Origin: Candidatus Kuenenia stuttgartensis
Lineage (GTDB): Bacteria; Planctomycetota; Planctomycetia; Planctomycetales; Planctomycetaceae
DNA: 57,960 nt
NCBI GenBank assembly: GCA_945861465.1
Contig: CAMAVB010000010.1
Span: 1-57,960, forward strand
Direction: 5' to 3'
Part shown: one piece after another, positions 1-57,960 of the stretch
Layout of the letters: every line of letters begins with the position of its first letter
How positions within the stretch are numbered: the first letter of the stretch is position 1
Program-made: the position numbers and the translations under genes
The notes under the pieces: model-generated
Database searches by the model: none
What the model was told of the DNA's origin: nothing
Seen by the model: only the letters and a program-made list of their open reading frames with translations

Positions 1-74
1 TCACCAACAACCTGAAAACAACGCTCGCCTCAAGACGACAAACCGCCTACGCCGAGGCCGCTGCCGCCGCATAA
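1..74 (+). CDS. C-terminal end of an unidentified protein (partial)
   Basis: An open frame enters from the left edge in the third phase and stops at TAA 72-74. The last 23 residues are polar and then Ala/Glu-rich, ending in a run of alanines. The codon use looks coding, but nothing in the tail identifies a family. The gene start lies outside the window. Confidence 0.35.
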   Translation, partial: TNNLKTTLASRRQTAYAEAAAAA

Positions 75-192
75 CATTTACAAATCAAAACCCGAGAAAA
101 AAACCATTTCATCAGGCCAGGGCTGGGGTGAGGGGGCTTTTTTCGCAAGTTGACATACTGGGCAGGCCCCTCATCCGGCCTGTCGGCCACCT

Positions 193-214
193 TCTCCCCC
201 GATTTCGGGGGAGA
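193..214. repeat. Perfect 9-bp-stem hairpin
   Basis: TCTCCCCCG, a 4-base loop, then CGGGGGAGA. No T-tract follows, so it is not a clear intrinsic terminator. It lies in a C-rich stretch of the type often found between planctomycete genes. It could end transcription of the upstream partial gene or be a remnant of a dispersed repeat. Confidence 0.5.
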
Positions 215-244
215 TGGCACAAGAACTACATGTTTTACGGATAT

Positions 245-280
245 CCCGTTGAGCCAGCACCGCCCGTTGAGCCAGCACCG
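245..280. repeat. 18-bp tandem duplication
   Basis: CCCGTTGAGCCAGCACCG occurs twice in direct tandem (245-262 and 263-280). No gene is supported between 75 and 530; apart from this duplication and the hairpin at 193-214, nothing else stands out there. Confidence 0.8.
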
Positions 281-530
281 CAGACAGGCATCCTCGGTGG
301 ACGGCGACTCCGGAATTAGAAGATCTGGAGATGCTCCGTCAGATCAACTGCCAAATGCTCACACCTTCTGAGAATATTCACTAGCTTCAGTCCTTAAACC
401 ATTGTGGCATATCACGTTGCAGCAATTCGCATGATGACGCATCGGATTTCTTGATCCGTCGATTATGCGATTGCGTTCTCCCTGACAGATCGTGGCGACT
501 TCGCCAGGATCTGTGTAAGGAGAAACAGTG

Positions 531-998
531 ATGAACATCACGATTCAGAACGAGTCAGAATATTTGGTTTCCGCGAACGAGGAGTCAGACGCATTTGAGG
601 CTTCTGAAACGATTGAGAGTTACCGCTCAAACATCAGAGTTGCGGACGTCAAGACCGACGAAATGCGGAAGGTTGCAGCGACGATTCGGAAATTTCAACC
701 GCTGAGGTTTGCGATGGGGCTTCTCTGCACCGCAGCAGGCGTGGCACTGATTCTTGGTGCTGGACTCCGCGTGATTGAAGTGCAAAACGTTGGTGCGGGC
801 ATCACGCTGCCGCTCATTGGGATCTGCTTGCTGGTCGGAGTGATGCTGGTGGGTGGCGGATTCGGGGTGATGGCGACATCGTCGTCTGGATTCGATGAAG
901 CTGAATTTGATCGCCTGGCGACAGCTGGCAATATCTCTGCTGTCAGTCAGTCCGAACCAGACGATAGTGACTCCAGCGAGGATCAGGATGCTCGCTGA
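531..998 (+). CDS. Small membrane protein with two transmembrane helices, unknown function
   Basis: A 155-residue protein of no family I recognise. An acidic, soluble N-terminal stretch of about 60 residues leads to two closely spaced hydrophobic helices (about residues 62-80 and 90-112). The tail is acidic and rich in Ser and Asp (about 118-155). Two adjacent possible starts exist, GTG 528 and ATG 531. The Shine-Dalgarno AAGGAGA at 517-523 is 7 bases from the ATG and only 4 from the GTG, so ATG 531 is preferred. The glycine-rich hairpin with acidic ends suggests a small inner-membrane protein with both termini on the same side. It stands alone, with no operon partner visible. Confidence 0.7.
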   Translation: MNITIQNESEYLVSANEESDAFEASETIESYRSNIRVADVKTDEMRKVAATIRKFQPLRFAMGLLCTAAGVALILGAGLRVIEVQNVGAGITLPLIGICLLVGVMLVGGGFGVMATSSSGFDEAEFDRLATAGNISAVSQSEPDDSDSSEDQDAR

Positions 999-1598
999 TT
1001 GGACTTTCCCGTTTTGCTGTCGTCCCGCCTTCAGGCGGTAATTCAGCCTGCCCCTCCAGGAACATTCAGCTCATCTTCGGGCTGCAGCAGGGACGACAAG
1101 TTTATCGTTCAATCCTTTGTAGCTTCTGCAATCAAACCAGGCGGTACAGCTTCCGGGCGACACCCTGATTATCGGCTGGAACTGGCCTGTCTCGTCGTCC
1201 AGTCATCATTCTGAGTACACGCGGTGTCACGATGTAGGCGCAGTTATCGACTCAGATTGAGCAAGTCGGCAGGCATTGCTCCTGCGGACTTGAGCGGGAA
1301 ACGAAGTCCGGCCGGGGATTACAGCTTTGCCGAAGAATTCTGTCGACTTTGACGATCCTTTGGCACGGAGGATGCCATTAGCATTTGTATCACGATCAGT
1401 CGGACATCCCGAACGCGATACAAGGCTCAAAATGATCGTTCCTGAACTCATCATTCAGGACGAGGCCCCACGCGAAGGGTTGTTTCTGGCGGACTTTGAT
1501 GCGGCCCTCGAAAGGTTCAGACAATTCTGAGAATTGCCAGAACCTTGATCCACTTCTGAACATCCTCCCGGCTGACATGCCCATGAAAGGAATTAATC
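999..1598. other. Spacer without a supported gene
   Basis: About 600 bases follow the small membrane protein. A 67-codon frame at 1327-1530 has no clear ribosome site and no recognisable motif. Opposing frames of similar length exist, so none is called. The stretch may hold decayed coding sequence. Confidence 0.4.
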
Positions 1599-1802
1599 AT
1601 GTCCATCAGCAATCTGCAGCTCGAACAGCAACTCCTTGACTCCGACGCTGGACGCGCTGTTTACGATGCTCTAATCCAGGCCAATATTGACCTGCGATGT
1701 GTCTCACTTGAGCTGGTTAAAGACATGCTCAACGCCGAATACCGGCATCGCCACCGCATGGGTTGGCCTAACAGCCGAGTTTGCCTTTCGGCCAGTTTCT
1801 GA
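1599..1802 (+). pseudogene. Short ORF, possibly a frameshifted gene remnant
   Basis: An ATG at 1599 follows AAAGGA at a usable distance. The first 50 or so residues look protein-like: an amphipathic helical region with SDAGRAVYDALIQANIDL. After about position 1750 the frame becomes basic and unconvincing, while another plus-strand frame running to about 1926 reads hydrophobic and plausible (containing GLTAEFAFRPVSELATLLSY). This suggests a small gene broken by a frameshift near 1740, whose original end now overlaps the 3' end of the minus-strand kinase gene. An intact short ORF is the alternative. Confidence 0.35.
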
Positions 1803-1873
1803 GCTTGCCACACTGCTGTCGTACGATGATCAATCTCAGCCCGGCAGCGGGCCGTTGTATAACTTGGGTCCAG

Positions 1874-4192
1874 TCACTTTAGATTTGGTAATCGTGAGAC
1901 AGCAATTCCCGGCATCAGCGTGGTGAGTTTCGGGCCCTCGAAATCGACGAGAGACGAATTGATCCACGGTGATGTCGGATCTGGCAGTGCAGCACCAGAC
2001 GCGACTGCTGCTGACGACGTTTCATCAAAAACCAGATCTGCCAGCAGAACACCATCGTTCTTCAACTGCGTTTCAGGCAGGCTGACGGGCTGTCTCAGCG
2101 TTTTGTCGATATAGACAGCCGTTGCGACGTGCGGTGGCACCACTGCCGGGTTCCCGGTTTCACCGCCGCGAATCTGCACCTGCATTGCATCAGGTCGCCA
2201 TGCAGCAGGAGGCTGCAAGCGGACAATCGCCATTTGCGGCGAAAACACGGATTCAGTGACGGTCATGTTGAGACTTAATCGATCAATCCCGCCATTGTGA
2301 ACGATTGCATCGACCACGCTGAACCCAAATCGTTGCGTGACGTTCGTGCAGAACACATCCCACGAATCCGAGTCACCTTTTTTGAATTCGCACAGGATGC
2401 CACTTCCTCGATTCGCCAGCAGCACATTGTCCAGTTCGCAACGGCGCGGAGGATGATTGAAGGACGCCGCATAACCTCCGCCGGCAAACACGCTGTTCCG
2501 TATCGTCACATTGCCCTCTGTTCCGGATAACTGATGCCATGCAATGCCAACGAAATTGTCTTCGACCGCTGGCGACTGGATCACACATCCGTCGATCACC
2601 AATGCACCGCTTTGGACTGCGAGCAGATCTGACAACACCGCGTGTTTGGAAACCTCGCCCGCGCCAGACTGTTGCGCCACCGTGATCCCATGCAGTTCCA
2701 GCGAGCGTGCCTGCAACACCCATTGCGTACCGACGGGAACGACAATGTCGGCGGGCGGTGACCCATCACTTTCAATTCGCAGCGTACCGGGGAATTCACG
2801 GCGTTCTGCCAGATACGTGGTGCCCGATTTCAGATGAATGATGCCGTTCGCATTCACTGGTGGCAGCGCGATTGGTCCGGGAATCCCGGTCACAACGCCA
2901 GTCGATCGACTGTCTGCCTTCGTCTGGTGATCGGTATCAGGGCTGGATGTCAGACGGAGTGTTTGTGGCAGGATGCCGTTTCGGGCGGAGAGGAAGACAA
3001 GCATCCCCAGCACGGAAACTGCGGTCGTCGGCCACAGCCACGACAGACTGTTGCGCCCTGCCCGCGCCCGTGGCCGCACCGTATTCCGCATGGCATGATC
3101 GGGCATCCGTCGCGCCAGCGCGCGGCTGTGAGCGAGACTGTTTCCGGAAGCGGCTTTCCACGCCTTCAGGACTTCCGCACTGCTGCCAGGCCGCAGTTCC
3201 GGTGAACGGCGCGTCATTGACTGAATCAGCCGCGACATCCATTCCGGACAATCAGGCACCTGACCGCGCACATCCGCAATATCGTGATCTTTCTGTTTCA
3301 TCATCCGTGTGACGGGATCGGCACTCAGCACAACCGGGCGACTTGTGAGCAGCTGCCAGAGCAAACATCCCGCCGCATAAAGTTCACTCCGCGCGTCGGC
3401 CGCGCGGCCTGTGCCGACCTGCTCCGGAGCAACGCCATCACAGTCCCGGAGAGTCAGTTGATCAGTGAGTGCAAACGCGGGCTGACCAGATCGTCGCGAA
3501 AACGGATCCACAAGATGAATGCCTCCGCGGACGTCAAGTCTGACGTTACGTGGGACAAGATCACCGTGAAGCAATCGCACGGATTCAAGCCACACCAGTG
3601 CCGCGAGGAGTTCACGTCCAATTTCGGCCACCACGTCCCACGGCAATCGTCCGCCGCGAGTCAGCAATTCCTCCATCGACCAGCCAGGGATGAATTTCGA
3701 CACGAAGAAGTGAGCGGCTGCCACCGGCTCAGACCGATCAGAACCGGGATCATGCGACGGCACAATCGCCACAATTTCCTGAGGCACCGTCAGCGCTGCC
3801 GGAATCGTACTCCGCAGACGATCGACCGCTGACAGCAATTCTTCAATGCGTTGGTCCACAGTTGCAGCATTGTCATTGTCAGCGGGTACTCGACGTAAAA
3901 CAAACTGCTGCCGCAGCTTTTCATCAGTCGCCAGATACGATGATCGCCCGAGAGCTCGTTGCCGCTGAAATCGTCCGACAGCGATCGAATTGAATTCGTC
4001 CGTCTGAAGTTGATCAGCCTGCCATGCTGTCAGAAATCTCCGCTGGACGAGCGCATCGAGCCAGACAGAATCAAAATCCGGCAAATCCTGGCAAAGTCGC
4101 CGGACGTCGGGTTCACAAAGAACCAATTCTGCCTTCGTACAGAGGTTTTGCTCCGTGAGGATTTTCGTGAGTCGATCTGAAGGTGTCCGCAT
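1874..4192 (-). CDS. Degenerate Ser/Thr kinase-like protein with membrane helix and beta-helix domain
   Basis: A 772-residue protein with three parts. The first ~70 residues resemble the linker found before planctomycete kinases. A protein-kinase-like domain (about 72-345) keeps the catalytic-loop pattern HGDLVPRN and an APEQ motif. However, DFG reads DPF, the glycine-rich loop is poor, and the strand where the ATP-binding lysine is expected reads VLRRV. A single membrane helix (about 385-405) precedes an exported region of about 350 residues. That region has parallel-beta-helix character: short strand repeats with VTIRNSVF-like and NRGSGILCEF-like segments. Eukaryotic-type kinases with one membrane span and an external sensor domain are abundant in Planctomycetes. 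The lysine replacement suggests weak or absent phosphotransfer, so a pseudokinase is possible. ATG 4192 is preceded by GGCAGGG. It stands alone on the minus strand. Confidence 0.85.
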   Translation of the reverse strand: MRTPSDRLTKILTEQNLCTKAELVLCEPDVRRLCQDLPDFDSVWLDALVQRRFLTAWQADQLQTDEFNSIAVGRFQRQRALGRSSYLATDEKLRQQFVLRRVPADNDNAATVDQRIEELLSAVDRLRSTIPAALTVPQEIVAIVPSHDPGSDRSEPVAAAHFFVSKFIPGWSMEELLTRGGRLPWDVVAEIGRELLAALVWLESVRLLHGDLVPRNVRLDVRGGIHLVDPFSRRSGQPAFALTDQLTLRDCDGVAPEQVGTGRAADARSELYAAGCLLWQLLTSRPVVLSADPVTRMMKQKDHDIADVRGQVPDCPEWMSRLIQSMTRRSPELRPGSSAEVLKAWKAASGNSLAHSRALARRMPDHAMRNTVRPRARAGRNSLSWLWPTTAVSVLGMLVFLSARNGILPQTLRLTSSPDTDHQTKADSRSTGVVTGIPGPIALPPVNANGIIHLKSGTTYLAERREFPGTLRIESDGSPPADIVVPVGTQWVLQARSLELHGITVAQQSGAGEVSKHAVLSDLLAVQSGALVIDGCVIQSPAVEDNFVGIAWHQLSGTEGNVTIRNSVFAGGGYAASFNHPPRRCELDNVLLANRGSGILCEFKKGDSDSWDVFCTNVTQRFGFSVVDAIVHNGGIDRLSLNMTVTESVFSPQMAIVRLQPPAAWRPDAMQVQIRGGETGNPAVVPPHVATAVYIDKTLRQPVSLPETQLKNDGVLLADLVFDETSSAAVASGAALPDPTSPWINSSLVDFEGPKLTTLMPGIAVSRLPNLK

Positions 4193-4502
4193 CCCTGCCG
4201 CCTCAAAAGTGTTCTCATGCGATGCATTGCCAGTCCTTGAAGCGATGCACCGACCATACTTCGCGCGGGCTGCAATGAGGCGTAGCCGGATTCGTCAGAA
4301 TTCGGAGCCGAGCCCGAAGTCTCACGACTTCGGCTACAAAAAGTGTCTCACACAGACCGCGCGGGGTATAAATCCCAGTTCCGATCGGTCCTATTGTCCC
4401 AGAAAGAGGTCGGCGGCGACAAGGTGGCTTTAGGACAACGGTGGCGATCGCCATTCCGCTCACCGAGAAAAGGCGTGTACCACACGCGGTGGAAAGTGGA
4501 AT

Positions 4503-4560
4503 TGACCCGAAGTGTCAGCGATGGCTGCAGTTCCCGACTCCTCGCTGACGTATAGGGTTA
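4503..4560. repeat. Short inverted repeat, TAACCC(G/T)A...GTCAGCGAGG family
   Basis: The left arm (about 4503-4524, TGACCCGAAGTGTCAGCGAT) pairs imperfectly with the right arm (about 4538-4560, TCCTCGCTGACG then TATAGGGTTA). The same arm pair recurs at 9965-10022, showing a dispersed family rather than a chance hairpin. Its ends (TAACCC...GGGTTA) resemble MITE or REP-type elements. Confidence 0.7.
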
Positions 4561-4775
4561 CACTAGACGGTGAGGCATGAAACAGGCTCCCCGGCTGCGG
4601 GAGAGTCTCCGGGAACAGGCTGATTGCGGTTGTGTTTGGCCGGGCGGCTGCGTATCACTCTGCCAATTCCGGCCTTCATCTTAAAAACGGCATTTTTCAC
4701 AACGACCGGCTTATACCGCGCGCGGTTGAGGATGGCACATTCGTTTAACCGCGTGGGCAACGCCCCGCGCTTCGT

Positions 4776-4807
4776 ATCTCAAATCTCAAATATGAAATCT
4801 CAAATAG
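4776..4807. repeat. TCTCAAAT-type short tandem repeat
   Basis: Imperfect repeats of TCTCAAAT/TGAAATC. They are the reverse complement of the TTTGAGATTTGAAAT repeats at 31570-31608 and 31925-31957 in the microcompartment locus, so this is the same dispersed family. Confidence 0.55.
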
Positions 4808-5015
4808 CACAATCGCGGCCCGCTGGGCACGCGGTTCACCGAGCCAATGCCAACCGCGTGCGGTATAGAGAATGGGCATGAATTTATTCTGTGGAGTCGC
4901 GTTCACCGTTTTTTAGTCTCCGAAATCGAATTGATACTCCAACATCCCGGCAACAAAGCGGGACATTGTTTTTAAAACCCGTGTTTCGCCACTTTGTCAA
5001 CTGAATTTCGTCAAG

Positions 5016-6620
5016 ATGACTTCGATCGATCCTGTTGTTGCTCGTGAAGCCGCGCGCCGCCGTACGTTTGCCATCATTTCGCATCCGGACGCGGGCAAGA
5101 CAACGCTTACGGAGAAGCTGTTGCTGTATGGTGGCTGCATCGAAACCGCCGGAGCTGTTCGCGGGCGCAAAAATCAGCGCGGTGCCACGTCCGACTGGAT
5201 GGCACTGGAACGCCAGCGTGGAATTTCGGTCAGTTCAACTGTCCTGGCATTCGAATTCGAAGGCTGTCAGATCAACCTGCTCGACACACCCGGCCACAAG
5301 GACTTCAGCGAAGACACATATCGGACATTGGTCGCTGCCGATTGTGCGGTCATGGTGCTGGACCTTGCAAACGGAGTCGAAAGTCAAACGGAGAAACTCT
5401 TTAACGTCTGCAGGATTCGTAAGATTCCCGTGCTGACGTTCGTAAACAAAGTGGATCGTCCCGGCAAGGAGACACTGGAGATTCTGGAAGACATCGAATC
5501 GAAACTCGGCATCATCCCGGTGCCGGTCAACTGGCCACTGGGCACCGGTTTTGATTTTCGCGGGGTCATTGATTTGGCAACAGGCAAGGCCGCTGTCTTC
5601 GAAACTCGCGACAACATGCACCGCCTCGAAGCCCGCGTGCAGCCGTTGGCAGAAATTGACCCTGAGACCATGCCGCCCGGCATTTTGGCGCAGGCTCAGG
5701 AAGAAGTTTCGCTATTGGAGGCCGCTGGGGCTGACTACGACCGAGACCGATTTCTGCGTGGCGAAATCAGCCCGGTCTTTTTCGGAAGTGCTTTGACAAA
5801 TTATGGGGTGGAGCAGTTTCTCCGCGGCTTTCTCGGGCTGTGTCCAACGCCACGCGATCGCAACAGCGATGTGGGACCTGTGGCAGCGTCGCGGCCTGAG
5901 TTCTCTGGATTCGTGTTCAAAATTCAGGCAAATCTTGACCCTAAACATCGCGATCGAGTCGCGTTTGTACGGGTTTGTTCCGGAACATTTCGCCGTGATA
6001 TGGAAGTTTTTCATCCGCGAAGCGGTAAGAAGATCCGGCTGCGGCGCGCCCACAAGCTGTTCGGCCAGGAACGCGAAACGATGGATGAGGCCTTTCCTGG
6101 GGACATCATCGGGTTGGTTAATCCGGGCGAATTCATGCTGGGCGATACGATCTGCGAAGGGCCGCCTGTCGTGTTCGAGGCGTTGCCTCAGTTTTCGCCG
6201 GAGTTCTTTGCAACCATGGTCTGTTCCGACACCGGGCGTCGCAAGCAGTTTGAACGAGGCTTATCGCAACTGCTTGAAGAGGGTGCGATTCAGATTTTTA
6301 ACTCACCGCATTCTTCGATCCGACAGAACATCATGGCGGCCTGCGGCGAACTGCAGTTTGATGTCGTGAAATTCCGGTTGCAGGCCGAATACGACACCGA
6401 AACAGAAGTCCGGTGGCTCAACTATAAAGTGGCTCGCTGGGTGGTCCCAAAGCCAGATTGCAGGTCTGATTTACAATTGCTGTCGTCCTGTCGCGAAGTC
6501 GTCGATCAGTATAACCAGCGCGCCGTGCTGTTCCTTTCCGACTGGGAAGCACTGCATTGCCAGAAGCAGAATCCGGACTGGGAGTTTCAGACCATGCGCT
6601 TCAGAACGACGGCGAAATAA
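5016..6620 (+). CDS. prfC: Peptide chain release factor 3
   Basis: A 534-residue translational GTPase that recycles RF1/RF2 from the ribosome after peptide release. The G1 motif is HPDAGKTTLTEK (about 24-35), the switch I region contains RGISVSS, G3 is DTPGHKDF (about 88-95), and G4 is FVNKVDR. The order G domain, domain II and C-terminal RF3 domain, and the length, match RF3 (about 529 in E. coli). The start KTTLTEKLLLYGG and DWMALERQRGIS are RF3-specific and distinguish it from EF-G. ATG 5016 gives the normal N-terminus; the Shine-Dalgarno is weak. It appears monocistronic, with large spacers on both sides. Confidence 0.95.
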   Translation: MTSIDPVVAREAARRRTFAIISHPDAGKTTLTEKLLLYGGCIETAGAVRGRKNQRGATSDWMALERQRGISVSSTVLAFEFEGCQINLLDTPGHKDFSEDTYRTLVAADCAVMVLDLANGVESQTEKLFNVCRIRKIPVLTFVNKVDRPGKETLEILEDIESKLGIIPVPVNWPLGTGFDFRGVIDLATGKAAVFETRDNMHRLEARVQPLAEIDPETMPPGILAQAQEEVSLLEAAGADYDRDRFLRGEISPVFFGSALTNYGVEQFLRGFLGLCPTPRDRNSDVGPVAASRPEFSGFVFKIQANLDPKHRDRVAFVRVCSGTFRRDMEVFHPRSGKKIRLRRAHKLFGQERETMDEAFPGDIIGLVNPGEFMLGDTICEGPPVVFEALPQFSPEFFATMVCSDTGRRKQFERGLSQLLEEGAIQIFNSPHSSIRQNIMAACGELQFDVVKFRLQAEYDTETEVRWLNYKVARWVVPKPDCRSDLQLLSSCREVVDQYNQRAVLFLSDWEALHCQKQNPDWEFQTMRFRTTAK

Positions 6621-7584
6621 CGATCGCTGCACGTTTCGGACGCGAGTGGGTGATGGGAATTTGAACACTGCCGACTTCTCTCTGTATTGGTTCAGCGTCA
6701 GTTGTGGAAACGGTGAAAGAGAATAGCCGAAGAAGTGAAGCGGACAGAGAACATCTGGGACGTTGGTTTGGCCGGTGCTTAGAGCTCGCCCCCAAACCCC
6801 CAGGATTTATCGCATCGGGCCATTAACGGAAATTTTTTTGAAGGAGCCTGCTCCGGTCAGATCTGACCAGCGCAGGCTTCCGTCAACGGCATCGCAGCGG
6901 CGCTCGGGTTGCCTCCCGGCGGAGCCCTGTCCTCCGCGACAATAGGATTATCGCAACAGAGGCTCCACAGTGTCTCAGCGGCTCCACGGTGTCGGGCATG
7001 ATCTTCGAGGATGCTACCATTTCGCCCATCGTTGGGAAATCACGGCGTGTTCCGATCTCCGATCAGATGCTGGACCAGTTTGTAATCTGGTATTCGCCGA
7101 AGTGGTAGGGTGTGACAAACGACGCGCAGGCACACCGAATCACAGACATGGTGTGCCTGCGCTGGCGCTTGTCACACCCTACAAATTCACAAACCCGTCA
7201 GCCGCCTCACTTGTCCAAGCAGGAGCGTGATGCGTGTTTCACTGTTTGCCTTATACGCAGATTTAAACAATGCACCGTGCTTTGTTTCAGCGATGTGCTT
7301 CGGCCAGTGCGACAGACATGAATGTCCATCCTACGGGAATCCATTATTCCTGTCCGAATCGCTCTTTGCCATGACGGTCGCTGAAACTCCGCTCCTGAAG
7401 CGACAGCGGTCCAATATGCGGACGCAGGGTTGTGTTTTGTGGTCCGTGGGTAACGTCAGCGGCGTTGCCCCAAGCTGACATCCGACCAGCCCGTTAGGCC
7501 TGAAGACAGATTTTGGCAGTCTCTTCAAAACCAACGATGGTTTGGAAAATCACGACACATAGAATTCGACAGGGTCAGAAAGTT
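6621..7584. other. 960-bp spacer between convergent genes
   Basis: Lies between prfC and the minus-strand SUMF1-fold gene. The small frames found here lack ribosome sites or family features. The only structured element seen is the inverted repeat at 7105-7182. The rest may be decayed sequence. Confidence 0.5.
7105..7182. repeat. MITE-like inverted repeat, GTAGGGTG(G/T)GAC...CACC family
   Basis: The left arm 7105-7136 (GTAGGGTGTGACAAACGACG...) and right arm 7150-7182 are near-perfect reverse complements of about 32 bases around a 13-base loop. Related copies occur at 36683-36757 (full hairpin) and 31963-31994 (single arm). Three related copies in 58 kb indicate a dispersed element. No open reading frame is carried. 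Confidence 0.85.
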
Positions 7585-8607
7585 TCATTTGCCGTTGAGC
7601 CGTTTTTTCCCCATCCGACTTCGATACAGGAATCCGGAAATCCCAATCAATGCCAACACCCACGAACTCGGTTCTGGCACGACTGCAAGACTTACCACAC
7701 GAAAACCTACGTAGTCTACCGCCGACACCTCGAGCCCCGGGGCGATGTCGGTCCGGTTAGATGACGATAAATCGGAGGAACCGCTGAGCCAGTAGCCGCC
7801 GCGGGCTCCGCGACGAGACGTAGGATCACTATTCGACAGGAATTGGGCCGTCTCTTCCCATTCAAACGCATTGCCTCCCATTCCCATGACTCCATAGGGA
7901 CTCAGACCACCGGCTAACATGATATCTGCCGGGCCTGCGGGGGGGGGGACTGGCGGCTTGACTGGCACGTCGGTATACACTGCTGTGTTGTCATCAGTGC
8001 CGCTCACTACTGCCTGCGGTGCCGTATCGCGGCCATTTGGGAAATTGAAATACTGCCCAGTATTCGGATCAAAGTACGCCGCTTTGTACCATTCGTTCGT
8101 GCTCGGCAATACGTAGTCAGCTCGCCGGCTCCGATACAGATTACCTGGGTTGTAGTCGAGCGTGTCGGTCGGGGTCCAGAGCGCGATATTGTCATTCACT
8201 CCGGTCGTGGTGAACTTGTACGCTGCAAATCCCCCGGTGCTGGTGTTCAGCCAATTCACGAAACGGGCCGCTTCGTTCCAACTCACACTGGTTGCCGGCT
8301 TATTGAGCCCGCGATTGGCCGTTGTGATCTGCAAAGTCTGGGACGCATTGAACTTTGTGATCATGTCCTCGCTGACTTCAAACTTCCCCATGTTATACGC
8401 ATACCCTACCGAACCCGCTGGGTTTGGCGTGCCCGTCGTATCATTCGCGTTGTTCGGATCGCCAATCGACACAAATTCCATGTTGAATTGATTAACGCCG
8501 CTGCCAAAGACTCTGGAGTCGGCAACAGACGTTTTGCTGAGCCACATCTCTGACATCAGCACACAGATCACTGCAGTCCACGTGCTCAACGGAAATCCAG
8601 TTTTCAT
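7585..8607 (-). CDS. Secreted SUMF1-fold (formylglycine-generating-enzyme-like) protein with PEP-CTERM anchor
   Basis: A 340-residue protein. An N-terminal signal peptide (about 1-28) precedes a SUMF1/FGE-type fold: NMGKFEVSEDM, PATSVSWNEAARFVNWL, LPSTNEWYKAAYF, GGNAFEWEETA and GARGGYW. It ends in a PEP-CTERM sorting signal (VPEPSSWVLALIGISG, then a basic tail), so it should be exported and processed by an exosortase-type system. The EW motif where active enzymes have EWC reads EWEE, so formylglycine synthesis is doubtful and a structural or binding role is more likely. ATG 8607 is preceded by GAGGAG and gives the signal peptide; the frame extends further upstream without support. A run of ten C (7939-7948) encodes a proline stretch. 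Confidence 0.85.
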   Translation of the reverse strand: MKTGFPLSTWTAVICVLMSEMWLSKTSVADSRVFGSGVNQFNMEFVSIGDPNNANDTTGTPNPAGSVGYAYNMGKFEVSEDMITKFNASQTLQITTANRGLNKPATSVSWNEAARFVNWLNTSTGGFAAYKFTTTGVNDNIALWTPTDTLDYNPGNLYRSRRADYVLPSTNEWYKAAYFDPNTGQYFNFPNGRDTAPQAVVSGTDDNTAVYTDVPVKPPVPPPAGPADIMLAGGLSPYGVMGMGGNAFEWEETAQFLSNSDPTSRRGARGGYWLSGSSDLSSSNRTDIAPGLEVSAVDYVGFRVVSLAVVPEPSSWVLALIGISGFLYRSRMGKKRLNGK

Positions 8608-8871
8608 CGGGAATTGACTCCTCTTCAAAATGCCGTGGATCCGGATCCACTGTAGTATGACTCGACAACGAACAATCTCCAACACCAGAATAGACAAAAA
8701 TAGACCGATCCAGGACGCTGACACCCTTTCATCGTCTCCACCCTCAAAAAGTACAATTCTGCAGAGAATCAAAATCGGCGAGTTTATCGTAACCACAATA
8801 CGGGTTATCACTACCTTGGCCGTGAACACCAACCCGAGTCGCGAAGTGATGTCGCCTGCGGAAGATCTTCA
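8608..8871. promoter_or_regulatory. Divergent intergenic region
   Basis: 264 bases between the minus-strand PEP-CTERM gene and the plus-strand CitG-like gene. It must hold the promoter of the former and probably that of the latter. No operator or clear -35/-10 pair could be assigned by eye. Confidence 0.35.
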
Positions 8872-9768
8872 ATGACCGATTCAATTACATGTCAGCGCGG
8901 CACACACTCTCGTGCGGAATGGGTTGCAACGGCATGCGCGATGGAAGTGATGAGTCCCAAACCGGGCAACGTTGCTCCCGCGCGGGAATTCGCCGATTCG
9001 TCCATTGATGATTTCCTCAAGTCTGCGGGGGCGATTGCACCGGTGCTGTCGGGAGCGGATGAACGGACTCTGGGGGAAACAATTCTCCAGGCTGTTCAGG
9101 CGACTCGCCGGGTCGTGAATCACAACACGAATCTCGGCATCATTCTGCTGCTTTCACCGCTCGCAAAGGTTCCCCGCGACAGGTTGCTGTCGGAGGGGAT
9201 TTTGGAAGTCCTGGATGCGACAACCGTGGCGGACAGCTGCTTGGTTTATGAGGCCATTCGGATGACTCAACCTGCGGGATTGGGCAAAGCCAGAGAGCAG
9301 GATCTGAACGGCGAACCGACGCTCAATCTGCTGGAATGCATGCGATTGGCTGCGGATCGAGACATGATCGCGGCGCAGTACGCGAACGGATTTCAGCAAG
9401 TGCTGATCTGCGGACAGGATTGGCTGCGTGAAGCGGCAGCGACCAACGTTTCGCAGCCACAGCAGATTTCATGGCTTGCCGTGCGACTGCTGGCGGAGTT
9501 CGGTGACAGCCTGATTGCCCGGAAGTGCGGTCAGCAGATGTCCGACGTTGTTCGTGAAAAGGCTCAAAAACTGCTCGACAGCGGCTGGCCGATCCAGCAC
9601 GATTCAGCACCACGATTCGCTGAATTCGACTCCTTTCTGCGCGAAGACGGCAATCGCCGTAACCCCGGTACCACAGCCGATCTGATCGCCGCGATTCTGT
9701 TTACTGCTCTTCGGGATGGCCGGATCATTCCGGTCGGCGACTGGTTCAAAAGAAAGCCTGACTGTTGA
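8872..9768 (+). CDS. CitG-like triphosphoribosyl-dephospho-CoA synthase family protein
   Basis: A 298-residue member of the CitG/MdcB family. Characterised members make the triphosphoribosyl-dephospho-CoA precursor of the citrate or malonate lyase prosthetic group. Family features: an ACAMEVMSPKPGNVAPA segment (about 22-38), HNTNLGIILLLSPLA (about 84-98), and a final segment containing NPGTTADLIAAILFTALRDG. No citrate lyase or malonate decarboxylase genes are nearby. CitG-like genes also occur with archaeal-type C1 (methanopterin) genes in methylotrophs and Planctomycetes, so the true substrate is uncertain. ATG 8872 follows GGAAGA. The radical SAM gene follows after about 310 bases. Confidence 0.85.
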   Translation: MTDSITCQRGTHSRAEWVATACAMEVMSPKPGNVAPAREFADSSIDDFLKSAGAIAPVLSGADERTLGETILQAVQATRRVVNHNTNLGIILLLSPLAKVPRDRLLSEGILEVLDATTVADSCLVYEAIRMTQPAGLGKAREQDLNGEPTLNLLECMRLAADRDMIAAQYANGFQQVLICGQDWLREAAATNVSQPQQISWLAVRLLAEFGDSLIARKCGQQMSDVVREKAQKLLDSGWPIQHDSAPRFAEFDSFLREDGNRRNPGTTADLIAAILFTALRDGRIIPVGDWFKRKPDC

Positions 9769-10078
9769 CAAAACCTTGCCGGTATTTGAAGTTCCTTGCG
9801 TGCGCACGTATCGATTCGCATGCGGCCGATCATCAATTTTGACCAAAGGCTTGAAAATTATCGTATTTCCGCACAAAAATCACTGCGATCGCTTTCTACT
9901 GGCATGTCAGAGATGACTTATGCCCCGCGCGGTCAGAAATCAGACGTTCGCGAGTACTGGATCGTAACCCGAAGCGGCGGCGAGGGATTTGAATTTGCAG
10001 CCCTCGCTGACGCTTGCGGTTAATGTCACTTTCGGTCATCAAGATGTCGCAGGTAAATTTCACTCCCGATTGCATGAT
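9769..10078. other. 310-bp spacer with a dispersed inverted repeat
   Basis: Lies between the CitG-like and radical SAM genes. No gene is supported. Its 3' half holds the inverted repeat at 9965-10022; reading the radical SAM frame from 9989 would translate part of that repeat, which argues for the downstream start. Confidence 0.5.
9965..10022. repeat. Short inverted repeat, TAACCCGAAGC...GCGAGGG family
   Basis: The left arm 9965-9986 (TAACCCGAAGCGGCGGCGAG) and right arm 10001-10022 (CCCTCGCTGACGCTTGCGGT) match as reverse complements at about 19 of 22 positions around a 14-base loop. A second copy is at 4503-4560. Both copies lie between genes. Confidence 0.75.
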
Positions 10079-10909
10079 ATGCCCAGTTTGCAGCATCGAT
10101 TAAATCAGGCCGAATTAGCACGCAGACAATGGGAACACTGTCTGCTGTGTGAACATCGTTGCGGCGCAAACCGGGCGAGCGGCGAACGTGGGCCGTGTCA
10201 TGCGGGCGTCGAAGCTCGCGTGTTCAGACACAGGGTCGAATGCGGCGAGGAACCGGAACTCGTGCCATCGCATTTGTTTTACCTGTCAGGATGCGATCTG
10301 CGATGTGCATTTTGCATTGCGGAAGCAAACGCCTTCGATCCATCGCGAGGTCGTGTACTGACGTCTGAATTTCTGCAACGAGCGATTGCGTGGGGAAAAA
10401 CTCAGGGAGCCCGCAATCTGCAATGGGTCGGGGGTGAACCCACGATTCATATCCCGTCAATTCTTGCTGCACTTGCGACCTGCGCGGATTTACCTACGAT
10501 TGTCTGGAAATCGGATTTCTACGGCGCACCGGTTGCATTTGAATTGCTCGCTGGCGTGGTTGATGTCTACGTTGCCGATTTTAAGTTTGGCAACGATGAA
10601 TGCGCTGATCGCATCGCACGAGTTGAGAATTATTGCTCAGTAGTTACGCGCAATCTGAAGATCGCGGCGGAACAGTCGGACCTGATTGTGCGACACTTGC
10701 TGTTGCCGGGGCACCTCGATTGCTGTTTCCGGCCAATCATGGAATGGCTGAAAACGGAAATGCCGAACGTCAAATTCAGTTTGCGCGATGGGTATCAGCC
10801 TCGCTGGCAGGCGCGGCGACATTCTGAACTGGCCTTTCCGATACTGCGTTCGGAAGTTGAACAGGCGAGACAGCTCGCTGGAGAGGCGGGACTGAATGTC
10901 ATTGCCTGA
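10079..10909 (+). CDS. Radical SAM protein of the PflX/PflA-like family
   Basis: About 276 residues. The radical SAM cluster motif CxxxCxxC is seen as CDLRCAFC, preceded by an N-terminal cysteine pair region (CLLCEHRCGANR). The second conserved block is WVGGEPTIH, the SAM-binding GGE motif. This arrangement matches the PflX group of pyruvate formate-lyase-activating-enzyme homologues, whose targets are mostly unknown; no glycyl radical enzyme is encoded nearby. An upstream start at 9989 would translate the inverted repeat, so ATG 10079 (MPSLQHRLNQAEL) is chosen. Its stop overlaps the next small ORF by 14 bases, indicating co-translation. The first residues are the least certain part. Confidence 0.85.
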   Translation: MPSLQHRLNQAELARRQWEHCLLCEHRCGANRASGERGPCHAGVEARVFRHRVECGEEPELVPSHLFYLSGCDLRCAFCIAEANAFDPSRGRVLTSEFLQRAIAWGKTQGARNLQWVGGEPTIHIPSILAALATCADLPTIVWKSDFYGAPVAFELLAGVVDVYVADFKFGNDECADRIARVENYCSVVTRNLKIAAEQSDLIVRHLLLPGHLDCCFRPIMEWLKTEMPNVKFSLRDGYQPRWQARRHSELAFPILRSEVEQARQLAGEAGLNVIA

Positions 10910-11159
10910 TTCCCCGCCATTCCCCGTTGGCTCTTCCGCGCCACATCGATCCGATGATCTGTGCGATGACGATCTGTGCGATGAAGAGACCGCGATCACC
11001 GAGATCACTTTTCTGCCGGACGGACGGCTTTGCCTGTTTGGTGCCTCGCGTGAAATCCTCGAGATTATCGGGTCCCTTCAGCTCGGAGACCCTTCGCTGG
11101 ACTCCCGACTTGCTGCCTTGCGTACAACACAACCGGTATTCCCCGTGAATGATCGCTGA
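10896..11159 (+). CDS. Small acidic protein of unknown function
   Basis: 87 residues. The start overlaps the end of the radical SAM gene, and the stop is 2 bases before the AAA ATPase start, so the gene sits in the operon. A tandem 15-base duplication (10956-10984) encodes two DLCD(D/E) units, giving cysteines in a strongly acidic context. The second half looks like a small beta-alpha domain (TEITFLPDGRLCLFG, then REILEIIGSL). No family was recognised. The position upstream of the Ycf46-like ATPase suggests an accessory role. Confidence 0.65.
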   Translation: MSLPDSPPFPVGSSAPHRSDDLCDDDLCDEETAITEITFLPDGRLCLFGASREILEIIGSLQLGDPSLDSRLAALRTTQPVFPVNDR

Positions 11160-11161
11160 CC

Positions 11162-12826
11162 ATGACTGACCAATCCCGCAAGCCTGAACGCTCCACCGGA
11201 ACGCCGCTGCCGAAAGTGCTCCCGACCGAAGGCAAGCGAGCTAAGTCCGTCGAGGTCCCGCGAGCGGCCACGCCCCAGCAGGAGCTTGATGTCCTGATTC
11301 GAGCACGGTATCCGATCGTGTATGTCGTCAGTTGGGAAGAAGAACGGGTGGAACGCTGCCTGCGAAAAATTGCCGAGGCCCGAAACAAGAAGTTGTTCGT
11401 GTGGACGATCACGCAGGGGATTGTCCGATCCGGTGCAGAGCCGTCCCGAACTAAGTCAGGTGCCAACAACACGACAGACCCTGTCATGGCACTGGATGCG
11501 GTCGTCGATCAGGTCGAACCAGCGATTTACCTGTTTAAGGATCTGCATCCGTTCACGTCCGGTGAGCGTTGTAATCTGACCGTGATCCGCAAGCTGCGTG
11601 ATGTGGCGCATCATGTCCGAGACACCTACAAGTCCATCGTGATCGTGTCACCCGAGATGCAGATCGCATCAGAGCTGTCAAAGGACATCACCGTCCTTGA
11701 ATTTGGCCTGCCGCGTCCCAGCGACTTCAGTCAGCTACTTGATCGCATTGTCGAGGACGTCAAAGACAATCCGCAGGTGCGAATCAATCTGGAGGGAGAT
11801 TCACGTGAACGATTGTTGCACGCGGCACGCGGATTGACGCTGAAAGAGGCGGAGAATGTGTTTGCGAAAACTCTGGTGCTCGATGGAAAACTCGACTCGG
11901 ATGATGTCAGCGTTGTCTTCAGCGAGAAGCAGCAGATCATCAGGAAGAGCGGACTACTCGAGTACTACGAATCGAAAGAAGAATTCACCGAGGTCGCCGG
12001 GCTCACGAATCTGAAAGACTGGCTGACTAAGCGCTCAATCGCTTTTTCAGATCGGGCGGCGAAATTTGGGCTGCCCGCTCCCAAGGGAGTTTTATTGCTG
12101 GGAGTGCAGGGCTGCGGAAAGAGCTTATGCGCGAAGGCAGTTTCGGGGCTCTGGAAATTGCCTCTCCTGAGGTTTGATTTGGGGCGCATGTTCAGCAGCC
12201 TCGTGGGTTCAAGTGAAGAGAATGTGCGGCGCGCACTACAAACCGCAGAGAGCATTGCGCCCGCGATTTTGTGGATCGACGAAATCGATAAAGCCCTGGC
12301 GGGTTCCACGTCTTCCTCGGGAAGTGACGGCGGTACGGCTTCGCGCGTATTTGGTACGCTGCTGACGTGGCTCTCAGAAAAAACAGCTCCGGTTTTTGTG
12401 ATCGCGACAGCCAACGATATCAGCCATTTGCCTCCGGAATTACTGCGAAAAGGACGACTGGATGAAATCTTTTTTGTGGATTTGCCGTTAGTTTCGGAAC
12501 GGGAGGAATTGTTTCGGATCCATCTGCGACGACGGGGCCGTAATCCCCTGGAATTCGATCTGTCCGAACTGGCCCGCGGAAGCGAAGGGTTCAGCGGCGC
12601 GGAGATCGAAGAAGCAATTATTTCCGCACTTTTCGATTCTTTCAGTCGTCAGGTCCCACTGGATACAAAAATTGTCCGTGCCAGCCTTGCGGAAACTGTA
12701 CCGCTTTCCAGAACAATGAACGAGGAATTAAGCCGACTTCGTAACTGGGCAGCCGGTCGTGCTCGACCAGCGTCCGGGGTGGCTCCCAAAATTACCGAAG
12801 AATCCCGACGAAAAATCGAGTTATAG
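11162..12826 (+). CDS. Ycf46-like AAA+ ATPase
   Basis: A 554-residue AAA+ ATPase. The N-terminal ~270 residues hold a degenerate nucleotide-binding-like region that starts with LDVLIRARYPIVYVVSWEE, as in the cyanobacterial/plastid Ycf46 group. The C-terminal AAA domain has Walker A GVQGCGKS (about 318-325), Walker B ILWIDEIDKA, sensor/arginine-finger region LLRKGRLDEIFFVDLP, and the lid with GFSGAEIEEAI. Ycf46 proteins have been linked to photosynthesis regulation in cyanobacteria, but the molecular role is unclear and this organism is unlikely to be phototrophic. The next genes are Ycf35/DUF1257-like and DUF2997-like, an association also found in cyanobacteria. The stop of the upstream small ORF is two bases away. 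Confidence 0.9.
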   Translation: MTDQSRKPERSTGTPLPKVLPTEGKRAKSVEVPRAATPQQELDVLIRARYPIVYVVSWEEERVERCLRKIAEARNKKLFVWTITQGIVRSGAEPSRTKSGANNTTDPVMALDAVVDQVEPAIYLFKDLHPFTSGERCNLTVIRKLRDVAHHVRDTYKSIVIVSPEMQIASELSKDITVLEFGLPRPSDFSQLLDRIVEDVKDNPQVRINLEGDSRERLLHAARGLTLKEAENVFAKTLVLDGKLDSDDVSVVFSEKQQIIRKSGLLEYYESKEEFTEVAGLTNLKDWLTKRSIAFSDRAAKFGLPAPKGVLLLGVQGCGKSLCAKAVSGLWKLPLLRFDLGRMFSSLVGSSEENVRRALQTAESIAPAILWIDEIDKALAGSTSSSGSDGGTASRVFGTLLTWLSEKTAPVFVIATANDISHLPPELLRKGRLDEIFFVDLPLVSEREELFRIHLRRRGRNPLEFDLSELARGSEGFSGAEIEEAIISALFDSFSRQVPLDTKIVRASLAETVPLSRTMNEELSRLRNWAAGRARPASGVAPKITEESRRKIEL

Positions 12827-12924
12827 TAGACTAAATGCCCGGTCATCGATCTCTCATCGACGTAACGCGATCATCCTGAAGTTCGTCTGTTCGTGCATGA
12901 ACATGCTCAATTGCGAGGTGAGTT

Positions 12925-13383
12925 ATGAGTACCGTAATGGTAATTGCTCCATTAGTCATTGCAAATTGGTCGGTCATTTCTGCGGCCGTCGTCGGAGCTG
13001 TCGGTGTACTGGGATTTGCCACAGTGAATGAAGGAGTGACCGCCAGTCGTCGTGTGAAGGAAACAAACCGCGCTGAGATTGAACTGGACGAAAGCGAGAT
13101 TCTGGAGGGAAGTGGTGGTTCCGGCGAAGAAATCGTTGTTGAAAAAGACGACGTGCGTGCGATCTTCTCGCGCGACGCACGGGGCGCTCTGAAGGTCTGC
13201 GTGGAGGGTCATGGCCGTTCAAAGGCCGAACTTCGGCAGATCGGCGAGGAGCTGATTGGTCGCGTCACTCAACAGTACGTCTATCATCGCGTGGTTACGG
13301 AATTAGCAAACCGAAACATGGCTATTGTGAATGAAGAAGTGTCGGAAGATCGTACGGTGAAGATTCGAGTCCGTAACTGGTGA
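12925..13383 (+). CDS. Ycf35/DUF1257-like protein
   Basis: 152 residues. A hydrophobic N-terminal stretch (about 5-33, IAPLVIANWSVISAAVVGAV) looks like one membrane helix or a signal anchor; plastid Ycf35 is soluble. The C-terminal half carries the DUF1257 signature region GRVTQQYVYHRVVTELANRN, then alternating charged residues. Its place between a Ycf46-like ATPase and a DUF2997 protein matches the conserved neighbourhood and supports the assignment. ATG 12925 follows GAGGTGA at 6-7 bases. Biochemical function is unknown. Confidence 0.8.
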   Translation: MSTVMVIAPLVIANWSVISAAVVGAVGVLGFATVNEGVTASRRVKETNRAEIELDESEILEGSGGSGEEIVVEKDDVRAIFSRDARGALKVCVEGHGRSKAELRQIGEELIGRVTQQYVYHRVVTELANRNMAIVNEEVSEDRTVKIRVRNW

Positions 13384-13419
13384 TTGAAGATTACAAAGTC
13401 CCGGGAAAGGAAAATCATC

Positions 13420-13623
13420 ATGGCGGAAGAACTTGAAATTGAAATCGGCCCGACCGGACAAGTCGTCGTCAGAACGATCGGCATCAAAGGATCGAAGTGC
13501 ATTGATGCCGCTGAGTTTATTGCGAGGATTGTCGGTCGCGAAGAGTCGCGTGTCCTGACAAGCGAGTATCATGAGACGGATCTGCACGTCGAACGACATC
13601 AGAACATTCATCGACGGCATTGA
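13420..13623 (+). CDS. DUF2997 family protein
   Basis: 67 residues. It begins with MAEELEIEIGPTGQVVVRTI and continues GIKGSKCIDAAEFIARIVG, the DUF2997 pattern of a short beta-hairpin, a conserved GxKGxxC and a helix. The single cysteine after KGSK is the conserved one. DUF2997 proteins usually lie next to Ycf35, as here. ATG 13420 follows GGGAAAGGA; an in-frame upstream start at 13384 has no better support. The next gene starts 14 bases after the stop. Confidence 0.8.
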   Translation: MAEELEIEIGPTGQVVVRTIGIKGSKCIDAAEFIARIVGREESRVLTSEYHETDLHVERHQNIHRRH

Positions 13624-13637
13624 AGTGAATCCGGAAC

Positions 13638-14669
13638 ATGGCGCAGTGCAGCAACTGTCAGTTTCAGAATATGCCGGGCGTGACGCATTGCGGTCGCTGC
13701 GGTGCATCGCTGACCCTGCGCACAGCGGTCATCAATGTTCATCCGCCACGTGCCAATTCCTGGGCGAAGTCGTGGCGTAAGACGTTTCTGGCACGGTTCA
13801 TGCGATCTGCGCGGGGATCGGCCCGGTCCGCGAATCGGCAGTGGGGATTGAGTCCGAACGCGGAGTTGCCTTCGTTGGGGCTGCTGTGCCGTCTGGTCGT
13901 GCCTGGCTGGGCACAAATTCATTCCGGGCAGGCGACGTTTGGAAAGTCGCTGCTGGTGGGATATGCGGTCCTTTTTGCCGCCGCAGCAGCTTGCTTCGGG
14001 TCTTCAGCCTGTTCGTTCCTGCTTGGCATGGCCTTTGCCTGCCACGGCATTTCCGTTTACGACGTGGCTCGACGGTCCTCGGTGGGACTAAAGAACCGTG
14101 CCTTTCGAGTCCTGCTGGGCTGCGGATTGTTGGGGTCGCTCGTGTACATTCCCGGCTATTCCTTTGCAACACGCTTTGTCGATGCGGTGGTGATTCAGCA
14201 GAATGGTTATCCGCTGCAGGCCGGAGACGTGTTGCTAGTCCGCCGTTTCAACTACAGTCAATTGACTCCGCGCGCGGGTGACGTCGTGCAGTACGAGATT
14301 GCGGGCGACAGCGTCATGGGACGCACAGCAGCCGGGGTCGCAGCAAGATACCTGATCCAGGGTGCGAGAATCGATCGAGTGCTGGCCGGGCCGGGACAAG
14401 TCATCACCTGGGAAAACGGTCAACTCACTGTGGATGGACAGCGATCTCCCTGGCGACCCTTGAACCCGGGAGGAGCGCCGGCGTCGCTCGGCGTCACACT
14501 GCCGTCTGACTCATGGTTCATTCTGCCAAGTACCGATGTTGCCACTGGAGGATTTCAGCCGACAAAGGAGAATTGGGAAACGTGGAGTATCGTGAAAACG
14601 CCTCAGATTGAAGGGCGAATTGTCTGGAGATCATGGCCATGGTCGCGGATCGGCTTCGTTGATGACTGA
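13638..14669 (+). CDS. Zinc-ribbon membrane protein with S26 signal-peptidase-like domain
   Basis: 343 residues. The N-terminal zinc ribbon has two CxxC pairs (CSNCQFQNMPGVTHCGRC, residues 4-21). Several membrane helices follow (about 110-145 and 155-180). The C-terminal third resembles the S26/signal peptidase I fold: LQAGDVLLVRRFNYSQLTPRAGD, a GPGQVITWENGQLTVDG strand pair, and a late SWFILPS segment. The usual SM.P serine motif and the RR-lysine region are not seen where expected, so peptidase activity is doubtful. Planctomycetes often have such multi-domain S26 proteins. It lies between DUF2997 and the TPR gene and overlaps the first in-frame candidate start of the TPR gene. Confidence 0.75.
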   Translation: MAQCSNCQFQNMPGVTHCGRCGASLTLRTAVINVHPPRANSWAKSWRKTFLARFMRSARGSARSANRQWGLSPNAELPSLGLLCRLVVPGWAQIHSGQATFGKSLLVGYAVLFAAAAACFGSSACSFLLGMAFACHGISVYDVARRSSVGLKNRAFRVLLGCGLLGSLVYIPGYSFATRFVDAVVIQQNGYPLQAGDVLLVRRFNYSQLTPRAGDVVQYEIAGDSVMGRTAAGVAARYLIQGARIDRVLAGPGQVITWENGQLTVDGQRSPWRPLNPGGAPASLGVTLPSDSWFILPSTDVATGGFQPTKENWETWSIVKTPQIEGRIVWRSWPWSRIGFVDD

Positions 14670-14727
14670 CTCAGAGACTCCACACAGCCACAGCGAATTA
14701 TTTACGTTGAAGATCAAAGGGAATCGG

Positions 14728-15498
14728 ATGGGTCGGTTCGACAAACTGGAAGTCTCGGCAGAACAGCCCGACGAACGACAATCGTCCAGGGCAGAAAACG
14801 CTCGCCGGGACAGGAGTTGGCTGGATCAGGCAATCGAAGAGCGGCGATGTGGGCACTACGAAAACGGGCTGCGATTGTATTCGAGAGCACTTGAAGAGGA
14901 TAAATCGCTCGTGAGCGGCTGGCTGGGGCAGGTCCAGATGCTCATTTTCCTTGACGAGCTGGTTGAAGCGGAATTGTGGAGCCGCAAGGCGTTGGAATTG
15001 TTCCCTGGAAATGGGGACTTAATGGCCGGTCGGGCCCAGGCACTCGGTCGCAACGGAGATCTGACCGAGGCACTTGTGCTCTCGGACGGATCGCTGAGAC
15101 AATCCGGACAGTCGGCCTATCGCTGGCAGGTCCGTGGCGAGTTGATGGCTGCAACGCGGCAGGACACTGACCGACACTGCTTTGACAAAGCAATGCAAGC
15201 CGATCCGGACTGGCTTGTTCCGCTGGAAATTGCAGCGGCTTACGTCCATTTCAATCTGCCTGGTCGTGCAGTCGATCGAGTCAGGCGTTCCGTGGCACTC
15301 GCGCCGGAACGATACTTCGCCTGGTTTGTACAGGGCCGTGTCGAAAGAGAGCTCGGCCTGTCTACGGCGGAAAAGAGTTTTCGTCGCTGCCTTGATTTGT
15401 GTCCCGGGCATATCGAAGCGGCAAGGTGCCTGAGGGAACTTGAGCAGAGCGGTCGGTCGCTGAAGCAGATGTGGCGTCGTATATTCGGGAGTCGATAA
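14728..15498 (+). CDS. Tetratricopeptide repeat protein
   Basis: About 256 residues made largely of TPR-like helix pairs: RRCGHYENGLRLYSRALEED, VEAELWSRKALELFPGNGDL, DTDRHCFDKAMQADPDW, and STAEKSFRRCLDLCPGHIEAA. ATG 14728 (MGRFDKLEVS) is preceded by AAAGGG at a good distance and looks like a natural start; ATG 14662, which overlaps the upstream stop, is the alternative. No signal peptide is seen from the chosen start, so it is probably a cytoplasmic scaffold. The stop overlaps the PilT start (TAATG), indicating translational coupling and a possible link to pilus or secretion ATPase function. Confidence 0.8.
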   Translation: MGRFDKLEVSAEQPDERQSSRAENARRDRSWLDQAIEERRCGHYENGLRLYSRALEEDKSLVSGWLGQVQMLIFLDELVEAELWSRKALELFPGNGDLMAGRAQALGRNGDLTEALVLSDGSLRQSGQSAYRWQVRGELMAATRQDTDRHCFDKAMQADPDWLVPLEIAAAYVHFNLPGRAVDRVRRSVALAPERYFAWFVQGRVERELGLSTAEKSFRRCLDLCPGHIEAARCLRELEQSGRSLKQMWRRIFGSR

Positions 15499-16577
15499 TG
15501 TCGTGGTCGCTGGAAAAGATTCTGAAAGCAGCTCGCCATTACCACGCGAGCGACGTGCATCTCATCCGTGATATCGCGCCAGTTCTGCGGATTAACGGCG
15601 AAATTCGACCTATCGACGGCGAGCCACTGGATGTCGGAACATTAACATCGATCGTCTATGGCGCACTGAATGAACCATTGAAGGAACAACTTGAACGTAC
15701 CTGGCAGTTGTGCTTCTCCAAACACTGGCCGGAAATCGGTCGATTCCGCATCGCCGTCTATTTTCATGCGGGTTGCCCGGAAATGTCCATTCGGTTGTGC
15801 GAGACCGTCGTTCGTTCCCGGGAAGACCTCAAGTTGCCGCCCATTGTTGAAGAATTGACGCGACAACCGAATGGATTGATTCTGGTGACTGGTCCCACCG
15901 GCATGGGAAAGACGACAACGCTGAACTACATGATTGACTCCATCAATCGACACCGCCGATCAAAGATTGTCACGATCGAAGATCCGATCGAATTTGTACA
16001 CGAAAACCAGCGCAGCATTATCGTGCAGCAGGAAGTGATGACGGACGTGCGATCGTTTCGTGATGCTCTCGTGCATGTATTGCGTCAGGATCCCGATGTC
16101 ATCGTGATCGGAGAGATGCGTAATCTGGAGACCATTGAAACTGCGCTGATCGCGGCCGAGACAGGCCATCTTGTGCTGGCGACACTCCATACACCGGACT
16201 CCGTTCAGACAGTTCAGCGAATCTACAGCGTGTTTCCTGCCGAGCAGCAGAATTCCATTGTCACTCAAGTCGCCAATAGCCTGAAAGCCATCATCTCCCA
16301 GAAACTGGTGCCACTAGCCAACGGTAAGGGCCAGGTGCTTGCAAGCGAAATCTGTATCGTCACCAATGCCGTTCGCAACCACATCCGCGAACGAACAGTG
16401 CATCAGATTTACAGCGAAATGCAGACGGGGCGAAAACACCAGATGCAGACCATGGATGGAGCGCTGCTGGACCTGTACCAGCGAGGTGAAATTACCTACG
16501 ACACAGCATTGTCAAATGCTCGGGAACCGTCCCACATTCAGCACAAAACGGGGCAAGCAAGTCCTCCCAGAGTTTGA
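15498..16577 (+). CDS. PilT-like twitching-motility ATPase
   Basis: About 359 residues, the normal PilT length. The N-terminal PAS-like subdomain contains ASDVHLIRDIAPVLRINGE. The RecA-like core has Walker A GPTGMGKTTT, Asp box TIEDPIEFVH, Walker B VIVIGEMRNLET and His box TGHLVLATLHTPDSVQTVQR. The C-terminal AIISQKLVP...YQRGEITYDTAL is PilT-specific. PilT ATPases power retraction of type IV pili. No other pilus genes are in the window, so it may serve a pilus system encoded elsewhere. The ATG overlaps the TPR stop (TAATG), so it belongs to the same operon. Confidence 0.9.
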   Translation: MSWSLEKILKAARHYHASDVHLIRDIAPVLRINGEIRPIDGEPLDVGTLTSIVYGALNEPLKEQLERTWQLCFSKHWPEIGRFRIAVYFHAGCPEMSIRLCETVVRSREDLKLPPIVEELTRQPNGLILVTGPTGMGKTTTLNYMIDSINRHRRSKIVTIEDPIEFVHENQRSIIVQQEVMTDVRSFRDALVHVLRQDPDVIVIGEMRNLETIETALIAAETGHLVLATLHTPDSVQTVQRIYSVFPAEQQNSIVTQVANSLKAIISQKLVPLANGKGQVLASEICIVTNAVRNHIRERTVHQIYSEMQTGRKHQMQTMDGALLDLYQRGEITYDTALSNAREPSHIQHKTGQASPPRV

Positions 16578-16638
16578 CTCTGGCTTCCACGACGCACAGG
16601 AAATTCGCACGGTCGGTGGGCTCGACTCCTGAGCTCCG

Positions 16639-17097
16639 CTATGACACAACTGCCGTGGAATGTGATGAAAGCGTTTTTTCAATCTCCGTCAGGCTGCGGA
16701 AAATATCGCGTTCATGGGATTCGACAGTGGTCAGCAGATCAGCGGCCTCAGAGTCGCCAGCGGTGCGAAGCGAAACGACGGCAGTGCTGATTCGGTTGCA
16801 CACTGATTCATGGCTGCGTTTCAGGCCGCTCATCACGGACTGCAATGACAGGAACTGCTGGTCCGTGTACTCGGTCGGAAATGAGCCGAAATCGATGGAG
16901 TGTTCGCGCGCGTCCAACAGGGCCGCGATGTCTGCCACATCCTGGCGCTGACGTGCGGCCAGGACAATGACCTGAGCTTCATCCGACGCGGCATCCGCCG
17001 CAACCCACAGCGAACATTCGGCAACGTACTGCAGAAAGCTCCGGGCCATCTGAATCAGAACGCCGTTCAGAAGGACTTCGTTATCCTGGCACGTCAT
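16639..17097 (-). CDS. Helical protein of unknown function
   Basis: 152 residues, predicted almost wholly alpha-helical. Long amphipathic stretches include LLNGVLIQMARSFLQYVAEC, QVIVLAARQRQDVADIAALL and a C-terminal helix of about 40 residues. The helices could form a four-helix bundle. No metal-ligand pattern of ferritin-like proteins is clear. ATG 17097 follows GCAGG; an in-frame TTG lies two codons upstream. It is convergent with pilT and immediately downstream of nuoN on the same strand, so it may be transcribed as the last gene of the complex I operon. Confidence 0.6.
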   Translation of the reverse strand: MTCQDNEVLLNGVLIQMARSFLQYVAECSLWVAADAASDEAQVIVLAARQRQDVADIAALLDAREHSIDFGSFPTEYTDQQFLSLQSVMSGLKRSHESVCNRISTAVVSLRTAGDSEAADLLTTVESHERDIFRSLTEIEKTLSSHSTAVVS

Positions 17098-17138
17098 TTC
17101 CAAACCTGCATATCCATCAAGAAAAACAACTGCGGAGA

Positions 17139-18749
17139 CTAGAACTTGGCCAGCGACTGAGCTGCAGCACCGGCGGTAGCACTCAGAAACTGCGGCAGAA
17201 CACCGAGCAGAAATACAAATGAGGCCAGCGCGATCACGTAGATCGATTCGAGAGATCCGAGCTGGACAGGCACCGGTCGCGCGTCAGCTGGTCGTGCATC
17301 CATAAACATCGTCTTCAGCACACGAAGGTAATAGACCAGACTAAAGACAGTGTTCAGCGCACCAAACGCGACGACGACGTACATAAACCAATGAACATCG
17401 CCAGCCTTAAAGGCCGACGCGAAAATTGTGAACTTTCCGAAGAAACCACCAAACGGGGGCATTCCCACAAGACTGAACATACAGATCAGCATGACGATAC
17501 ACAGTGTTGGCGACTGACTGACAAGTCCCTTGAAGCTATCCACTTCTTCACTGAACGTGTGATTTCTGGCAATGGCCACAACGGCAAACGCACCCAGGTT
17601 CATAAACAGATATACGAACAGATAAAACAGCAACCCTTCCACCGAACGATTGATATCGATCTGCATTGAGGCGGCTTTGGGACTATTCGACATCACCAGC
17701 AGAGCAGAGACTGCCATGACCATATAACCCGCATGGGCAATTGTCGAGTAGGCAAGCAGTCGCTTCAAATTCGTCTGAGAATACGCTGCGAGATTGCCGA
17801 ACGTCGTCGTGACACAGGCGATGAAACCTATTCCGACACCAAACGCGATCATCAGGGATTCTGTTCCCGGAGCACCCGACAACGCGAGAGCAAAGCGGAC
17901 CAGCAGTCCAAAAGCTCCGGCCTTAGACGCCACGGACAGGAACCCGGCAACTTCGGCAGATGCACCTTCGAACGCATCCGGACACCAGAAATGAAACGGT
18001 ACAAGTGACAACTTGAACGCCAAACCAACCATCACTAACAGAATACCCAGCGATACGGCTCGCAGTTCCGGATCACTGAGCCCCCCTGAACCGCCAGCAG
18101 CCGCTTCACCAAGACGTATCGCCAGCAGCGACATATCGGCTGTGCCGAGCACGCCTGCGATCAGACTGATCCCATACAACATCACGCCAGCTGCACCGGC
18201 TCCGTAGACTACGAACTTCAAGGCTGCTTCACTGCTCGGTTTGCGACCCTTGAGGAAACCGACCATGGCATAGCTTGGTACGCTGGCCATTTCCACCCCG
18301 ACAAACAGCATCAGCAGGCTGTTCGCACTGGCCATGATCATCAGGCCGATTGTGGCCCCGAAGAGCAGCGCGTAAAAGTCCGGGCCGTCTTCGTTATCCG
18401 GGATGCCGGTAAGCGAAGTGAGCGCAATTGTCAGCAGCAGAAACAGCGACAGAAACGCGCGAAAGAAGACGGTGAACGTATCGTGAATCAGTAAGCCGGT
18501 AAAGATCTTCTGTGACACGACGGCATCCGCTGCGCCAATCTGGCGGAATTGCAGCCACGTAAAGATCAGTGCCGCAAATGCTCCTAGGATCGCAGTCACT
18601 GAGGCCGGAACGAAGCGGTCAAGGTTGACCAACCGCATCATCAGCATCGCCACAATCGTCGCACTCAGGCATAACTCGACGCTGAAGCCTGGCAACGACA
18701 ACGATGTTGTTTCAGTAATCAGTTTATCGAGAAGCTCATCAAACAGCAT
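17139..18749 (-). CDS. nuoN: NADH-quinone oxidoreductase subunit N
   Basis: About 536 residues with many membrane helices, an antiporter-like subunit of respiratory complex I that contributes to proton pumping. Family signs are SYAMVGFLKGRKPSSEAALK, LKLSLVPFHFWCPDAFEGA and TNLKRLLAYSTIAHAGYM, which carry the conserved lysine/glutamate network. ATG 18749 (MLFDELLDKL) is preferred over an upstream TTG-type extension. It is the last subunit of the nuoHJKLMN run, 56 bases after nuoM. Confidence 0.93.
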   Translation of the reverse strand: MLFDELLDKLITETTSLSLPGFSVELCLSATIVAMLMMRLVNLDRFVPASVTAILGAFAALIFTWLQFRQIGAADAVVSQKIFTGLLIHDTFTVFFRAFLSLFLLLTIALTSLTGIPDNEDGPDFYALLFGATIGLMIMASANSLLMLFVGVEMASVPSYAMVGFLKGRKPSSEAALKFVVYGAGAAGVMLYGISLIAGVLGTADMSLLAIRLGEAAAGGSGGLSDPELRAVSLGILLVMVGLAFKLSLVPFHFWCPDAFEGASAEVAGFLSVASKAGAFGLLVRFALALSGAPGTESLMIAFGVGIGFIACVTTTFGNLAAYSQTNLKRLLAYSTIAHAGYMVMAVSALLVMSNSPKAASMQIDINRSVEGLLFYLFVYLFMNLGAFAVVAIARNHTFSEEVDSFKGLVSQSPTLCIVMLICMFSLVGMPPFGGFFGKFTIFASAFKAGDVHWFMYVVVAFGALNTVFSLVYYLRVLKTMFMDARPADARPVPVQLGSLESIYVIALASFVFLLGVLPQFLSATAGAAAQSLAKF

Positions 18750-18805
18750 TTTGAAACTTACCGACAAGAGAACAGGGTACACACCACAAAGGGACCGACG
18801 AATGC

Positions 18806-20413
18806 CTAGCGCTGAGCAGCCTGCATCTCATCCTGATTCAACTGATCTGCCGACTGCTGGTAACCAGCCTCCGCCGCTTTTGCCATGCGACTGATCGACG
18901 GCGTCATATCGTTGAACATGATCACAGGATAGACACCAAGGAAAATGGCCAGTGCCAGCAATGTGACGGCAATCGATTGTTCCCGGATGTTCATCGGTGT
19001 CAGATCTTCAGGATGTGGACCCTTGTATTCAGCGCCGAGATAGACACGCTGCATGGCCCAGAGAATGTATCCCGCAGTCAGAATCACTCCTGAGGCGGCA
19101 ACGATTGCGAGAGCGGGATTGTAGCTCCATGTGCTGAGCACCACGAAGACTTCGCCGATAAACCCGCACAGACCTGGCAGACCCAAACCTGCAAAGAACA
19201 GCCCAGCTGACAGGCCACCGTAGAGCGGCATCTTGCCCATCAGGCCGCCAAATTTGTTCAGATCGCGATGGTGGACTCGATCGTAAATCACGCCCACCAT
19301 AAAGAACATGCCAGCCGATGAAATCCCGTGAGCGATCATCTGGAACATGGCACCATTCAGACCCATCTGCCAGTACTCAGAATTCATTGTCTCGCCGGTC
19401 TGCTCATTGATCTTCCAGACTGCCAATCCCAGCAACACATAACCCATATGACTCACAGAGCTGTATGCGACAAGGCGTTTGAAGTCCGTCTGAGCAAGAG
19501 CTGCGAACGCCCCGTAAATGATGCTGATCACACCAATCGCTACCATCGTGTAGGCGAGGTACTGGGCTCCGTATGGACATAGTGGAAACGCGATACGAAT
19601 GATCCCGTAGCCACCCATTTTCAAAAGTACGCCCGCCAGAATCATACTGATCGGCGTCGGAGCTTCCACGTGAGCGTCGGGCAACCATGTGTGAACAGGA
19701 AAAGCTGGAAGTTTGATGGCGAACCCAATGAAAAGCATGATGAATGCAGTGATCTGCATCTCAGGGCTCAGCAGTGTCCCTGCTGTCGCCGCTTCGGCGA
19801 GCCTGATCAGATTGAATCCATCCGCCTGGGCACCGCTGCTGCTGCTGCTGAAGTAGAACATCAACATCGCAACAAGCATCAACACGCTTCCCGCCAGTGT
19901 GTACAGGAAGAATTTGATGGCAGCGTATTCTTTGCGAGGCCCGCCCCAGACACCGATCAGGAAATACATTGGCAGCAGCATGACTTCCCAGAACACGTAG
20001 AACAGGAAGAAATCGAGCGCCAGAAACACACCCATCATGCCCGTTTCGAGCAACAGAAACAGGACCATGTATCCCTTCACATGTTTCGTGATACTCCAGC
20101 TGGCCCCCATCGACAACATGCTGATCAGACTCGTTAGCAAGACCAGCGGCATGCTGATCCCATCGACTCCCAGCCGGTAGTAGACATTCCATGTCGGAAT
20201 CCAGGGCTCCACGACTTCCAGCTGCATTCCCGGCGCGTCGGCATGAAATTCGCCCAACCACAGCACTAGCGTCAGGCCGAAGGTGACGGCCGTCGTCGCA
20301 AATGCGAACAATCGCATCGCTTCCGTATTTTTACTGTCAATCAGCAGCGCCAGAATGAGCGCACCGACAGAGGGGGCGAAAATGATGGCGGATAATAAGA
20401 ATTCAGGATTCAT
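18806..20413 (-). CDS. nuoM: NADH-quinone oxidoreductase subunit M
   Basis: 535 residues and about 14 membrane helices. Diagnostic segments are MYFLIGVWGGPRKEYAAIKF, KLPAFPVHTWLPDAHVEAPT, GYGIIRIAFPLCP and QTDFKRLVAYSSVSHMGYVL. It is the second antiporter-like pump subunit of complex I. It starts 3 bases after the nuoL stop. A Gln/Asp-rich C-terminal tail extends beyond the core. Confidence 0.95.
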   Translation of the reverse strand: MNPEFLLSAIIFAPSVGALILALLIDSKNTEAMRLFAFATTAVTFGLTLVLWLGEFHADAPGMQLEVVEPWIPTWNVYYRLGVDGISMPLVLLTSLISMLSMGASWSITKHVKGYMVLFLLLETGMMGVFLALDFFLFYVFWEVMLLPMYFLIGVWGGPRKEYAAIKFFLYTLAGSVLMLVAMLMFYFSSSSSGAQADGFNLIRLAEAATAGTLLSPEMQITAFIMLFIGFAIKLPAFPVHTWLPDAHVEAPTPISMILAGVLLKMGGYGIIRIAFPLCPYGAQYLAYTMVAIGVISIIYGAFAALAQTDFKRLVAYSSVSHMGYVLLGLAVWKINEQTGETMNSEYWQMGLNGAMFQMIAHGISSAGMFFMVGVIYDRVHHRDLNKFGGLMGKMPLYGGLSAGLFFAGLGLPGLCGFIGEVFVVLSTWSYNPALAIVAASGVILTAGYILWAMQRVYLGAEYKGPHPEDLTPMNIREQSIAVTLLALAIFLGVYPVIMFNDMTPSISRMAKAAEAGYQQSADQLNQDEMQAAQR

Positions 20414-20416
20414 CGG

Positions 20417-22807
20417 CTAACCCGGAAAGGTCGTGAACAAAATAGCAAACAGAGCCACAACACCCACAACAATAAACATCACATACTGCCGCAGTCGTCC
20501 GGTCTGAATGACGCGCAGCGAACGACCGAAGGCAAATGTGGAATTTCCCAGCAGATTAACGAAACCATCCACAACGGCTTCGTCAAACAGTTTGTCCCAT
20601 TTCGACACAAAGATCATGATTTTTGCCGAAGCATGAATGATGCCGTCAAAGACAGTCTTATCAATCCACGCACAGCCTTGTCCGACAACATGCGCTGGCT
20701 TCACAAACAGCGCGTCATACATTTCGTCAAAGTGCCACTTGTCTACGAGGAAGCCATGCAATCCCGACAATTGACGCCTGATCTCTGCGACATTTACCAA
20801 CGTTGTGCCATACAGCAGCCATGCGAGGCACGTTCCGGAAGCGGCAGCAATTAACGCCAGCGTGCCTGCGGTGCCATGCACATCATGAATCGCGTCATGT
20901 CCCGGCAGTGTGATTTCACCCGAACCTGCTGCTGCGGCAATGCCGTGTGCAATATGGGCCGGCTGATCGCCAGTAATCAAGCGGTACAAAGGACCATCTT
21001 CACCACCAATGGCACAGAACGCAGCAAAGAAGGACAACGCCAGCAACGGGCCTGTCATGATCCACGGTGATTCGTGGCAGTGATCGTAGAGATGCTGATC
21101 GCGAGGTTTACCGGCAAACGTGTAGAACCACAGGCGAAACATATAAAATGCCGTGATTCCGGCAGTGATCAAAGGCACAATAAACAGCAGAAAATGCGAT
21201 GGGTTGTCCTTTACGAAGGCCAGCGAAGTGGCCACCACAGCATCTTTGGAAAAGAACCCGGAAAATGCAAAGACTGAAGACAAGCCGATCAGGCCAGGAA
21301 TCGCCAATCCACTGATCGCAATCACGCCCACGAGCATCGTGAACGCCGTGATTGGCATCTTCCGCCACAACCCACCCATCTTTGGCATTTCCTGTTCGTG
21401 ATGGCAGCCGTAAATTACGCTGCCGGAACACAGGAACATCAGAGATTTAAAGAATGCGTGCGTGATCAGATGAAACAAGCCGGCACCCCAGCCGAAAACG
21501 CCGAGCCCGAGCATCATGTAACCCAACTGACTGATCGTTGAATAGGCCAGCACTTTCTTGATGTCTGTCGCGACGATCGCAATCGTGGCCGCCATAAACA
21601 GCGTAATGCAGCCAACATAGGCTATGGTCAGCAGAACTTCCTGGACGAACATCGGATAGAAGCGTCCGACCAGATACACACCTGCCGCGACCATTGTCGC
21701 CGAATGCACGAGAGCGCTTACCGGTGTTGGTCCCTCCATCGCGTCCGGAAGCCATGTCTGCAGCGGGAATTGAGCACTTTTGCCGACGCAGCCCGCGAAG
21801 ACGCCAAGTCCAGCAACTACGAGGAGAGAATAAGGAATTGTTCGGTTCCCACCGGGGTCAGCACCCGTGGTCACCGCGCCAATTTTGACATCGCCGGATG
21901 CTGCATCGCGAAGCACATTGCCCGTTTCATCGCGAGCCAGCATCTGAAACAAACCTGCCTGTACTTCGCCGGTGTCGTTCACAGTCTCGCCGAAGCGAAA
22001 GGTTCCGAAGAACGTCCACAGGACCATCAGTCCGATCAGAAAGCCGAAGTCGCCGACGCGATTCATGATGAACGCCTTGTTGGCGGCGTTACACGCAGAC
22101 TTCCGCTCGGTATAGAAACCAATCAGCAGGAAGCTGCAGATGCCGACAAGTTCCCAGAAAATGAATACTTGGAAAATGTTGCCGGCGAGCACCAGACCCA
22201 GCATCGAAAAGCAAAACAGCGACAGAAACGCAAAGAAGCGGTAATAGCGACCGGGCCGATGCACATGGTGACCATTTGACAGATGAGCGCTGTGATCCAC
22301 AAGCTCTTCAGTCAGCTCTTCTGACATGTACCCCATTGCGAATAAGTGGATACAGGTCGCGATAAAGGTCACCATGGTGAACATCACCAGCGTCAGGCTG
22401 TCGATGTAATAGTCGAGCGAAATATCCAGACTGCCGAAACGTGCGAGGTAGTAGAGAGTGCCGGAATACACGGTCTTACCACGGACGACAGGTGGATGGG
22501 AGGTATGGGAGTCAGGTGAAGGATGGGTGTCTGTAGCGAGTGCGTCGGCTGGTTTGGCATGGTCAGTGTCAACATGCGTTTCGTCGTGGCTATCATGATC
22601 CAGCACGGTCCAGCTGTTCGAATTCCCCCAAATCAGCAGAGCACTCAAACTGCAAAGAAAACCGATGCCGATACAGCCCACGGACATCCATGCGGCAACG
22701 CGGCTCTTCCGCGATCCCCAGAATCCACCGAAGATCTCGACCGCAAATCCGGCAAGCGGAAGCAGCCATGCGATCATCAACAGGTTTCTTAGTGTTTCGC
22801 CAACCAT
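20417..22807 (-). CDS. nuoL: NADH-quinone oxidoreductase subunit L
   Basis: About 796 residues, long for NuoL. The extra length includes a His/Asp-rich insert after the first helices (about residues 55-95, many H, D and T), which also occurs in other planctomycete NuoL proteins. Core motifs are FIFWELVGICSFLLIGFY, FPLQTWLPDAMEGPTPVSAL and TDIKKVLAYSTISQLGYMML. The C-terminal lateral helix region contains KWHFDEMYDALFVKPAH. ATG 22807 is preferred to the TTG at 22843, because it starts directly before the first helix. The NuoL lateral helix couples the pump modules. Confidence 0.93.
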   Translation of the reverse strand: MVGETLRNLLMIAWLLPLAGFAVEIFGGFWGSRKSRVAAWMSVGCIGIGFLCSLSALLIWGNSNSWTVLDHDSHDETHVDTDHAKPADALATDTHPSPDSHTSHPPVVRGKTVYSGTLYYLARFGSLDISLDYYIDSLTLVMFTMVTFIATCIHLFAMGYMSEELTEELVDHSAHLSNGHHVHRPGRYYRFFAFLSLFCFSMLGLVLAGNIFQVFIFWELVGICSFLLIGFYTERKSACNAANKAFIMNRVGDFGFLIGLMVLWTFFGTFRFGETVNDTGEVQAGLFQMLARDETGNVLRDAASGDVKIGAVTTGADPGGNRTIPYSLLVVAGLGVFAGCVGKSAQFPLQTWLPDAMEGPTPVSALVHSATMVAAGVYLVGRFYPMFVQEVLLTIAYVGCITLFMAATIAIVATDIKKVLAYSTISQLGYMMLGLGVFGWGAGLFHLITHAFFKSLMFLCSGSVIYGCHHEQEMPKMGGLWRKMPITAFTMLVGVIAISGLAIPGLIGLSSVFAFSGFFSKDAVVATSLAFVKDNPSHFLLFIVPLITAGITAFYMFRLWFYTFAGKPRDQHLYDHCHESPWIMTGPLLALSFFAAFCAIGGEDGPLYRLITGDQPAHIAHGIAAAAGSGEITLPGHDAIHDVHGTAGTLALIAAASGTCLAWLLYGTTLVNVAEIRRQLSGLHGFLVDKWHFDEMYDALFVKPAHVVGQGCAWIDKTVFDGIIHASAKIMIFVSKWDKLFDEAVVDGFVNLLGNSTFAFGRSLRVIQTGRLRQYVMFIVVGVVALFAILFTTFPG

Positions 22808-22868
22808 GGGTATTCCAGAAAACCAGCGTGTGCCTAAATCCAATCAATCCCAGAATGAACGCCGTGCG

Positions 22869-23177
22869 TCAGCCCTTCAGCTTGTTCGCCCGATCAACGT
22901 CAATCGTCAGATGGTTGTTGTAGAAGTTCAGAGCAATAGCCAGAGCGACGGCAGCTTCTGCAGCCGCCAGCACGATCACAAACAGCGAAAACACCTGTCC
23001 ATCCAGACCGAGATCCGTGTATCGCGAAAATGCCACAAAGTTGACGTTGGCTCCGTTGAGAACCAACTCCACCCCCATCAAAACCCCAATGCCATTGCGC
23101 TTCGTTGCCATGCAGACGACGCCGCAGACAAACAACACCGCGCCGACAAACAGATAGGAATTCAGATCAGCCGTCAT
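22869..23177 (-). CDS. nuoK: NADH-quinone oxidoreductase subunit K
   Basis: 102 residues and three membrane helices. The sequence GVLMGVELVLNGANVNFVAF carries the conserved glutamate in helix 2, and VLAAAEAAVALAIALNFYN the one in helix 3. ATG 23177 (MTADLNSYLFVGA) matches the normal subunit start; the frame upstream is spacer. The gap to nuoJ is 59 bases and contains a 15-base direct duplication. Confidence 0.95.
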   Translation of the reverse strand: MTADLNSYLFVGAVLFVCGVVCMATKRNGIGVLMGVELVLNGANVNFVAFSRYTDLGLDGQVFSLFVIVLAAAEAAVALAIALNFYNNHLTIDVDRANKLKG

Positions 23178-23220
23178 GGACGATCGCACCAGTAAAAATT
23201 TTGAATTTTGAATCAGCCCG

Positions 23221-23253
23221 ATTCGCCGGCCCGTCATTATTCGCCGGCCCGTC
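23221..23253. repeat. 15-bp direct duplication at the nuoJ 3' end
   Basis: ATTCGCCGGCCCGTC occurs at 23221-23235 and 23239-23253. The second copy encodes the final RRAGE and stop region of NuoJ. It appears to be a local slippage duplication of the gene end. Confidence 0.75.
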
Positions 23254-23818
23254 GTTTTGCCCGAGCAAGATACGCGGCACCAATCAAAACCACCAGCAAA
23301 TGCACCGACACAATCTCAAATGGCAGCAGGTATCCCGGAGTCAGCGTATCCCCGTCGCTTGTAAGGTCCTGATCCGGTCGGCTTCCGAGGAAGCTCAAAC
23401 CGATCGGCCGCAATGTCTTACCTGTCGCGACCACAGGATTGCTATTTTCAGTCGCCGCCGCTGGAGACTTCCTCCAGTTAACGCCGTTTAACGACGCATA
23501 GACCACGACGAGAAACAACAGGCCCACACAACTGCCCATCACAATTTCGCCGGGCGACGTGGCAATTTTCAAATACGGGCCGCTGGCGGTGAGCATGACA
23601 CCAAAGACCAGCAGCACCAATGTGCCGCCAACGTAAATCAGCAACTGCGCCGCGCCGACAAAGTCTGCATTTGCCAGAAAGAACAGCGCGGCCGTGCTTC
23701 CCAGCGAAATCACCAGCCAGAATGCCATCCGCACGACGGTCTGACTAAACACGACTGCAATCGCGCCCAGACAGGTTGCCAGAGCAAACACGGTGAAGAG
23801 GAAGGACTCGCCGTTCAC
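23237..23818 (-). CDS. nuoJ: NADH-quinone oxidoreductase subunit J
   Basis: 193 residues and five predicted membrane helices. The NuoJ signature is ALFFLANADFVGAAQLLIYV followed by GGTLVLLVFGVMLT. A soluble insert of about 35 residues (about 120-155) separates helices 4 and 5. The start codon overlaps the nuoH stop by 4 bases (ATGA), so the two are translationally coupled and there is no space for nuoI between them. Confidence 0.93.
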   Translation of the reverse strand: MNGESFLFTVFALATCLGAIAVVFSQTVVRMAFWLVISLGSTAALFFLANADFVGAAQLLIYVGGTLVLLVFGVMLTASGPYLKIATSPGEIVMGSCVGLLFLVVVYASLNGVNWRKSPAAATENSNPVVATGKTLRPIGLSFLGSRPDQDLTSDGDTLTPGYLLPFEIVSVHLLVVLIGAAYLARAKRRAGE

Positions 23819-25098
23819 TGCACCACTCCTTCACCAATGTGCCCCGTGTCTCCGACGCGCGCCTGCGCCGCATCTAGATTCCCCGCGTCGGAGATACGAG
23901 CAACACGATTGCCGTCGCGAGTCTCCTGCAACCCCTGAGCCGCCCGGTCACCGATCGGTGACGTCCACGTTGTGCGCCCCATTCCAGTCACCATGATTAA
24001 TGGCCACAGGGTCGCCCCCAGAAACAGGAAGCAACTGATCGGTACCAGATATTTCAGACAGGTGGTCATCACCTGGTCAATTCGAAGTCGGGGCAAAGTC
24101 CACCGCAACCAGACCTGGACGAACACTCCAAAGCTGGCCTTGGCCACAAACACTCCTGCGCCAATCACGTTTGCAAGATAGCCAACCGCCGCAGATCCAG
24201 ATGTACCGTCGATACTGGCGTTCCGTGCTGCATACAGGGCATCATCAATAGGTGCCAGCCCTGTGTTCCAGCCGCCCAGAAACAGAATCGAAGCAATGCC
24301 GCAAACCGCAAACATGCTGGCGTATTCACCCATGAAGAAGAACGACCACCGCATTCCGCTGTATTCGGTGTGAAAACCACCCACAAGTTCGCTCTCGGCC
24401 TCCGCAAGGTCGAACGGAGCGCGTTTGCAACTGGCCGTCGCAACCACGAAGTACACAAAGAACGCGATAAATGTGAATGGGTCGTGGAACATGAACCAAT
24501 TCGTAAACCACCCACGCTGCATTCCGCCAACTTCACCAAGATTCAGGGACCCGGCGGCAATGACAGGAACCAAAGCGCAGATCGCCAGTGGAATTTCGTA
24601 ACTGACCATCTGAGCCGCTTCACGCATCCCGCCAAACAGCGACCATTTCGAACCGCTGGAATAGCCAGCCATGATGATCCCGAACACTTCCAGCGACAGA
24701 ATCGCCAGAATGATGAACAGACCGCAGTCTGCAGCAACCGCCACCCAGCCATGACTGAAAGGCAACACCATGAACGCGGCAAATGACGAAACGCAGACTA
24801 TATAAGGGGCAGAACGGAACAGCATGGAATCGGCTGCCGAAGGGCACAAGTCTTCTTTTTGAACCAGCTTGATTCCGTCTGCGAGCGACTGTAGCCAGCC
24901 GAAGAGTCCACCGACGCGAGTCGGACCGAGGCGGTCCTGAATTCGGCCCGAAACTTTCCGCTCCAGCCAGATAAAGGCGAACGGCGAAACTGCAAAGACG
25001 TGAACCAGCAGCACCGCATGGATGATGGCGGCGATCACATACTGCCATCCGCCGAATCCCTGAAAGAAATCGGCGATGGATTGCGCGGCGAACATCAT
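23815..25098 (-). CDS. nuoH: NADH-quinone oxidoreductase subunit H
   Basis: 427 residues, the quinone-site membrane subunit of complex I. Diagnostic segments are WLERKVSGRIQDRLGPTRVG, LADGIKLVQKED, RAPFDLAEAESELVGGFHTE and KASFGVFVQVWLRWTLPRLR. A hydrophilic C-terminal extension of about 50 residues goes beyond the usual end. Two adjacent ATGs are possible (25098 and 25095). It is the first complex I gene in the window; nuoA-G and nuoI are not adjacent. Confidence 0.95.
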   Translation of the reverse strand: MMFAAQSIADFFQGFGGWQYVIAAIIHAVLLVHVFAVSPFAFIWLERKVSGRIQDRLGPTRVGGLFGWLQSLADGIKLVQKEDLCPSAADSMLFRSAPYIVCVSSFAAFMVLPFSHGWVAVAADCGLFIILAILSLEVFGIIMAGYSSGSKWSLFGGMREAAQMVSYEIPLAICALVPVIAAGSLNLGEVGGMQRGWFTNWFMFHDPFTFIAFFVYFVVATASCKRAPFDLAEAESELVGGFHTEYSGMRWSFFFMGEYASMFAVCGIASILFLGGWNTGLAPIDDALYAARNASIDGTSGSAAVGYLANVIGAGVFVAKASFGVFVQVWLRWTLPRLRIDQVMTTCLKYLVPISCFLFLGATLWPLIMVTGMGRTTWTSPIGDRAAQGLQETRDGNRVARISDAGNLDAAQARVGDTGHIGEGVVQ

Positions 25099-25256
25099 GG
25101 ATCACACACCCGCAAACAGGTCCAACAGTTCTTGTCAGAATGAAGCAGGCACGAACATCGCACCTGTCCTGACGGCAACTGTGCTGAAAATCGTCACTGT
25201 GTTTACAGTCATGCAATCACTGTCGCGACGATCGCTCCCACGGAGGCGACCAAACT

Positions 25257-25403
25257 ATGACAAAACAAATTTCTCTCTGCAACCTACTGCAAACTGCTTT
25301 TGCATGGCCAGCATTCGTTCCGCCCAGTGAGACGAACCCACGAGTGCTTTCCCGGCGTTGGGAACAAATCAGGTGCGAGGCGTTCTACTCCGCGCGTTCA
25401 TGA
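25257..25403 (+). CDS. Candidate 48-residue small protein
   Basis: ATG 25257 is preceded by a strong GGAGG at about 10 bases, and the frame stays open to TGA 25401-25403. The product starts MTKQISLCNLLQTAFAWPAF and ends in a basic half. There is no membrane helix or known motif. The good ribosome site is the only support, so it could be chance. Confidence 0.3.
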   Translation: MTKQISLCNLLQTAFAWPAFVPPSETNPRVLSRRWEQIRCEAFYSARS

Positions 25404-25418
25404 TTGAGACACTTGGCG

Positions 25419-25442
25419 ACCGGCATGCGTCAGCGTGCCGGT
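25419..25442. repeat. GC-rich hairpin (ACCGGCATGC...GCGTGCCGGT)
   Basis: A 9-10 base stem around GTCA, followed by ACAAAAACG but no T-tract on either useful side. It shares the ACCGGC...GCCGGT and TGACGC/GCGTCA motifs with the hairpin at 40816-40848, so it is likely part of a dispersed palindrome family. Confidence 0.5.
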
Positions 25443-25749
25443 ACAAAAACGAGATATCGGAGGGCTGACGCGGCTCCGCTAGCCGGACTCATTTCGGCCG
25501 CGCGGCGTATCGAGGCCACCCGGCCGCAAAATCATCATGCCGTTTTCCCTACAATGATGACAACCGTGAAAAGGACGAAAGGTCAAAGCCGCGACCGCTG
25601 TCGGGACGATGTCAGCTAAGGCCCAAAAAGTACCATAGTTTTTCGAGCGATCCCTTGTCAGAATAGCGTTTCAGAACGGTTTCCAGCTGTCGCCATCATC
25701 GTTCAGTCCCCTTCTGAACAGTGACGGCGATTTTTTTCGGAACAATTTT

Positions 25750-26706
25750 ATGACGCGTCGCAAACGTCCTCCCGAAGGCCGTTCGTTTGCAGTCTCAACA
25801 TTTCGAGATCCTGCAAGCTGGCTACCCGGTTTTCTTATGTATCTCGATGCCGAATGCGGCATGGCAAAAAATACGTTGTTGGCTTACGGTCGCGATCTCG
25901 ATCGGTTTTTTGCCTGGAATCGCGACACCGGCAAAGTCGGAATTCACGATATCGGCGTCCCGACAATCACGGCATTCCTCGATTACCTGCAGAACCTGGG
26001 ACTCGCCGCCAGCAGTGTCGGACGCAATCTTGTCGCAGTGCGAATGTTCTTCCGCTTTTTGATGCTGGAAGGTGTTGTTGCGGAGAGTACGGTCGACCTT
26101 GTGAGTTCACCGAAACTCTGGGAACGCCTGCCCAAGGTGCTTAGCCCGGAAATGGTCGATGCTTTGTTGGTAGCGCCGATCGGTCCGATCGATCGCTACT
26201 ATCTACGCGACCGCGCACTGCTGGCCGTGATGTATGCCACCGGTTGCCGAGTTTCAGAAGTCGTCGGCTTAAAACAACAGGACGTGCAGCTGGAAGAAAA
26301 CTACTGCCGCTGCACAGGCAAAGGCAACAAGCAACGCCTCGTCTCATTGAATCCTTTAGCAACAGATGCGATTCGAAAATACCTCGACCTCGAGCGCCCG
26401 CACATGGTGACGGTGGCCGGATCCGACAGCGGGCATCTGTTTCTGACACGCAGTGGGCGGGTTATAAATCGTGAATCGGTCTGGGCACTGGTGCAGAGGT
26501 ATGCCGCCCGGATCGGCTGTGCAAAGGAAGTCAGTCCACATACGTTACGGCACAGTTTTGCCACGCATTTACTGGCGGGCGGTGCGGATATCCGAGCCCT
26601 CCAGGAAATGCTGGGGCACTCCAGTATCCGCACCACGCAGATTTACACTCACGTCGAACACAGCCGACTGAAGGCCGTCCACAAGAAATGCCACCCGCGC
26701 GGTTGA
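25750..26706 (+). CDS. Tyrosine recombinase, XerC/XerD type
   Basis: 318 residues. The N-terminal SAM-like DNA-binding domain (about 18-105) starts with PGFLMYLDAECGMAKNTLLAYG. The catalytic domain has all expected residues: Arg in GCRVSEVVGL, Lys in CTGKGNKQR, HxxR in HTLRHSFATH, His in LGHSS and the nucleophile Tyr in TTQIYTHV. Length and motifs match the housekeeping recombinases that resolve chromosome dimers. No att-like repeats or phage genes flank it, so an integrase of a mobile element is less likely. It is monocistronic, and the Shine-Dalgarno is weak. Confidence 0.9.
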   Translation: MTRRKRPPEGRSFAVSTFRDPASWLPGFLMYLDAECGMAKNTLLAYGRDLDRFFAWNRDTGKVGIHDIGVPTITAFLDYLQNLGLAASSVGRNLVAVRMFFRFLMLEGVVAESTVDLVSSPKLWERLPKVLSPEMVDALLVAPIGPIDRYYLRDRALLAVMYATGCRVSEVVGLKQQDVQLEENYCRCTGKGNKQRLVSLNPLATDAIRKYLDLERPHMVTVAGSDSGHLFLTRSGRVINRESVWALVQRYAARIGCAKEVSPHTLRHSFATHLLAGGADIRALQEMLGHSSIRTTQIYTHVEHSRLKAVHKKCHPRG

Positions 26707-26824
26707 GACGGGCTCCGTGAGGGGCATGGAATCAGGAACGAGGATCGAGATACAAGCAACTGCGTACTGGCTGATAGAAAAACTCGAGTAAGTGACGGTG
26801 TGATCCACTGTCGCTCGACACGCC

Positions 26825-28063
26825 CTACTTCGGGTCAACTCCTGAACGGAATCGGAACAGGCTGCCGAATGGTGTGGTGAAGTAGATGTCGCCTTTTTCG
26901 TCTTCACCGAAACTCATGACCGGCAGTTTGTCACCCGTCAGTGAGTAATTCGCCACGATTTTGCCCTCCGCTTCGTCGTATTCCAGCGCCCACAGCAGGC
27001 CAGAGACATAGTCAGCGTAAATGTATTTGCCGACCAGTTCGGGCACGCGCGTTCCTCGGTAGACCGAACCACCGGTGATCGACTTCCCGATGTCGTGATG
27101 ATATTCCAGAATCGGGTCGATGAGATCCGGACGATCGGCATCGTTGCCGTCCGGGCGGAACCAATGTTTCGCTTCGCGGATGTTCCAACCGTAATTTCCG
27201 CCCGACTTGATAATGTTGATTTCTTCCCACAGATTCTGTCCAACATCACCGGCCCACAGTGATCCAGTCTTGCGGTCGAATGCCATTCGCCAGACATTGC
27301 GCAGTCCGTAGGCGTAAATCTCTTCGCGAACCGGAACCATTTTTCCGCGTGGCCCCACAGGCACAGTCTTGCCGACAAAGGGATTGTCTTTCGGGATACT
27401 GTAGTTTTTGTCGTTGGACTTGTGATCGATATCGATCCGCAGAATCGACCCCAGCAAAGTCGTCAGGTTCTGACCATTTCCGTGCGGGTCATTGCCGCTG
27501 CCGCCGTCACCGAGCGCGATATAGAGAAAGCCGTCACCGCCAAACGCGATTGTCCCGCCGTTGTGATTCCAATATGGCTGTGGAACGCGAAGGATGACTT
27601 CTTCGGATGCCGGATCTGCGACGTTGGGATTGTCCTTTGATACGCGAAACCTGGAAATCTTCGAGAGGAGGTCCGCTTCTGTGGATGTGTAATAAACGAA
27701 GAATTCTCCGTTCTGTTTGAACTTCGGGTGAAAGGCAAAGCCCAGCAGACCTTCTTCGTTCTTATCGTCCCTGTAAACAACATGCTCTTCGATATCCAGA
27801 AACACAGTGGCTTCTTCGGTTTCCTGATCGTTCTTGAAAACCTTGATGATGCCTTCCTGTTCTGCGACAAACAGGCGATTGCTGCCGTCGCCGGCGTGTG
27901 TGACGACAATCGGACGCTTGAATTCAAGATTCGGAAACGCCCGTTCGGTGCTGACCGCCAAAGGCGTATCCGCCACCGGCTCACCTGCGATAACGTAAGT
28001 GCTCTGCGAGTAGCCCGAAAGCACTGACATTCCAATAAACAGACTCGCTACAACTCGCCTCAC
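26825..28063 (-). CDS. Secreted GSDH-type (PQQ-dependent sugar dehydrogenase-like) beta-propeller protein
   Basis: 412 residues. A signal peptide (about 1-26) precedes a six-bladed propeller of the glucose/sorbosone dehydrogenase family. Typical segments: RPIVVTHAGDGSNRLFVAEQ, EEGLLGFAFHPKF, NHNGGTIAFGGDGFLYIALG (the active-site His region), YAYGLRNVWRMAFDRKTG and GDVGQNLWEEIN. It probably oxidises sugars or related substrates in the periplasm using PQQ, though many planctomycete members are uncharacterised. The start codon is GTG 28061-28063 behind AAGGAG. It is convergent with the recombinase gene and lies upstream of nothing obviously related. Confidence 0.85.
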   Translation of the reverse strand: MRRVVASLFIGMSVLSGYSQSTYVIAGEPVADTPLAVSTERAFPNLEFKRPIVVTHAGDGSNRLFVAEQEGIIKVFKNDQETEEATVFLDIEEHVVYRDDKNEEGLLGFAFHPKFKQNGEFFVYYTSTEADLLSKISRFRVSKDNPNVADPASEEVILRVPQPYWNHNGGTIAFGGDGFLYIALGDGGSGNDPHGNGQNLTTLLGSILRIDIDHKSNDKNYSIPKDNPFVGKTVPVGPRGKMVPVREEIYAYGLRNVWRMAFDRKTGSLWAGDVGQNLWEEINIIKSGGNYGWNIREAKHWFRPDGNDADRPDLIDPILEYHHDIGKSITGGSVYRGTRVPELVGKYIYADYVSGLLWALEYDEAEGKIVANYSLTGDKLPVMSFGEDEKGDIYFTTPFGSLFRFRSGVDPK

Positions 28064-28137
28064 AGCGTTCTCCTTATGCAGATTTTATTTGATCAATCAC
28101 ACCGCCGCATTGTAGACATGTGCCGCACGAGCGGAAG

Positions 28138-29127
28138 TCAACGCGGCTCCAACACCGAAAAATCGTACACGACCGCCCGATGATCTGATCCATTCGCTGC
28201 CAGAATGAACCTCCCATCACAGCGCAGATCCTGGCTGTGCAGGCCGTGATCCAGGAGCAGACCAAATGGAAATGCAGGCCAACGATACCAGGTCGGTTGC
28301 AGGCCTCGTCCCGCTGCGGCATTTTGAAGTCCGGTTGAAGCAAGAAAGTCGTCGAACAACGGCGACCACGGAGTCAAATTCAGATCGCCCAGCAGAATCT
28401 GCGAGCAGGCAGGCTCGATTTGCTGGCGCTTTCGAATTCGCTGTGCGAGGAGCGATAAATGTCGATTGCGATGACCAAAGTTTCTGGCCCCAATCGGTGG
28501 CAGCGGATGCGTCACCGTGAATTGGATCGGGCATGACGGGAGCTGAATATCCCCTTCGATCGATGGCAGGATCGGTGCATTCAGATGAAAAACACGCTCG
28601 TGCGACAAAGGAAAACGAGACCACAGGCCGATGCCGAAATTGCCATCGTCCTGCGGTTCTGAAATGGAATACGCATGCGTTCTGGAGAATTCCCGCAGCA
28701 ACGAATCTTCCAAGGCAGAACTGAGTTCCAGAATTGCGATGACGTCCGGGTCAGCCGCACGGATCTGCGCGATGATCTGATCATGGTGCTGATTGCGTGT
28801 AAGTACATTCGACAGAAAGACGCGGAACCGCTGCTTCGACTGATTCGGTTCGATGTGGCCTGTGATGTATGCCGAACGCATCGCCGTTGCCTGCCACATT
28901 GTTAAGGCCGCGACGGCCACCAGGATTTTCCATCGTCGCGTTATCAACAGCAGCAAGATCGTTCCCAACATGCCGATCATCAACTGCACCCGAAGGCTGG
29001 CAATCAAATCGGCAACCCACCAGTGCCGAGCTGCCAACGTGAGTATTGAACACGCTGCCGCAATTCCCGCCAGCAAATCTACTCGCCTTCGCAAGGTGCT
29101 GGTTGGCTGTGCTTCTACAACGGACAC
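28138..29127 (-). CDS. Membrane-anchored endonuclease/exonuclease/phosphatase family protein
   Basis: 329 residues. Two or three N-terminal membrane helices (about 15-85) are followed by an EEP-fold domain: FRVFLSNVLTRNQHHDQIIAQ, ADPDVIAILELS (metal-binding Glu), LLGDLNLTPWSPLFDDF and GSDHRAVVYDF (catalytic Asp-His). The arrangement resembles membrane-linked EEP proteins of unknown substrate; sphingomyelinase-, nuclease- or inositol-phosphatase-like activity are all possible. It lies 74 bases upstream of the GSDH-type gene on the same strand, so the two may form a short operon. Confidence 0.85.
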   Translation of the reverse strand: MSVVEAQPTSTLRRRVDLLAGIAAACSILTLAARHWWVADLIASLRVQLMIGMLGTILLLLITRRWKILVAVAALTMWQATAMRSAYITGHIEPNQSKQRFRVFLSNVLTRNQHHDQIIAQIRAADPDVIAILELSSALEDSLLREFSRTHAYSISEPQDDGNFGIGLWSRFPLSHERVFHLNAPILPSIEGDIQLPSCPIQFTVTHPLPPIGARNFGHRNRHLSLLAQRIRKRQQIEPACSQILLGDLNLTPWSPLFDDFLASTGLQNAAAGRGLQPTWYRWPAFPFGLLLDHGLHSQDLRCDGRFILAANGSDHRAVVYDFSVLEPR

Positions 29128-29454
29128 ATGATTCTCCTTGCTCGCGGTTCAACCGTATGCCCGGCTCGGCAGGAGCCTCGCCCTCCCAAATTTACAGCCG
29201 ACCACGACTGCACCGCAAGGATTCAGTTCTTTCCACTGTGCAGGTTGCAAGGGCGATGAAGCCATAGAGCAACCATTTGAGCAAAGCCACCCGGCGACGC
29301 CTGATAGTCTCACAAGGAAGCGTCGAATAGAGTAAATACGCAGCCATAATAATAATCTGTCAAATTATTTCATTTTGTGACTGAATCTGTTGCATTGTCA
29401 TTCATATCATGTCATCTTCGGTGACCAAATGTGATTTGCAGGGGCGGAAATTCA
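29128..29454. promoter_or_regulatory. Divergent region upstream of the microcompartment locus
   Basis: 327 bases between the EEP gene (minus) and the DeoR-type regulator (plus). Positions 29330-29410 are markedly AT-rich, containing ATAATAATAATC and repeated TGTCA(T/A) words (CTGTCAAATT, TTGTCATT, ATGTCATC). This is the likely promoter and operator region of the BMC operon, where the DeoR protein could act on itself. The exact -35/-10 and operator cannot be fixed by eye. Confidence 0.4.
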
Positions 29455-30210
29455 ATGATCGTGGATGAACGTCGTGCAAAAATACTGAGAATTTCTGAGG
29501 AATTGGGGTTTGTTTCGCTTCAAAGACTGGTGACAGAAATTGACGCAAGTGAATCCACGATTCGACGGGATCTGGAGTATCTTGACACGATCGGTCAAAT
29601 CCAACGGACTCGCGGAGGCGCATCCTTCCTTGGGGATTCACTTTCTGACTTTGATGCCCGGAAAACCCGGGCGTCTTTTGAAAAACAGCAAATTGCTCGT
29701 CGCACAGCAGACCTGATTTGTTCTGGCGAGACAGTTTTGTTGGACGGCGGGACGACGACATTGGAAGTGGCACGTTATCTGACCGGCAAGTCCTTGCAGA
29801 TCCTCACCAATTCTTTGCCGATCGCATCGCTCTTGATGAATCGTCCTGAAGTTGAACTGATTTTCATCGGTGGTTACGTCTATCCCAAGACCGGAGTGGC
29901 TCTGGGGGAGCAGGCGGTAGAGGCTTTGCGGAAAATGCACGCTGGTCGGTTAGTCATGAGTACCGGTGGAATAACGGCAGAAGGTCTTTTCAATAGTAAC
30001 GCTCTGCTGGTCGATACAGAACGACAGATGATCCGTACAGCGGATCGAGTCACTCTGGTGGCTGACAGCAGTAAGTTCGGGCAACGAGCTTTGGCAAAGC
30101 TGTGTCCGCTGACGGATGTGCATGAAATTGTGACGGACGATGGAGTGTCCGATGAATGGCGGGCTGTGATGGAGTCCGCCAATGTTCGCATGGAAGTTGT
30201 TACGAGATAG
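29455..30210 (+). CDS. DeoR-family transcriptional regulator of the microcompartment locus
   Basis: 251 residues. The N-terminal winged helix (about 1-55) has VDERRAKILRISEELGF and the recognition helix ESTIRRDLEYLD. The C-terminal sugar-phosphate-sensing domain has LLDGGTTTLEVARYL, ILTNSLPIA, IFIGGYVYPKTG and VADSSKFGQRALAKL, typical of DeoR proteins that bind phosphorylated sugars. ATG 29455 follows AGGGG; an upstream GTG is less likely. As the first gene of the locus it probably represses the BMC genes until a deoxysugar phosphate appears. A repeat arm begins directly after its stop codon. Confidence 0.9.
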   Translation: MIVDERRAKILRISEELGFVSLQRLVTEIDASESTIRRDLEYLDTIGQIQRTRGGASFLGDSLSDFDARKTRASFEKQQIARRTADLICSGETVLLDGGTTTLEVARYLTGKSLQILTNSLPIASLLMNRPEVELIFIGGYVYPKTGVALGEQAVEALRKMHAGRLVMSTGGITAEGLFNSNALLVDTERQMIRTADRVTLVADSSKFGQRALAKLCPLTDVHEIVTDDGVSDEWRAVMESANVRMEVVTR

Positions 30211-30288
30211 TGTTCAGTATTCAGTTTTCAGTTTTCAGTGAATCGCATGGTTTGACTTTGCTGAACACTGCAGTCCCAAAACTGAAGA
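30211..30288. repeat. TTCAG-type inverted repeat, copy 1
   Basis: The left arm (30211-30240) consists of TGTTCAGTATTCAG and TTTTCAG units and starts on the base after the DeoR stop. The right arm (about 30261-30288) contains CTGAACACTG and AAAACTGAAG. The loop begins AATCGCA, a word shared with other copies. It fills most of the spacer to pduL. Confidence 0.7.
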
Positions 30289-30304
30289 CCAGAGCGGAGC
30301 GACA

Positions 30305-31078
30305 GTGACAGCAACATTGAATCCTGCAGACGTCGAACGAGTCGTTCGCGATGTGCTTAATCGGCACCTCGGATCTCGATCCAGCGGCACAGCCCCGCAA
30401 AGCTCCAGCAGCGACATCCCCGTGCTGCGTTCTGCGCCGGCAGCGAGCAGCCCTGGTTTAAAGCCGTCTGCCGGCAAACGAAATCCATTGGTCGTCAACA
30501 TCTCTGCCCGGCATGTGCATTTGACTCAGGAACACGTCGAAATCCTGTTCGGGGTCGGGGCTACGCTCACGCCGGAAAAGGATCTCTATCAGGACGGCTA
30601 CTATGCCGCAAAAGAAACAGTCGCTGTGGTGGGCCCGCGTCGCCGGATGCTGCCAAACGTACGAGTCCTCGGTCCGTGCCGTGAAGATTCACAGGTCGAG
30701 CTGGCATTCACTGACGGCATTTCCCTTGGCATCGACCTGCCTGTGCGGGTCAGCGGCAACGTCAACGGAACTCCTGGTTGTGTACTGATGGGGCCACATG
30801 GGGTCGTCGATCTGAAACAGGGTGTCATTCGAGCCATGCGGCACGTTCACATGGGGCCGGACGACTTGGCTTACTATGGTGTGGCGAACGGCGATCTCGT
30901 CCATCTGCGAATTGAATCACCCGGATGCACGACTGTCCTTGAAGACCTTGCGGTCCGAGCCGCCAAAGGCATCAAGCTGGAAGTGCATCTGGATACGGAC
31001 GAAGGCAACGCCTGCAACCTTGAGAACGCCACGAAAGTGGAATTGGTGAGGCCGGAACCGTGTCAGTGTAAACATTGA
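30305..31078 (+). CDS. pduL: Phosphate propanoyltransferase, PduL type
   Basis: 257 residues. PduL converts acyl-CoA plus phosphate into acyl-phosphate and CoA inside microcompartments. The N-terminal amphipathic helix [18 protein letters not shown] (about 6-23), followed by a low-complexity linker, is an encapsulation peptide. The core has the two-domain PduL pattern with metal-binding His residues in [15 protein letters not shown] and [16 protein letters not shown]. The start codon is GTG 30305 behind CGGAG. The likely substrate in this pathway is lactyl-CoA or a related acyl-CoA. Inverted-repeat spacers bound the gene on both sides. Confidence 0.93.
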
Positions 31079-31163
31079 CAGTGTTCAGTTTTCGGTGTTC
31101 CGCAATCGCAGGCAACACACTGAAAACTGAAAACTGAAAACTGAAAACTGAAAACTGAAAACT
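31079..31163. repeat. TTCAG-type inverted repeat, copy 2
   Basis: Begins on the base after the pduL stop. The left arm is 31079-31100, the loop 31101-31116 (CGCAATCGCAGGCAAC), and the right arm 31117-31163 is six tandem CTGAAAA heptads. The expanded heptad array suggests slippage growth of the arm. Confidence 0.85.
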
Positions 31164-31243
31164 TCGTCACTCGGAGAGCGACGTTCCTTTGTTGCCGATC
31201 GCGTTTCAGGATGGAAGCGTGCAAAGGCTGGAGTAAATTTGAA

Positions 31244-31549
31244 ATGGCAAAGTCAACGGAAGCATTGGGAATGATCGAAACGAAAGGCTTCGTGTGCATG
31301 CTCGAAGCCATCGATGCAATGCTGAAAGCTGCAAATGTGCAGTTGGTCGCATGGGACAAAATCGGCAGCGGATTTGTCACAGCATTTGTCTCAGGTGATG
31401 TGGGTGCGGTGAAAGCAGCTGTTGAAGCTGGAGCGGCCGCCGCATCGAAACTTGGACAGGTCGTCAGCGTGGAAGTGATTCCTCGTCCGCACGAAGAACT
31501 GTCGGCATTCCTGCCAAAGCCAAAGACGGCTGCTCCTGTAAAGAAGTAG
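31244..31549 (+). CDS. Microcompartment shell protein, hexameric BMC-H (first copy)
   Basis: 101 residues. One BMC (Pfam BMC) domain: [20 protein letters not shown] (about 5-24), pore loop in [13 protein letters not shown], then [19 protein letters not shown] single domain means a hexamer-forming shell facet protein. The short extension [20 protein letters not shown] is basic. ATG 31244 follows GGAG at 10 bases; an upstream frame start at 31211 lacks support. It pairs with the second BMC-H gene that follows, whose pore sequence differs. Confidence 0.95.
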
Positions 31550-31569
31550 ACGCGATCCGCATTCTTATG

Positions 31570-31608
31570 TTGAGATTTGAAATTTGAGATTCTTGAAATT
31601 TCGAATCC
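31570..31608. repeat. TTTGAAATTTGAGAT-type repeat
   Basis: AT-rich imperfect direct repeats (GAGATTTGAAATTTGAGATT, then TTGAAATTTCGAATC) in the spacer before the second BMC-H gene. A related array (31925-31957) follows that gene, so the two bracket it. The inverse-strand version is at 4776-4807. Confidence 0.65.
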
Positions 31609-31651
31609 CATGAACCCGATTCAACTCGAACTATTTTCGGAACAACGACCA

Positions 31652-31918
31652 ATGAACGAAGCAATTGGAATGATTGAAACCAAGGGTCTGGTTGCCGCTG
31701 TCCAGGCATCAGATGCAATGCTGAAAGCAGCCAACGTCACGCTCGTGAAGCAGCTCAACATCGGTGCTGCTTATATCACGACGATCATCAAAGGCGACGT
31801 CGGTTCCGTCCGCGCCGCTGTCGATGCCGGGGCCGCTGCCGCTTCACAGTCCGGTGAACTGGTGTGTGCGCACCTGATCCCGCGACCAGAAGCATCTCTG
31901 CTGGAATCGGTTTTGTAG
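31652..31918 (+). CDS. Microcompartment shell protein, hexameric BMC-H (second copy)
   Basis: 88 residues, one BMC domain: MNEAIGMIETKGLVAAVQAS, pore loop in KQLNIGAAYITTI, IKGDVGSVRAAVDAGAAAA. The pore reads NIGAAY rather than the KIGSG of the first copy, which suggests different pore selectivity. ATG 31652 gives the standard short N-terminus; the frame extends upstream to 31577 through the repeat and is not used. The ribosome site is weak (CGGAA). Confidence 0.95.
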   Translation: MNEAIGMIETKGLVAAVQASDAMLKAANVTLVKQLNIGAAYITTIIKGDVGSVRAAVDAGAAAASQSGELVCAHLIPRPEASLLESVL

Positions 31919-31924
31919 GGATTG

Positions 31925-31994
31925 GAATTTCGAATTTGAAATTTGAGATTTGAAATCAGTCTGGTGGGCCAGCGCTTTGCTTGTCCCACCCTAC
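31925..31994. repeat. TTTGAAAT repeat plus single arm of the GTGGGAC family
   Basis: 31925-31957 repeats the TTTGAAATTTGAGATTTGAA theme. 31963-31994 (GGTGGGCCAGCGCTTTGCTT then GTCCCACCCTAC) is one arm of the element present as full hairpins at 36683-36757 and 7105-7182. This looks like a half element. Together they fill the spacer before ackA. Confidence 0.7.
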
Positions 31995-32014
31995 GGGAGA
32001 ACGACGAAAGTCTC

Positions 32015-33205
32015 ATGAAAGTTCTTGTCGCCAATCTGGGATCTACCAGCTTTAAGTACCGACTGTTTGATCTGTCGAACGAAACCCAGCTTGCGAAAGG
32101 TGGGATCGATCGCATCGGACAGGTGGGCGCTCTGAGCAGTTGTGCGGCGCAGATCGGAAGCTACAAAGCAGAGACACAGCAGTCCGTGCCCAATCATGCG
32201 GCCGCTGTGGGAATCTGCCTTGAGCAACTGACGAATGCAGAACATGGCTGTTTGAAATCGGTAGATGAGGTCGGTGGCATAGGATTCAAAGCGGTCTTTG
32301 CAGGGAATCTCAGCGGCGTTCGTGTCGTCGATGAGACATTGCTGCAGAAGATGGAAGTTCTGTCGGATATTGCTCCGGCTCACAACCCGCCTTATGTGCG
32401 GGCCATGCGACAACTGCAGCAGGCTTTTCCGCAGATTCCACTGGTGGCCGCTTTGGAGACAGGCTTTCACGAAACGATTCCGTTCGAACATCGAGCCTAC
32501 GCGGTTCCTTATGAATGGTACACGGACTTTGAGATTCTTCGCTGGGGATTTCACGGTGCAAGCCATCGCTTCATTGCGGGCCGTATCGCTCAGATCCTCG
32601 GTCGAAATGATCTCAAAGTCATCAGTTGTCATCTCGGTGGAAGCGCGTCGATCTGTGCAATTCGCAATGGTGAAAGTTTTGCAGCGTCAATGGGAATGAG
32701 TCCTCAGGGAGGCCTGCCGAACAACAATCGCGTCGGTGATTTTGACGCTTATGCGATTCCGGTGATTATGAAACGCACGGGGCTGACGTTCGAACAAGTT
32801 CTGACAGAGATGTCTTCGAGGGGTGGTCTGCTGGGAATCAGCGGACTCAGCGGTGACTGCCGAGACCTGGAAGAGGCTTCGGCCAAAGGACATGATCGGG
32901 CCGAAAAGGCTCTGAAACTGTTCGAAGCATCGATTCGATCTTATGTCGGATCGTACATGGCCTTGCTCGGCGGCGCGGATGTGATCGTGTTCACCGGCGG
33001 AATTGGTGAAAACAGCGAACGCATTCGAGCCAACGTTTGCCGCAACATGGAGTGGGCAGGCGTGGAGTTGTGTGAAACAAAGAACTCAGGCATCAAGGGT
33101 GAAGCCTGCCTGAACAAACAGACAAGTCGCGTCCAGATCTGGACAGTGCCGACAAACGAAGAACTCGTGGTCGCACGCCAGACTCGAGACGTGCTGACGC
33201 ACTAA
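32015..33205 (+). CDS. ackA: Acetate/propionate-type kinase
   Basis: 396 residues, full ASKHA acetate kinase length. Motifs: [18 protein letters not shown] at the N-terminus, AFETGFH-like [20 protein letters not shown] (substrate loop), [14 protein letters not shown] (phosphate 1), and [17 protein letters not shown] (adenosine/phosphate 2). It transfers phosphate from the acyl-phosphate made by PduL to ADP, giving acid and ATP. In this BMC type the acyl group is expected to be lactyl or propionyl, so true substrate preference is not fixed. ATG 32015 is the canonical start. No encapsulation peptide is evident, in line with cytosolic action. Confidence 0.93.
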
Positions 33206-33338
33206 GTGTTCAGTTTTCAGTGTTCAGTGTTCAGTGTTCAGTTTTCAGTAAAGGAGCTTTTGGCGTTCGTGCTTGCAGTCTTCATAGAACCCGCATTTCT
33301 GCGATTCACTGAACACTGAACACTGAAAACTGAAAACT
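33206..33338. repeat. TTCAG-type inverted repeat, copy 3 (long)
   Basis: Begins on the base after the ackA stop. The left arm 33206-33249 has about six TTCAGTG/TTTTCAG units. The right arm 33307-33338 is CACTGAACACTGAACACTGA followed by CTGAAAACT units. The 57-base loop ends TCTGCGATT, echoing the AATCGCA word of other copies in the opposite orientation. It fills the spacer up to 14 bases from the BMC-P start. Confidence 0.9.
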
Positions 33339-33352
33339 CCCGAAGGGTTCCC

Positions 33353-33664
33353 ATGTTTCTGGCACGCATTACTGGTAGCCTTGTCGCAACTCAGAAAGTT
33401 GAGTCGCTCGTCGGCCAGAAACTATTGCTTGTAGAACCTCTGCGAGTCGATGAAAAAGATCAGAAAAGCCTTAAGCCAACCGGTCGTTCGTTTGTGGTAG
33501 TTGACACGGTCGGGGCGGGTGAAGGCGAAGTTGTGCTGTGTGTTCAGGGATCAAGTGCTCGGTTCACGCCGGGGACGAAGGAGCTTCCGATTGATGCAGC
33601 CATCATCGGGATAGTCGATACGGTTCAGGTTAAGTCGAAGACAATATTCAAGGCGGGGAATTAG
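33353..33664 (+). CDS. Microcompartment vertex protein, BMC-P (EutN/CcmL type), copy 1
   Basis: 103 residues with the EutN/CcmL beta-barrel: MFLARITGSLVATQKVESLV, KLLLVEPLRVDE, SFVVVDTVGAGEGEVVLCVQ and a C-terminal AIIGIVDTVQV strand. BMC-P pentamers cap the vertices of the shell. Its stop overlaps the GTG start of the next gene by one base (TAGTG). Confidence 0.93.
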   Translation: MFLARITGSLVATQKVESLVGQKLLLVEPLRVDEKDQKSLKPTGRSFVVVDTVGAGEGEVVLCVQGSSARFTPGTKELPIDAAIIGIVDTVQVKSKTIFKAGN

Positions 33665-34200
33665 TGGAACACAACCCGTACTCAGTTGGTCAGGAAATCG
33701 ATTCGACGACGGGCCTGCCGGGGCGGAAGTTTGAGGCTTGGTTTCGCACGATGCAGATCATTGCTGCGGCATTGATGCTCGGGGTGCTGGTTTTTCTGGG
33801 CATGGTGTTGATTATCACAGCGGGGAGGATCGATGGACAGCCCGAGATGATCACCATGATCGCCGCAGGTTTTACTTTCCTGATGCTTGTCAATCACTTT
33901 GTGATTCCATCGATCATGGTGAAAGCCCAACTAAAGCAGGTCGTTCTGTCGGGAATCCATCAGAAGTCAGGTGAGGAGAAAATTCAAGGGTGCTGCGGGA
34001 TCTATCAGACGCAGTTAATCGTGGGGTTCGCCTTACTGGAAGGGGCGGCGTTCTTCAATGTTGTGGCGCTGATGATGGAGCACTGTATGATATCGATCGC
34101 CTTAATCACTTTGTTACTGCTTGTGATGGCGGCAAAATTTCCGACTCGGGACAAAGTGTCATTTTGGGTTCAGGATAAGTTGAGGGAATTGCAAATGTAG
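33664..34200 (+). CDS. Membrane protein inside the microcompartment operon, unknown function
   Basis: 178 residues with four predicted membrane helices (about 28-52, 63-82, 115-135, 140-158). The loop around residue 95 carries KSGEEKIQGCCGIYQTQ with a CC pair. The start is GTG 33664, sharing a base with the stop of BMC-P copy 1, so translation is coupled. It has none of the BMC shell or enzyme folds. Possible roles are substrate transport or membrane attachment of the compartment. Its stop codon lies within the first bases of an inverted-repeat element. Confidence 0.7.
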   Translation: MEHNPYSVGQEIDSTTGLPGRKFEAWFRTMQIIAAALMLGVLVFLGMVLIITAGRIDGQPEMITMIAAGFTFLMLVNHFVIPSIMVKAQLKQVVLSGIHQKSGEEKIQGCCGIYQTQLIVGFALLEGAAFFNVVALMMEHCMISIALITLLLLVMAAKFPTRDKVSFWVQDKLRELQM

Positions 34201-34346
34201 GTCCTCCCTGCCGGGGAGGACTTTCGCCGCAAGGCGAACCGATGGGCGGACGTCCGCTCAACGACGACATGTTCCACACAAATCAACCTGCGTTTGGTCG
34301 CAGGTCGCGACAAGTCGCGAAGTCCTTTCCGGCAGAAAGGACCTAC
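34197..34346. repeat. 150-bp inverted-repeat element, GTAGGTCCT family, copy 1
   Basis: The left end GTAGGTCCTCCCTGCCGGGG and the right end (the reverse complement of GTAGGTCCTTTCTGCCGGAA) are terminal inverted repeats of about 30 bases. Each end is itself a hairpin. The interior has TTCGCC...GGCGAA. The TAG of the upstream gene is the second to fourth base of the element. The second copy is at 38739-38890. Confidence 0.85.
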
Positions 34347-34402
34347 AAAATTACAAATATCTCTACTGACGGATCGGGGAGGTTACAGATTGCGACACGG
34401 AT

Positions 34403-35869
34403 ATGTCGCGAGACAGAGAGATGCAAATCGTGCAGGCAACAGCAAACGAACAGACAATTCGGAACATCGTGCAGGAAGTCCTGACGCAATTGACGACCCG
34501 CAACGGCTCGGCTGCGAGAGTCAATGGCTCATCCGGTCCCGATACTCGATGGGGCGTCTTTAACACCGTCGATGAAGCCGTCGAAGCTGCTACGAAGGGT
34601 TTTGAAAAACTCAGTCGTGCGTCCCTCGACGATCGAAAGTCGGCAATCAACATCGTAAAGCAGATTTGCGATGAACAGGCGGAAGAACTCGGCCGACTTG
34701 AGTTCGAAGAAACAAAGATTGGCCGTCTCGAACACAAGATTGCCAAACTCAAGGCGATCAAGGGTGTGCCCGGTGTCGAGTTCCTGAAGACCGAAGCGAT
34801 CAGCGGTTCACATGGTTTGATGATTACCGAGTACGCTCCCTTCGGCGTCATTGGTGCGATCACTCCTGTGACGCATTCTCTGCCGACTCTCGCGGGCAAC
34901 TTTGTCAACATGGTCGCTGCCGGAAACACAATCGTCTGCAACCCGCACCCCAGCGGTGCGAAGATCGCCAGTGAAGGTGTGCGACGTTTCAACAAAGCCA
35001 TTTTCGCTGCGACCGGGCTCGAAAACCTCGTCAACATCATCGGCACTCCGACGATCGAATCGGCGCAGGCCGTGTTTGATCATCGCGGTGTCAAGTTGCT
35101 CGTGGTGACCGGCGGGCCGGCAGTGGCGCGAGCCGCTCTGCAGAGTCCCAAGCGAGCCATCGTGGCTGGTCCTGGGAATCCTCCGGTAGTTGTCGATGCC
35201 ACGGCTGATATCGACAACGCAGCCAAGTCTATCGTCGCCGGGGCGGCCTTCGACAACAGTTTGCTGTGTATCAGCGAAAAGGAAGTCTTCGCGGTCAAAG
35301 AAATCTTCGATTCCCTGATGACGGCCGTTTCGAATCACGGCGGCTATCGGCTCAACGCAGCTCAGGTTGCAGCGTTCACTGCCAAAGCGTTTGGGCCACC
35401 GAAAGAACCGGGCGGGCATCATGTGCTGAACCGGGATTACATCGGAAAAGATGCGGCGTGGCTGGCAGCTCAGATTGGACTGAACATTCCATCCAGCACA
35501 TTGATTCTGTACGGTGAAACGGACGAGTTCAACCCGTTCGTCTCAGAAGAGCAGATGATGCCGTTCATCCCTTTCGTCCGCACCAACTGCAGCGACCACG
35601 CAATTGCTCTGGCAAAGAAATACGAGCACGGCTTCGGCCACACCGCGATCATCCATTCTCGCGACGTCCATACGATCACAAAGATGGGTCGCGTGATGAA
35701 CACAACATTGTTCGTGAAGAACGGTCCCTGCATGGCGGGGCTGGGACTTGGCGGCGAAGGCTATCTGTCGTTCAGCATCGCAACCCCCACCGGCGAAGGC
35801 GTGACGAGTCCCATGACGTTCACTCGCCAGCGACGCTGCGTGATGGTGGATGATTTGAGGATTATTTAA
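34403..35869 (+). CDS. CoA-acylating aldehyde dehydrogenase of the microcompartment
   Basis: 488 residues, PduP/EutE type. The N-terminal helix [16 protein letters not shown] (about 15-30) followed by a linker is an encapsulation peptide. The ALDH core has [20 protein letters not shown], the Rossmann region, [13 protein letters not shown] and the catalytic cysteine in [13 protein letters not shown]. Here C lies where CoA-acylating enzymes have it, and no general-base Glu motif for hydrolysis is seen. It oxidises the aldehyde (probably lactaldehyde) to acyl-CoA with NAD+. ATG 34403 and 34421 are both possible; both ribosome sites are weak. TTCAG repeats begin directly after its stop. Confidence 0.93.
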
Positions 35870-35972
35870 GAGTTTTCAGTGTTCAGTTTTCAGTAAATCG
35901 CAGTTTCACAAAGAGCCATAATCTTAGGCCATGCTTTTCGTTTCTGAACATGAACACTTTTGACTGAAAACT
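35870..35972. repeat. TTCAG-type inverted repeat, copy 4 (upstream of the four-helix ORF)
   Basis: Starts on the base after the aldehyde dehydrogenase stop. The left arm 35871-35895 is GTTTTCAGTGTTCAGTTTTC plus AGTA, followed by AATCGCAG. The right arm is about 35944-35972 (CTGAACATGAACACTTTTGA then CTGAAAACT). It ends 6 bases before the ATG of the four-helix-bundle ORF. Confidence 0.85.
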
Positions 35973-35978
35973 TTCCTT

Positions 35979-36344
35979 ATGGCCTTTCAGTCGTTTGAGG
36001 ATTTAGAAGTTTGGAAAAGGGCGTGCAATTTGGCGGTATTCACGTACGAGTCCTTGCGTGAATCGCGAGATTTTGCACTTCGAGATCAAATGCAACGGGC
36101 CTCCGTGTCAATTGCATCAAATATCGCGGAGGGCTCAGAAAGATCTGAGAAGGAGTTTCTTCGATTTCTTTCAATTGCTCGCGGATCTTCATCTGAACTG
36201 AGGACTCAAGCTTACATCGCGTTCAGGATTAACACGATTGATAAACCACAAATGAACCACATTGTCGATGAAGCCAGGCAAATCAATCGAATGTTGATTG
36301 GACTCTCTCAGTCAATTCAGAAAAGACTGAGAACTGAACACTGA
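35979..36344 (+). CDS. Four-helix-bundle protein (23S rRNA intervening-sequence protein family)
   Basis: 121 residues: FEDLEVWKRACNLAVFTYES, ALRDQMQRASVSIASNIAEG, SERSEKEFLRFLSIARGSSS and a last helix. This is the S23/IVP family (TIGR02436-type) also related to Avd of diversity-generating retroelements. In spirochaetes and Coxiella such ORFs sit in the loop of 23S rRNA intervening sequences. Here the gene is set in a BMC operon, between TTCAG arms. Its last residues (RLRTEH and the stop) are encoded by the repeat itself. No reverse transcriptase is nearby. Likely nucleic-acid-binding, pentamer-forming by analogy to Avd; role unknown. Confidence 0.9.
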   Translation: MAFQSFEDLEVWKRACNLAVFTYESLRESRDFALRDQMQRASVSIASNIAEGSERSEKEFLRFLSIARGSSSELRTQAYIAFRINTIDKPQMNHIVDEARQINRMLIGLSQSIQKRLRTEH

Positions 36345-36384
36345 AAACTGAACACTGAAAACTGAACACTGAAAACTGAAAACT
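36326..36384. repeat. TTCAG-type right-arm array, copy 5 (downstream of the four-helix ORF)
   Basis: Only the complementary type of unit is present: ACTGAGAACTGAACACTGAA and repeated CTGAACACTGAAAA. It overlaps the 3' end of the four-helix ORF and stops 5 bases before the next ATG. It can pair with the left arm at 35871-35895, putting the whole ORF in the loop of a roughly 515-base stem-loop. Confidence 0.85.
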
Positions 36385-36389
36385 CCCGT

Positions 36390-36677
36390 ATGCAAACCGC
36401 CCGAGTCATCGGCCATGCCACAGCAACACTCAAGCATTCATCGCTGAACGGATGGAAGCTCATCGTGTTACAGCCGCTGGACATAAACAACGAACCGGAT
36501 GAATTCCCTCAGATCGCCATCGACCCGCTGGGCGCTCGGCAGGGAGATCATGTTTTTTTTACAAGTGATACGAAATACATCCAGGAACTGACGGGCCGCA
36601 AGGATTCACCCATCCGGTTTTCGGTGCAGGGAATTCTGGATGAACAACCAGAGCCTGTGAAGAAACGCAGGAAATGA
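36390..36677 (+). CDS. Microcompartment vertex protein, BMC-P, copy 2
   Basis: 95 residues, EutN/CcmL fold: QTARVIGHATATLKHSSLNG, KLIVLQPLDINNEPDE, QGDHVFFTSDTKYIQ and a final SPIRFSVQGILDE. The C-terminal EPVKKRRK tail is strongly basic. No Shine-Dalgarno is present: the bases before the ATG are the end of the repeat plus CCCGT. Confidence 0.9.
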   Translation: MQTARVIGHATATLKHSSLNGWKLIVLQPLDINNEPDEFPQIAIDPLGARQGDHVFFTSDTKYIQELTGRKDSPIRFSVQGILDEQPEPVKKRRK

Positions 36678-36682
36678 CAATT

Positions 36683-36757
36683 GTAGAGTGGGACCAGCGA
36701 AGCGCAGGCCCACCGGATTCATCATGGTGGGCCGGCACTTCGCTGGTCCCACCTTAC
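36683..36757. repeat. MITE-like inverted repeat, GTAGGGTGGGAC family, full copy
   Basis: The left arm 36683-36714 and right arm 36726-36757 are reverse complements at about 28 of 32 positions, with an 11-base loop. It begins 5 bases after the BMC-P stop. The same family occurs at 7105-7182 and as a half copy at 31963-31994. An in-frame ORF start at 36674 would read through it, which argues for the downstream start of the next gene. Confidence 0.85.
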
Positions 36758-36769
36758 ACGAAACACTCT

Positions 36770-37456
36770 ATGACCATCAGCGCAGAATTCATCGATCAGA
36801 TCGTTCACAACGTCATGCGGGAAATGCAAACCCGCACGACGTCGAACGCTCCGGCTGCGCTGCTGGAACCAGTCACCAATAAAGCGGCAGCTGACAGAAC
36901 AATCAGCATCAGCAGTCGAGTCCTCAGTGAAAAGGTTCTGATAACGGCAAACGCTGCAGGACGAGCAATTTCACTACAGCCGGGAACGGTGATTACTCCT
37001 TCCGGACGCGATTACATTCGAAAAAACGACGTACGGCTGACGAGTGATGTCAGCGGTACAGGTTCTGCAACGCGGAGTGGAGTGTTTATTGCCATCGGAA
37101 CCCACGCGACCACATCCGCTGCCTCAGCGGCTGGATGGAAGGCACTGACTGCGACTACAGAGTTCGATGGGGCAAATCTTGCGTCACAACATGCTGCCAC
37201 GGGAATGGTCGCCTGCTGTGGCGGTGAACCCTCGGTTGTGGCATGTATTTTAAATCGAAATCCTGCCATTCGAGCAGCCGTGATCACTCGCGCTACGAAT
37301 CTGGTAACGCTTGCCACCATGATGAGTCCGCAGGTTGTCTGCCTGGATTCTTCCGGTTGGTCATTCGGTGACATCCTGCGTCTGCTGCGATCGCTCGCGG
37401 CACCGCCTCTGACACCGGCTCACTGGAAAGAGATTTCCGCAGGAAGCACACGATGA
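36770..37456 (+). CDS. RpiB-like protein with encapsulation peptide, microcompartment cargo candidate
   Basis: 228 residues. The first residues MTISAEFIDQIVHNVMREMQ form an amphipathic helix like the PduL and aldehyde dehydrogenase encapsulation peptides, followed by a linker. Next comes a segment GTVITPSGRDYIRKNDVRLT resembling the short module of BMC cobalamin adenosyltransferases and related proteins. The rest (GMVACCGGEPSVVACILNRN, AIRAAVITRATNLVTLATMM, then QVVCLD) looks like the RpiB/LacA sugar-phosphate isomerase fold. It may isomerise a sugar phosphate or bind a ligand in the lumen; catalysis is unproven. ATG 36770 follows an inverted repeat. The stop overlaps the next BMC-P start (ATGA). 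Confidence 0.75.
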   Translation: MTISAEFIDQIVHNVMREMQTRTTSNAPAALLEPVTNKAAADRTISISSRVLSEKVLITANAAGRAISLQPGTVITPSGRDYIRKNDVRLTSDVSGTGSATRSGVFIAIGTHATTSAASAAGWKALTATTEFDGANLASQHAATGMVACCGGEPSVVACILNRNPAIRAAVITRATNLVTLATMMSPQVVCLDSSGWSFGDILRLLRSLAAPPLTPAHWKEISAGSTR

Positions 37457-37734
37457 GAATCATGGAATGTATCGGATCGGTCACATTGTCTCACTGGAAT
37501 CCATCACTCACCGGCGCGAGCTGGAAGCTGGCGGTTCCTTTGATGCACGCCGGTTTGAATGGAGATGAATCAGGCCGGACGGAACCGGTTATTGTTTACG
37601 ATGATATGGGAGCGGGAATCGGCAGTCTGATGGCGGTGACAGAAAGTGCCGACGCATCAACTCCGTTCTATCCGAACTCAAAACCGATCGATGCCTACAA
37701 CGCCGCGATTCTGGATACGGTAAGTGTTGAATAG
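37453..37734 (+). CDS. Microcompartment vertex protein, BMC-P, copy 3
   Basis: 93 residues, EutN/CcmL fold: MRIMECIGSVTLSHWNPSLT, KLAVPLMHAGLNG, VIVYDDMGAGIGSLMAVTES and a C-terminal NAAILDTVSV strand. Its start overlaps the stop of the RpiB-like gene by 4 bases. Three BMC-P and two BMC-H with no BMC-T is the composition known for the Planctomycetes/Verrucomicrobia type of compartment. Confidence 0.9.
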   Translation: MRIMECIGSVTLSHWNPSLTGASWKLAVPLMHAGLNGDESGRTEPVIVYDDMGAGIGSLMAVTESADASTPFYPNSKPIDAYNAAILDTVSVE

Positions 37735-37743
37735 GGAAAGCGG

Positions 37744-37825
37744 GTGTTCAGTGTTCAGTTTTCAGTGTTCAGAAAGCACAGGAACCTGCGACTTACTGAA
37801 CACTGAAAACTGAACACTGAGAACT
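37744..37825. repeat. TTCAG-type inverted repeat, copy 6
   Basis: The left arm 37744-37772 (GTGTTCAGTGTTCAGTTTTC plus AGTGTTCAG), loop with GGAACCTGCGACTT, and right arm 37795-37825 form a strong hairpin. It is followed by eight T (TTTTTTTTA), so this copy would work as an intrinsic terminator or attenuator before the aldolase gene. Confidence 0.9.
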
Positions 37826-37846
37826 TTTTTTTACGAAATAAAAACC

Positions 37847-38737
37847 ATGACAAACAAATGGAACAGCGGCATCAACGATCGAGGACTCAAAGAAGAGATC
37901 TGCGAAATCGGCCGACGAGTTTACAACAAAGGTTTCGCAGCCGCCAATGATGGCAATATCAGCATTCGAGTCGGCGAGAACGAAGTGCTGTGTACGCCAA
38001 CCATGATCTGCAAAGGCTTCATGAAACCGGAAGATATCTGTGCCGTCGATATGGAAGGCAAACAGATCGCCGGGGTTCGCAAACGGACAAGCGAGGTCCT
38101 GCTGCATCTGGCAATCATGAAACATCGCCCGGACGTTAAGGCTGTGGTTCACTGCCATCCGCCTCATGCGACGGCATTTGCAGTCGCCGGCGAACCGATT
38201 CCGCAGTGCATCCTGCCGGAAGTGGAAGTCTTCATGGGTGAAGTGCCGATCGCTCCGTACGAAACGCCCGGCGACCAGCGATTTGCGCAGACCGTGGTTC
38301 CGTTTCTGAAAGCCACAAACACGATCATCCTGAAAAATCATGGAACAGTTTCATTCGGCAAAGATCTGGTGGATGCGTACTGGAAGACGGAAATCCTGGA
38401 CGCTTACTGCCGCATTCTGCTCCTCGCGAAGCAGCTTGGTCAGCCGCAATACCTCAACGAACAGAAAAGCCGCGAACTGCTCGACCTGAAGAAGAAATGG
38501 GGCTTTGACGATCCTCGCTTCCACAACGAAGACTGTGACCTCTGCGGCAACAGCGCATTTCGTGAAGGCTACAAGGAAAACATCCCCGTTCAGCGGGCCT
38601 TCGACAAGGCTCCCGAGTATCCTGGCATCCTGCAAAAGCCCTGCGGAGAAGCGTGCGACACGAAGCCGGCAAATGTCAACGAAGATTTGGTGAAGCTAAT
38701 TACAAGTCAGGTCTTGGCGGCGCTTGGAAAAGCATAA
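37847..38737 (+). CDS. Class II aldolase (deoxysugar-phosphate aldolase) of the microcompartment
   Basis: 296 residues, AraD/FucA family. Zinc ligands are seen as His-x-His in VVHCHPPHATAF and a third His in ILKNHGTVSFG. The substrate glutamate region is LPEVEVFMG. It should split L-fuculose- or L-rhamnulose-1-phosphate into DHAP and lactaldehyde. The C-terminal extension (about 222-296) has CDLCG cysteines and ends in the amphipathic helix NEDLVKLITSQVLAALGKA, a C-terminal encapsulation peptide. ATG 37847 lies behind the T-tract. A 150-base repeat element begins immediately after its stop. Confidence 0.93.
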   Translation: MTNKWNSGINDRGLKEEICEIGRRVYNKGFAAANDGNISIRVGENEVLCTPTMICKGFMKPEDICAVDMEGKQIAGVRKRTSEVLLHLAIMKHRPDVKAVVHCHPPHATAFAVAGEPIPQCILPEVEVFMGEVPIAPYETPGDQRFAQTVVPFLKATNTIILKNHGTVSFGKDLVDAYWKTEILDAYCRILLLAKQLGQPQYLNEQKSRELLDLKKKWGFDDPRFHNEDCDLCGNSAFREGYKENIPVQRAFDKAPEYPGILQKPCGEACDTKPANVNEDLVKLITSQVLAALGKA

Positions 38738-38738
38738 A

Positions 38739-38921
38739 GCAGGTCCTTTCTGCCGGAAAGGACTTTCGCCAAAAGGCGAACCGCTACGGGGCGAATATCT
38801 GCTCCACGTCGCCGCGAGGCTCTGTATTCGACATCGGCCAGTCGCTGGTCGCGGCAAGCCGCGAAGTCCTGCCCGGCAGGCAGGACCTACTGAAAACCGC
38901 TGCCCGGCAGGCAGGACCTAC
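38739..38921. repeat. 150-bp inverted-repeat element, GTAGGTCCT family, copy 2, plus an extra end
   Basis: The full element is 38739-38890, starting 1 base after the aldolase stop: GCAGGTCCTTTCTGCCGGAA at the left and a complementary GGCAGGCAGGACCTAC at the right. The interior shares TTCGCC...GGCGAACCG with copy 1 at 34197-34346. A duplicated right end (38901-38921, TGCCCGGCAGGCAGGACCTA) follows. It fills the spacer before the DUF4058-like gene. Confidence 0.85.
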
Positions 38922-39004
38922 ATGTTCCGTCACAGGACTCAACTGCCAATCGGAAATCGGAGTGTGTACAATTCCGTCTGCTACTTTGGCTGATGGAGGT
39001 CAAG

Positions 39005-39571
39005 ATGTTAATTCACGACTGGAAAAAAAACTTTGCTGGCGCGTTTCACGACTTTCGATTGGGTTGGATTGTCGATATATCAAGGGCTTTAAATTCCACC
39101 CTCCGTGCCGATCTCTACTGCCTGATCGAAGCACCTGCGACTTATGATGAGAATGATGAAACAATCAGGTCGTTGCCAGAGTCTGCTGTGTATGCAGCAA
39201 AGGCGGATCATCTTTCGATACGAACAGTACACGGCGACACACTTGTGGCCGTGATTGAAATGACGTCACCAGGCCATGCTGAATTTACTGATCAAAAACG
39301 TCAATTGATCAACCGCATCGAAGACTGGAATCGTCAGCATGCAAAACTCGTTATCGTTGACCTTTTCGCAGCATTGGCCGGTGATAGCATTAATGGAGTC
39401 TCTAAAGATGGATGTGTCATCAAACTTGAGCCTGGTGACATCGTTGATGATCCAATAATTCAGATCGACAATAATTACTCGAAACGGGTGCCGTTGAATT
39501 TGACTTACGAAGCGACGTGGAATCGATACCCCGCAGCGTTGAAAACGCTCTTTGAATCTCAATCGGCATGA
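39005..39571 (+). CDS. DUF4058-like protein
   Basis: 188 residues: MLIHDWKKNFAGAFHDFRLG, VDISRALNSTLRADLYCLIE, HLSIRTVHGDTLVAVIEMTS and VDLFAALAGDSINGV. These match the common planctomycete/cyanobacterial DUF4058 proteins that begin with a PIHDW motif. It appears shorter than typical members (about 250), missing part of the middle. Such genes are often multicopy and scattered; the function is unknown. ATG 39005 follows GGAGGT at 5-6 bases; the in-frame ATG 38993 is upstream of that ribosome site. It interrupts the BMC gene set and is flanked by two repeat types, suggesting insertion. Confidence 0.8.
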   Translation: MLIHDWKKNFAGAFHDFRLGWIVDISRALNSTLRADLYCLIEAPATYDENDETIRSLPESAVYAAKADHLSIRTVHGDTLVAVIEMTSPGHAEFTDQKRQLINRIEDWNRQHAKLVIVDLFAALAGDSINGVSKDGCVIKLEPGDIVDDPIIQIDNNYSKRVPLNLTYEATWNRYPAALKTLFESQSA

Positions 39572-39589
39572 CGCTGCCGAATTCCCTTT

Positions 39590-39612
39590 CTGAAAACTGA
39601 AAACTGAAAACT
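39590..39612. repeat. TTCAG-type right-arm array, copy 7
   Basis: Three tandem CTGAAAA units (CTGAAAACTGAAAACTGAAA then ACT), with no left arm nearby. It ends 10 bases before the dehydrogenase start. It is possibly the remnant right arm of an element whose left part was replaced by the DUF4058 insertion. Confidence 0.75.
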
Positions 39613-39622
39613 TGAGGCTCCA

Positions 39623-40552
39623 ATGAAAGTCAGCATTATCGGTGGTGGTGGATTGGTGGGTTCCTGTGCCGGATTTGCACTGCAGGCCGGGAAGATTGTC
39701 AGCGAGATTGCACTTGTAGACGTCAATCAGGAATTGTGCGAAGGACAGGCTCTGGATCTGCTGCACGGCGCGTCACTGATGGCACCTCAGCGGATCACGG
39801 CGGGCGGGACGGAGGCCTGTAAAGACAGCGACGTGATCGTGATCACCGCTGGTCTGCGGCGCAAGCCGGACGAGAGTCGACTCGACCTGATCAACCGCAA
39901 TGTCACCTTGTTCCGGGGAATTCTGGCAGACCTCAAGAAGCATGGCTACAAGAAAGACGCGATCGTCTTTGTCGTTTCCAATCCCGTTGACGTGCTCACG
40001 TATCTGGCTGTGAAAGAACTTGGTCTGCCTGCGGCACAGGTGATCGGGCTCGGCACGGTCCTGGACACGACGCGCCTCCGGAGTCTGCTGGCGCAGCGTT
40101 TGAACGTTCCAGCGACACAGGTAAACGTGACCATCTTCGGGGAACACGGCGACAGCATGGTGCCGATCTGGTCGATGGCTCAGGTTGCCAATTTGCCGCT
40201 CGACAAATACCCTGGCGTCACCGCCAGTCTCATCGCCGAAATCGAAACAAAGACGCGGGGAAGTGGGGCCGAAGTGATCAAGAAAAAAGGCGGCGCAGGA
40301 TTCGCGGTTGGCGTTTCGATTGCCGACGTCGTCCACAGCATCGCACTCGATGATCAACGCATTCATCCCGTGAGTTCTCTGATGAACGGTGCCTACGGGA
40401 TCCGCGATGTCTGCCTTTCGATTCCAACCGTCATCGGTCGCGGCGGTGTGAAGAGTCACATCGAAGTCGAGCTGTGGTCCAAAGAAAAGACGGCTCTCGT
40501 TCAAAGCAGCAACGTGCTGAAAGAAACAATCAGCAAAGTGCTGAAGGGATAA
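39623..40552 (+). CDS. L-lactate/malate dehydrogenase family protein
   Basis: 309 residues, NAD-dependent LDH/MDH fold. The N-terminal GGGGLVGSCAGFAL is the nucleotide loop, ALVDVNQELCEGQALDLLHG the acidic end of strand 2, TIFGEHGDSMVPIWS the catalytic His. The substrate-specificity loop reads GLRRKPDESRLDL: arginine where malate enzymes have it, but the ESRLDL half is LDH-like, so specificity is uncertain. As the last gene of the locus it may recycle NADH from the aldehyde dehydrogenase by reducing an oxo-acid, or oxidise lactate. No encapsulation peptide is clear beyond the normal C-terminal helix. Confidence 0.9.
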   Translation: MKVSIIGGGGLVGSCAGFALQAGKIVSEIALVDVNQELCEGQALDLLHGASLMAPQRITAGGTEACKDSDVIVITAGLRRKPDESRLDLINRNVTLFRGILADLKKHGYKKDAIVFVVSNPVDVLTYLAVKELGLPAAQVIGLGTVLDTTRLRSLLAQRLNVPATQVNVTIFGEHGDSMVPIWSMAQVANLPLDKYPGVTASLIAEIETKTRGSGAEVIKKKGGAGFAVGVSIADVVHSIALDDQRIHPVSSLMNGAYGIRDVCLSIPTVIGRGGVKSHIEVELWSKEKTALVQSSNVLKETISKVLKG

Positions 40553-40604
40553 TTGTCGTCTTTCGCTCCGCGAAAGAAGCGCCGCTTTTGCAGGGCAACG
40601 TAGC

Positions 40605-40755
40605 CGTCACGCTCCGCCGTGACGAGCTTGGAACTGGGCCACATGAATGGAGAGCCCGCGCTGCCTGTCCTTCAGCCCATCAAGGGCAGATCGTGAAACT
40701 CTGTCTCGGTGGATGAATGTCGATTGACAAATGCTCATCACGGCGGAGCGTGATG
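40605..40755. repeat. Inverted pair of 20-bp palindromes
   Basis: CGTCACGCTCCGCCGTGACG (40605-40624) and CATCACGGCGGAGCGTGATG (40736-40755) are each palindromic and are inverted copies of one another, 110 bases apart. Flanking GCAAC/GTTGC words extend the terminal repeats. It resembles a REP-pair or MITE-like element, in the spacer between convergent genes. Confidence 0.8.
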
Positions 40756-40815
40756 GCCACTTTGGGTTGCGGGCGAAGCCTGCGCCAAGTTCGATTTGTG
40801 ATTGAATCGCAACGT

Positions 40816-40848
40816 ACCGGCGAGCTGACGCATGCCGCTCGCCGGTTT
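40816..40848. terminator. Probable intrinsic terminator
   Basis: Stem ACCGGCGAGC...GCTCGCCGGT followed by TTTT, 264 bases after the dehydrogenase stop and 33 bases before the stop of the convergent hydrolase gene. The T-tract serves plus-strand transcripts, so it probably ends the BMC operon. The same core palindrome recurs at 25419-25442, so it may also be a dispersed repeat. Confidence 0.5.
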
Positions 40849-40880
40849 TGTGGCAATGTGGCTTTCCGGTCAATGTTCAG

Positions 40881-43085
40881 TCATGCCTGCTTGAGCAACC
40901 AATCCACAATCGCAGAATCATCGTCGCTCTTCGCCAGAAACTCTGCACTTACCGCGCTCGCAGTGTAAGCGGATTTCATCAACCCAACGGAATCGGCGGT
41001 CTCACCTGCGATCGCAATCTTCGTCGGCGCACACAGCGCGAGAATCGCCGGAGTGTCGCCGTATTTGACGGCACCTGGCAACAGATTGACATCGCGGATC
41101 TCTGTGATCGATTCGAACCGGAATCCTTCCGTGTCAACCGCTATCGAACTGACCAAATTGCCTGCCAGCGCACAGGCAGCAGCGGTAATGACGCCGGCTC
41201 CGTGTACGCCGACGACATGTACCTTTGACGGATTCTGTTCGTGGTACTTCGCAGACGACAGGGATGTCAGGACATCATGGACTCGCTGAGCGAAGAGCGG
41301 ATGATTGTAGCCCAGCGTGAATCCCGCGAATTCTCGTGGATTCTTCACCACTGGCATTTGAGACACAGGTTTATGATCGTCGGTAAAGTCGCCGGTCAGA
41401 TACAGGTCCGGACTGGCGACGGAAAAACCTGCGTTCACCAGTCTGGAGATCTGCTTGTTGAGCTGGCCATCCGCCGCGAAGACGCGATTTTTCCCCTGGA
41501 GATCAAACCACAGTACGACCTGCTTGTTCCAGTTCTGTGGAAACAGCAGCACCGTTGGCAACTCTTCGGCATGCGATCTCAGAGTCAAGACGCCTTTGTA
41601 TTCGATGAACCCGTTTCGAGACACCTCCTCGGATTTTTCCAGGTACGTTGATCCGGCAGGCGGAAGCGTGCGGCCAATCATCGCTTCCAAAGCACCACCG
41701 ACGACTCGGCGGAATTCTTTCAGACTCACGGCATCATGCGGTGCCAGCGCCGCGATCTGCTTCTGTTGTGCGGCATCAAGCGCATGCATGAGCGCAACTT
41801 CTGTCGCTTCGGTCTTCAATGGCGCCGGATGTTCTGCATCAAATACTGTCGCACCTGCAATAGTCAATGGCACGTAGTCACGTTCCACAATTTCATCGAA
41901 GCCGAGGTTCAGTGTTCGATTGAAGAAATTGTACATCATCATGCGGCTGTGCTGATTGTAGTTGTGAGGATACTTGAAGTACTTCGCATGGACGTTGTCC
42001 GGAACGCCGAGCATCGCATAATGTTTCTGCAGTTCCGGCAGGCCCTTTGTTTCGATGTCCACCGTCCAGTCGTCCGCTCCGCTCATGGCAATCGGCCGCG
42101 GTGCAATCAGAGCCGCGATTTCGATGTTGCCTGTGTTGACGCGAAGGTAAGAAGCATTTTCGCACGTGCAGCCGCCCTGCATCGCGGTTGAGACCATCAC
42201 GGCCGGAAAGGCTGCCGTGACACGTTCATCCAGTGCTGCAAGTATAAAGGTCTGCGTACCGCCCCCACTGGCCCCCGTCACGCCGATTCGAGTCGGATCA
42301 CAGTCAGGCCGCGATGTCAGCCAGTCCACAGTACGGACTGAATTCCACGTCTGCAGCCCCAGCGCATTCCACGATCTGAGTTCAGACTGCGCGCTGAACA
42401 GGCCCCATGTTTCGGGTGAACTCAATGCGGGCCGTTGTTTGGCAAATCCGTGCGCCAACGGTTGAGTGAATGAGCTTCCGTCCGCGTAGCCAAGCATGTC
42501 GTACAGGAACACCATACAACCCATGCGCGCCAGCTGCACGCAGCGTGCCTGCAGCGGATGTCGTCCGCCGATTTCAAATTTCTCGCCATCGGACGCAATT
42601 TCATTCTTAATGGAATCGCCATGATCGTGAAATCGACCGTTCGCCCAATGACCATGAGGACACAGGATCGTCGGCAATTTTCCGGACGCATTTTTCGGGA
42701 GGTACAGACTTCCCGTCACCAGCAAGCCCGGGCTGCTCTCAAAGTAGACGCGATCGACCGTGTAGTCATCGCGTTCGACACGACCATGTACAGTGGCCTC
42801 AATCGGCGGTCGCTCAGGCATCGGCCAGAGACCACACGCGACCTTCAGTTGCCGCAGCAGAAACTCTTTGCGGACGTTCCATGCTTCCACCGACTTGGAG
42901 GGCGTGAACGGAAAATATCCGTCCAGATCCTTGAGCGCACCAATGCGTGCATCGCCCGGGACCAGCGCCAGATTATTCGAACTGATCGCGCTGGCAAACA
43001 GCATTTCAGACGGTAGCAAACCGGCGACCGCCGCCGATGAAGCAAGTTGCAGAATGGAGCGACGGCTGACGGAACGATCGGACAT
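40881..43085 (-). CDS. Large Tat-exported alpha/beta hydrolase (acetyl-xylan-esterase-like)
   Basis: 734 residues. The N-terminal twin-arginine signal is RSVSRRSILQLASSAAVAGL. The first alpha/beta-hydrolase domain has the nucleophile elbow GVTGASGGGTQTF, oxyanion region ILCPHGHWANGRF and a His late in the domain (YPHNYNQHSR). A second hydrolase-like half with VHVVGVHGAGVITAAACAL lacks the usual serine. The arrangement matches planctomycete esterases related to acetyl xylan esterase and prolyl oligopeptidases, probably acting on plant or algal polysaccharides. ATG 43085 is chosen because the Tat signal starts there. It is alone, convergent with the BMC operon. Confidence 0.85.
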   Translation of the reverse strand: MSDRSVSRRSILQLASSAAVAGLLPSEMLFASAISSNNLALVPGDARIGALKDLDGYFPFTPSKSVEAWNVRKEFLLRQLKVACGLWPMPERPPIEATVHGRVERDDYTVDRVYFESSPGLLVTGSLYLPKNASGKLPTILCPHGHWANGRFHDHGDSIKNEIASDGEKFEIGGRHPLQARCVQLARMGCMVFLYDMLGYADGSSFTQPLAHGFAKQRPALSSPETWGLFSAQSELRSWNALGLQTWNSVRTVDWLTSRPDCDPTRIGVTGASGGGTQTFILAALDERVTAAFPAVMVSTAMQGGCTCENASYLRVNTGNIEIAALIAPRPIAMSGADDWTVDIETKGLPELQKHYAMLGVPDNVHAKYFKYPHNYNQHSRMMMYNFFNRTLNLGFDEIVERDYVPLTIAGATVFDAEHPAPLKTEATEVALMHALDAAQQKQIAALAPHDAVSLKEFRRVVGGALEAMIGRTLPPAGSTYLEKSEEVSRNGFIEYKGVLTLRSHAEELPTVLLFPQNWNKQVVLWFDLQGKNRVFAADGQLNKQISRLVNAGFSVASPDLYLTGDFTDDHKPVSQMPVVKNPREFAGFTLGYNHPLFAQRVHDVLTSLSSAKYHEQNPSKVHVVGVHGAGVITAAACALAGNLVSSIAVDTEGFRFESITEIRDVNLLPGAVKYGDTPAILALCAPTKIAIAGETADSVGLMKSAYTASAVSAEFLAKSDDDSAIVDWLLKQA

Positions 43086-43225
43086 GGCGAGTACCTTTTT
43101 TTGGGGCGGGCGGGAAATGTAGATGTGCCAGAGGAACAATATGAGACGATGTTGGACAGCGTTCGTCAATCGAACGGGGAGAATAGTCCAGGCTAGCGTG
43201 CTGCGCCAAATTGGCGGACTGCGGT

Positions 43226-43861
43226 CTACCGCAGCAGTCCCCTCGCTTCAAGAACATTTCTGAGATCTGTTTCAAGTCGCTGGAAGGCTGGTAGCCGTCT
43301 CAGCATAGAAAAGTCAGTAATGTAGTTCGCTACCAGCTTCGCTCGCGGAGAAAATTTCTTGAGTTTCCGTCCAGTCAGTCCACTGGCACACCGCAACAGT
43401 TTGTGCAGAGCGTCCTTGGGATCAGGCAATCCCTCTATGTCCCTTAGTCCTGGTAGATTCAACGGCTGATCTCCGTTTGGATTCCCGGCAGCTTTGCGAA
43501 TCGCTGTTTCATCACACAACAGCCATGACTCTGACATCCGAACCGGAATGACAGGGACCGGAGTTGCACCACTCTTGATTTCACGGCATGCGTGAACGAT
43601 CTCATGAATTCGCCTTTCCGGTTCCTCTTTTTCTGCGTCACGATGCACGAAAAGCAGGTCGCACGGGTACAAATCGATTGCTCTTTCAATTCTTGCGCCG
43701 AGTCCCACAGGTTTTGGCGTCGCAGCTCTGAGGTCAGCCCATTTATAGTCTATCGCAACATCCGACGCGACATTCTCTCGGACCATCCACTCAACGTGTC
43801 GCATCAATGCTTCATCGGAGGATCCGTCACCCAGTAAAGTGAATCGAAGACGCCTTGTCAT
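43226..43861 (-). CDS. DUF4276-like protein (RloB/AbiLii-type), partner of the upstream ATPase
   Basis: 211 residues. The N-terminal RFTLLGDGSSDEALMRHVEW and LLFVHRDAEKEEPERR fit a TOPRIM-like acidic motif pattern (Glu, then DxE). PVPVIPVRMSESWLLCDETA and PDPKDALHKLLRCASGLTGR are DUF4276 segments. Such proteins accompany OLD/RecF-like ATPases in abortive-infection and PARIS-like systems, acting as a nuclease or effector. The start overlaps the ATPase stop by 4 bases (ATGA), so the two form one translational unit. Activity is inferred from family only. Confidence 0.75.
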   Translation of the reverse strand: MTRRLRFTLLGDGSSDEALMRHVEWMVRENVASDVAIDYKWADLRAATPKPVGLGARIERAIDLYPCDLLFVHRDAEKEEPERRIHEIVHACREIKSGATPVPVIPVRMSESWLLCDETAIRKAAGNPNGDQPLNLPGLRDIEGLPDPKDALHKLLRCASGLTGRKLKKFSPRAKLVANYITDFSMLRRLPAFQRLETDLRNVLEARGLLR

Positions 43862-45372
43862 GGAGAGAACGACTCCTGATCAAACGGCAGCGTTCTGTAG
43901 CGATCATGAAACAGGTTCTTTACGCGGCGAGTTGGTTGCCTGTCTCGATCGCCGATGATCGACGGCTGATTACGTGAGGAAGTATCATCTTCTCCGAAGG
44001 CCAATGGTTCCAAGTACGCAAGCAACTCCCCTTTTGCCAATGTAGGAACACCTGGTGTCTGTAATGACCGCCAAGTATCGGCAAGCCACATATAAGCCAC
44101 AGATGCATAGCGATGCCCGTCCAGTACATGTTCTGTGGGGCACGCAAACAGTAAATCGGAATCAAGCACATTTGCCACAACTGCCGGGGAATGCGTGTTG
44201 ATGATTACTTGTCGGAGTGGGTTGTCCGGTCCGATCTCTTCATACACGTCCATTGCCAAATCTTTCAGCAATTCCAGCATTGCCTCGATTCGCTTGGGGT
44301 TAATCCCGTTTTCTGGTTCTTCAAAACTCAGTAACCCTCGCGACCCAGGGTCTTGTTCAAGGATACTTAAGGCGAGAAATCGCAGTGTTCCATCAGATAG
44401 GGCTCTGGCGGCATGGATATTTCCACTGCGGTCGATTACTTCCAGAGTTCGTAATTCACGTTTGGAATCTTCATCGACTCGCACGTCGGCTATGCCCTCG
44501 ACCAATTCCGAAAGGCGATTGGCAATAGCCTGTGTGACAATATTGGCGACATTTCCGTTGCTCGCACCCTGGTATTTCCTGGATAGGGCATGCAGGGTCG
44601 CTGCCAGATGCGCACCATTTGGTCCGATGTGCGTTGGGGCGTTGAAGCTGTCCGGGTTACGGAGTGCTGAAGGCTCCAGTTGCAGCAGTCGCCAGGACTG
44701 CATTTCCCGGCGCGCCAGTAAGACCGTTGGACATTCGCCGGCATTTGCGGTCGATAGCACAGTGCGAGGCATCTGGCCGGCTACGGCTTCACGAGCGCGT
44801 CCAGAGTTTCCATCCTGATGAAGCCGGACGATTGTCTGTCCATCCTTCTCAGCTGTTGAAATAAATCCTGCCCGACGCGCACCATTCACTGCAGATTTTC
44901 GCCAGGTTGCAGAATGTTCGAAGCCCAGCTTTGATTTCGCATCCCCCAGATTGATGTGAGAAAGTTCTTCGTGCTTTACGACTAGTCGCTCTCCATACTG
45001 AAAGTCATCAGACACTTGTAAGCCTAGTACCAGAGTATATCGGAGAAACGTAATTGCCGCCTTCGCAGGTTGGCCCAAATCGTCCGTGCTGGTCAGCGGC
45101 ACGATCATTTCAGCGGCAAACTTCATCTCATTGAATGGATACTGACCTGCTGTGAACAAGCTCTTGAGCGGCGTTGAGCGATTGACCTCATCTCGAACTG
45201 CCGATGCAGCATCCATCAATGGACGGTCAGCGAGTGCACGCAGAAACGTTATCGCGTCAAACAGATTTGACTTTCCGACGCCGTTAGCTCCCGCGATACA
45301 CGTAAAAGGGCTGAAAGCGACAGCAACGTTCACGAGATTCTTGAATCCATGAACTTCCAGTCGTGTGAGCAT
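43858..45372 (-). CDS. AAA/ABC-type ATPase of a putative two-gene defence module
   Basis: 504 residues of the AAA_21/OLD-like type. Walker A is CIAGANGVGKSNLFDAI (about 24-40). The ABC-signature-like segment is ARALSDGTLRFLALSILEQD, Walker B GLLSFEEPENGINPKRIEAM and the His switch IINTHSPAVVANVL. There is no long coiled coil, so it is shorter than SMC/RecN. ATG 45372 (MLTRLEVHGFKNL) gives the normal start. It is coupled with a DUF4276-like gene, as in AbiL-, Rlo- and PARIS-type anti-phage pairs; a DNA-repair role is the alternative. It is not on an obvious island. Confidence 0.8.
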   Translation of the reverse strand: MLTRLEVHGFKNLVNVAVAFSPFTCIAGANGVGKSNLFDAITFLRALADRPLMDAASAVRDEVNRSTPLKSLFTAGQYPFNEMKFAAEMIVPLTSTDDLGQPAKAAITFLRYTLVLGLQVSDDFQYGERLVVKHEELSHINLGDAKSKLGFEHSATWRKSAVNGARRAGFISTAEKDGQTIVRLHQDGNSGRAREAVAGQMPRTVLSTANAGECPTVLLARREMQSWRLLQLEPSALRNPDSFNAPTHIGPNGAHLAATLHALSRKYQGASNGNVANIVTQAIANRLSELVEGIADVRVDEDSKRELRTLEVIDRSGNIHAARALSDGTLRFLALSILEQDPGSRGLLSFEEPENGINPKRIEAMLELLKDLAMDVYEEIGPDNPLRQVIINTHSPAVVANVLDSDLLFACPTEHVLDGHRYASVAYMWLADTWRSLQTPGVPTLAKGELLAYLEPLAFGEDDTSSRNQPSIIGDRDRQPTRRVKNLFHDRYRTLPFDQESFSP

Positions 45373-45544
45373 TGAGAACCTCTGCCGAAAGACGAAACTC
45401 GCCAAGCCGGAGCTCTGACGATCAACGGTCAATGATGATAGCGGAACCAGACAGAAGTGGAAGACGCATCAGCAAGGGTTTTGCATCGTATGACCGAGTG
45501 CATCAAACATACACTTTGAACGATTGCATCCGGTCAGGATCCAA

Positions 45545-47074
45545 CTAGGAAAGTACATCTGTCAGGACGCTCCCTTCATCCGTCGGTCCGATCAGGCGGT
45601 TGTCGAGCCCCTGGTAAAGGTAGCTGAAACGGTGTGGATCGAGACCCATGACGTGCTGAATCGTGGCCTGGATGTCGCGAACGGTGACGGGATTTTCAAC
45701 CGGATAGTAGCCGAATTCATCAGTCTTTCCGAATGCCAGGCCACCCTTGATGCCGCCACCGGCCATCCACATCGTGAAGGCATACGGATGATGATCGCGA
45801 CCGATGTAGCCCTTTTTCAGTTCGGTATTTACATTATTCTGCATCATCGGCGTGCGACCGAATTCTCCGCCCCACACGATCAGCGTTTCTTCGAGCAGAC
45901 CACGCTGATCTAAGTCTTTGATCAGTCCGGCGATGGCTTTATCGATCTGCTGGCACTTGATCGGCAATGTTTCGTCAATGCTCTCACCCAATGATGATCC
46001 ATGATGATCCCAGCCCCAGTCGTACAGCTGCACGAAACGCACGCCGGATTCAATCAGGCGGCGCGCCAGCAGACAGTTGTTTGGAAATGTCGGATCATCG
46101 CCCTTATAGAGAACTCGCGGATCATCTGCACTTTCGGCCGCCGAGACGTATCCCGGTTGCGCCCCGTACATGTCGAGGATGTGTTTTGGTTCCTGCGAGA
46201 TATCCATCACTTCCGGAACTGACATCTGCATGCGATACGCCAGTTCGTATTGTGAAATCCGAGTCTGAGTTTCCGCATCACCGCTGCGTTCGAATTCGGC
46301 GGCGTTCATTTCTGCCAGTGTATCCAGCATGCGGCGGCGAAGGTTGCGATCCATCCCCTCCGGATCGGTGAGATACAATACCGGATCGCCGGTCGTGCGG
46401 CACTGTACGCCCTGATAGACGGAAGGCAGAAACCCGGAGCCCCACAGTGACTTGCCAGCGTCCGGTGTTTTTCCCCCGGATAACAGCACTACGAATCCAG
46501 GCAGATTTTCGTTGACGCTGCCGAGCCCGTAATTGATCCATGATCCGAGCGACGGGTTTCCCAGCCGCGGTGTTCCCGTGTGAATAAACAGCTGCGAAGG
46601 AGCGTGATTGAATTGATCCGTCTGGACAGTCCGAATCACACAGGCTTTGTCCGAGACTGATGCAAAGTGTGGCAACAGTTCGCTGATCCATTGACCACTC
46701 TCGCCGTACTGACGAAACGAAAACTGCCCCGCAAGAATTTTGGGAACACCTTTGATAAAGGCAAATCGCTTGCCTTCCAGAAATGACGCAGGGCAGTCCT
46801 GCATGTGCAGTTTGTCAAGGTCCGGCTTGTGTTCAAAGAGCTCTAACTGCGACGGCGATCCTGCCATGTGCAGATAGATCACTCGTTTGGCCGTCGGTGC
46901 GAGCATCGGCGGTTGTTCGGCGGTCGCGGCAGTATTCTTCAGCGTGGTCTCTGCATGGCTGTCTTTCGCCAACAGCGACTGCAGCGCCATCGAGCCAATG
47001 CCGAGTCCCGCAGTCTCCAAAAGATGACGGCGAGTTTGAGTGCAGAGTCTTGCGAGATCCGGAGTCATGGTCAT
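45545..47074 (-). CDS. DUF1501 family protein with Tat-like signal
   Basis: 509 residues. The N-terminal TRRHLLETAGLGIGSMALQS is a twin-arginine-type export signal. The alkaline-phosphatase-like fold has KRVIYLHMAGSPSQLELFEH at the start, QFNHAPSQLFIHTGTPRLGN, DWGWDHHG and WGGEFGRTPM. DUF1501 genes are a hallmark of Planctomycetes and Verrucomicrobia and usually follow a DUF1549/DUF1553 cytochrome-type gene, which is absent here. The function is unknown, perhaps a sulfatase-like hydrolase. Two close in-frame ATGs exist; the first (47074) is used. Confidence 0.88.
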   Translation of the reverse strand: MTMTPDLARLCTQTRRHLLETAGLGIGSMALQSLLAKDSHAETTLKNTAATAEQPPMLAPTAKRVIYLHMAGSPSQLELFEHKPDLDKLHMQDCPASFLEGKRFAFIKGVPKILAGQFSFRQYGESGQWISELLPHFASVSDKACVIRTVQTDQFNHAPSQLFIHTGTPRLGNPSLGSWINYGLGSVNENLPGFVVLLSGGKTPDAGKSLWGSGFLPSVYQGVQCRTTGDPVLYLTDPEGMDRNLRRRMLDTLAEMNAAEFERSGDAETQTRISQYELAYRMQMSVPEVMDISQEPKHILDMYGAQPGYVSAAESADDPRVLYKGDDPTFPNNCLLARRLIESGVRFVQLYDWGWDHHGSSLGESIDETLPIKCQQIDKAIAGLIKDLDQRGLLEETLIVWGGEFGRTPMMQNNVNTELKKGYIGRDHHPYAFTMWMAGGGIKGGLAFGKTDEFGYYPVENPVTVRDIQATIQHVMGLDPHRFSYLYQGLDNRLIGPTDEGSVLTDVLS

Positions 47075-47698
47075 TTGTTTCGTTTGCGGAAATCACGTGG
47101 GACTTTTGTACCGTGGGCCGGTGTAGAGCGATAATCACCACCAGAATCGAATTATGCCTTCAACACATCACGCCACCATACAGCTTGCCTGCATGGAGCG
47201 GCGGATCTACGGAGGCGAGCCGCTCCGTCGGCTCGCACCAGACACGTAGGCAAAGCCAGTTATGCGACATCGTCAAGGTTGGATTGCATCCCCGCAGAGC
47301 CTGACTCCGTTTCTCGCGGCACCATCGCCTACGAGCGACGAATCTGCCGCCGATTCATCCACCGAATGCCGCGACGTACAGGATTCCTTTCCAAAAAATT
47401 ACGAAAGGAATTTCCCACATTTCCACAAAAAAGCCTATGCTAATCCCCAGCAACGACGCGGGGCCTTGTTTTCGAGAGAGGATGGCCTGAGATTCTTCGC
47501 ATCGTGCGCAAATTCTACACGTTAGTAGTACAGGTTTTCCATTGCGGCAGATTCGCGGACAGCGTGCCTGGCTTCGGCGTATTTTGCCGAAATGCTATAG
47601 GCACGATTCGAGCGATTCGGTAAAATCACCCTGTTTGGGCCGCGCGTGATGGATTACGCCCGGGGGGTTCTGCTTTCTCCGATTGCAGGGAGGCACGG
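47075..47698. promoter_or_regulatory. 624-bp divergent spacer
   Basis: Lies between DUF1501 (minus) and the YhaO-like gene (plus) and should hold both promoters. A GC-rich inverted motif near 47195-47250 (GCGAGCCGCTCCGTCGGCTCGC) is the only structure seen. No gene is supported. Confidence 0.4.
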
Positions 47699-48826
47699 AT
47701 GTCTGTCATTCGATTCTTACATACTGACTCACTTCGCCTTGGTTCGCCAATCCTGGGGCTCTCCGACAGTCCCGACTGGCTGCGAAAAGCAGCTGGTTCT
47801 GCGGTCAGAACGGCCGTCACCAATGTCATTGAAGCCGCGATCGCTGGTCGCTGTCAGTTCCTGCTGATTGCAGGCAAATTAACGGAATCAAGTCAGGATC
47901 TTGGCCCAGCCATCGCATGGCTTAAAACCCGGACATTGGACCTTCGAACACACGGGATTCAGCTTGTGATTGCTGGACATCCGGAATCGGACCATGCGGC
48001 CCTGCGTCGATTAGACGCAATTCTCATGGCCCCGGGACAACGCCTGGATGTCTGGTCAAACGGTGCAGCACGAATCGAGTGCAACGTTTCCCCAACATCG
48101 ACTACCGGTCCCGCGAGCGCATTGGGCATCGAAATTGGCACGGAATCCGGTCGTCGCCCTCAGTCTGATCTGGCATACGTCGCCGTCCCTTCCCTGACGC
48201 CATCATCGACTTCTGATTCCATTGATGGTGTCGCCTCAGCACACGACCGAATGCTGCGAATGTCCGCCGGTTGTCCTCAGTCAATCGGTCCGCTGGAGCG
48301 GGGCACTTTCGGCTGCCAGTTGGTTGATGCGGACCTGTCGCGGCAGCAGCTCACGGCCCGCGCCTGTGTGACGGATGTGATTCGATTCGCTCAGGAACTG
48401 GTTTCATGCCGACAGGGAATGGCGGCATCAGAGTTGGGCGAGTTGTTGCGTGAGCGCAGCCGATTGTTGTCCGCGAATGGTCGTTGCACAATGGTTGTCG
48501 AATGGGTGATCGACGGACAGTTCACACTTTCGGGCGCGAAGATGGAGCCATTATGCGAGTTTGATCTGCTGAAGGACCTTCGCGGTAGTCTGCACGCCGG
48601 GCATTCCGGAGCATGGCCGCATCGAATTCGGTTTTCCGACAACAGCACGATCGATGCCAGTCAGCATCCTTCGATTGCTGCGAGGGAATTTTCGGCCGTG
48701 GTACGGGAACGGATTCTGAAATTCAGCCAGCGGAACAGATTGATCGAAAACAGTTCAGCCGGAATTCCATTGGGATCAGAGAGCGAAGCGGCCGTCGGTC
48801 TGGACCTACTGCGGCGGGTGGCATGA
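47699..48826 (+). CDS. YhaO/SbcD-like calcineurin-fold protein lacking metal ligands
   Basis: 375 residues. It starts VIRFLHTDSLRLGSPILGL, which aligns with the metallophosphoesterase start (F-I-H-x-AD-x-H-LD-SP-x-x-GL). However, the DxH metal ligands are changed: TDSLR lacks the histidine. The GD-x-x-D block reads AGKLTES, and the GNHD block reads AGHPESD. So the core metal site is probably lost and nuclease activity doubtful. The remaining C-terminal part keeps YhaO-like helical segments. The Shine-Dalgarno is AGGGAGG. The YhaN-like ATPase follows after a repeat-rich 499-base gap, the usual YhaO-YhaN order. A regulatory or DNA-binding subunit is likely. Confidence 0.75.
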   Translation: MSVIRFLHTDSLRLGSPILGLSDSPDWLRKAAGSAVRTAVTNVIEAAIAGRCQFLLIAGKLTESSQDLGPAIAWLKTRTLDLRTHGIQLVIAGHPESDHAALRRLDAILMAPGQRLDVWSNGAARIECNVSPTSTTGPASALGIEIGTESGRRPQSDLAYVAVPSLTPSSTSDSIDGVASAHDRMLRMSAGCPQSIGPLERGTFGCQLVDADLSRQQLTARACVTDVIRFAQELVSCRQGMAASELGELLRERSRLLSANGRCTMVVEWVIDGQFTLSGAKMEPLCEFDLLKDLRGSLHAGHSGAWPHRIRFSDNSTIDASQHPSIAAREFSAVVRERILKFSQRNRLIENSSAGIPLGSESEAAVGLDLLRRVA

Positions 48827-49325
48827 ACCGTGCTGTTCAACAAGCGTTAAGAGTTTTGTTTTCGTGAGTAGATTTTTGGTCTGTTGTCTTTTCAGAAGGT
48901 GTTGCCGATGAGTCAGTTTTTGGAAACTGAGCGGCCCCCCCGGCTTTATGCCGGGGGACCGGAGGTTTGGCAACCAGAAGGAAACCGACCGCTTACCAGC
49001 ACGGCCCCGCCGGCTTCACGCCGGTGGACCGAGGGTTTGGAAGTCGTAGCCGCATTGTCAGCGGCGACCATCGACAGGGACATGACCTGGTTGCGGCTGC
49101 CAAACATGGGCACCACCGGCGTGAAGCCGGCGGGGGCCAATTTGCGTTGCTGTTTCGCGTTCTAGTTTCCAGAACTGGGCTCCACCGACGCGAGGTCGGA
49201 GGGGGCCAGAATGCTATAAGTGTATGTCGATGATCACGGATTTAGTAACGTAACAACCTGACCGTTCCGGTTTTTTGGCGACGAAGAAAACCCAAAACAT
49301 TTGATTTCAGGCAAGGATGGCGGAG
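48827..49325. repeat. Complex nested inverted repeat between the YhaO- and YhaN-like genes
   Basis: Four short GC hairpins (about 48931-48960, 49008-49036, 49110-49137, 49181-49207) arranged as A-B-B'-A'. The two halves (GGCCCCCCCGGCTTTATG... and ...GGCGTGAAGCCGGCGGGGGC) are complementary. An outer TTGGAAACT...AGTTTCCA pair brackets the whole. It has the form of a composite MITE-like insertion. There is no ORF in it. Confidence 0.75.
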
Positions 49326-52300
49326 ATGCAGCTCACGGATGTTCAAATTGATCTATTTGGTTCGCTCAGCAACGTTGCGGTCGAAAAGCTGTCGCACCGC
49401 GTGACTGTGTTCTGGGGACCGAATGGTGCGGGTAAATCGACGTTCGTCAGGTTTCTTCGCGGCCTGTTTTTCGGATACCAGCACAACATGCCGTCGACCC
49501 GGATGGAGCTCCATGCCGAATCCGGCTGCGCGCGAATTCAGACTGCAGGCGGGCCATGCACGTTGCGTCGCTCCTGGGCCGGAAGTTCGAGCGAACAATT
49601 CGTGGTGACCGACGAACTGGATCGACTTTTGGTTTCAGGGCTGGGAAATCTACTGCCGGCATGGGTGACTGAAGACGTTTTTCGTGAAATCTTCACCGTT
49701 GGTTATGAAGAAACAGAACGCTTCGAACTTTTGACGCGACTGTGTCTGGAATCCGGCACGGGGCTCGGCGACAATGATCCGGAACTTCGGCAGACTCAAG
49801 CCGCGCTGATTCAAACGATTCGCGATCGTGATGGACACGGAGTTCAGGGTGGCATTGTCCATCGCATCTCTGAGCTCGTCCGCCAGCAGGTCGAACTGCA
49901 AGGCCAGATTGCGGCCCTGCCACGGCCTGCCGCTGACCTGCCCGAGCGCGTCGAACAACTCATGCGGGAAATCGATGCGGCAACGGCAGGTATCGAACGC
50001 TCTGATGCACGCAGTCGCGAGATCAATGCGGAGATTCTCAGGCTTGAACAACTCATGATCGAACTTTCTCGTCGCAGTGTCCTGCCACTGAATCGCAAGG
50101 CGATCGAAGGGGAAATCCGCACGGTCACCGCCACACTCGAACGCTGGCGGGAAATTCGTGGACTCATTTCGCGAGAAATCGCATCAGGCAACGCGGCTGA
50201 GGATGCGACAATGCGGCCGACGGAATCCACAAAATCCATCCGCGCGATTGTGTCTCGACTGGAAGAACGCACACAATTTCTGACAGCGCGACGCGACGGG
50301 TCGGCTCATTCCGAATCCGAACGCAGGCAAGATGCAGACGCGGTACGCCATTTGCGCGGCGAAATCGCAGCATTGTGTTCCTATTTCAGTCAACACGAAC
50401 AAGCGACCGCCCGACGTGTCGAATCGTTACACACGATGCTTGCCGCACGAACGCTTTCGGGCGCTGTCGAAATGGAACGTCTGCTCGAAGCCGAAACTGC
50501 AAATCTACGATCAGAACTCGCACGTGCCGAAAACGTTCTTGCTGAAAGTGCAATCCCAAAATGCGAAATGGCCTGTCGTTTCACCGGACATCAGGAGTTG
50601 TCTGGTCCGGACGCTCAGGGCTTGTCCGGATATCAGTCGGTTGCGGAAGTGGAAACTCAGCTGGAACGTCTGCGAGCCGCACAAAGCCGCCTGGCTGCCG
50701 ATCGCTGTGGAACGGAAGATTCACGTGGCACCAGACGCATGCTGCTGGAAGGCTTTCGTCAGGAGCTGGCAGGGGCGGCAACGCTGGAACAACTGGATGC
50801 GTTGCGCTCGCAAATTGCGCAGTTGGAATCTGAAATTGCATTACTGGAAGACCACCGCCGTCAGTTGGATCGCACCGAAGCGAGCTTGCGGGAAGTGATT
50901 GAACGCTTGAAGGGACGCAGCCTTTCCAAAGTATTTGTGCTGGCATCGCAGTACGCTCAGCGACTCACCGATGGAGAGTGCCTCAGAATCTCTGCAGCTT
51001 TGCCCGAGCGGATTCTGGTACAGACCGCGCATACGGTCGAAGACCTCACGCTGCCACAACTGAGTCGTGGCACGCGCGATCAGGTTGGCCTGGCTCTGCG
51101 ATTGGCGTTGATCCAGGTTCGCTCGGAAACTCAGGGCCATGTGCCACTGATTCTGGACGACGTGTTTGTTACATCGGATGATGCACGAGCCAGTGCGGTC
51201 GTGACGTTACTGACCGAGTTGGCTCAAGAGGGGCATCAGATCGTATTCTTCACGTGCCAGAAAGTTGTGCGTGACCTGTTCGCACGTTTCAATGCCGACG
51301 TGCGTACGTTTAACCCTCGAGCTGAACAGCCAAAACCTGTTCCAGTCATGGTGCCAGTCATGGTGCCAGCCGTGCTTTCCCCCGTTCTGCCCACAGTGCT
51401 GCCTCCCGTGATAACGCCCGTGCAGCAGCCGACGCTCCATGCCTATGTCGAGCCCGTCACGGAAGTCCGTCCGATCATGGTACACCAGCCGGTACTGCCG
51501 CCACCAGTCCCGGCGGCAATTCATCCGAACGCCACGAACTGGTTGTTTTACCTTGAAGTTGATTACGGAGTGGAAGACCTTGCTGGAATTACGCTGGGTG
51601 AACTGGAAGCACTGCGAACATCAGGCATATTGACAGTCGATGATCTGCTGAGCCGTACGGTTCCGCAGCTTGAGGAGACGACGCGCCTCAGAGGATTTCT
51701 GTTGTCAGTCGATCGCCTGCACGCTTTGCGGGGCCAGGCGGAATTGACGACTCGCGTGCCGATGTTGCGTCGCAGTGATGCGGCATTGCTGTACGCATCC
51801 GGAATTCGCACTGTCGAAGAACTCAGCCGCCTGCGTCCGGAAACCGTATTCGATCGGGTGTCAGAATTTCAGCGATCAGAATCCGGAAGTCGTTACCGTC
51901 GTGGAGGACGCCTGATCGATCGTCAACAGGCAATTAACTGGGCACGCTTCGGTCAGGTGACTCGTTCGCTCGATGAAGCCCGTCACAATCGATCCCGATT
52001 TTCTGTCCGATCTGCGCCACGTACGACGACGGCCGCATCCCGTTCCAGTGCGGCAGGTGCCACAGCAGCGATGTCGCGTGAGGATCACGGTCACCCGGAC
52101 TCAGACTTACCGCGCACCAGCCGCCGTCGTCGCCTGATCAGCGGGGACGCTGACGTCGCAGAACGCCGCGCAAAACGCCTGGCGCGCCGCCGCCGTCAGA
52201 CGTCGCGATTAATGACGGAAACGATTGCGGCAGAAGGTGAAGCGTCGGAGGTCGCCGAGCGTTCCGGTGGCCTGCGATTCTTTCTGAATCGAACCAGCAA

Positions 52301-52709
52301 TATTGGCAAGGCACCGTCGATCGGACCGCGTACTGCTCAGATGCTTGAAGCAATCGGCATTCGCACGGTAGAAGAACTGATGAACATGACAGCGGAAAGG
52401 ATTTCTGAAAAGCTGAATCATCGACGGTTGACGCCGCAGGTGATTCAGGAATGGCAGCATCAGTCGCGGTTGATGTGTCAGATTCCGGAACTGCGGGGCC
52501 ACGATGCTCAGATACTGGTGGCCTGCGGGATCACGACACCGGAAGGACTTGCCGCACAGAACCCGGCGAGTCTGTTGGCCACCGTAGAACCGTTTTCAAA
52601 CACTAAAGAAGGTGTACAGATCATTCGCAACGGCCGAAAGCCGGATCTTGCAGAAGTGACGGAATGGGTGCAGTGGGCGGCAAACGCCCGCGCATTCAAA
52701 GCCGCATAA
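49326..52709 (+). CDS. YhaN-like AAA ATPase with coiled coil and two DUF4332-like C-terminal domains
   Basis: About 1127 residues. The N-terminal half-ATPase has Walker A WGPNGAGKSTFVRFLRG (about 31-47). A coiled coil (about 150-600) with many Glu/Arg/Gln heptads follows, broken by short kinks. The other half-ATPase has LSRGTRDQVGLALRLALI (signature), PLILDDVFVTSDD (Walker B) and VFFTCQK. A proline/valine-rich linker (about 670-730) leads to two DUF4332-like modules (about 745-885 and 980-1127) built from ALLYASGIRTVEELSRLRPE-type helix-hairpin-helix units, separated by a basic stretch. ATG 49326 is chosen because AAGG at 49313-49316 is 9 bases away; ATG 49317 is directly against it. It is likely involved in DNA-end handling. 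Confidence 0.85.
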   Translation: MQLTDVQIDLFGSLSNVAVEKLSHRVTVFWGPNGAGKSTFVRFLRGLFFGYQHNMPSTRMELHAESGCARIQTAGGPCTLRRSWAGSSSEQFVVTDELDRLLVSGLGNLLPAWVTEDVFREIFTVGYEETERFELLTRLCLESGTGLGDNDPELRQTQAALIQTIRDRDGHGVQGGIVHRISELVRQQVELQGQIAALPRPAADLPERVEQLMREIDAATAGIERSDARSREINAEILRLEQLMIELSRRSVLPLNRKAIEGEIRTVTATLERWREIRGLISREIASGNAAEDATMRPTESTKSIRAIVSRLEERTQFLTARRDGSAHSESERRQDADAVRHLRGEIAALCSYFSQHEQATARRVESLHTMLAARTLSGAVEMERLLEAETANLRSELARAENVLAESAIPKCEMACRFTGHQELSGPDAQGLSGYQSVAEVETQLERLRAAQSRLAADRCGTEDSRGTRRMLLEGFRQELAGAATLEQLDALRSQIAQLESEIALLEDHRRQLDRTEASLREVIERLKGRSLSKVFVLASQYAQRLTDGECLRISAALPERILVQTAHTVEDLTLPQLSRGTRDQVGLALRLALIQVRSETQGHVPLILDDVFVTSDDARASAVVTLLTELAQEGHQIVFFTCQKVVRDLFARFNADVRTFNPRAEQPKPVPVMVPVMVPAVLSPVLPTVLPPVITPVQQPTLHAYVEPVTEVRPIMVHQPVLPPPVPAAIHPNATNWLFYLEVDYGVEDLAGITLGELEALRTSGILTVDDLLSRTVPQLEETTRLRGFLLSVDRLHALRGQAELTTRVPMLRRSDAALLYASGIRTVEELSRLRPETVFDRVSEFQRSESGSRYRRGGRLIDRQQAINWARFGQVTRSLDEARHNRSRFSVRSAPRTTTAASRSSAAGATAAMSREDHGHPDSDLPRTSRRRRLISGDADVAERRAKRLARRRRQTSRLMTETIAAEGEASEVAERSGGLRFFLNRTSNIGKAPSIGPRTAQMLEAIGIRTVEELMNMTAERISEKLNHRRLTPQVIQEWQHQSRLMCQIPELRGHDAQILVACGITTPEGLAAQNPASLLATVEPFSNTKEGVQIIRNGRKPDLAEVTEWVQWAANARAFKAA

Positions 52710-52852
52710 GATGTGGATCGCAGGATGCGACTACGGCCATCCGTGGCCTTCGCCGCGTCCCGCATCCGTGCCACGGGACCGCAGAAGATTCTGCGAGGCC
52801 CGACGTTAGTGAAAATATTCCTGAGAGTCAAAACAATCAGAATCCAATTTTC

Positions 52853-53224
52853 ATGAGTGACACGACGAATCACAAAGCCAAATCCAACCGACTTCGTTAT
52901 CGAAGGTCCGCGTGGTTGCTGCATTTGGTGACCGTCGGAGTCGTAAGTATCGCTGGCTGCCTGAATCCACAGAACACTCGATTCCCCTCCTGGTACAGTC
53001 AATTCCCGGCTGCCGAAAACGCCGCCTACGGTCGACAGGATCCGTTTCCCGACCCGGACATCGGTCCGTCTACGGATTCTTCCCCGCGGGGTTACGAACG
53101 TCCACGCAGCACCGCCCGCCAGGCCGCCGAACAACGCCTGCTCCAGGGCCTTCCCGTCGGCCCCGAAAGCGTTCCTCCCGGCGTGCCGCAAGGCAGCAGG
53201 AATAATGGCCAGGCGGTTTACTAA
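52853..53224 (+). CDS. Small lipoprotein-like protein, unknown function
   Basis: 123 residues. A basic N-terminus and a hydrophobic stretch (about 18-34) end in VSIAGCLNP, a plausible lipobox with Cys about 36. The rest is proline-, serine- and arginine-rich and likely disordered. ATG 52853 starts the signal; the frame is open further upstream without support. It probably sits in the cell envelope. It is the first gene after the YhaN-like gene and precedes the dipeptidase by about 120 bases. Confidence 0.6.
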   Translation: MSDTTNHKAKSNRLRYRRSAWLLHLVTVGVVSIAGCLNPQNTRFPSWYSQFPAAENAAYGRQDPFPDPDIGPSTDSSPRGYERPRSTARQAAEQRLLQGLPVGPESVPPGVPQGSRNNGQAVY

Positions 53225-53343
53225 TCGGGCTTCACCCGTTAGTCTGGTTTCCTGTGAAGTATTCGCAGGCGTTTTACCGACAGCGATCCGACGGATCCGC
53301 GTGATCGGTCTGATCCGTCAGATTTCAAGGGCTGCACGATTTT

Positions 53344-54510
53344 ATGTCACGGCTACAACAATCATCCAGGCTCAGTACGGCGTCTTTCTGGCGGATCACT
53401 GCAGTTCTGGCTCTCTATGCTGCTACATCGCAGGCCGAAGACGCCCATCGTCCGAAAGTCGTGCTGACACCAGAAGCCGCCGAAATTCATTCCACCGGAA
53501 TGTTGTTCGACGGACACAACGACCTGCCATGGGCAATTCGTGAGAATGGAAATTCATCATTTGATAAGCTCGATATTTCCAATCCTCAGCCAACCCTGCA
53601 TACCGACATCCCGCGATTGCGACAAGGCGGCTTGAAGGCACAGTTCTGGTCGGTGTTCGTTCCGGCATCACACGACAAAACCGGCGATGCTCTGTTGCAG
53701 ACTCTGCATCAGATCTCGATCGTGAAAACCATGATGGAGAAGTATCCGGAGACATTTGAATTTGCTTCCACGGCCGATGACATCGAACGCATCGTCAACT
53801 CCGGAAAAGTCGCTTCCATGATGGGAGTCGAAGGCGGATACAGCATCGAAGATGAGCTCAGTAATCTGCAGCGACTCTACGACGAAGGCTGCCGATATAT
53901 GACGCTCACGCATTCGAAATCGCTGCAGTGGGCAGATTCAGCAACTGACGAACCCATCAGTCATGGCCTGTCAGACTTCGGCAAAGACGTCGTACTGGAA
54001 ATGAATCGCCTGGGCATGCTGGTCGATCTGTCGCATGTGTCACCGGAAACGATGAAAGCGGCACTGGCCACCACGAAAGCGCCCGTGATTTTTTCACACT
54101 CCAGCGCCCGGGCCATCTGTGATCATCCTCGCAATGTTCCGGACGATGTCCTGCCGCTGGTCGCAGAAAACGGCGGCGTCGTGATGGTAAACTTCTTTTC
54201 GGCGTTCATCGTGCCAACCGCGCAGTTAAAACAGGACAAGGAAGCTCGCGGAAGCCTGCACGATGTCGTCGATCACATTGTGCATGTTGTCAATATTGCC
54301 GGGATTGATCACGTGGGCATCGGTTCAGACTATGATGGGGTGCCACGACTTCCCGAACAACTGGAAAGCGTTGCATCGTATCCGTTGATCACTCAGGAAC
54401 TTCTGAATCGCGGCTACGACAAGGAATCGATCCATAAAATTCTGGGCGGCAACGTGATGCGCGTCCTGCGCAATGCCGAATTTGTGGCAAAATCGCTGAA
54501 GCAGGAGTAA
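53344..54510 (+). CDS. Membrane dipeptidase (peptidase family M19)
   Basis: 388 residues. A signal peptide (about 1-31) leads to the M19 barrel: metal-binding FDGHNDLPWAIRENG, MMGVEGGYSIEDEL (bridging Glu), LVDLSHVSPETMKAA (His), HSSARAICDHPRNVPDD and GSDYDGV near the end. M19 enzymes hydrolyse dipeptides, including L-D and beta-lactam-type substrates, in the periplasm. The length and all five metal-related motifs are intact. The Rieske gene follows after 9 bases, so the two are probably co-transcribed. Confidence 0.92.
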   Translation: MSRLQQSSRLSTASFWRITAVLALYAATSQAEDAHRPKVVLTPEAAEIHSTGMLFDGHNDLPWAIRENGNSSFDKLDISNPQPTLHTDIPRLRQGGLKAQFWSVFVPASHDKTGDALLQTLHQISIVKTMMEKYPETFEFASTADDIERIVNSGKVASMMGVEGGYSIEDELSNLQRLYDEGCRYMTLTHSKSLQWADSATDEPISHGLSDFGKDVVLEMNRLGMLVDLSHVSPETMKAALATTKAPVIFSHSSARAICDHPRNVPDDVLPLVAENGGVVMVNFFSAFIVPTAQLKQDKEARGSLHDVVDHIVHVVNIAGIDHVGIGSDYDGVPRLPEQLESVASYPLITQELLNRGYDKESIHKILGGNVMRVLRNAEFVAKSLKQE

Positions 54511-54519
54511 CAACAACCC

Positions 54520-54828
54520 GTGGCAGCAGTCGCCCTGATCGAGGTCGCATCCGTTCCGCCGGGCAACAGTGCGGAAGTTGTGGCGAATGGTAGAATCTTT
54601 GCCGTCTTCAATGTTGATGGAATCCTGCATGTGCTTGACGGTATCTGTCCGCACGCCGGTGGCCCGCTCGGTAAAGGCCCGCTGCGCGGAAACATCGTCA
54701 CCTGCCCCTGGCACGGCTGGCAGTTCGACGTCAGCACCGGACAACATTGCCTCAACCAACGCATTTGCCAGACTCAATACGAAGCCAGAATCGAAGATGG
54801 AATGGTCGTCGCCGAAATTGGCCTGTGA
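54520..54828 (+). CDS. Rieske [2Fe-2S] ferredoxin-like protein
   Basis: 102 residues. The cluster motifs are ICPHAGGPLGKG (CxH) and CPWHGWQFDV (CxxH), the pattern of small soluble Rieske ferredoxins such as NirD- or dioxygenase-type partners. There is no signal peptide, so it acts in the cytoplasm as an electron carrier. The start codon is GTG 54520 behind CAGGAG. The partner oxygenase or reductase is not in the window. Confidence 0.88.
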   Translation: MAAVALIEVASVPPGNSAEVVANGRIFAVFNVDGILHVLDGICPHAGGPLGKGPLRGNIVTCPWHGWQFDVSTGQHCLNQRICQTQYEARIEDGMVVAEIGL

Positions 54829-54916
54829 GTATGGCTGCGTGCGAAAAAAATCCCCCTCACCCTGACCTCTGCACCAACCAACGGCGACCGCATAAACACT
54901 CTTCGGCATCAATCAC

Positions 54917-55171
54917 ATGGCTCGACGGCGTCCTCTGAATCCACTGAACGGCATCACGCTGGAAATGATGCTCGAACAGCTTGTCGCGCACATGGGTTGG
55001 GAGGCAATGGGAGAGGAAGTTCCTATTCGCTGTTTTACGCACGATCCAAGTGTTCCTTCGAGCCTCAAATTTCTCAGGAAAACACCGTGGGCCAGGACCA
55101 AAGTGGAATGGCTCTATCGCAATCGTCAGAAAGAGATGAAGTTGCCGCCGCAGGACGAAACCGACGATTGA
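54917..55171 (+). CDS. VF530/DUF2132 family protein
   Basis: 84 residues: [40 protein letters not shown] and [12 protein letters not shown], which match the VF530 (DUF2132) family of small helical, possibly DNA-binding proteins. The full family core is present. The spacer before it carries a C-rich CCCCTCACCCTGACC stretch typical of dispersed sequence in such genomes. Confidence 0.85.
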
Positions 55172-55292
55172 TGAGCGTGGCGGTACGGCGTGCGGCCTGT
55201 GGTCGATCACGATTTCAGATTTATCGGCGACTCGTTCTTGACGAATCGAGCGCTACGCATCATTCTGACGCTATTTCTCTCGGAGATCGACG

Positions 55293-55823
55293 TTGTCCGA
55301 CAGCACTGATCAGACGCTCCCGCCTGATGCTGCACGACCAGGCAAACTGGTCGTGGCTGACGCGACCGCGCAGGCCGAGTCGCGCGTCGTGCTGGGATTT
55401 CGGGCGCAGGATCGCCGCATCATCACCGTTTTGATGTCTGTGCTTTTGTTATGGCTGATGGTTGAATGGATTGTGGTTGCCAATCGCCGTCCGGATCCGC
55501 TGTTACTGCATCGGGGTTCCGAGTTTCAGGGGAATTTTCGCGTGAATGTGAACGAATCGACCTGGGTGGAATGGATGCAACTAGAAGGCATCGGGCCTGC
55601 GTTGGCACAGCGGATTGTGGCGGATCGCAGTCTGAAGGGTCGGTTTTCTTCGATCGAAGACGTTGGCCGAGTTCCCGGAATCGGGCCAGCAACTCTCGAC
55701 CGAATCCGACCGTGGCTTACAATGGGCCATGATCAACACGAAACCAAATCCGCAAACGGCAACAGACAGCGTCCATCAAAAGCCCAGCCTGCGACAATCC
55801 AGCGGCAGCCGGCAACGCTTTGA
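55293..55823 (+). CDS. ComEA-like membrane-anchored helix-hairpin-helix protein
   Basis: 176 residues. A cytoplasmic N-terminus of about 40 residues and one membrane helix (about 44-62, ITVLMSVLLLWLMVEWIVVA) precede a tandem HhH domain: RVNVNESTWVEWMQLEGIGP, ALAQRIVADRSLKGRFSSIE and VGRVPGIGPATLDRIRPWL. ComEA proteins bind DNA outside the inner membrane during uptake. The start is TTG 55293 behind GGAGAT at 55282. The last ~30 residues overlap the start of the ABC exporter gene in another frame, a long overlap of about 95 bases. Confidence 0.85.
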   Translation: MSDSTDQTLPPDAARPGKLVVADATAQAESRVVLGFRAQDRRIITVLMSVLLLWLMVEWIVVANRRPDPLLLHRGSEFQGNFRVNVNESTWVEWMQLEGIGPALAQRIVADRSLKGRFSSIEDVGRVPGIGPATLDRIRPWLTMGHDQHETKSANGNRQRPSKAQPATIQRQPATL

Positions 55824-57750
55824 TGCTTACCGAATCAAGGTCAAGCAAAAGCAGCTTCCCAAGGGCAGCATCCATTCCAGCGGGGACTCGCGTTCAGCGA
55901 AGGATCGAGTTCGCTCATCCTGGCAACTGGTACTGCGATTTTTCGGACTGCTGACGCCCTATCGTCGCCAGGTGATTTACGCGATGCTGACCGTGACTGC
56001 TTCCACAGTCCTCGGGTTGCTGCCTCCAGCGGGCACTAAGTTTGTGATTGACTTTGCGCTGGACGGAAAGCCCGTGCCTGAATGGTTCAGCCGAACGTTT
56101 CCGACATTGACGACACCAACTCGCATTTTGGGAGCAGTGGTGCTGGTCGTCGTGATCGTGTCGCTGCTCAAGATTGTGATCCATATTCAGGGGCGGTGGT
56201 ATGCGACGAAAATCTCGAAGCAGATCCAGTTGGCCGTTCGTCGTCGGGTTTTTGATCACGCGGTCAGACTTCCGCTGCATCGCGTGCATGAACTGCGATC
56301 CGGCGGCGTGGCGTCTGTGCTGCGCGAAGACGGCGGCAGTGTCGGTGAGCTTGTGTTCGGGATGCTCTACAACCCCTGGCGCGCCGTGATTCAATTACTG
56401 GGAAGTCTGGCTGTGCTCGCATGGGTTGACTGGACGCTGCTGTTGGGCGCGTTAGTTCTGCTGCCGACCGTATTTATCACGCACCGCGCGTGGATCAACA
56501 GTATCCGTCCACAGTTTCGTGCCATCCGCAAGCAGCGCGAATCCATCGATGCGGGAGCGGCGGAGACATTCGCAGGCATGCGCATCGTCCGTGCTTTCAG
56601 TCGGCAAAAACGCGAAGCCGTGCGCTTTTCCGAAGAAAACAATCTCATGGCTCGCCAGGAACTGTATGCCTGGTGGTGGATGCGGGTTGTGGAAATGGTC
56701 TGGGAAACGTTGATTCCCATCGCGAGTGCCGGACTGCTGTTCTACGGGGGTTCGCGCGTCATCAGCGGACACATGTCGATCGGCGATCTGATGATGTTTC
56801 TGGTCTACCTGCTGATGTTGTTGGAACCACTGGCGGCGCTGGCGTCGAGTGCGACACAGTTTCAGAATAGTCTCAGCGGACTGGACCGCATTCTTGATTT
56901 GCTCGAAGAAACCCGCGAAATGGAATCGACACCGGACAGCGTTCGTGCAGACCGCAGCAGTATTCACGGTGACATGGCATTCGAAGACGTCACGTTTCTT
57001 TATCCCGGAACACAAACAGCCGCGCTCCACGACGTTCGCCTGAACGTCAAGGCTGGCCAGACCATTGCCCTGGTTGGTCCGAGTGGTGCCGGAAAAACGA
57101 CGCTCTGCAATCTTGTGGCACGCTTCTATGATCCAACACAGGGGCGTGTCACCCTGGATGGTCGCGATCTGAAAGACTACGACGTTGAATCCTTTCGCTC
57201 ACTGCTGGGAGTGGTCGAGCAGGATGTGTTTCTGTTCGACGGCACAATCGCGCAGAACATCGCTTATTCCCGAAAGCAGGCCACACCCGACGAGATTCGC
57301 GGGGCTGCGGAAGTTGCCAACGCGCTCGAGTTTATTGACCGACTCCCGGACGGCATGAACTCCCTGATCGGCGAGCGTGGCGTGCGTCTGAGCGGCGGGC
57401 AGCGCCAGCGACTGGCGATCGCGCGGGCGGTGCTGGCGGACCCGAAGTTGCTGATTCTGGATGAAGCGACAAGTAACCTCGATACGGAGAGTGAGCAGCT
57501 CATTCAGCAAAGCCTGGGACGCCTGATGAAGGGTCGCACAAGTTTCGTGATCGCTCATCGATTGAGTACGATTGCCGGGGCGGATCTGATTGTGGTAGTC
57601 GAAAACGGGCGAATTCTCCAGACAGGAACGCATCACGAACTGATGGAACTCGGCGGCAAGTATCGCACCATGGTAGAACAGCAGGTGAAAATGACGCTCG
57701 GCAGTGTGAAACCGATACCGTCCCGTTCCACATCGCCCCATCACGAGTAA
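55729..57750 (+). CDS. MsbA-like ABC exporter (fused membrane and ATPase domains)
   Basis: 673 residues. A basic, low-complexity N-terminus of about 70 residues precedes six membrane helices (about 75-400). The ATPase domain has Walker A GPSGAGKTT, Q-loop VEQDVFLFDGTI, signature LSGGQRQRLAIARAV, Walker B LLILDEATSNLD and H-loop VIAHRLST. One half-transporter per chain implies a homodimer. The family exports lipid A/lipids, peptides or drugs; the closest resemblance is to MsbA/BmrA. ATG 55729 overlaps the comEA-like gene by about 95 bases in another frame, which argues for coupled expression; further-upstream starts are less likely. Confidence 0.92.
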   Translation: MINTKPNPQTATDSVHQKPSLRQSSGSRQRFDAYRIKVKQKQLPKGSIHSSGDSRSAKDRVRSSWQLVLRFFGLLTPYRRQVIYAMLTVTASTVLGLLPPAGTKFVIDFALDGKPVPEWFSRTFPTLTTPTRILGAVVLVVVIVSLLKIVIHIQGRWYATKISKQIQLAVRRRVFDHAVRLPLHRVHELRSGGVASVLREDGGSVGELVFGMLYNPWRAVIQLLGSLAVLAWVDWTLLLGALVLLPTVFITHRAWINSIRPQFRAIRKQRESIDAGAAETFAGMRIVRAFSRQKREAVRFSEENNLMARQELYAWWWMRVVEMVWETLIPIASAGLLFYGGSRVISGHMSIGDLMMFLVYLLMLLEPLAALASSATQFQNSLSGLDRILDLLEETREMESTPDSVRADRSSIHGDMAFEDVTFLYPGTQTAALHDVRLNVKAGQTIALVGPSGAGKTTLCNLVARFYDPTQGRVTLDGRDLKDYDVESFRSLLGVVEQDVFLFDGTIAQNIAYSRKQATPDEIRGAAEVANALEFIDRLPDGMNSLIGERGVRLSGGQRQRLAIARAVLADPKLLILDEATSNLDTESEQLIQQSLGRLMKGRTSFVIAHRLSTIAGADLIVVVENGRILQTGTHHELMELGGKYRTMVEQQVKMTLGSVKPIPSRSTSPHHE

Positions 57751-57787
57751 TTCACTAAGAACCCCTAACAAAACCTGCGTGAGCCGC

Positions 57788-57882
57788 GACGTTTGTGTTT
57801 GCGTTTCAGGTAAGAAGAGAGGAAGAGGCGGGACACCCCGCCGATGACGAACGACGCAGCCTGAGACGCAAACACAAGCGTC
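57788..57882. repeat. Inverted repeat GACG(T/C)TTGTGTTTGCGT(T/C)TCAGG
   Basis: The left arm 57788-57810 and right arm 57860-57882 are reverse complements with two mismatches over 23 bases. A GCGGG...CCCGC stem lies between them. It could work as a terminator-like stem after the ABC exporter gene or be another dispersed element. The remaining 78 bases to the window end show no gene. Confidence 0.8.
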
Positions 57883-57960
57883 CCGGAGGGTTGCGTCGAT
57901 AGTGGCCGATCTGCGGCGTCATCGCTCCTCGACGACATTTGTCGTCTCGTCGCTCTTCCT

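Follow-up and report, generated by a model that had tools for sequence, protein, structure and literature searches.

Gene content and arms of the element

The DNA analysed here (the window, 57,960 nucleotides) is contig C10 of an 8.2-Mb genome in 474 contigs, referred to below as the own genome (G000). Between a gene of the aldehyde dehydrogenase family (AldDH) and a gene for an EutN/CcmL shell protein it carries an ORF of 121 codons that is enclosed by two arrays of tandem heptamers in mirrored orientation (Table 1). ORFs in its neighbourhood gave matches to aldehyde dehydrogenase, EutN and aldolase, in agreement with the microcompartment operon that an initial annotation, made from the sequence alone, had named as the host. 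The ORF matched the PF05635 profile (23S_rRNA_IVP) far above its cut-off of 33.8 bits and the TIGR02436 profile ("four helix bundle protein") with 102 bits (cut-off 24), and no Pfam family besides PF05635 was matched at E 0.001. It is called the window IVP in the following.

The initial annotation had further placed the ORF between a TTCAG left arm and a CTGAA array and had its last residues and stop codon written in the repeat, and both statements were borne out. The left arm is complementary at 24 of 24 positions to the right array in two registers (36340-36363 and 36354-36377), the heptamer unit of both arms is ACTGAAA/ACTGAAC, and the terminal codons and the TGA of the ORF fall inside the right-arm repeat. 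A degenerate CTGAA copy between the left arm and the ORF had gone unmentioned. The whole element folds at -165.6 kcal/mol with its arms paired.

The pattern CTGAANACTGAA was matched 39 times in the window with at most one mismatch (mean 0.96 and maximum 4 in 100 shuffles). In the own genome the 24-nt arm had 82 matches with three mismatches allowed, against 0 for the reversed pattern, and PF05635 had seven matches above the cut-off and one below. Searches of phage records and with PADLOC gave no match. The next intergenic gap of the operon (36682-36758) holds a second, unrelated inverted repeat of the GTGGGACCAGCGAAG type with 33-nt arms that are 88% complementary.

Table 1. Coordinates of the element, its host genes and the ORF-less arrays of the same heptamer in the window.
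Feature	Position	Strand	Remarks
ORF-less pair with poor right arm	30212-30272		4 units minus; one plus match with 1 mismatch at 30261-30272
ORF-less inverted pair, heptamer of the window IVP	31083-31160		2 units minus, then 6 plus
ORF-less inverted pair, same heptamer as the window IVP arms	33208-33335		6 units minus, then 4 plus
Upstream host gene, aldehyde dehydrogenase family	34403-35869	+	PF00171; NF011927, 596 bits
Left (upstream) arm	35871-35894	-	AGTTTTC AGTGTTC AGTTTTC AGT (three heptamers + AGT); an identical 24-mer ends the full element of G428 (another family)
Degenerate inner CTGAA copy upstream of the ORF	35951-35972	+	77% complementary to the left arm
IVP ORF, 121 aa, four-helix bundle (PF05635)	35979-36344	+	110.2 bits; AlphaFold2 pLDDT 96.8; Foldseek
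Right (downstream) arm, 8 ACTGAAM heptamers	36326-36384	+	array complementary to the left arm
Downstream host gene, EutN/CcmL shell protein	36390-36677	+	PF03319, 78.9 bits
ORF-less inverted pair, heptamer of the window IVP	37746-37822		4 units minus, then 4 plus
Partnerless single right-arm array	39589-39609	+	3 units plus

Fold of the IVP protein

The AlphaFold2 model of the window IVP is a four-helix bundle like the structures 2gsc and 2rld, which were its best Foldseek matches; 2gsc is XCC0516, an IVP of Xanthomonas campestris. They were followed by the Avd entries 4dwl and 8ub7 (TM 0.69-0.77 for the top chains), and matches of this type include Avd within the reverse-transcriptase complex of a diversity-generating retroelement (DGR). 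The window IVP thus has its fold in common with the Avd accessory protein of these retroelements, despite an identity of 11-13%. A likeness of IVPs to Avd is also stated in the available text of PMC10053308. The solved relatives have five chains per entry, and catalytic activity is not apparent in the IVP protein. A divergent IVP-like protein at locus L008 (30 bits, below the cut-off) has a longer ORF, a C-terminus resembling a zinc ribbon and arms with a period of 9 bases.

Inverted arms at IVP loci

For the comparison of IVP loci the 350-nt flanks upstream and downstream of the IVP domain were matched as inverted repeats, and the score of the own flanks was set against that of flanks swapped between loci. 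Loci with less than 200 nt on one side were dropped (1 of 77 from the own genome and its relatives, 6 of 80 from other genomes, 6 of 157 in the combined set). For the 76 loci of the own genome and its relatives the median score was 17 with own and 9 with swapped arms (direct-orientation control: 9), and 54 of the 76 exceeded the 99th percentile of the swapped scores. The 74 scored loci from named genomes elsewhere had medians of 15 and 8, respectively, with 47 above the 99th percentile. A strong inverted repeat (score of at least 14) was present at 104 of 151 IVP loci, absent from the remaining 47, and found in none of 147 control windows with identical geometry that were placed 600 nt or more from the IVP; these counts are of loci and not of independent events, because some loci are orthologous (e.g. 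L005, L061 and L065). In a further set of 24 loci of the phylum Planctomycetota and 4 loci on cyanobacterial plasmids, 25 could be scored and 22 of these reached at least 14, the swapped 99th percentile being 21 there because several loci share one unit.

The loci come from Planctomycete relatives and, judging by record titles, about a dozen other phyla, including Pseudomonadota, Verrucomicrobiota, Bacteroidota, Bacillota and Acidobacteriota. Many groups of bacteria thus have this layout, in which a single IVP gene is set between mirrored repeats that match, often accompanied by repeat copies without the gene at other places. The treatment of ORF and arms as one unit in the initial annotation is upheld, since IVP ORFs are in general flanked by arms, and those orthologous sites without the ORF that were examined have either no arms or a remnant of them. 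Relative to the ORF the arms also have a fixed polarity: by GC skew the upstream side has G over C in 122 loci and the reverse in 16, and the downstream side has C over G in 118 loci and the reverse in 17. Co-direction with the neighbouring genes, which would be expected if the ORF were expressed from host transcripts, was seen for both neighbours at 64 of 104 loci, while both were opposed at 9.

One IVP clade (L056, L057, L058 and L060) lies, by inspection of the sequence, directly 3' of tRNA-like genes. Clear flanking inverted arms were not seen at L057, L058 and L060, the last apparently having a hairpin between the tRNA-like gene and the ORF.

Repeat unit and protein clade

The arms are periodic. 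In the 56 loci of relatives with an inverted repeat the self-identity of the arms was 0.44 at a lag of 7, 0.41 at 14 and 0.38 at 21, against 0.26-0.29 at the remaining lags from 2 to 13 and 0.26-0.31 at those up to 30. A clear unit period was assigned to 136 of 183 IVPs, namely 7 in 104, 8 in 16, 9 in 11 and 6 in 5. On a tree of the 183 IVPs, in which the 47 without a clear period were unlabelled and from which L008 and L112 were left out, unit length required 14 changes, compared with a mean of 30.9 after shuffling (0 of 200 shuffles as low), a clustering that is aided by near relatives. Period 6 forms one supported clade. Period 9 is accounted for by 2 changes, and period 8, with 11, is only partly clustered. 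A clade with 9-bp units, mainly of family f49 (L215, L220-L225, L229, L230 and L232), has units such as GTTTAAACG.

Although arm sequence differs among loci, the two arms of a locus match each other. Among 115 pairs of one Planctomycete-relative and one other-genome IVP with at least 50% protein identity, the mean repeat cosine was 0.129 versus 0.046 (0 of 5000 permutations), and it averaged 0.38 in the 10 pairs with at least 60% identity. Over all pairs the rank correlation between protein and repeat similarity was weak (equalled or exceeded in 57 of 1000 permutations for pairs between groups and in 2 of 1000 for those within the second group), the signal being concentrated in close pairs. 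The unit length (6-9) and, among close IVPs, the unit sequence therefore follow the protein clade, even across phyla. The IVP of a Neisseriaceae genome (L128), for instance, is 61% identical to the window IVP and has TTCAG arms; all TTCAG matches of that genome lie at the IVP or no more than about 2 kb away. The IVP of G020 is 66% identical to that of the window but has TTAAG units. IVP ORFs in relatives that consistently lack TTCAG arms had been named beforehand as evidence against the element; this criterion has to be rephrased, for other IVPs do have heptamer arms, usually not TTCAG, and the sequence is clade-specific. That TTCAG arms belong to all IVPs was rejected, most IVPs having other units.

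ORF-less copies

In the own genome 20 regions around array matches were inspected, 7 of which contained a close pair, and the window adds three ORF-less pairs and the IVP copy. All 11 of these pairs run TTCAG first and CTGAA second; one weak pair of opposite order, about 400 nt apart, was seen at L244, and the reversed-sequence control gave 0 arrays. The same order was found in 4 of 5 regions examined in G428, a complete genome of genus g32. In Pseudoxanthomonas wuyuanensis an IVP (L193) is enclosed by GGGGACC arms and situated between genes that resemble carA and carB. This genome has at least 179 overlapping array matches, compared with 3 for the control, and 11 regions picked as close pairs among the matches listed all run from G-rich to C-rich. 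As in the IVP copy, each arm of these pairs mostly comprises four units; their loops differ and are mostly unlike the ORF.

ORF-less copies that carry the ends of a full copy in the same genome, as in MITE-like families, were thus found in the own genome, G428 and Pseudoxanthomonas. The suggestion that the empty hairpins of the operon are ORF-less derivatives of a full copy is supported in outline by the dispersed same-unit inverted pairs of these three genomes; since the Pseudoxanthomonas loops are mostly unlike the ORF, deletion of full copies is not the sole origin.

Turnover at orthologous sites

The initial annotation had called for a comparison of orthologous loci, and this gave a mixed picture, with sites free of the element at some and an arm remnant, decayed ORFs or an inverted element at others. 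The AldDH-EutN junction was readable in 17 of 18 genomes of the same genus, and an IVP was present only in that of the window. The junctions of G017 and G005 have TTCAG arms without an ORF, G014 has degenerate arms, and the other 13 have 8-129 nt without TTCAG arms, so that arms occur in 4 of 17. In G018, of another genus, the same junction holds a different IVP (42% identity) with TTGAGAG arms. An origin of the G017 hairpin by a deletion involving the inner CTGAA copy is disfavoured, because the outer array is the better fit to the right arm of that hairpin (20 versus 12).

The intact element of G428 has perfect ends of 31 bp that contain the 24-mer of the window. At its orthologous site G057 has an inverted element with two stops in the ORF, G049 an arm remnant only and G383 no TTCAG arm; by eye no target-site duplication was seen at the G428/G049/G383 site. 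At the L007 site an IVP is present in G000, G004, G012, G014, G015 and G002 (with a stop in G002) and is internally deleted in G017, whereas G011, G016 and G006 have neither IVP nor arms. The arms of this site are of two sequence types in which left and right change together (scores of 7-10 across and 10-23 within types).

Among 53 IVPs in 12 genomes there were no near-identical copies within one genome (highest within-genome identity 0.84), and no recent transposition was seen. Given this near-absence of recent IVP duplicates, any movement would be rare or would involve mainly gene-less copies or interspecies transfer.

Distribution of arrays and IVPs across genomes

The exact 19-nt TTCAG array occurs in 18 of the 59 relatives, which belong to 4 of 38 genera, and in 10 of 392 genomes of the phylum. 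Arrays at three or more places occurred in genera g1, g6 and g32, and among the IVP loci fetched the window-clade IVPs with TTCAG-type arms were found in the same three genera (G000, G013, G022, G057 and G428). AGT-type arrays (at least 2 matches) were present in 26 of 39 genomes with an IVP and in 4 of 20 without (p 0.0009); the reversed-pattern control is not clean, as it reads TGA every 7 bases, which heptamer arrays contain too, and therefore only the comparison between genomes was used.

An abundance of TTCAG hairpins in genomes without any IVP ORF, likewise named beforehand as counting against the element, was encountered in part: G010 has 190 exact TTCAG matches and 955 AGT-type matches and G049 has 8 exact TTCAG matches, neither with a PF05635 match. 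Arrays hence need no resident IVP, and the proposition that they occur only where one resides was rejected. The arrays inspected in G010 (L286 and L287) are single-sided and mix several heptamers, and five regions examined in G006 and G010 yielded no short inverted pair. In G006 (contig C77; L289, 2009-3333) opposed TTCAG arrays directly flank an ORF of 1.25 kb, by its size not an IVP, which may be a captured gene.

Two alternatives bear on this distribution. Heptamer hairpins could arise first and be homogenised by slippage and recombination between arms, with IVP ORFs merely settling in them. The arrays of G010 and G049, the ORF-less TTCAG hairpins at the AldDH-EutN junction of G017 and G005 and the inversion in G057, which fits recombination between arms, agree with such an order of events. 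It is nevertheless quite unlikely, as repeat units correspond to IVP clades even in different phyla, the L007 site is devoid of arms in the IVP-free G011, G016 and G006, and the Neisseriaceae arrays are confined to the vicinity of the IVP. The IVP could also be a post-transcriptional regulator that binds heptamer hairpins in many mRNAs and is autoregulated by the arms around its own ORF; protein and unit match by clade, the arrays are located in intergenic gaps of operons, and a translational role has been proposed for the TAACTGA heptamers of Beggiatoaceae (PMC4679880, available text). We regard such a function as improbable in view of the patchy presence of arrays within a genus at the AldDH-EutN junction and their persistence in genomes without an IVP.

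Comparison with 23S rRNA intervening sequences

IVP genes have been known chiefly as part of insertions in rRNA genes, the intervening sequences of 23S rRNA (23S IVS). In the available text of PMC4990558, tandem heptamers of variable copy number (GACAGAT) are described directly before the IVP ORF of the Coxiella burnetii 23S IVS, whose stem is cut in vitro by recombinant RNase III. The function of IVPs and the origin of 23S IVS are called unclear there, a mobile origin having been proposed before. This was the sole report of heptamers adjoining an IVP ORF found by a search with preprints and most subscription journals outside its range. The element of the window resembles the Coxiella 23S IVS, as far as that text describes it, in its PF05635 protein, in an ORF lying in the loop of an inverted repeat, in tandem heptamers and in ORF decay, and its fully complementary ends likewise form a long stem. 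It differs in its host, the AldDH/EutN protein operon, and in its many ORF-less copies in the genome, and because the insertion site differs it is not a 23S IVS.

The initial annotation had drawn on this likeness to suggest excision at the RNA level. In an explanation of this kind the arms would pair in the transcript, RNase III would cut out the loop and the ORF would ride along neutrally. The protein family, stem-loop layout and heptamers common to the Coxiella 23S IVS with its RNase III-sensitive stem (PMC4990558, in part), the co-direction of most ORFs with their neighbours (64 versus 9) and the stable fold of the window element accord with this suggestion. A stem kept for pairing in the sense transcript should, however, favour G.U mismatches, and across 132 loci (L042, L058, L112, L005 and L061 left out) arm mismatches of the sense-RNA G.U type numbered 167 versus 223 of the opposite type (p 0.005). 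Selection for an RNA stem is therefore not supported, since the sense strand has no G.U excess but rather the reverse; ends whose similarity is maintained at the DNA level, through recognition or recombination, agree better with the data. As, in addition, none of the 80 IVP loci from other genomes overlapped rRNA (Rfam) and the element is inverted at the orthologous site in G057, excision as RNA finds no support, and an RNA-level passenger is unlikely.

A proposed mobile element and related repeat families

We consider it probable that the feature in the window represents a single copy of a small selfish DNA element, termed the IVP element below, whose Avd-like protein would recognise its own arms. 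Such an element would consist of an IVP ORF without obvious signals of its own, enclosed by inverted tandem arms of 6-9-bp units with the upstream side G-rich, the arms being its presumed ends. The ORF would be expressed by the transcript of the host operon. On the basis of the DNA-level ends, the co-direction with neighbouring genes and the fold common to 2gsc, 2rld and Avd, we propose that the IVP protein recognises the arms and that the element spreads with a host enzyme. The protein would most likely bind the arm unit of its own clade as folded DNA or RNA, and the enzyme, which the analogy with Avd suggests may be a reverse transcriptase, would help the element to establish itself in intergenic gaps near stop codons. 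The ORF-less inverted pairs would be non-autonomous copies with the ends of the IVP element.

A wider reading, to which we give somewhat less than even credence, is that IVPs are transposase-less mobile elements throughout the bacteria, in which a pentameric Avd-like protein reads arms of clade-set 6-, 7-, 8- or 9-bp units and drives gene-less copies. The 23S IVS would then be a special landing site, and the heptamers of Xanthomonas, Cyanobacteria and Beggiatoaceae would be, at least partly, gene-less progeny. A repeat code that follows the protein clade would make the thirty-year-old puzzle of IVPs and 23S IVS testable as questions of binding and mobility, and it suggests a shared source for several published families of heptamer repeats that lack an explanation.

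In RAYT/REP/BIME systems the repeats on either side of a single protein gene have matching copies, without the gene, dispersed elsewhere, and repeat and protein co-vary by clade. The IVP element shares this logic in its gene between repeats, its dispersed gene-less copies and its co-variation by clade. RAYT, however, is a Y1 HUH transposase acting with a single REP palindrome, in contrast to the four-helix bundle and tandem 6-9-mer arms of the IVP element, and the window ORF matches only PF05635 in Pfam.

Dispersed intergenic GGGAATC heptamers have been described in Xanthomonas, with 70 inverted pairs in X. campestris and a preference for four units that was read as G-quadruplex formation (Rehm 2015, PMC4692102, available text). 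They resemble the IVP arms in being dispersed intergenic heptamers with inverted pairs and a four-unit preference; their explanation by G-quadruplexes in that text differs from the IVP-element reading given here, and the terms S23, XCC0516 and four helix are absent from its main text. For the TAACTGA repeats of Beggiatoaceae no link to IVPs is reported in the available text of PMC4679880 (0 matches to "23S", "intervening" and "four helix"). As described there, these heptamers are dispersed over intergenic sites, have a sequence close to that of the TTCAG unit and, unlike the inverted IVP arms, are mostly direct repeats.
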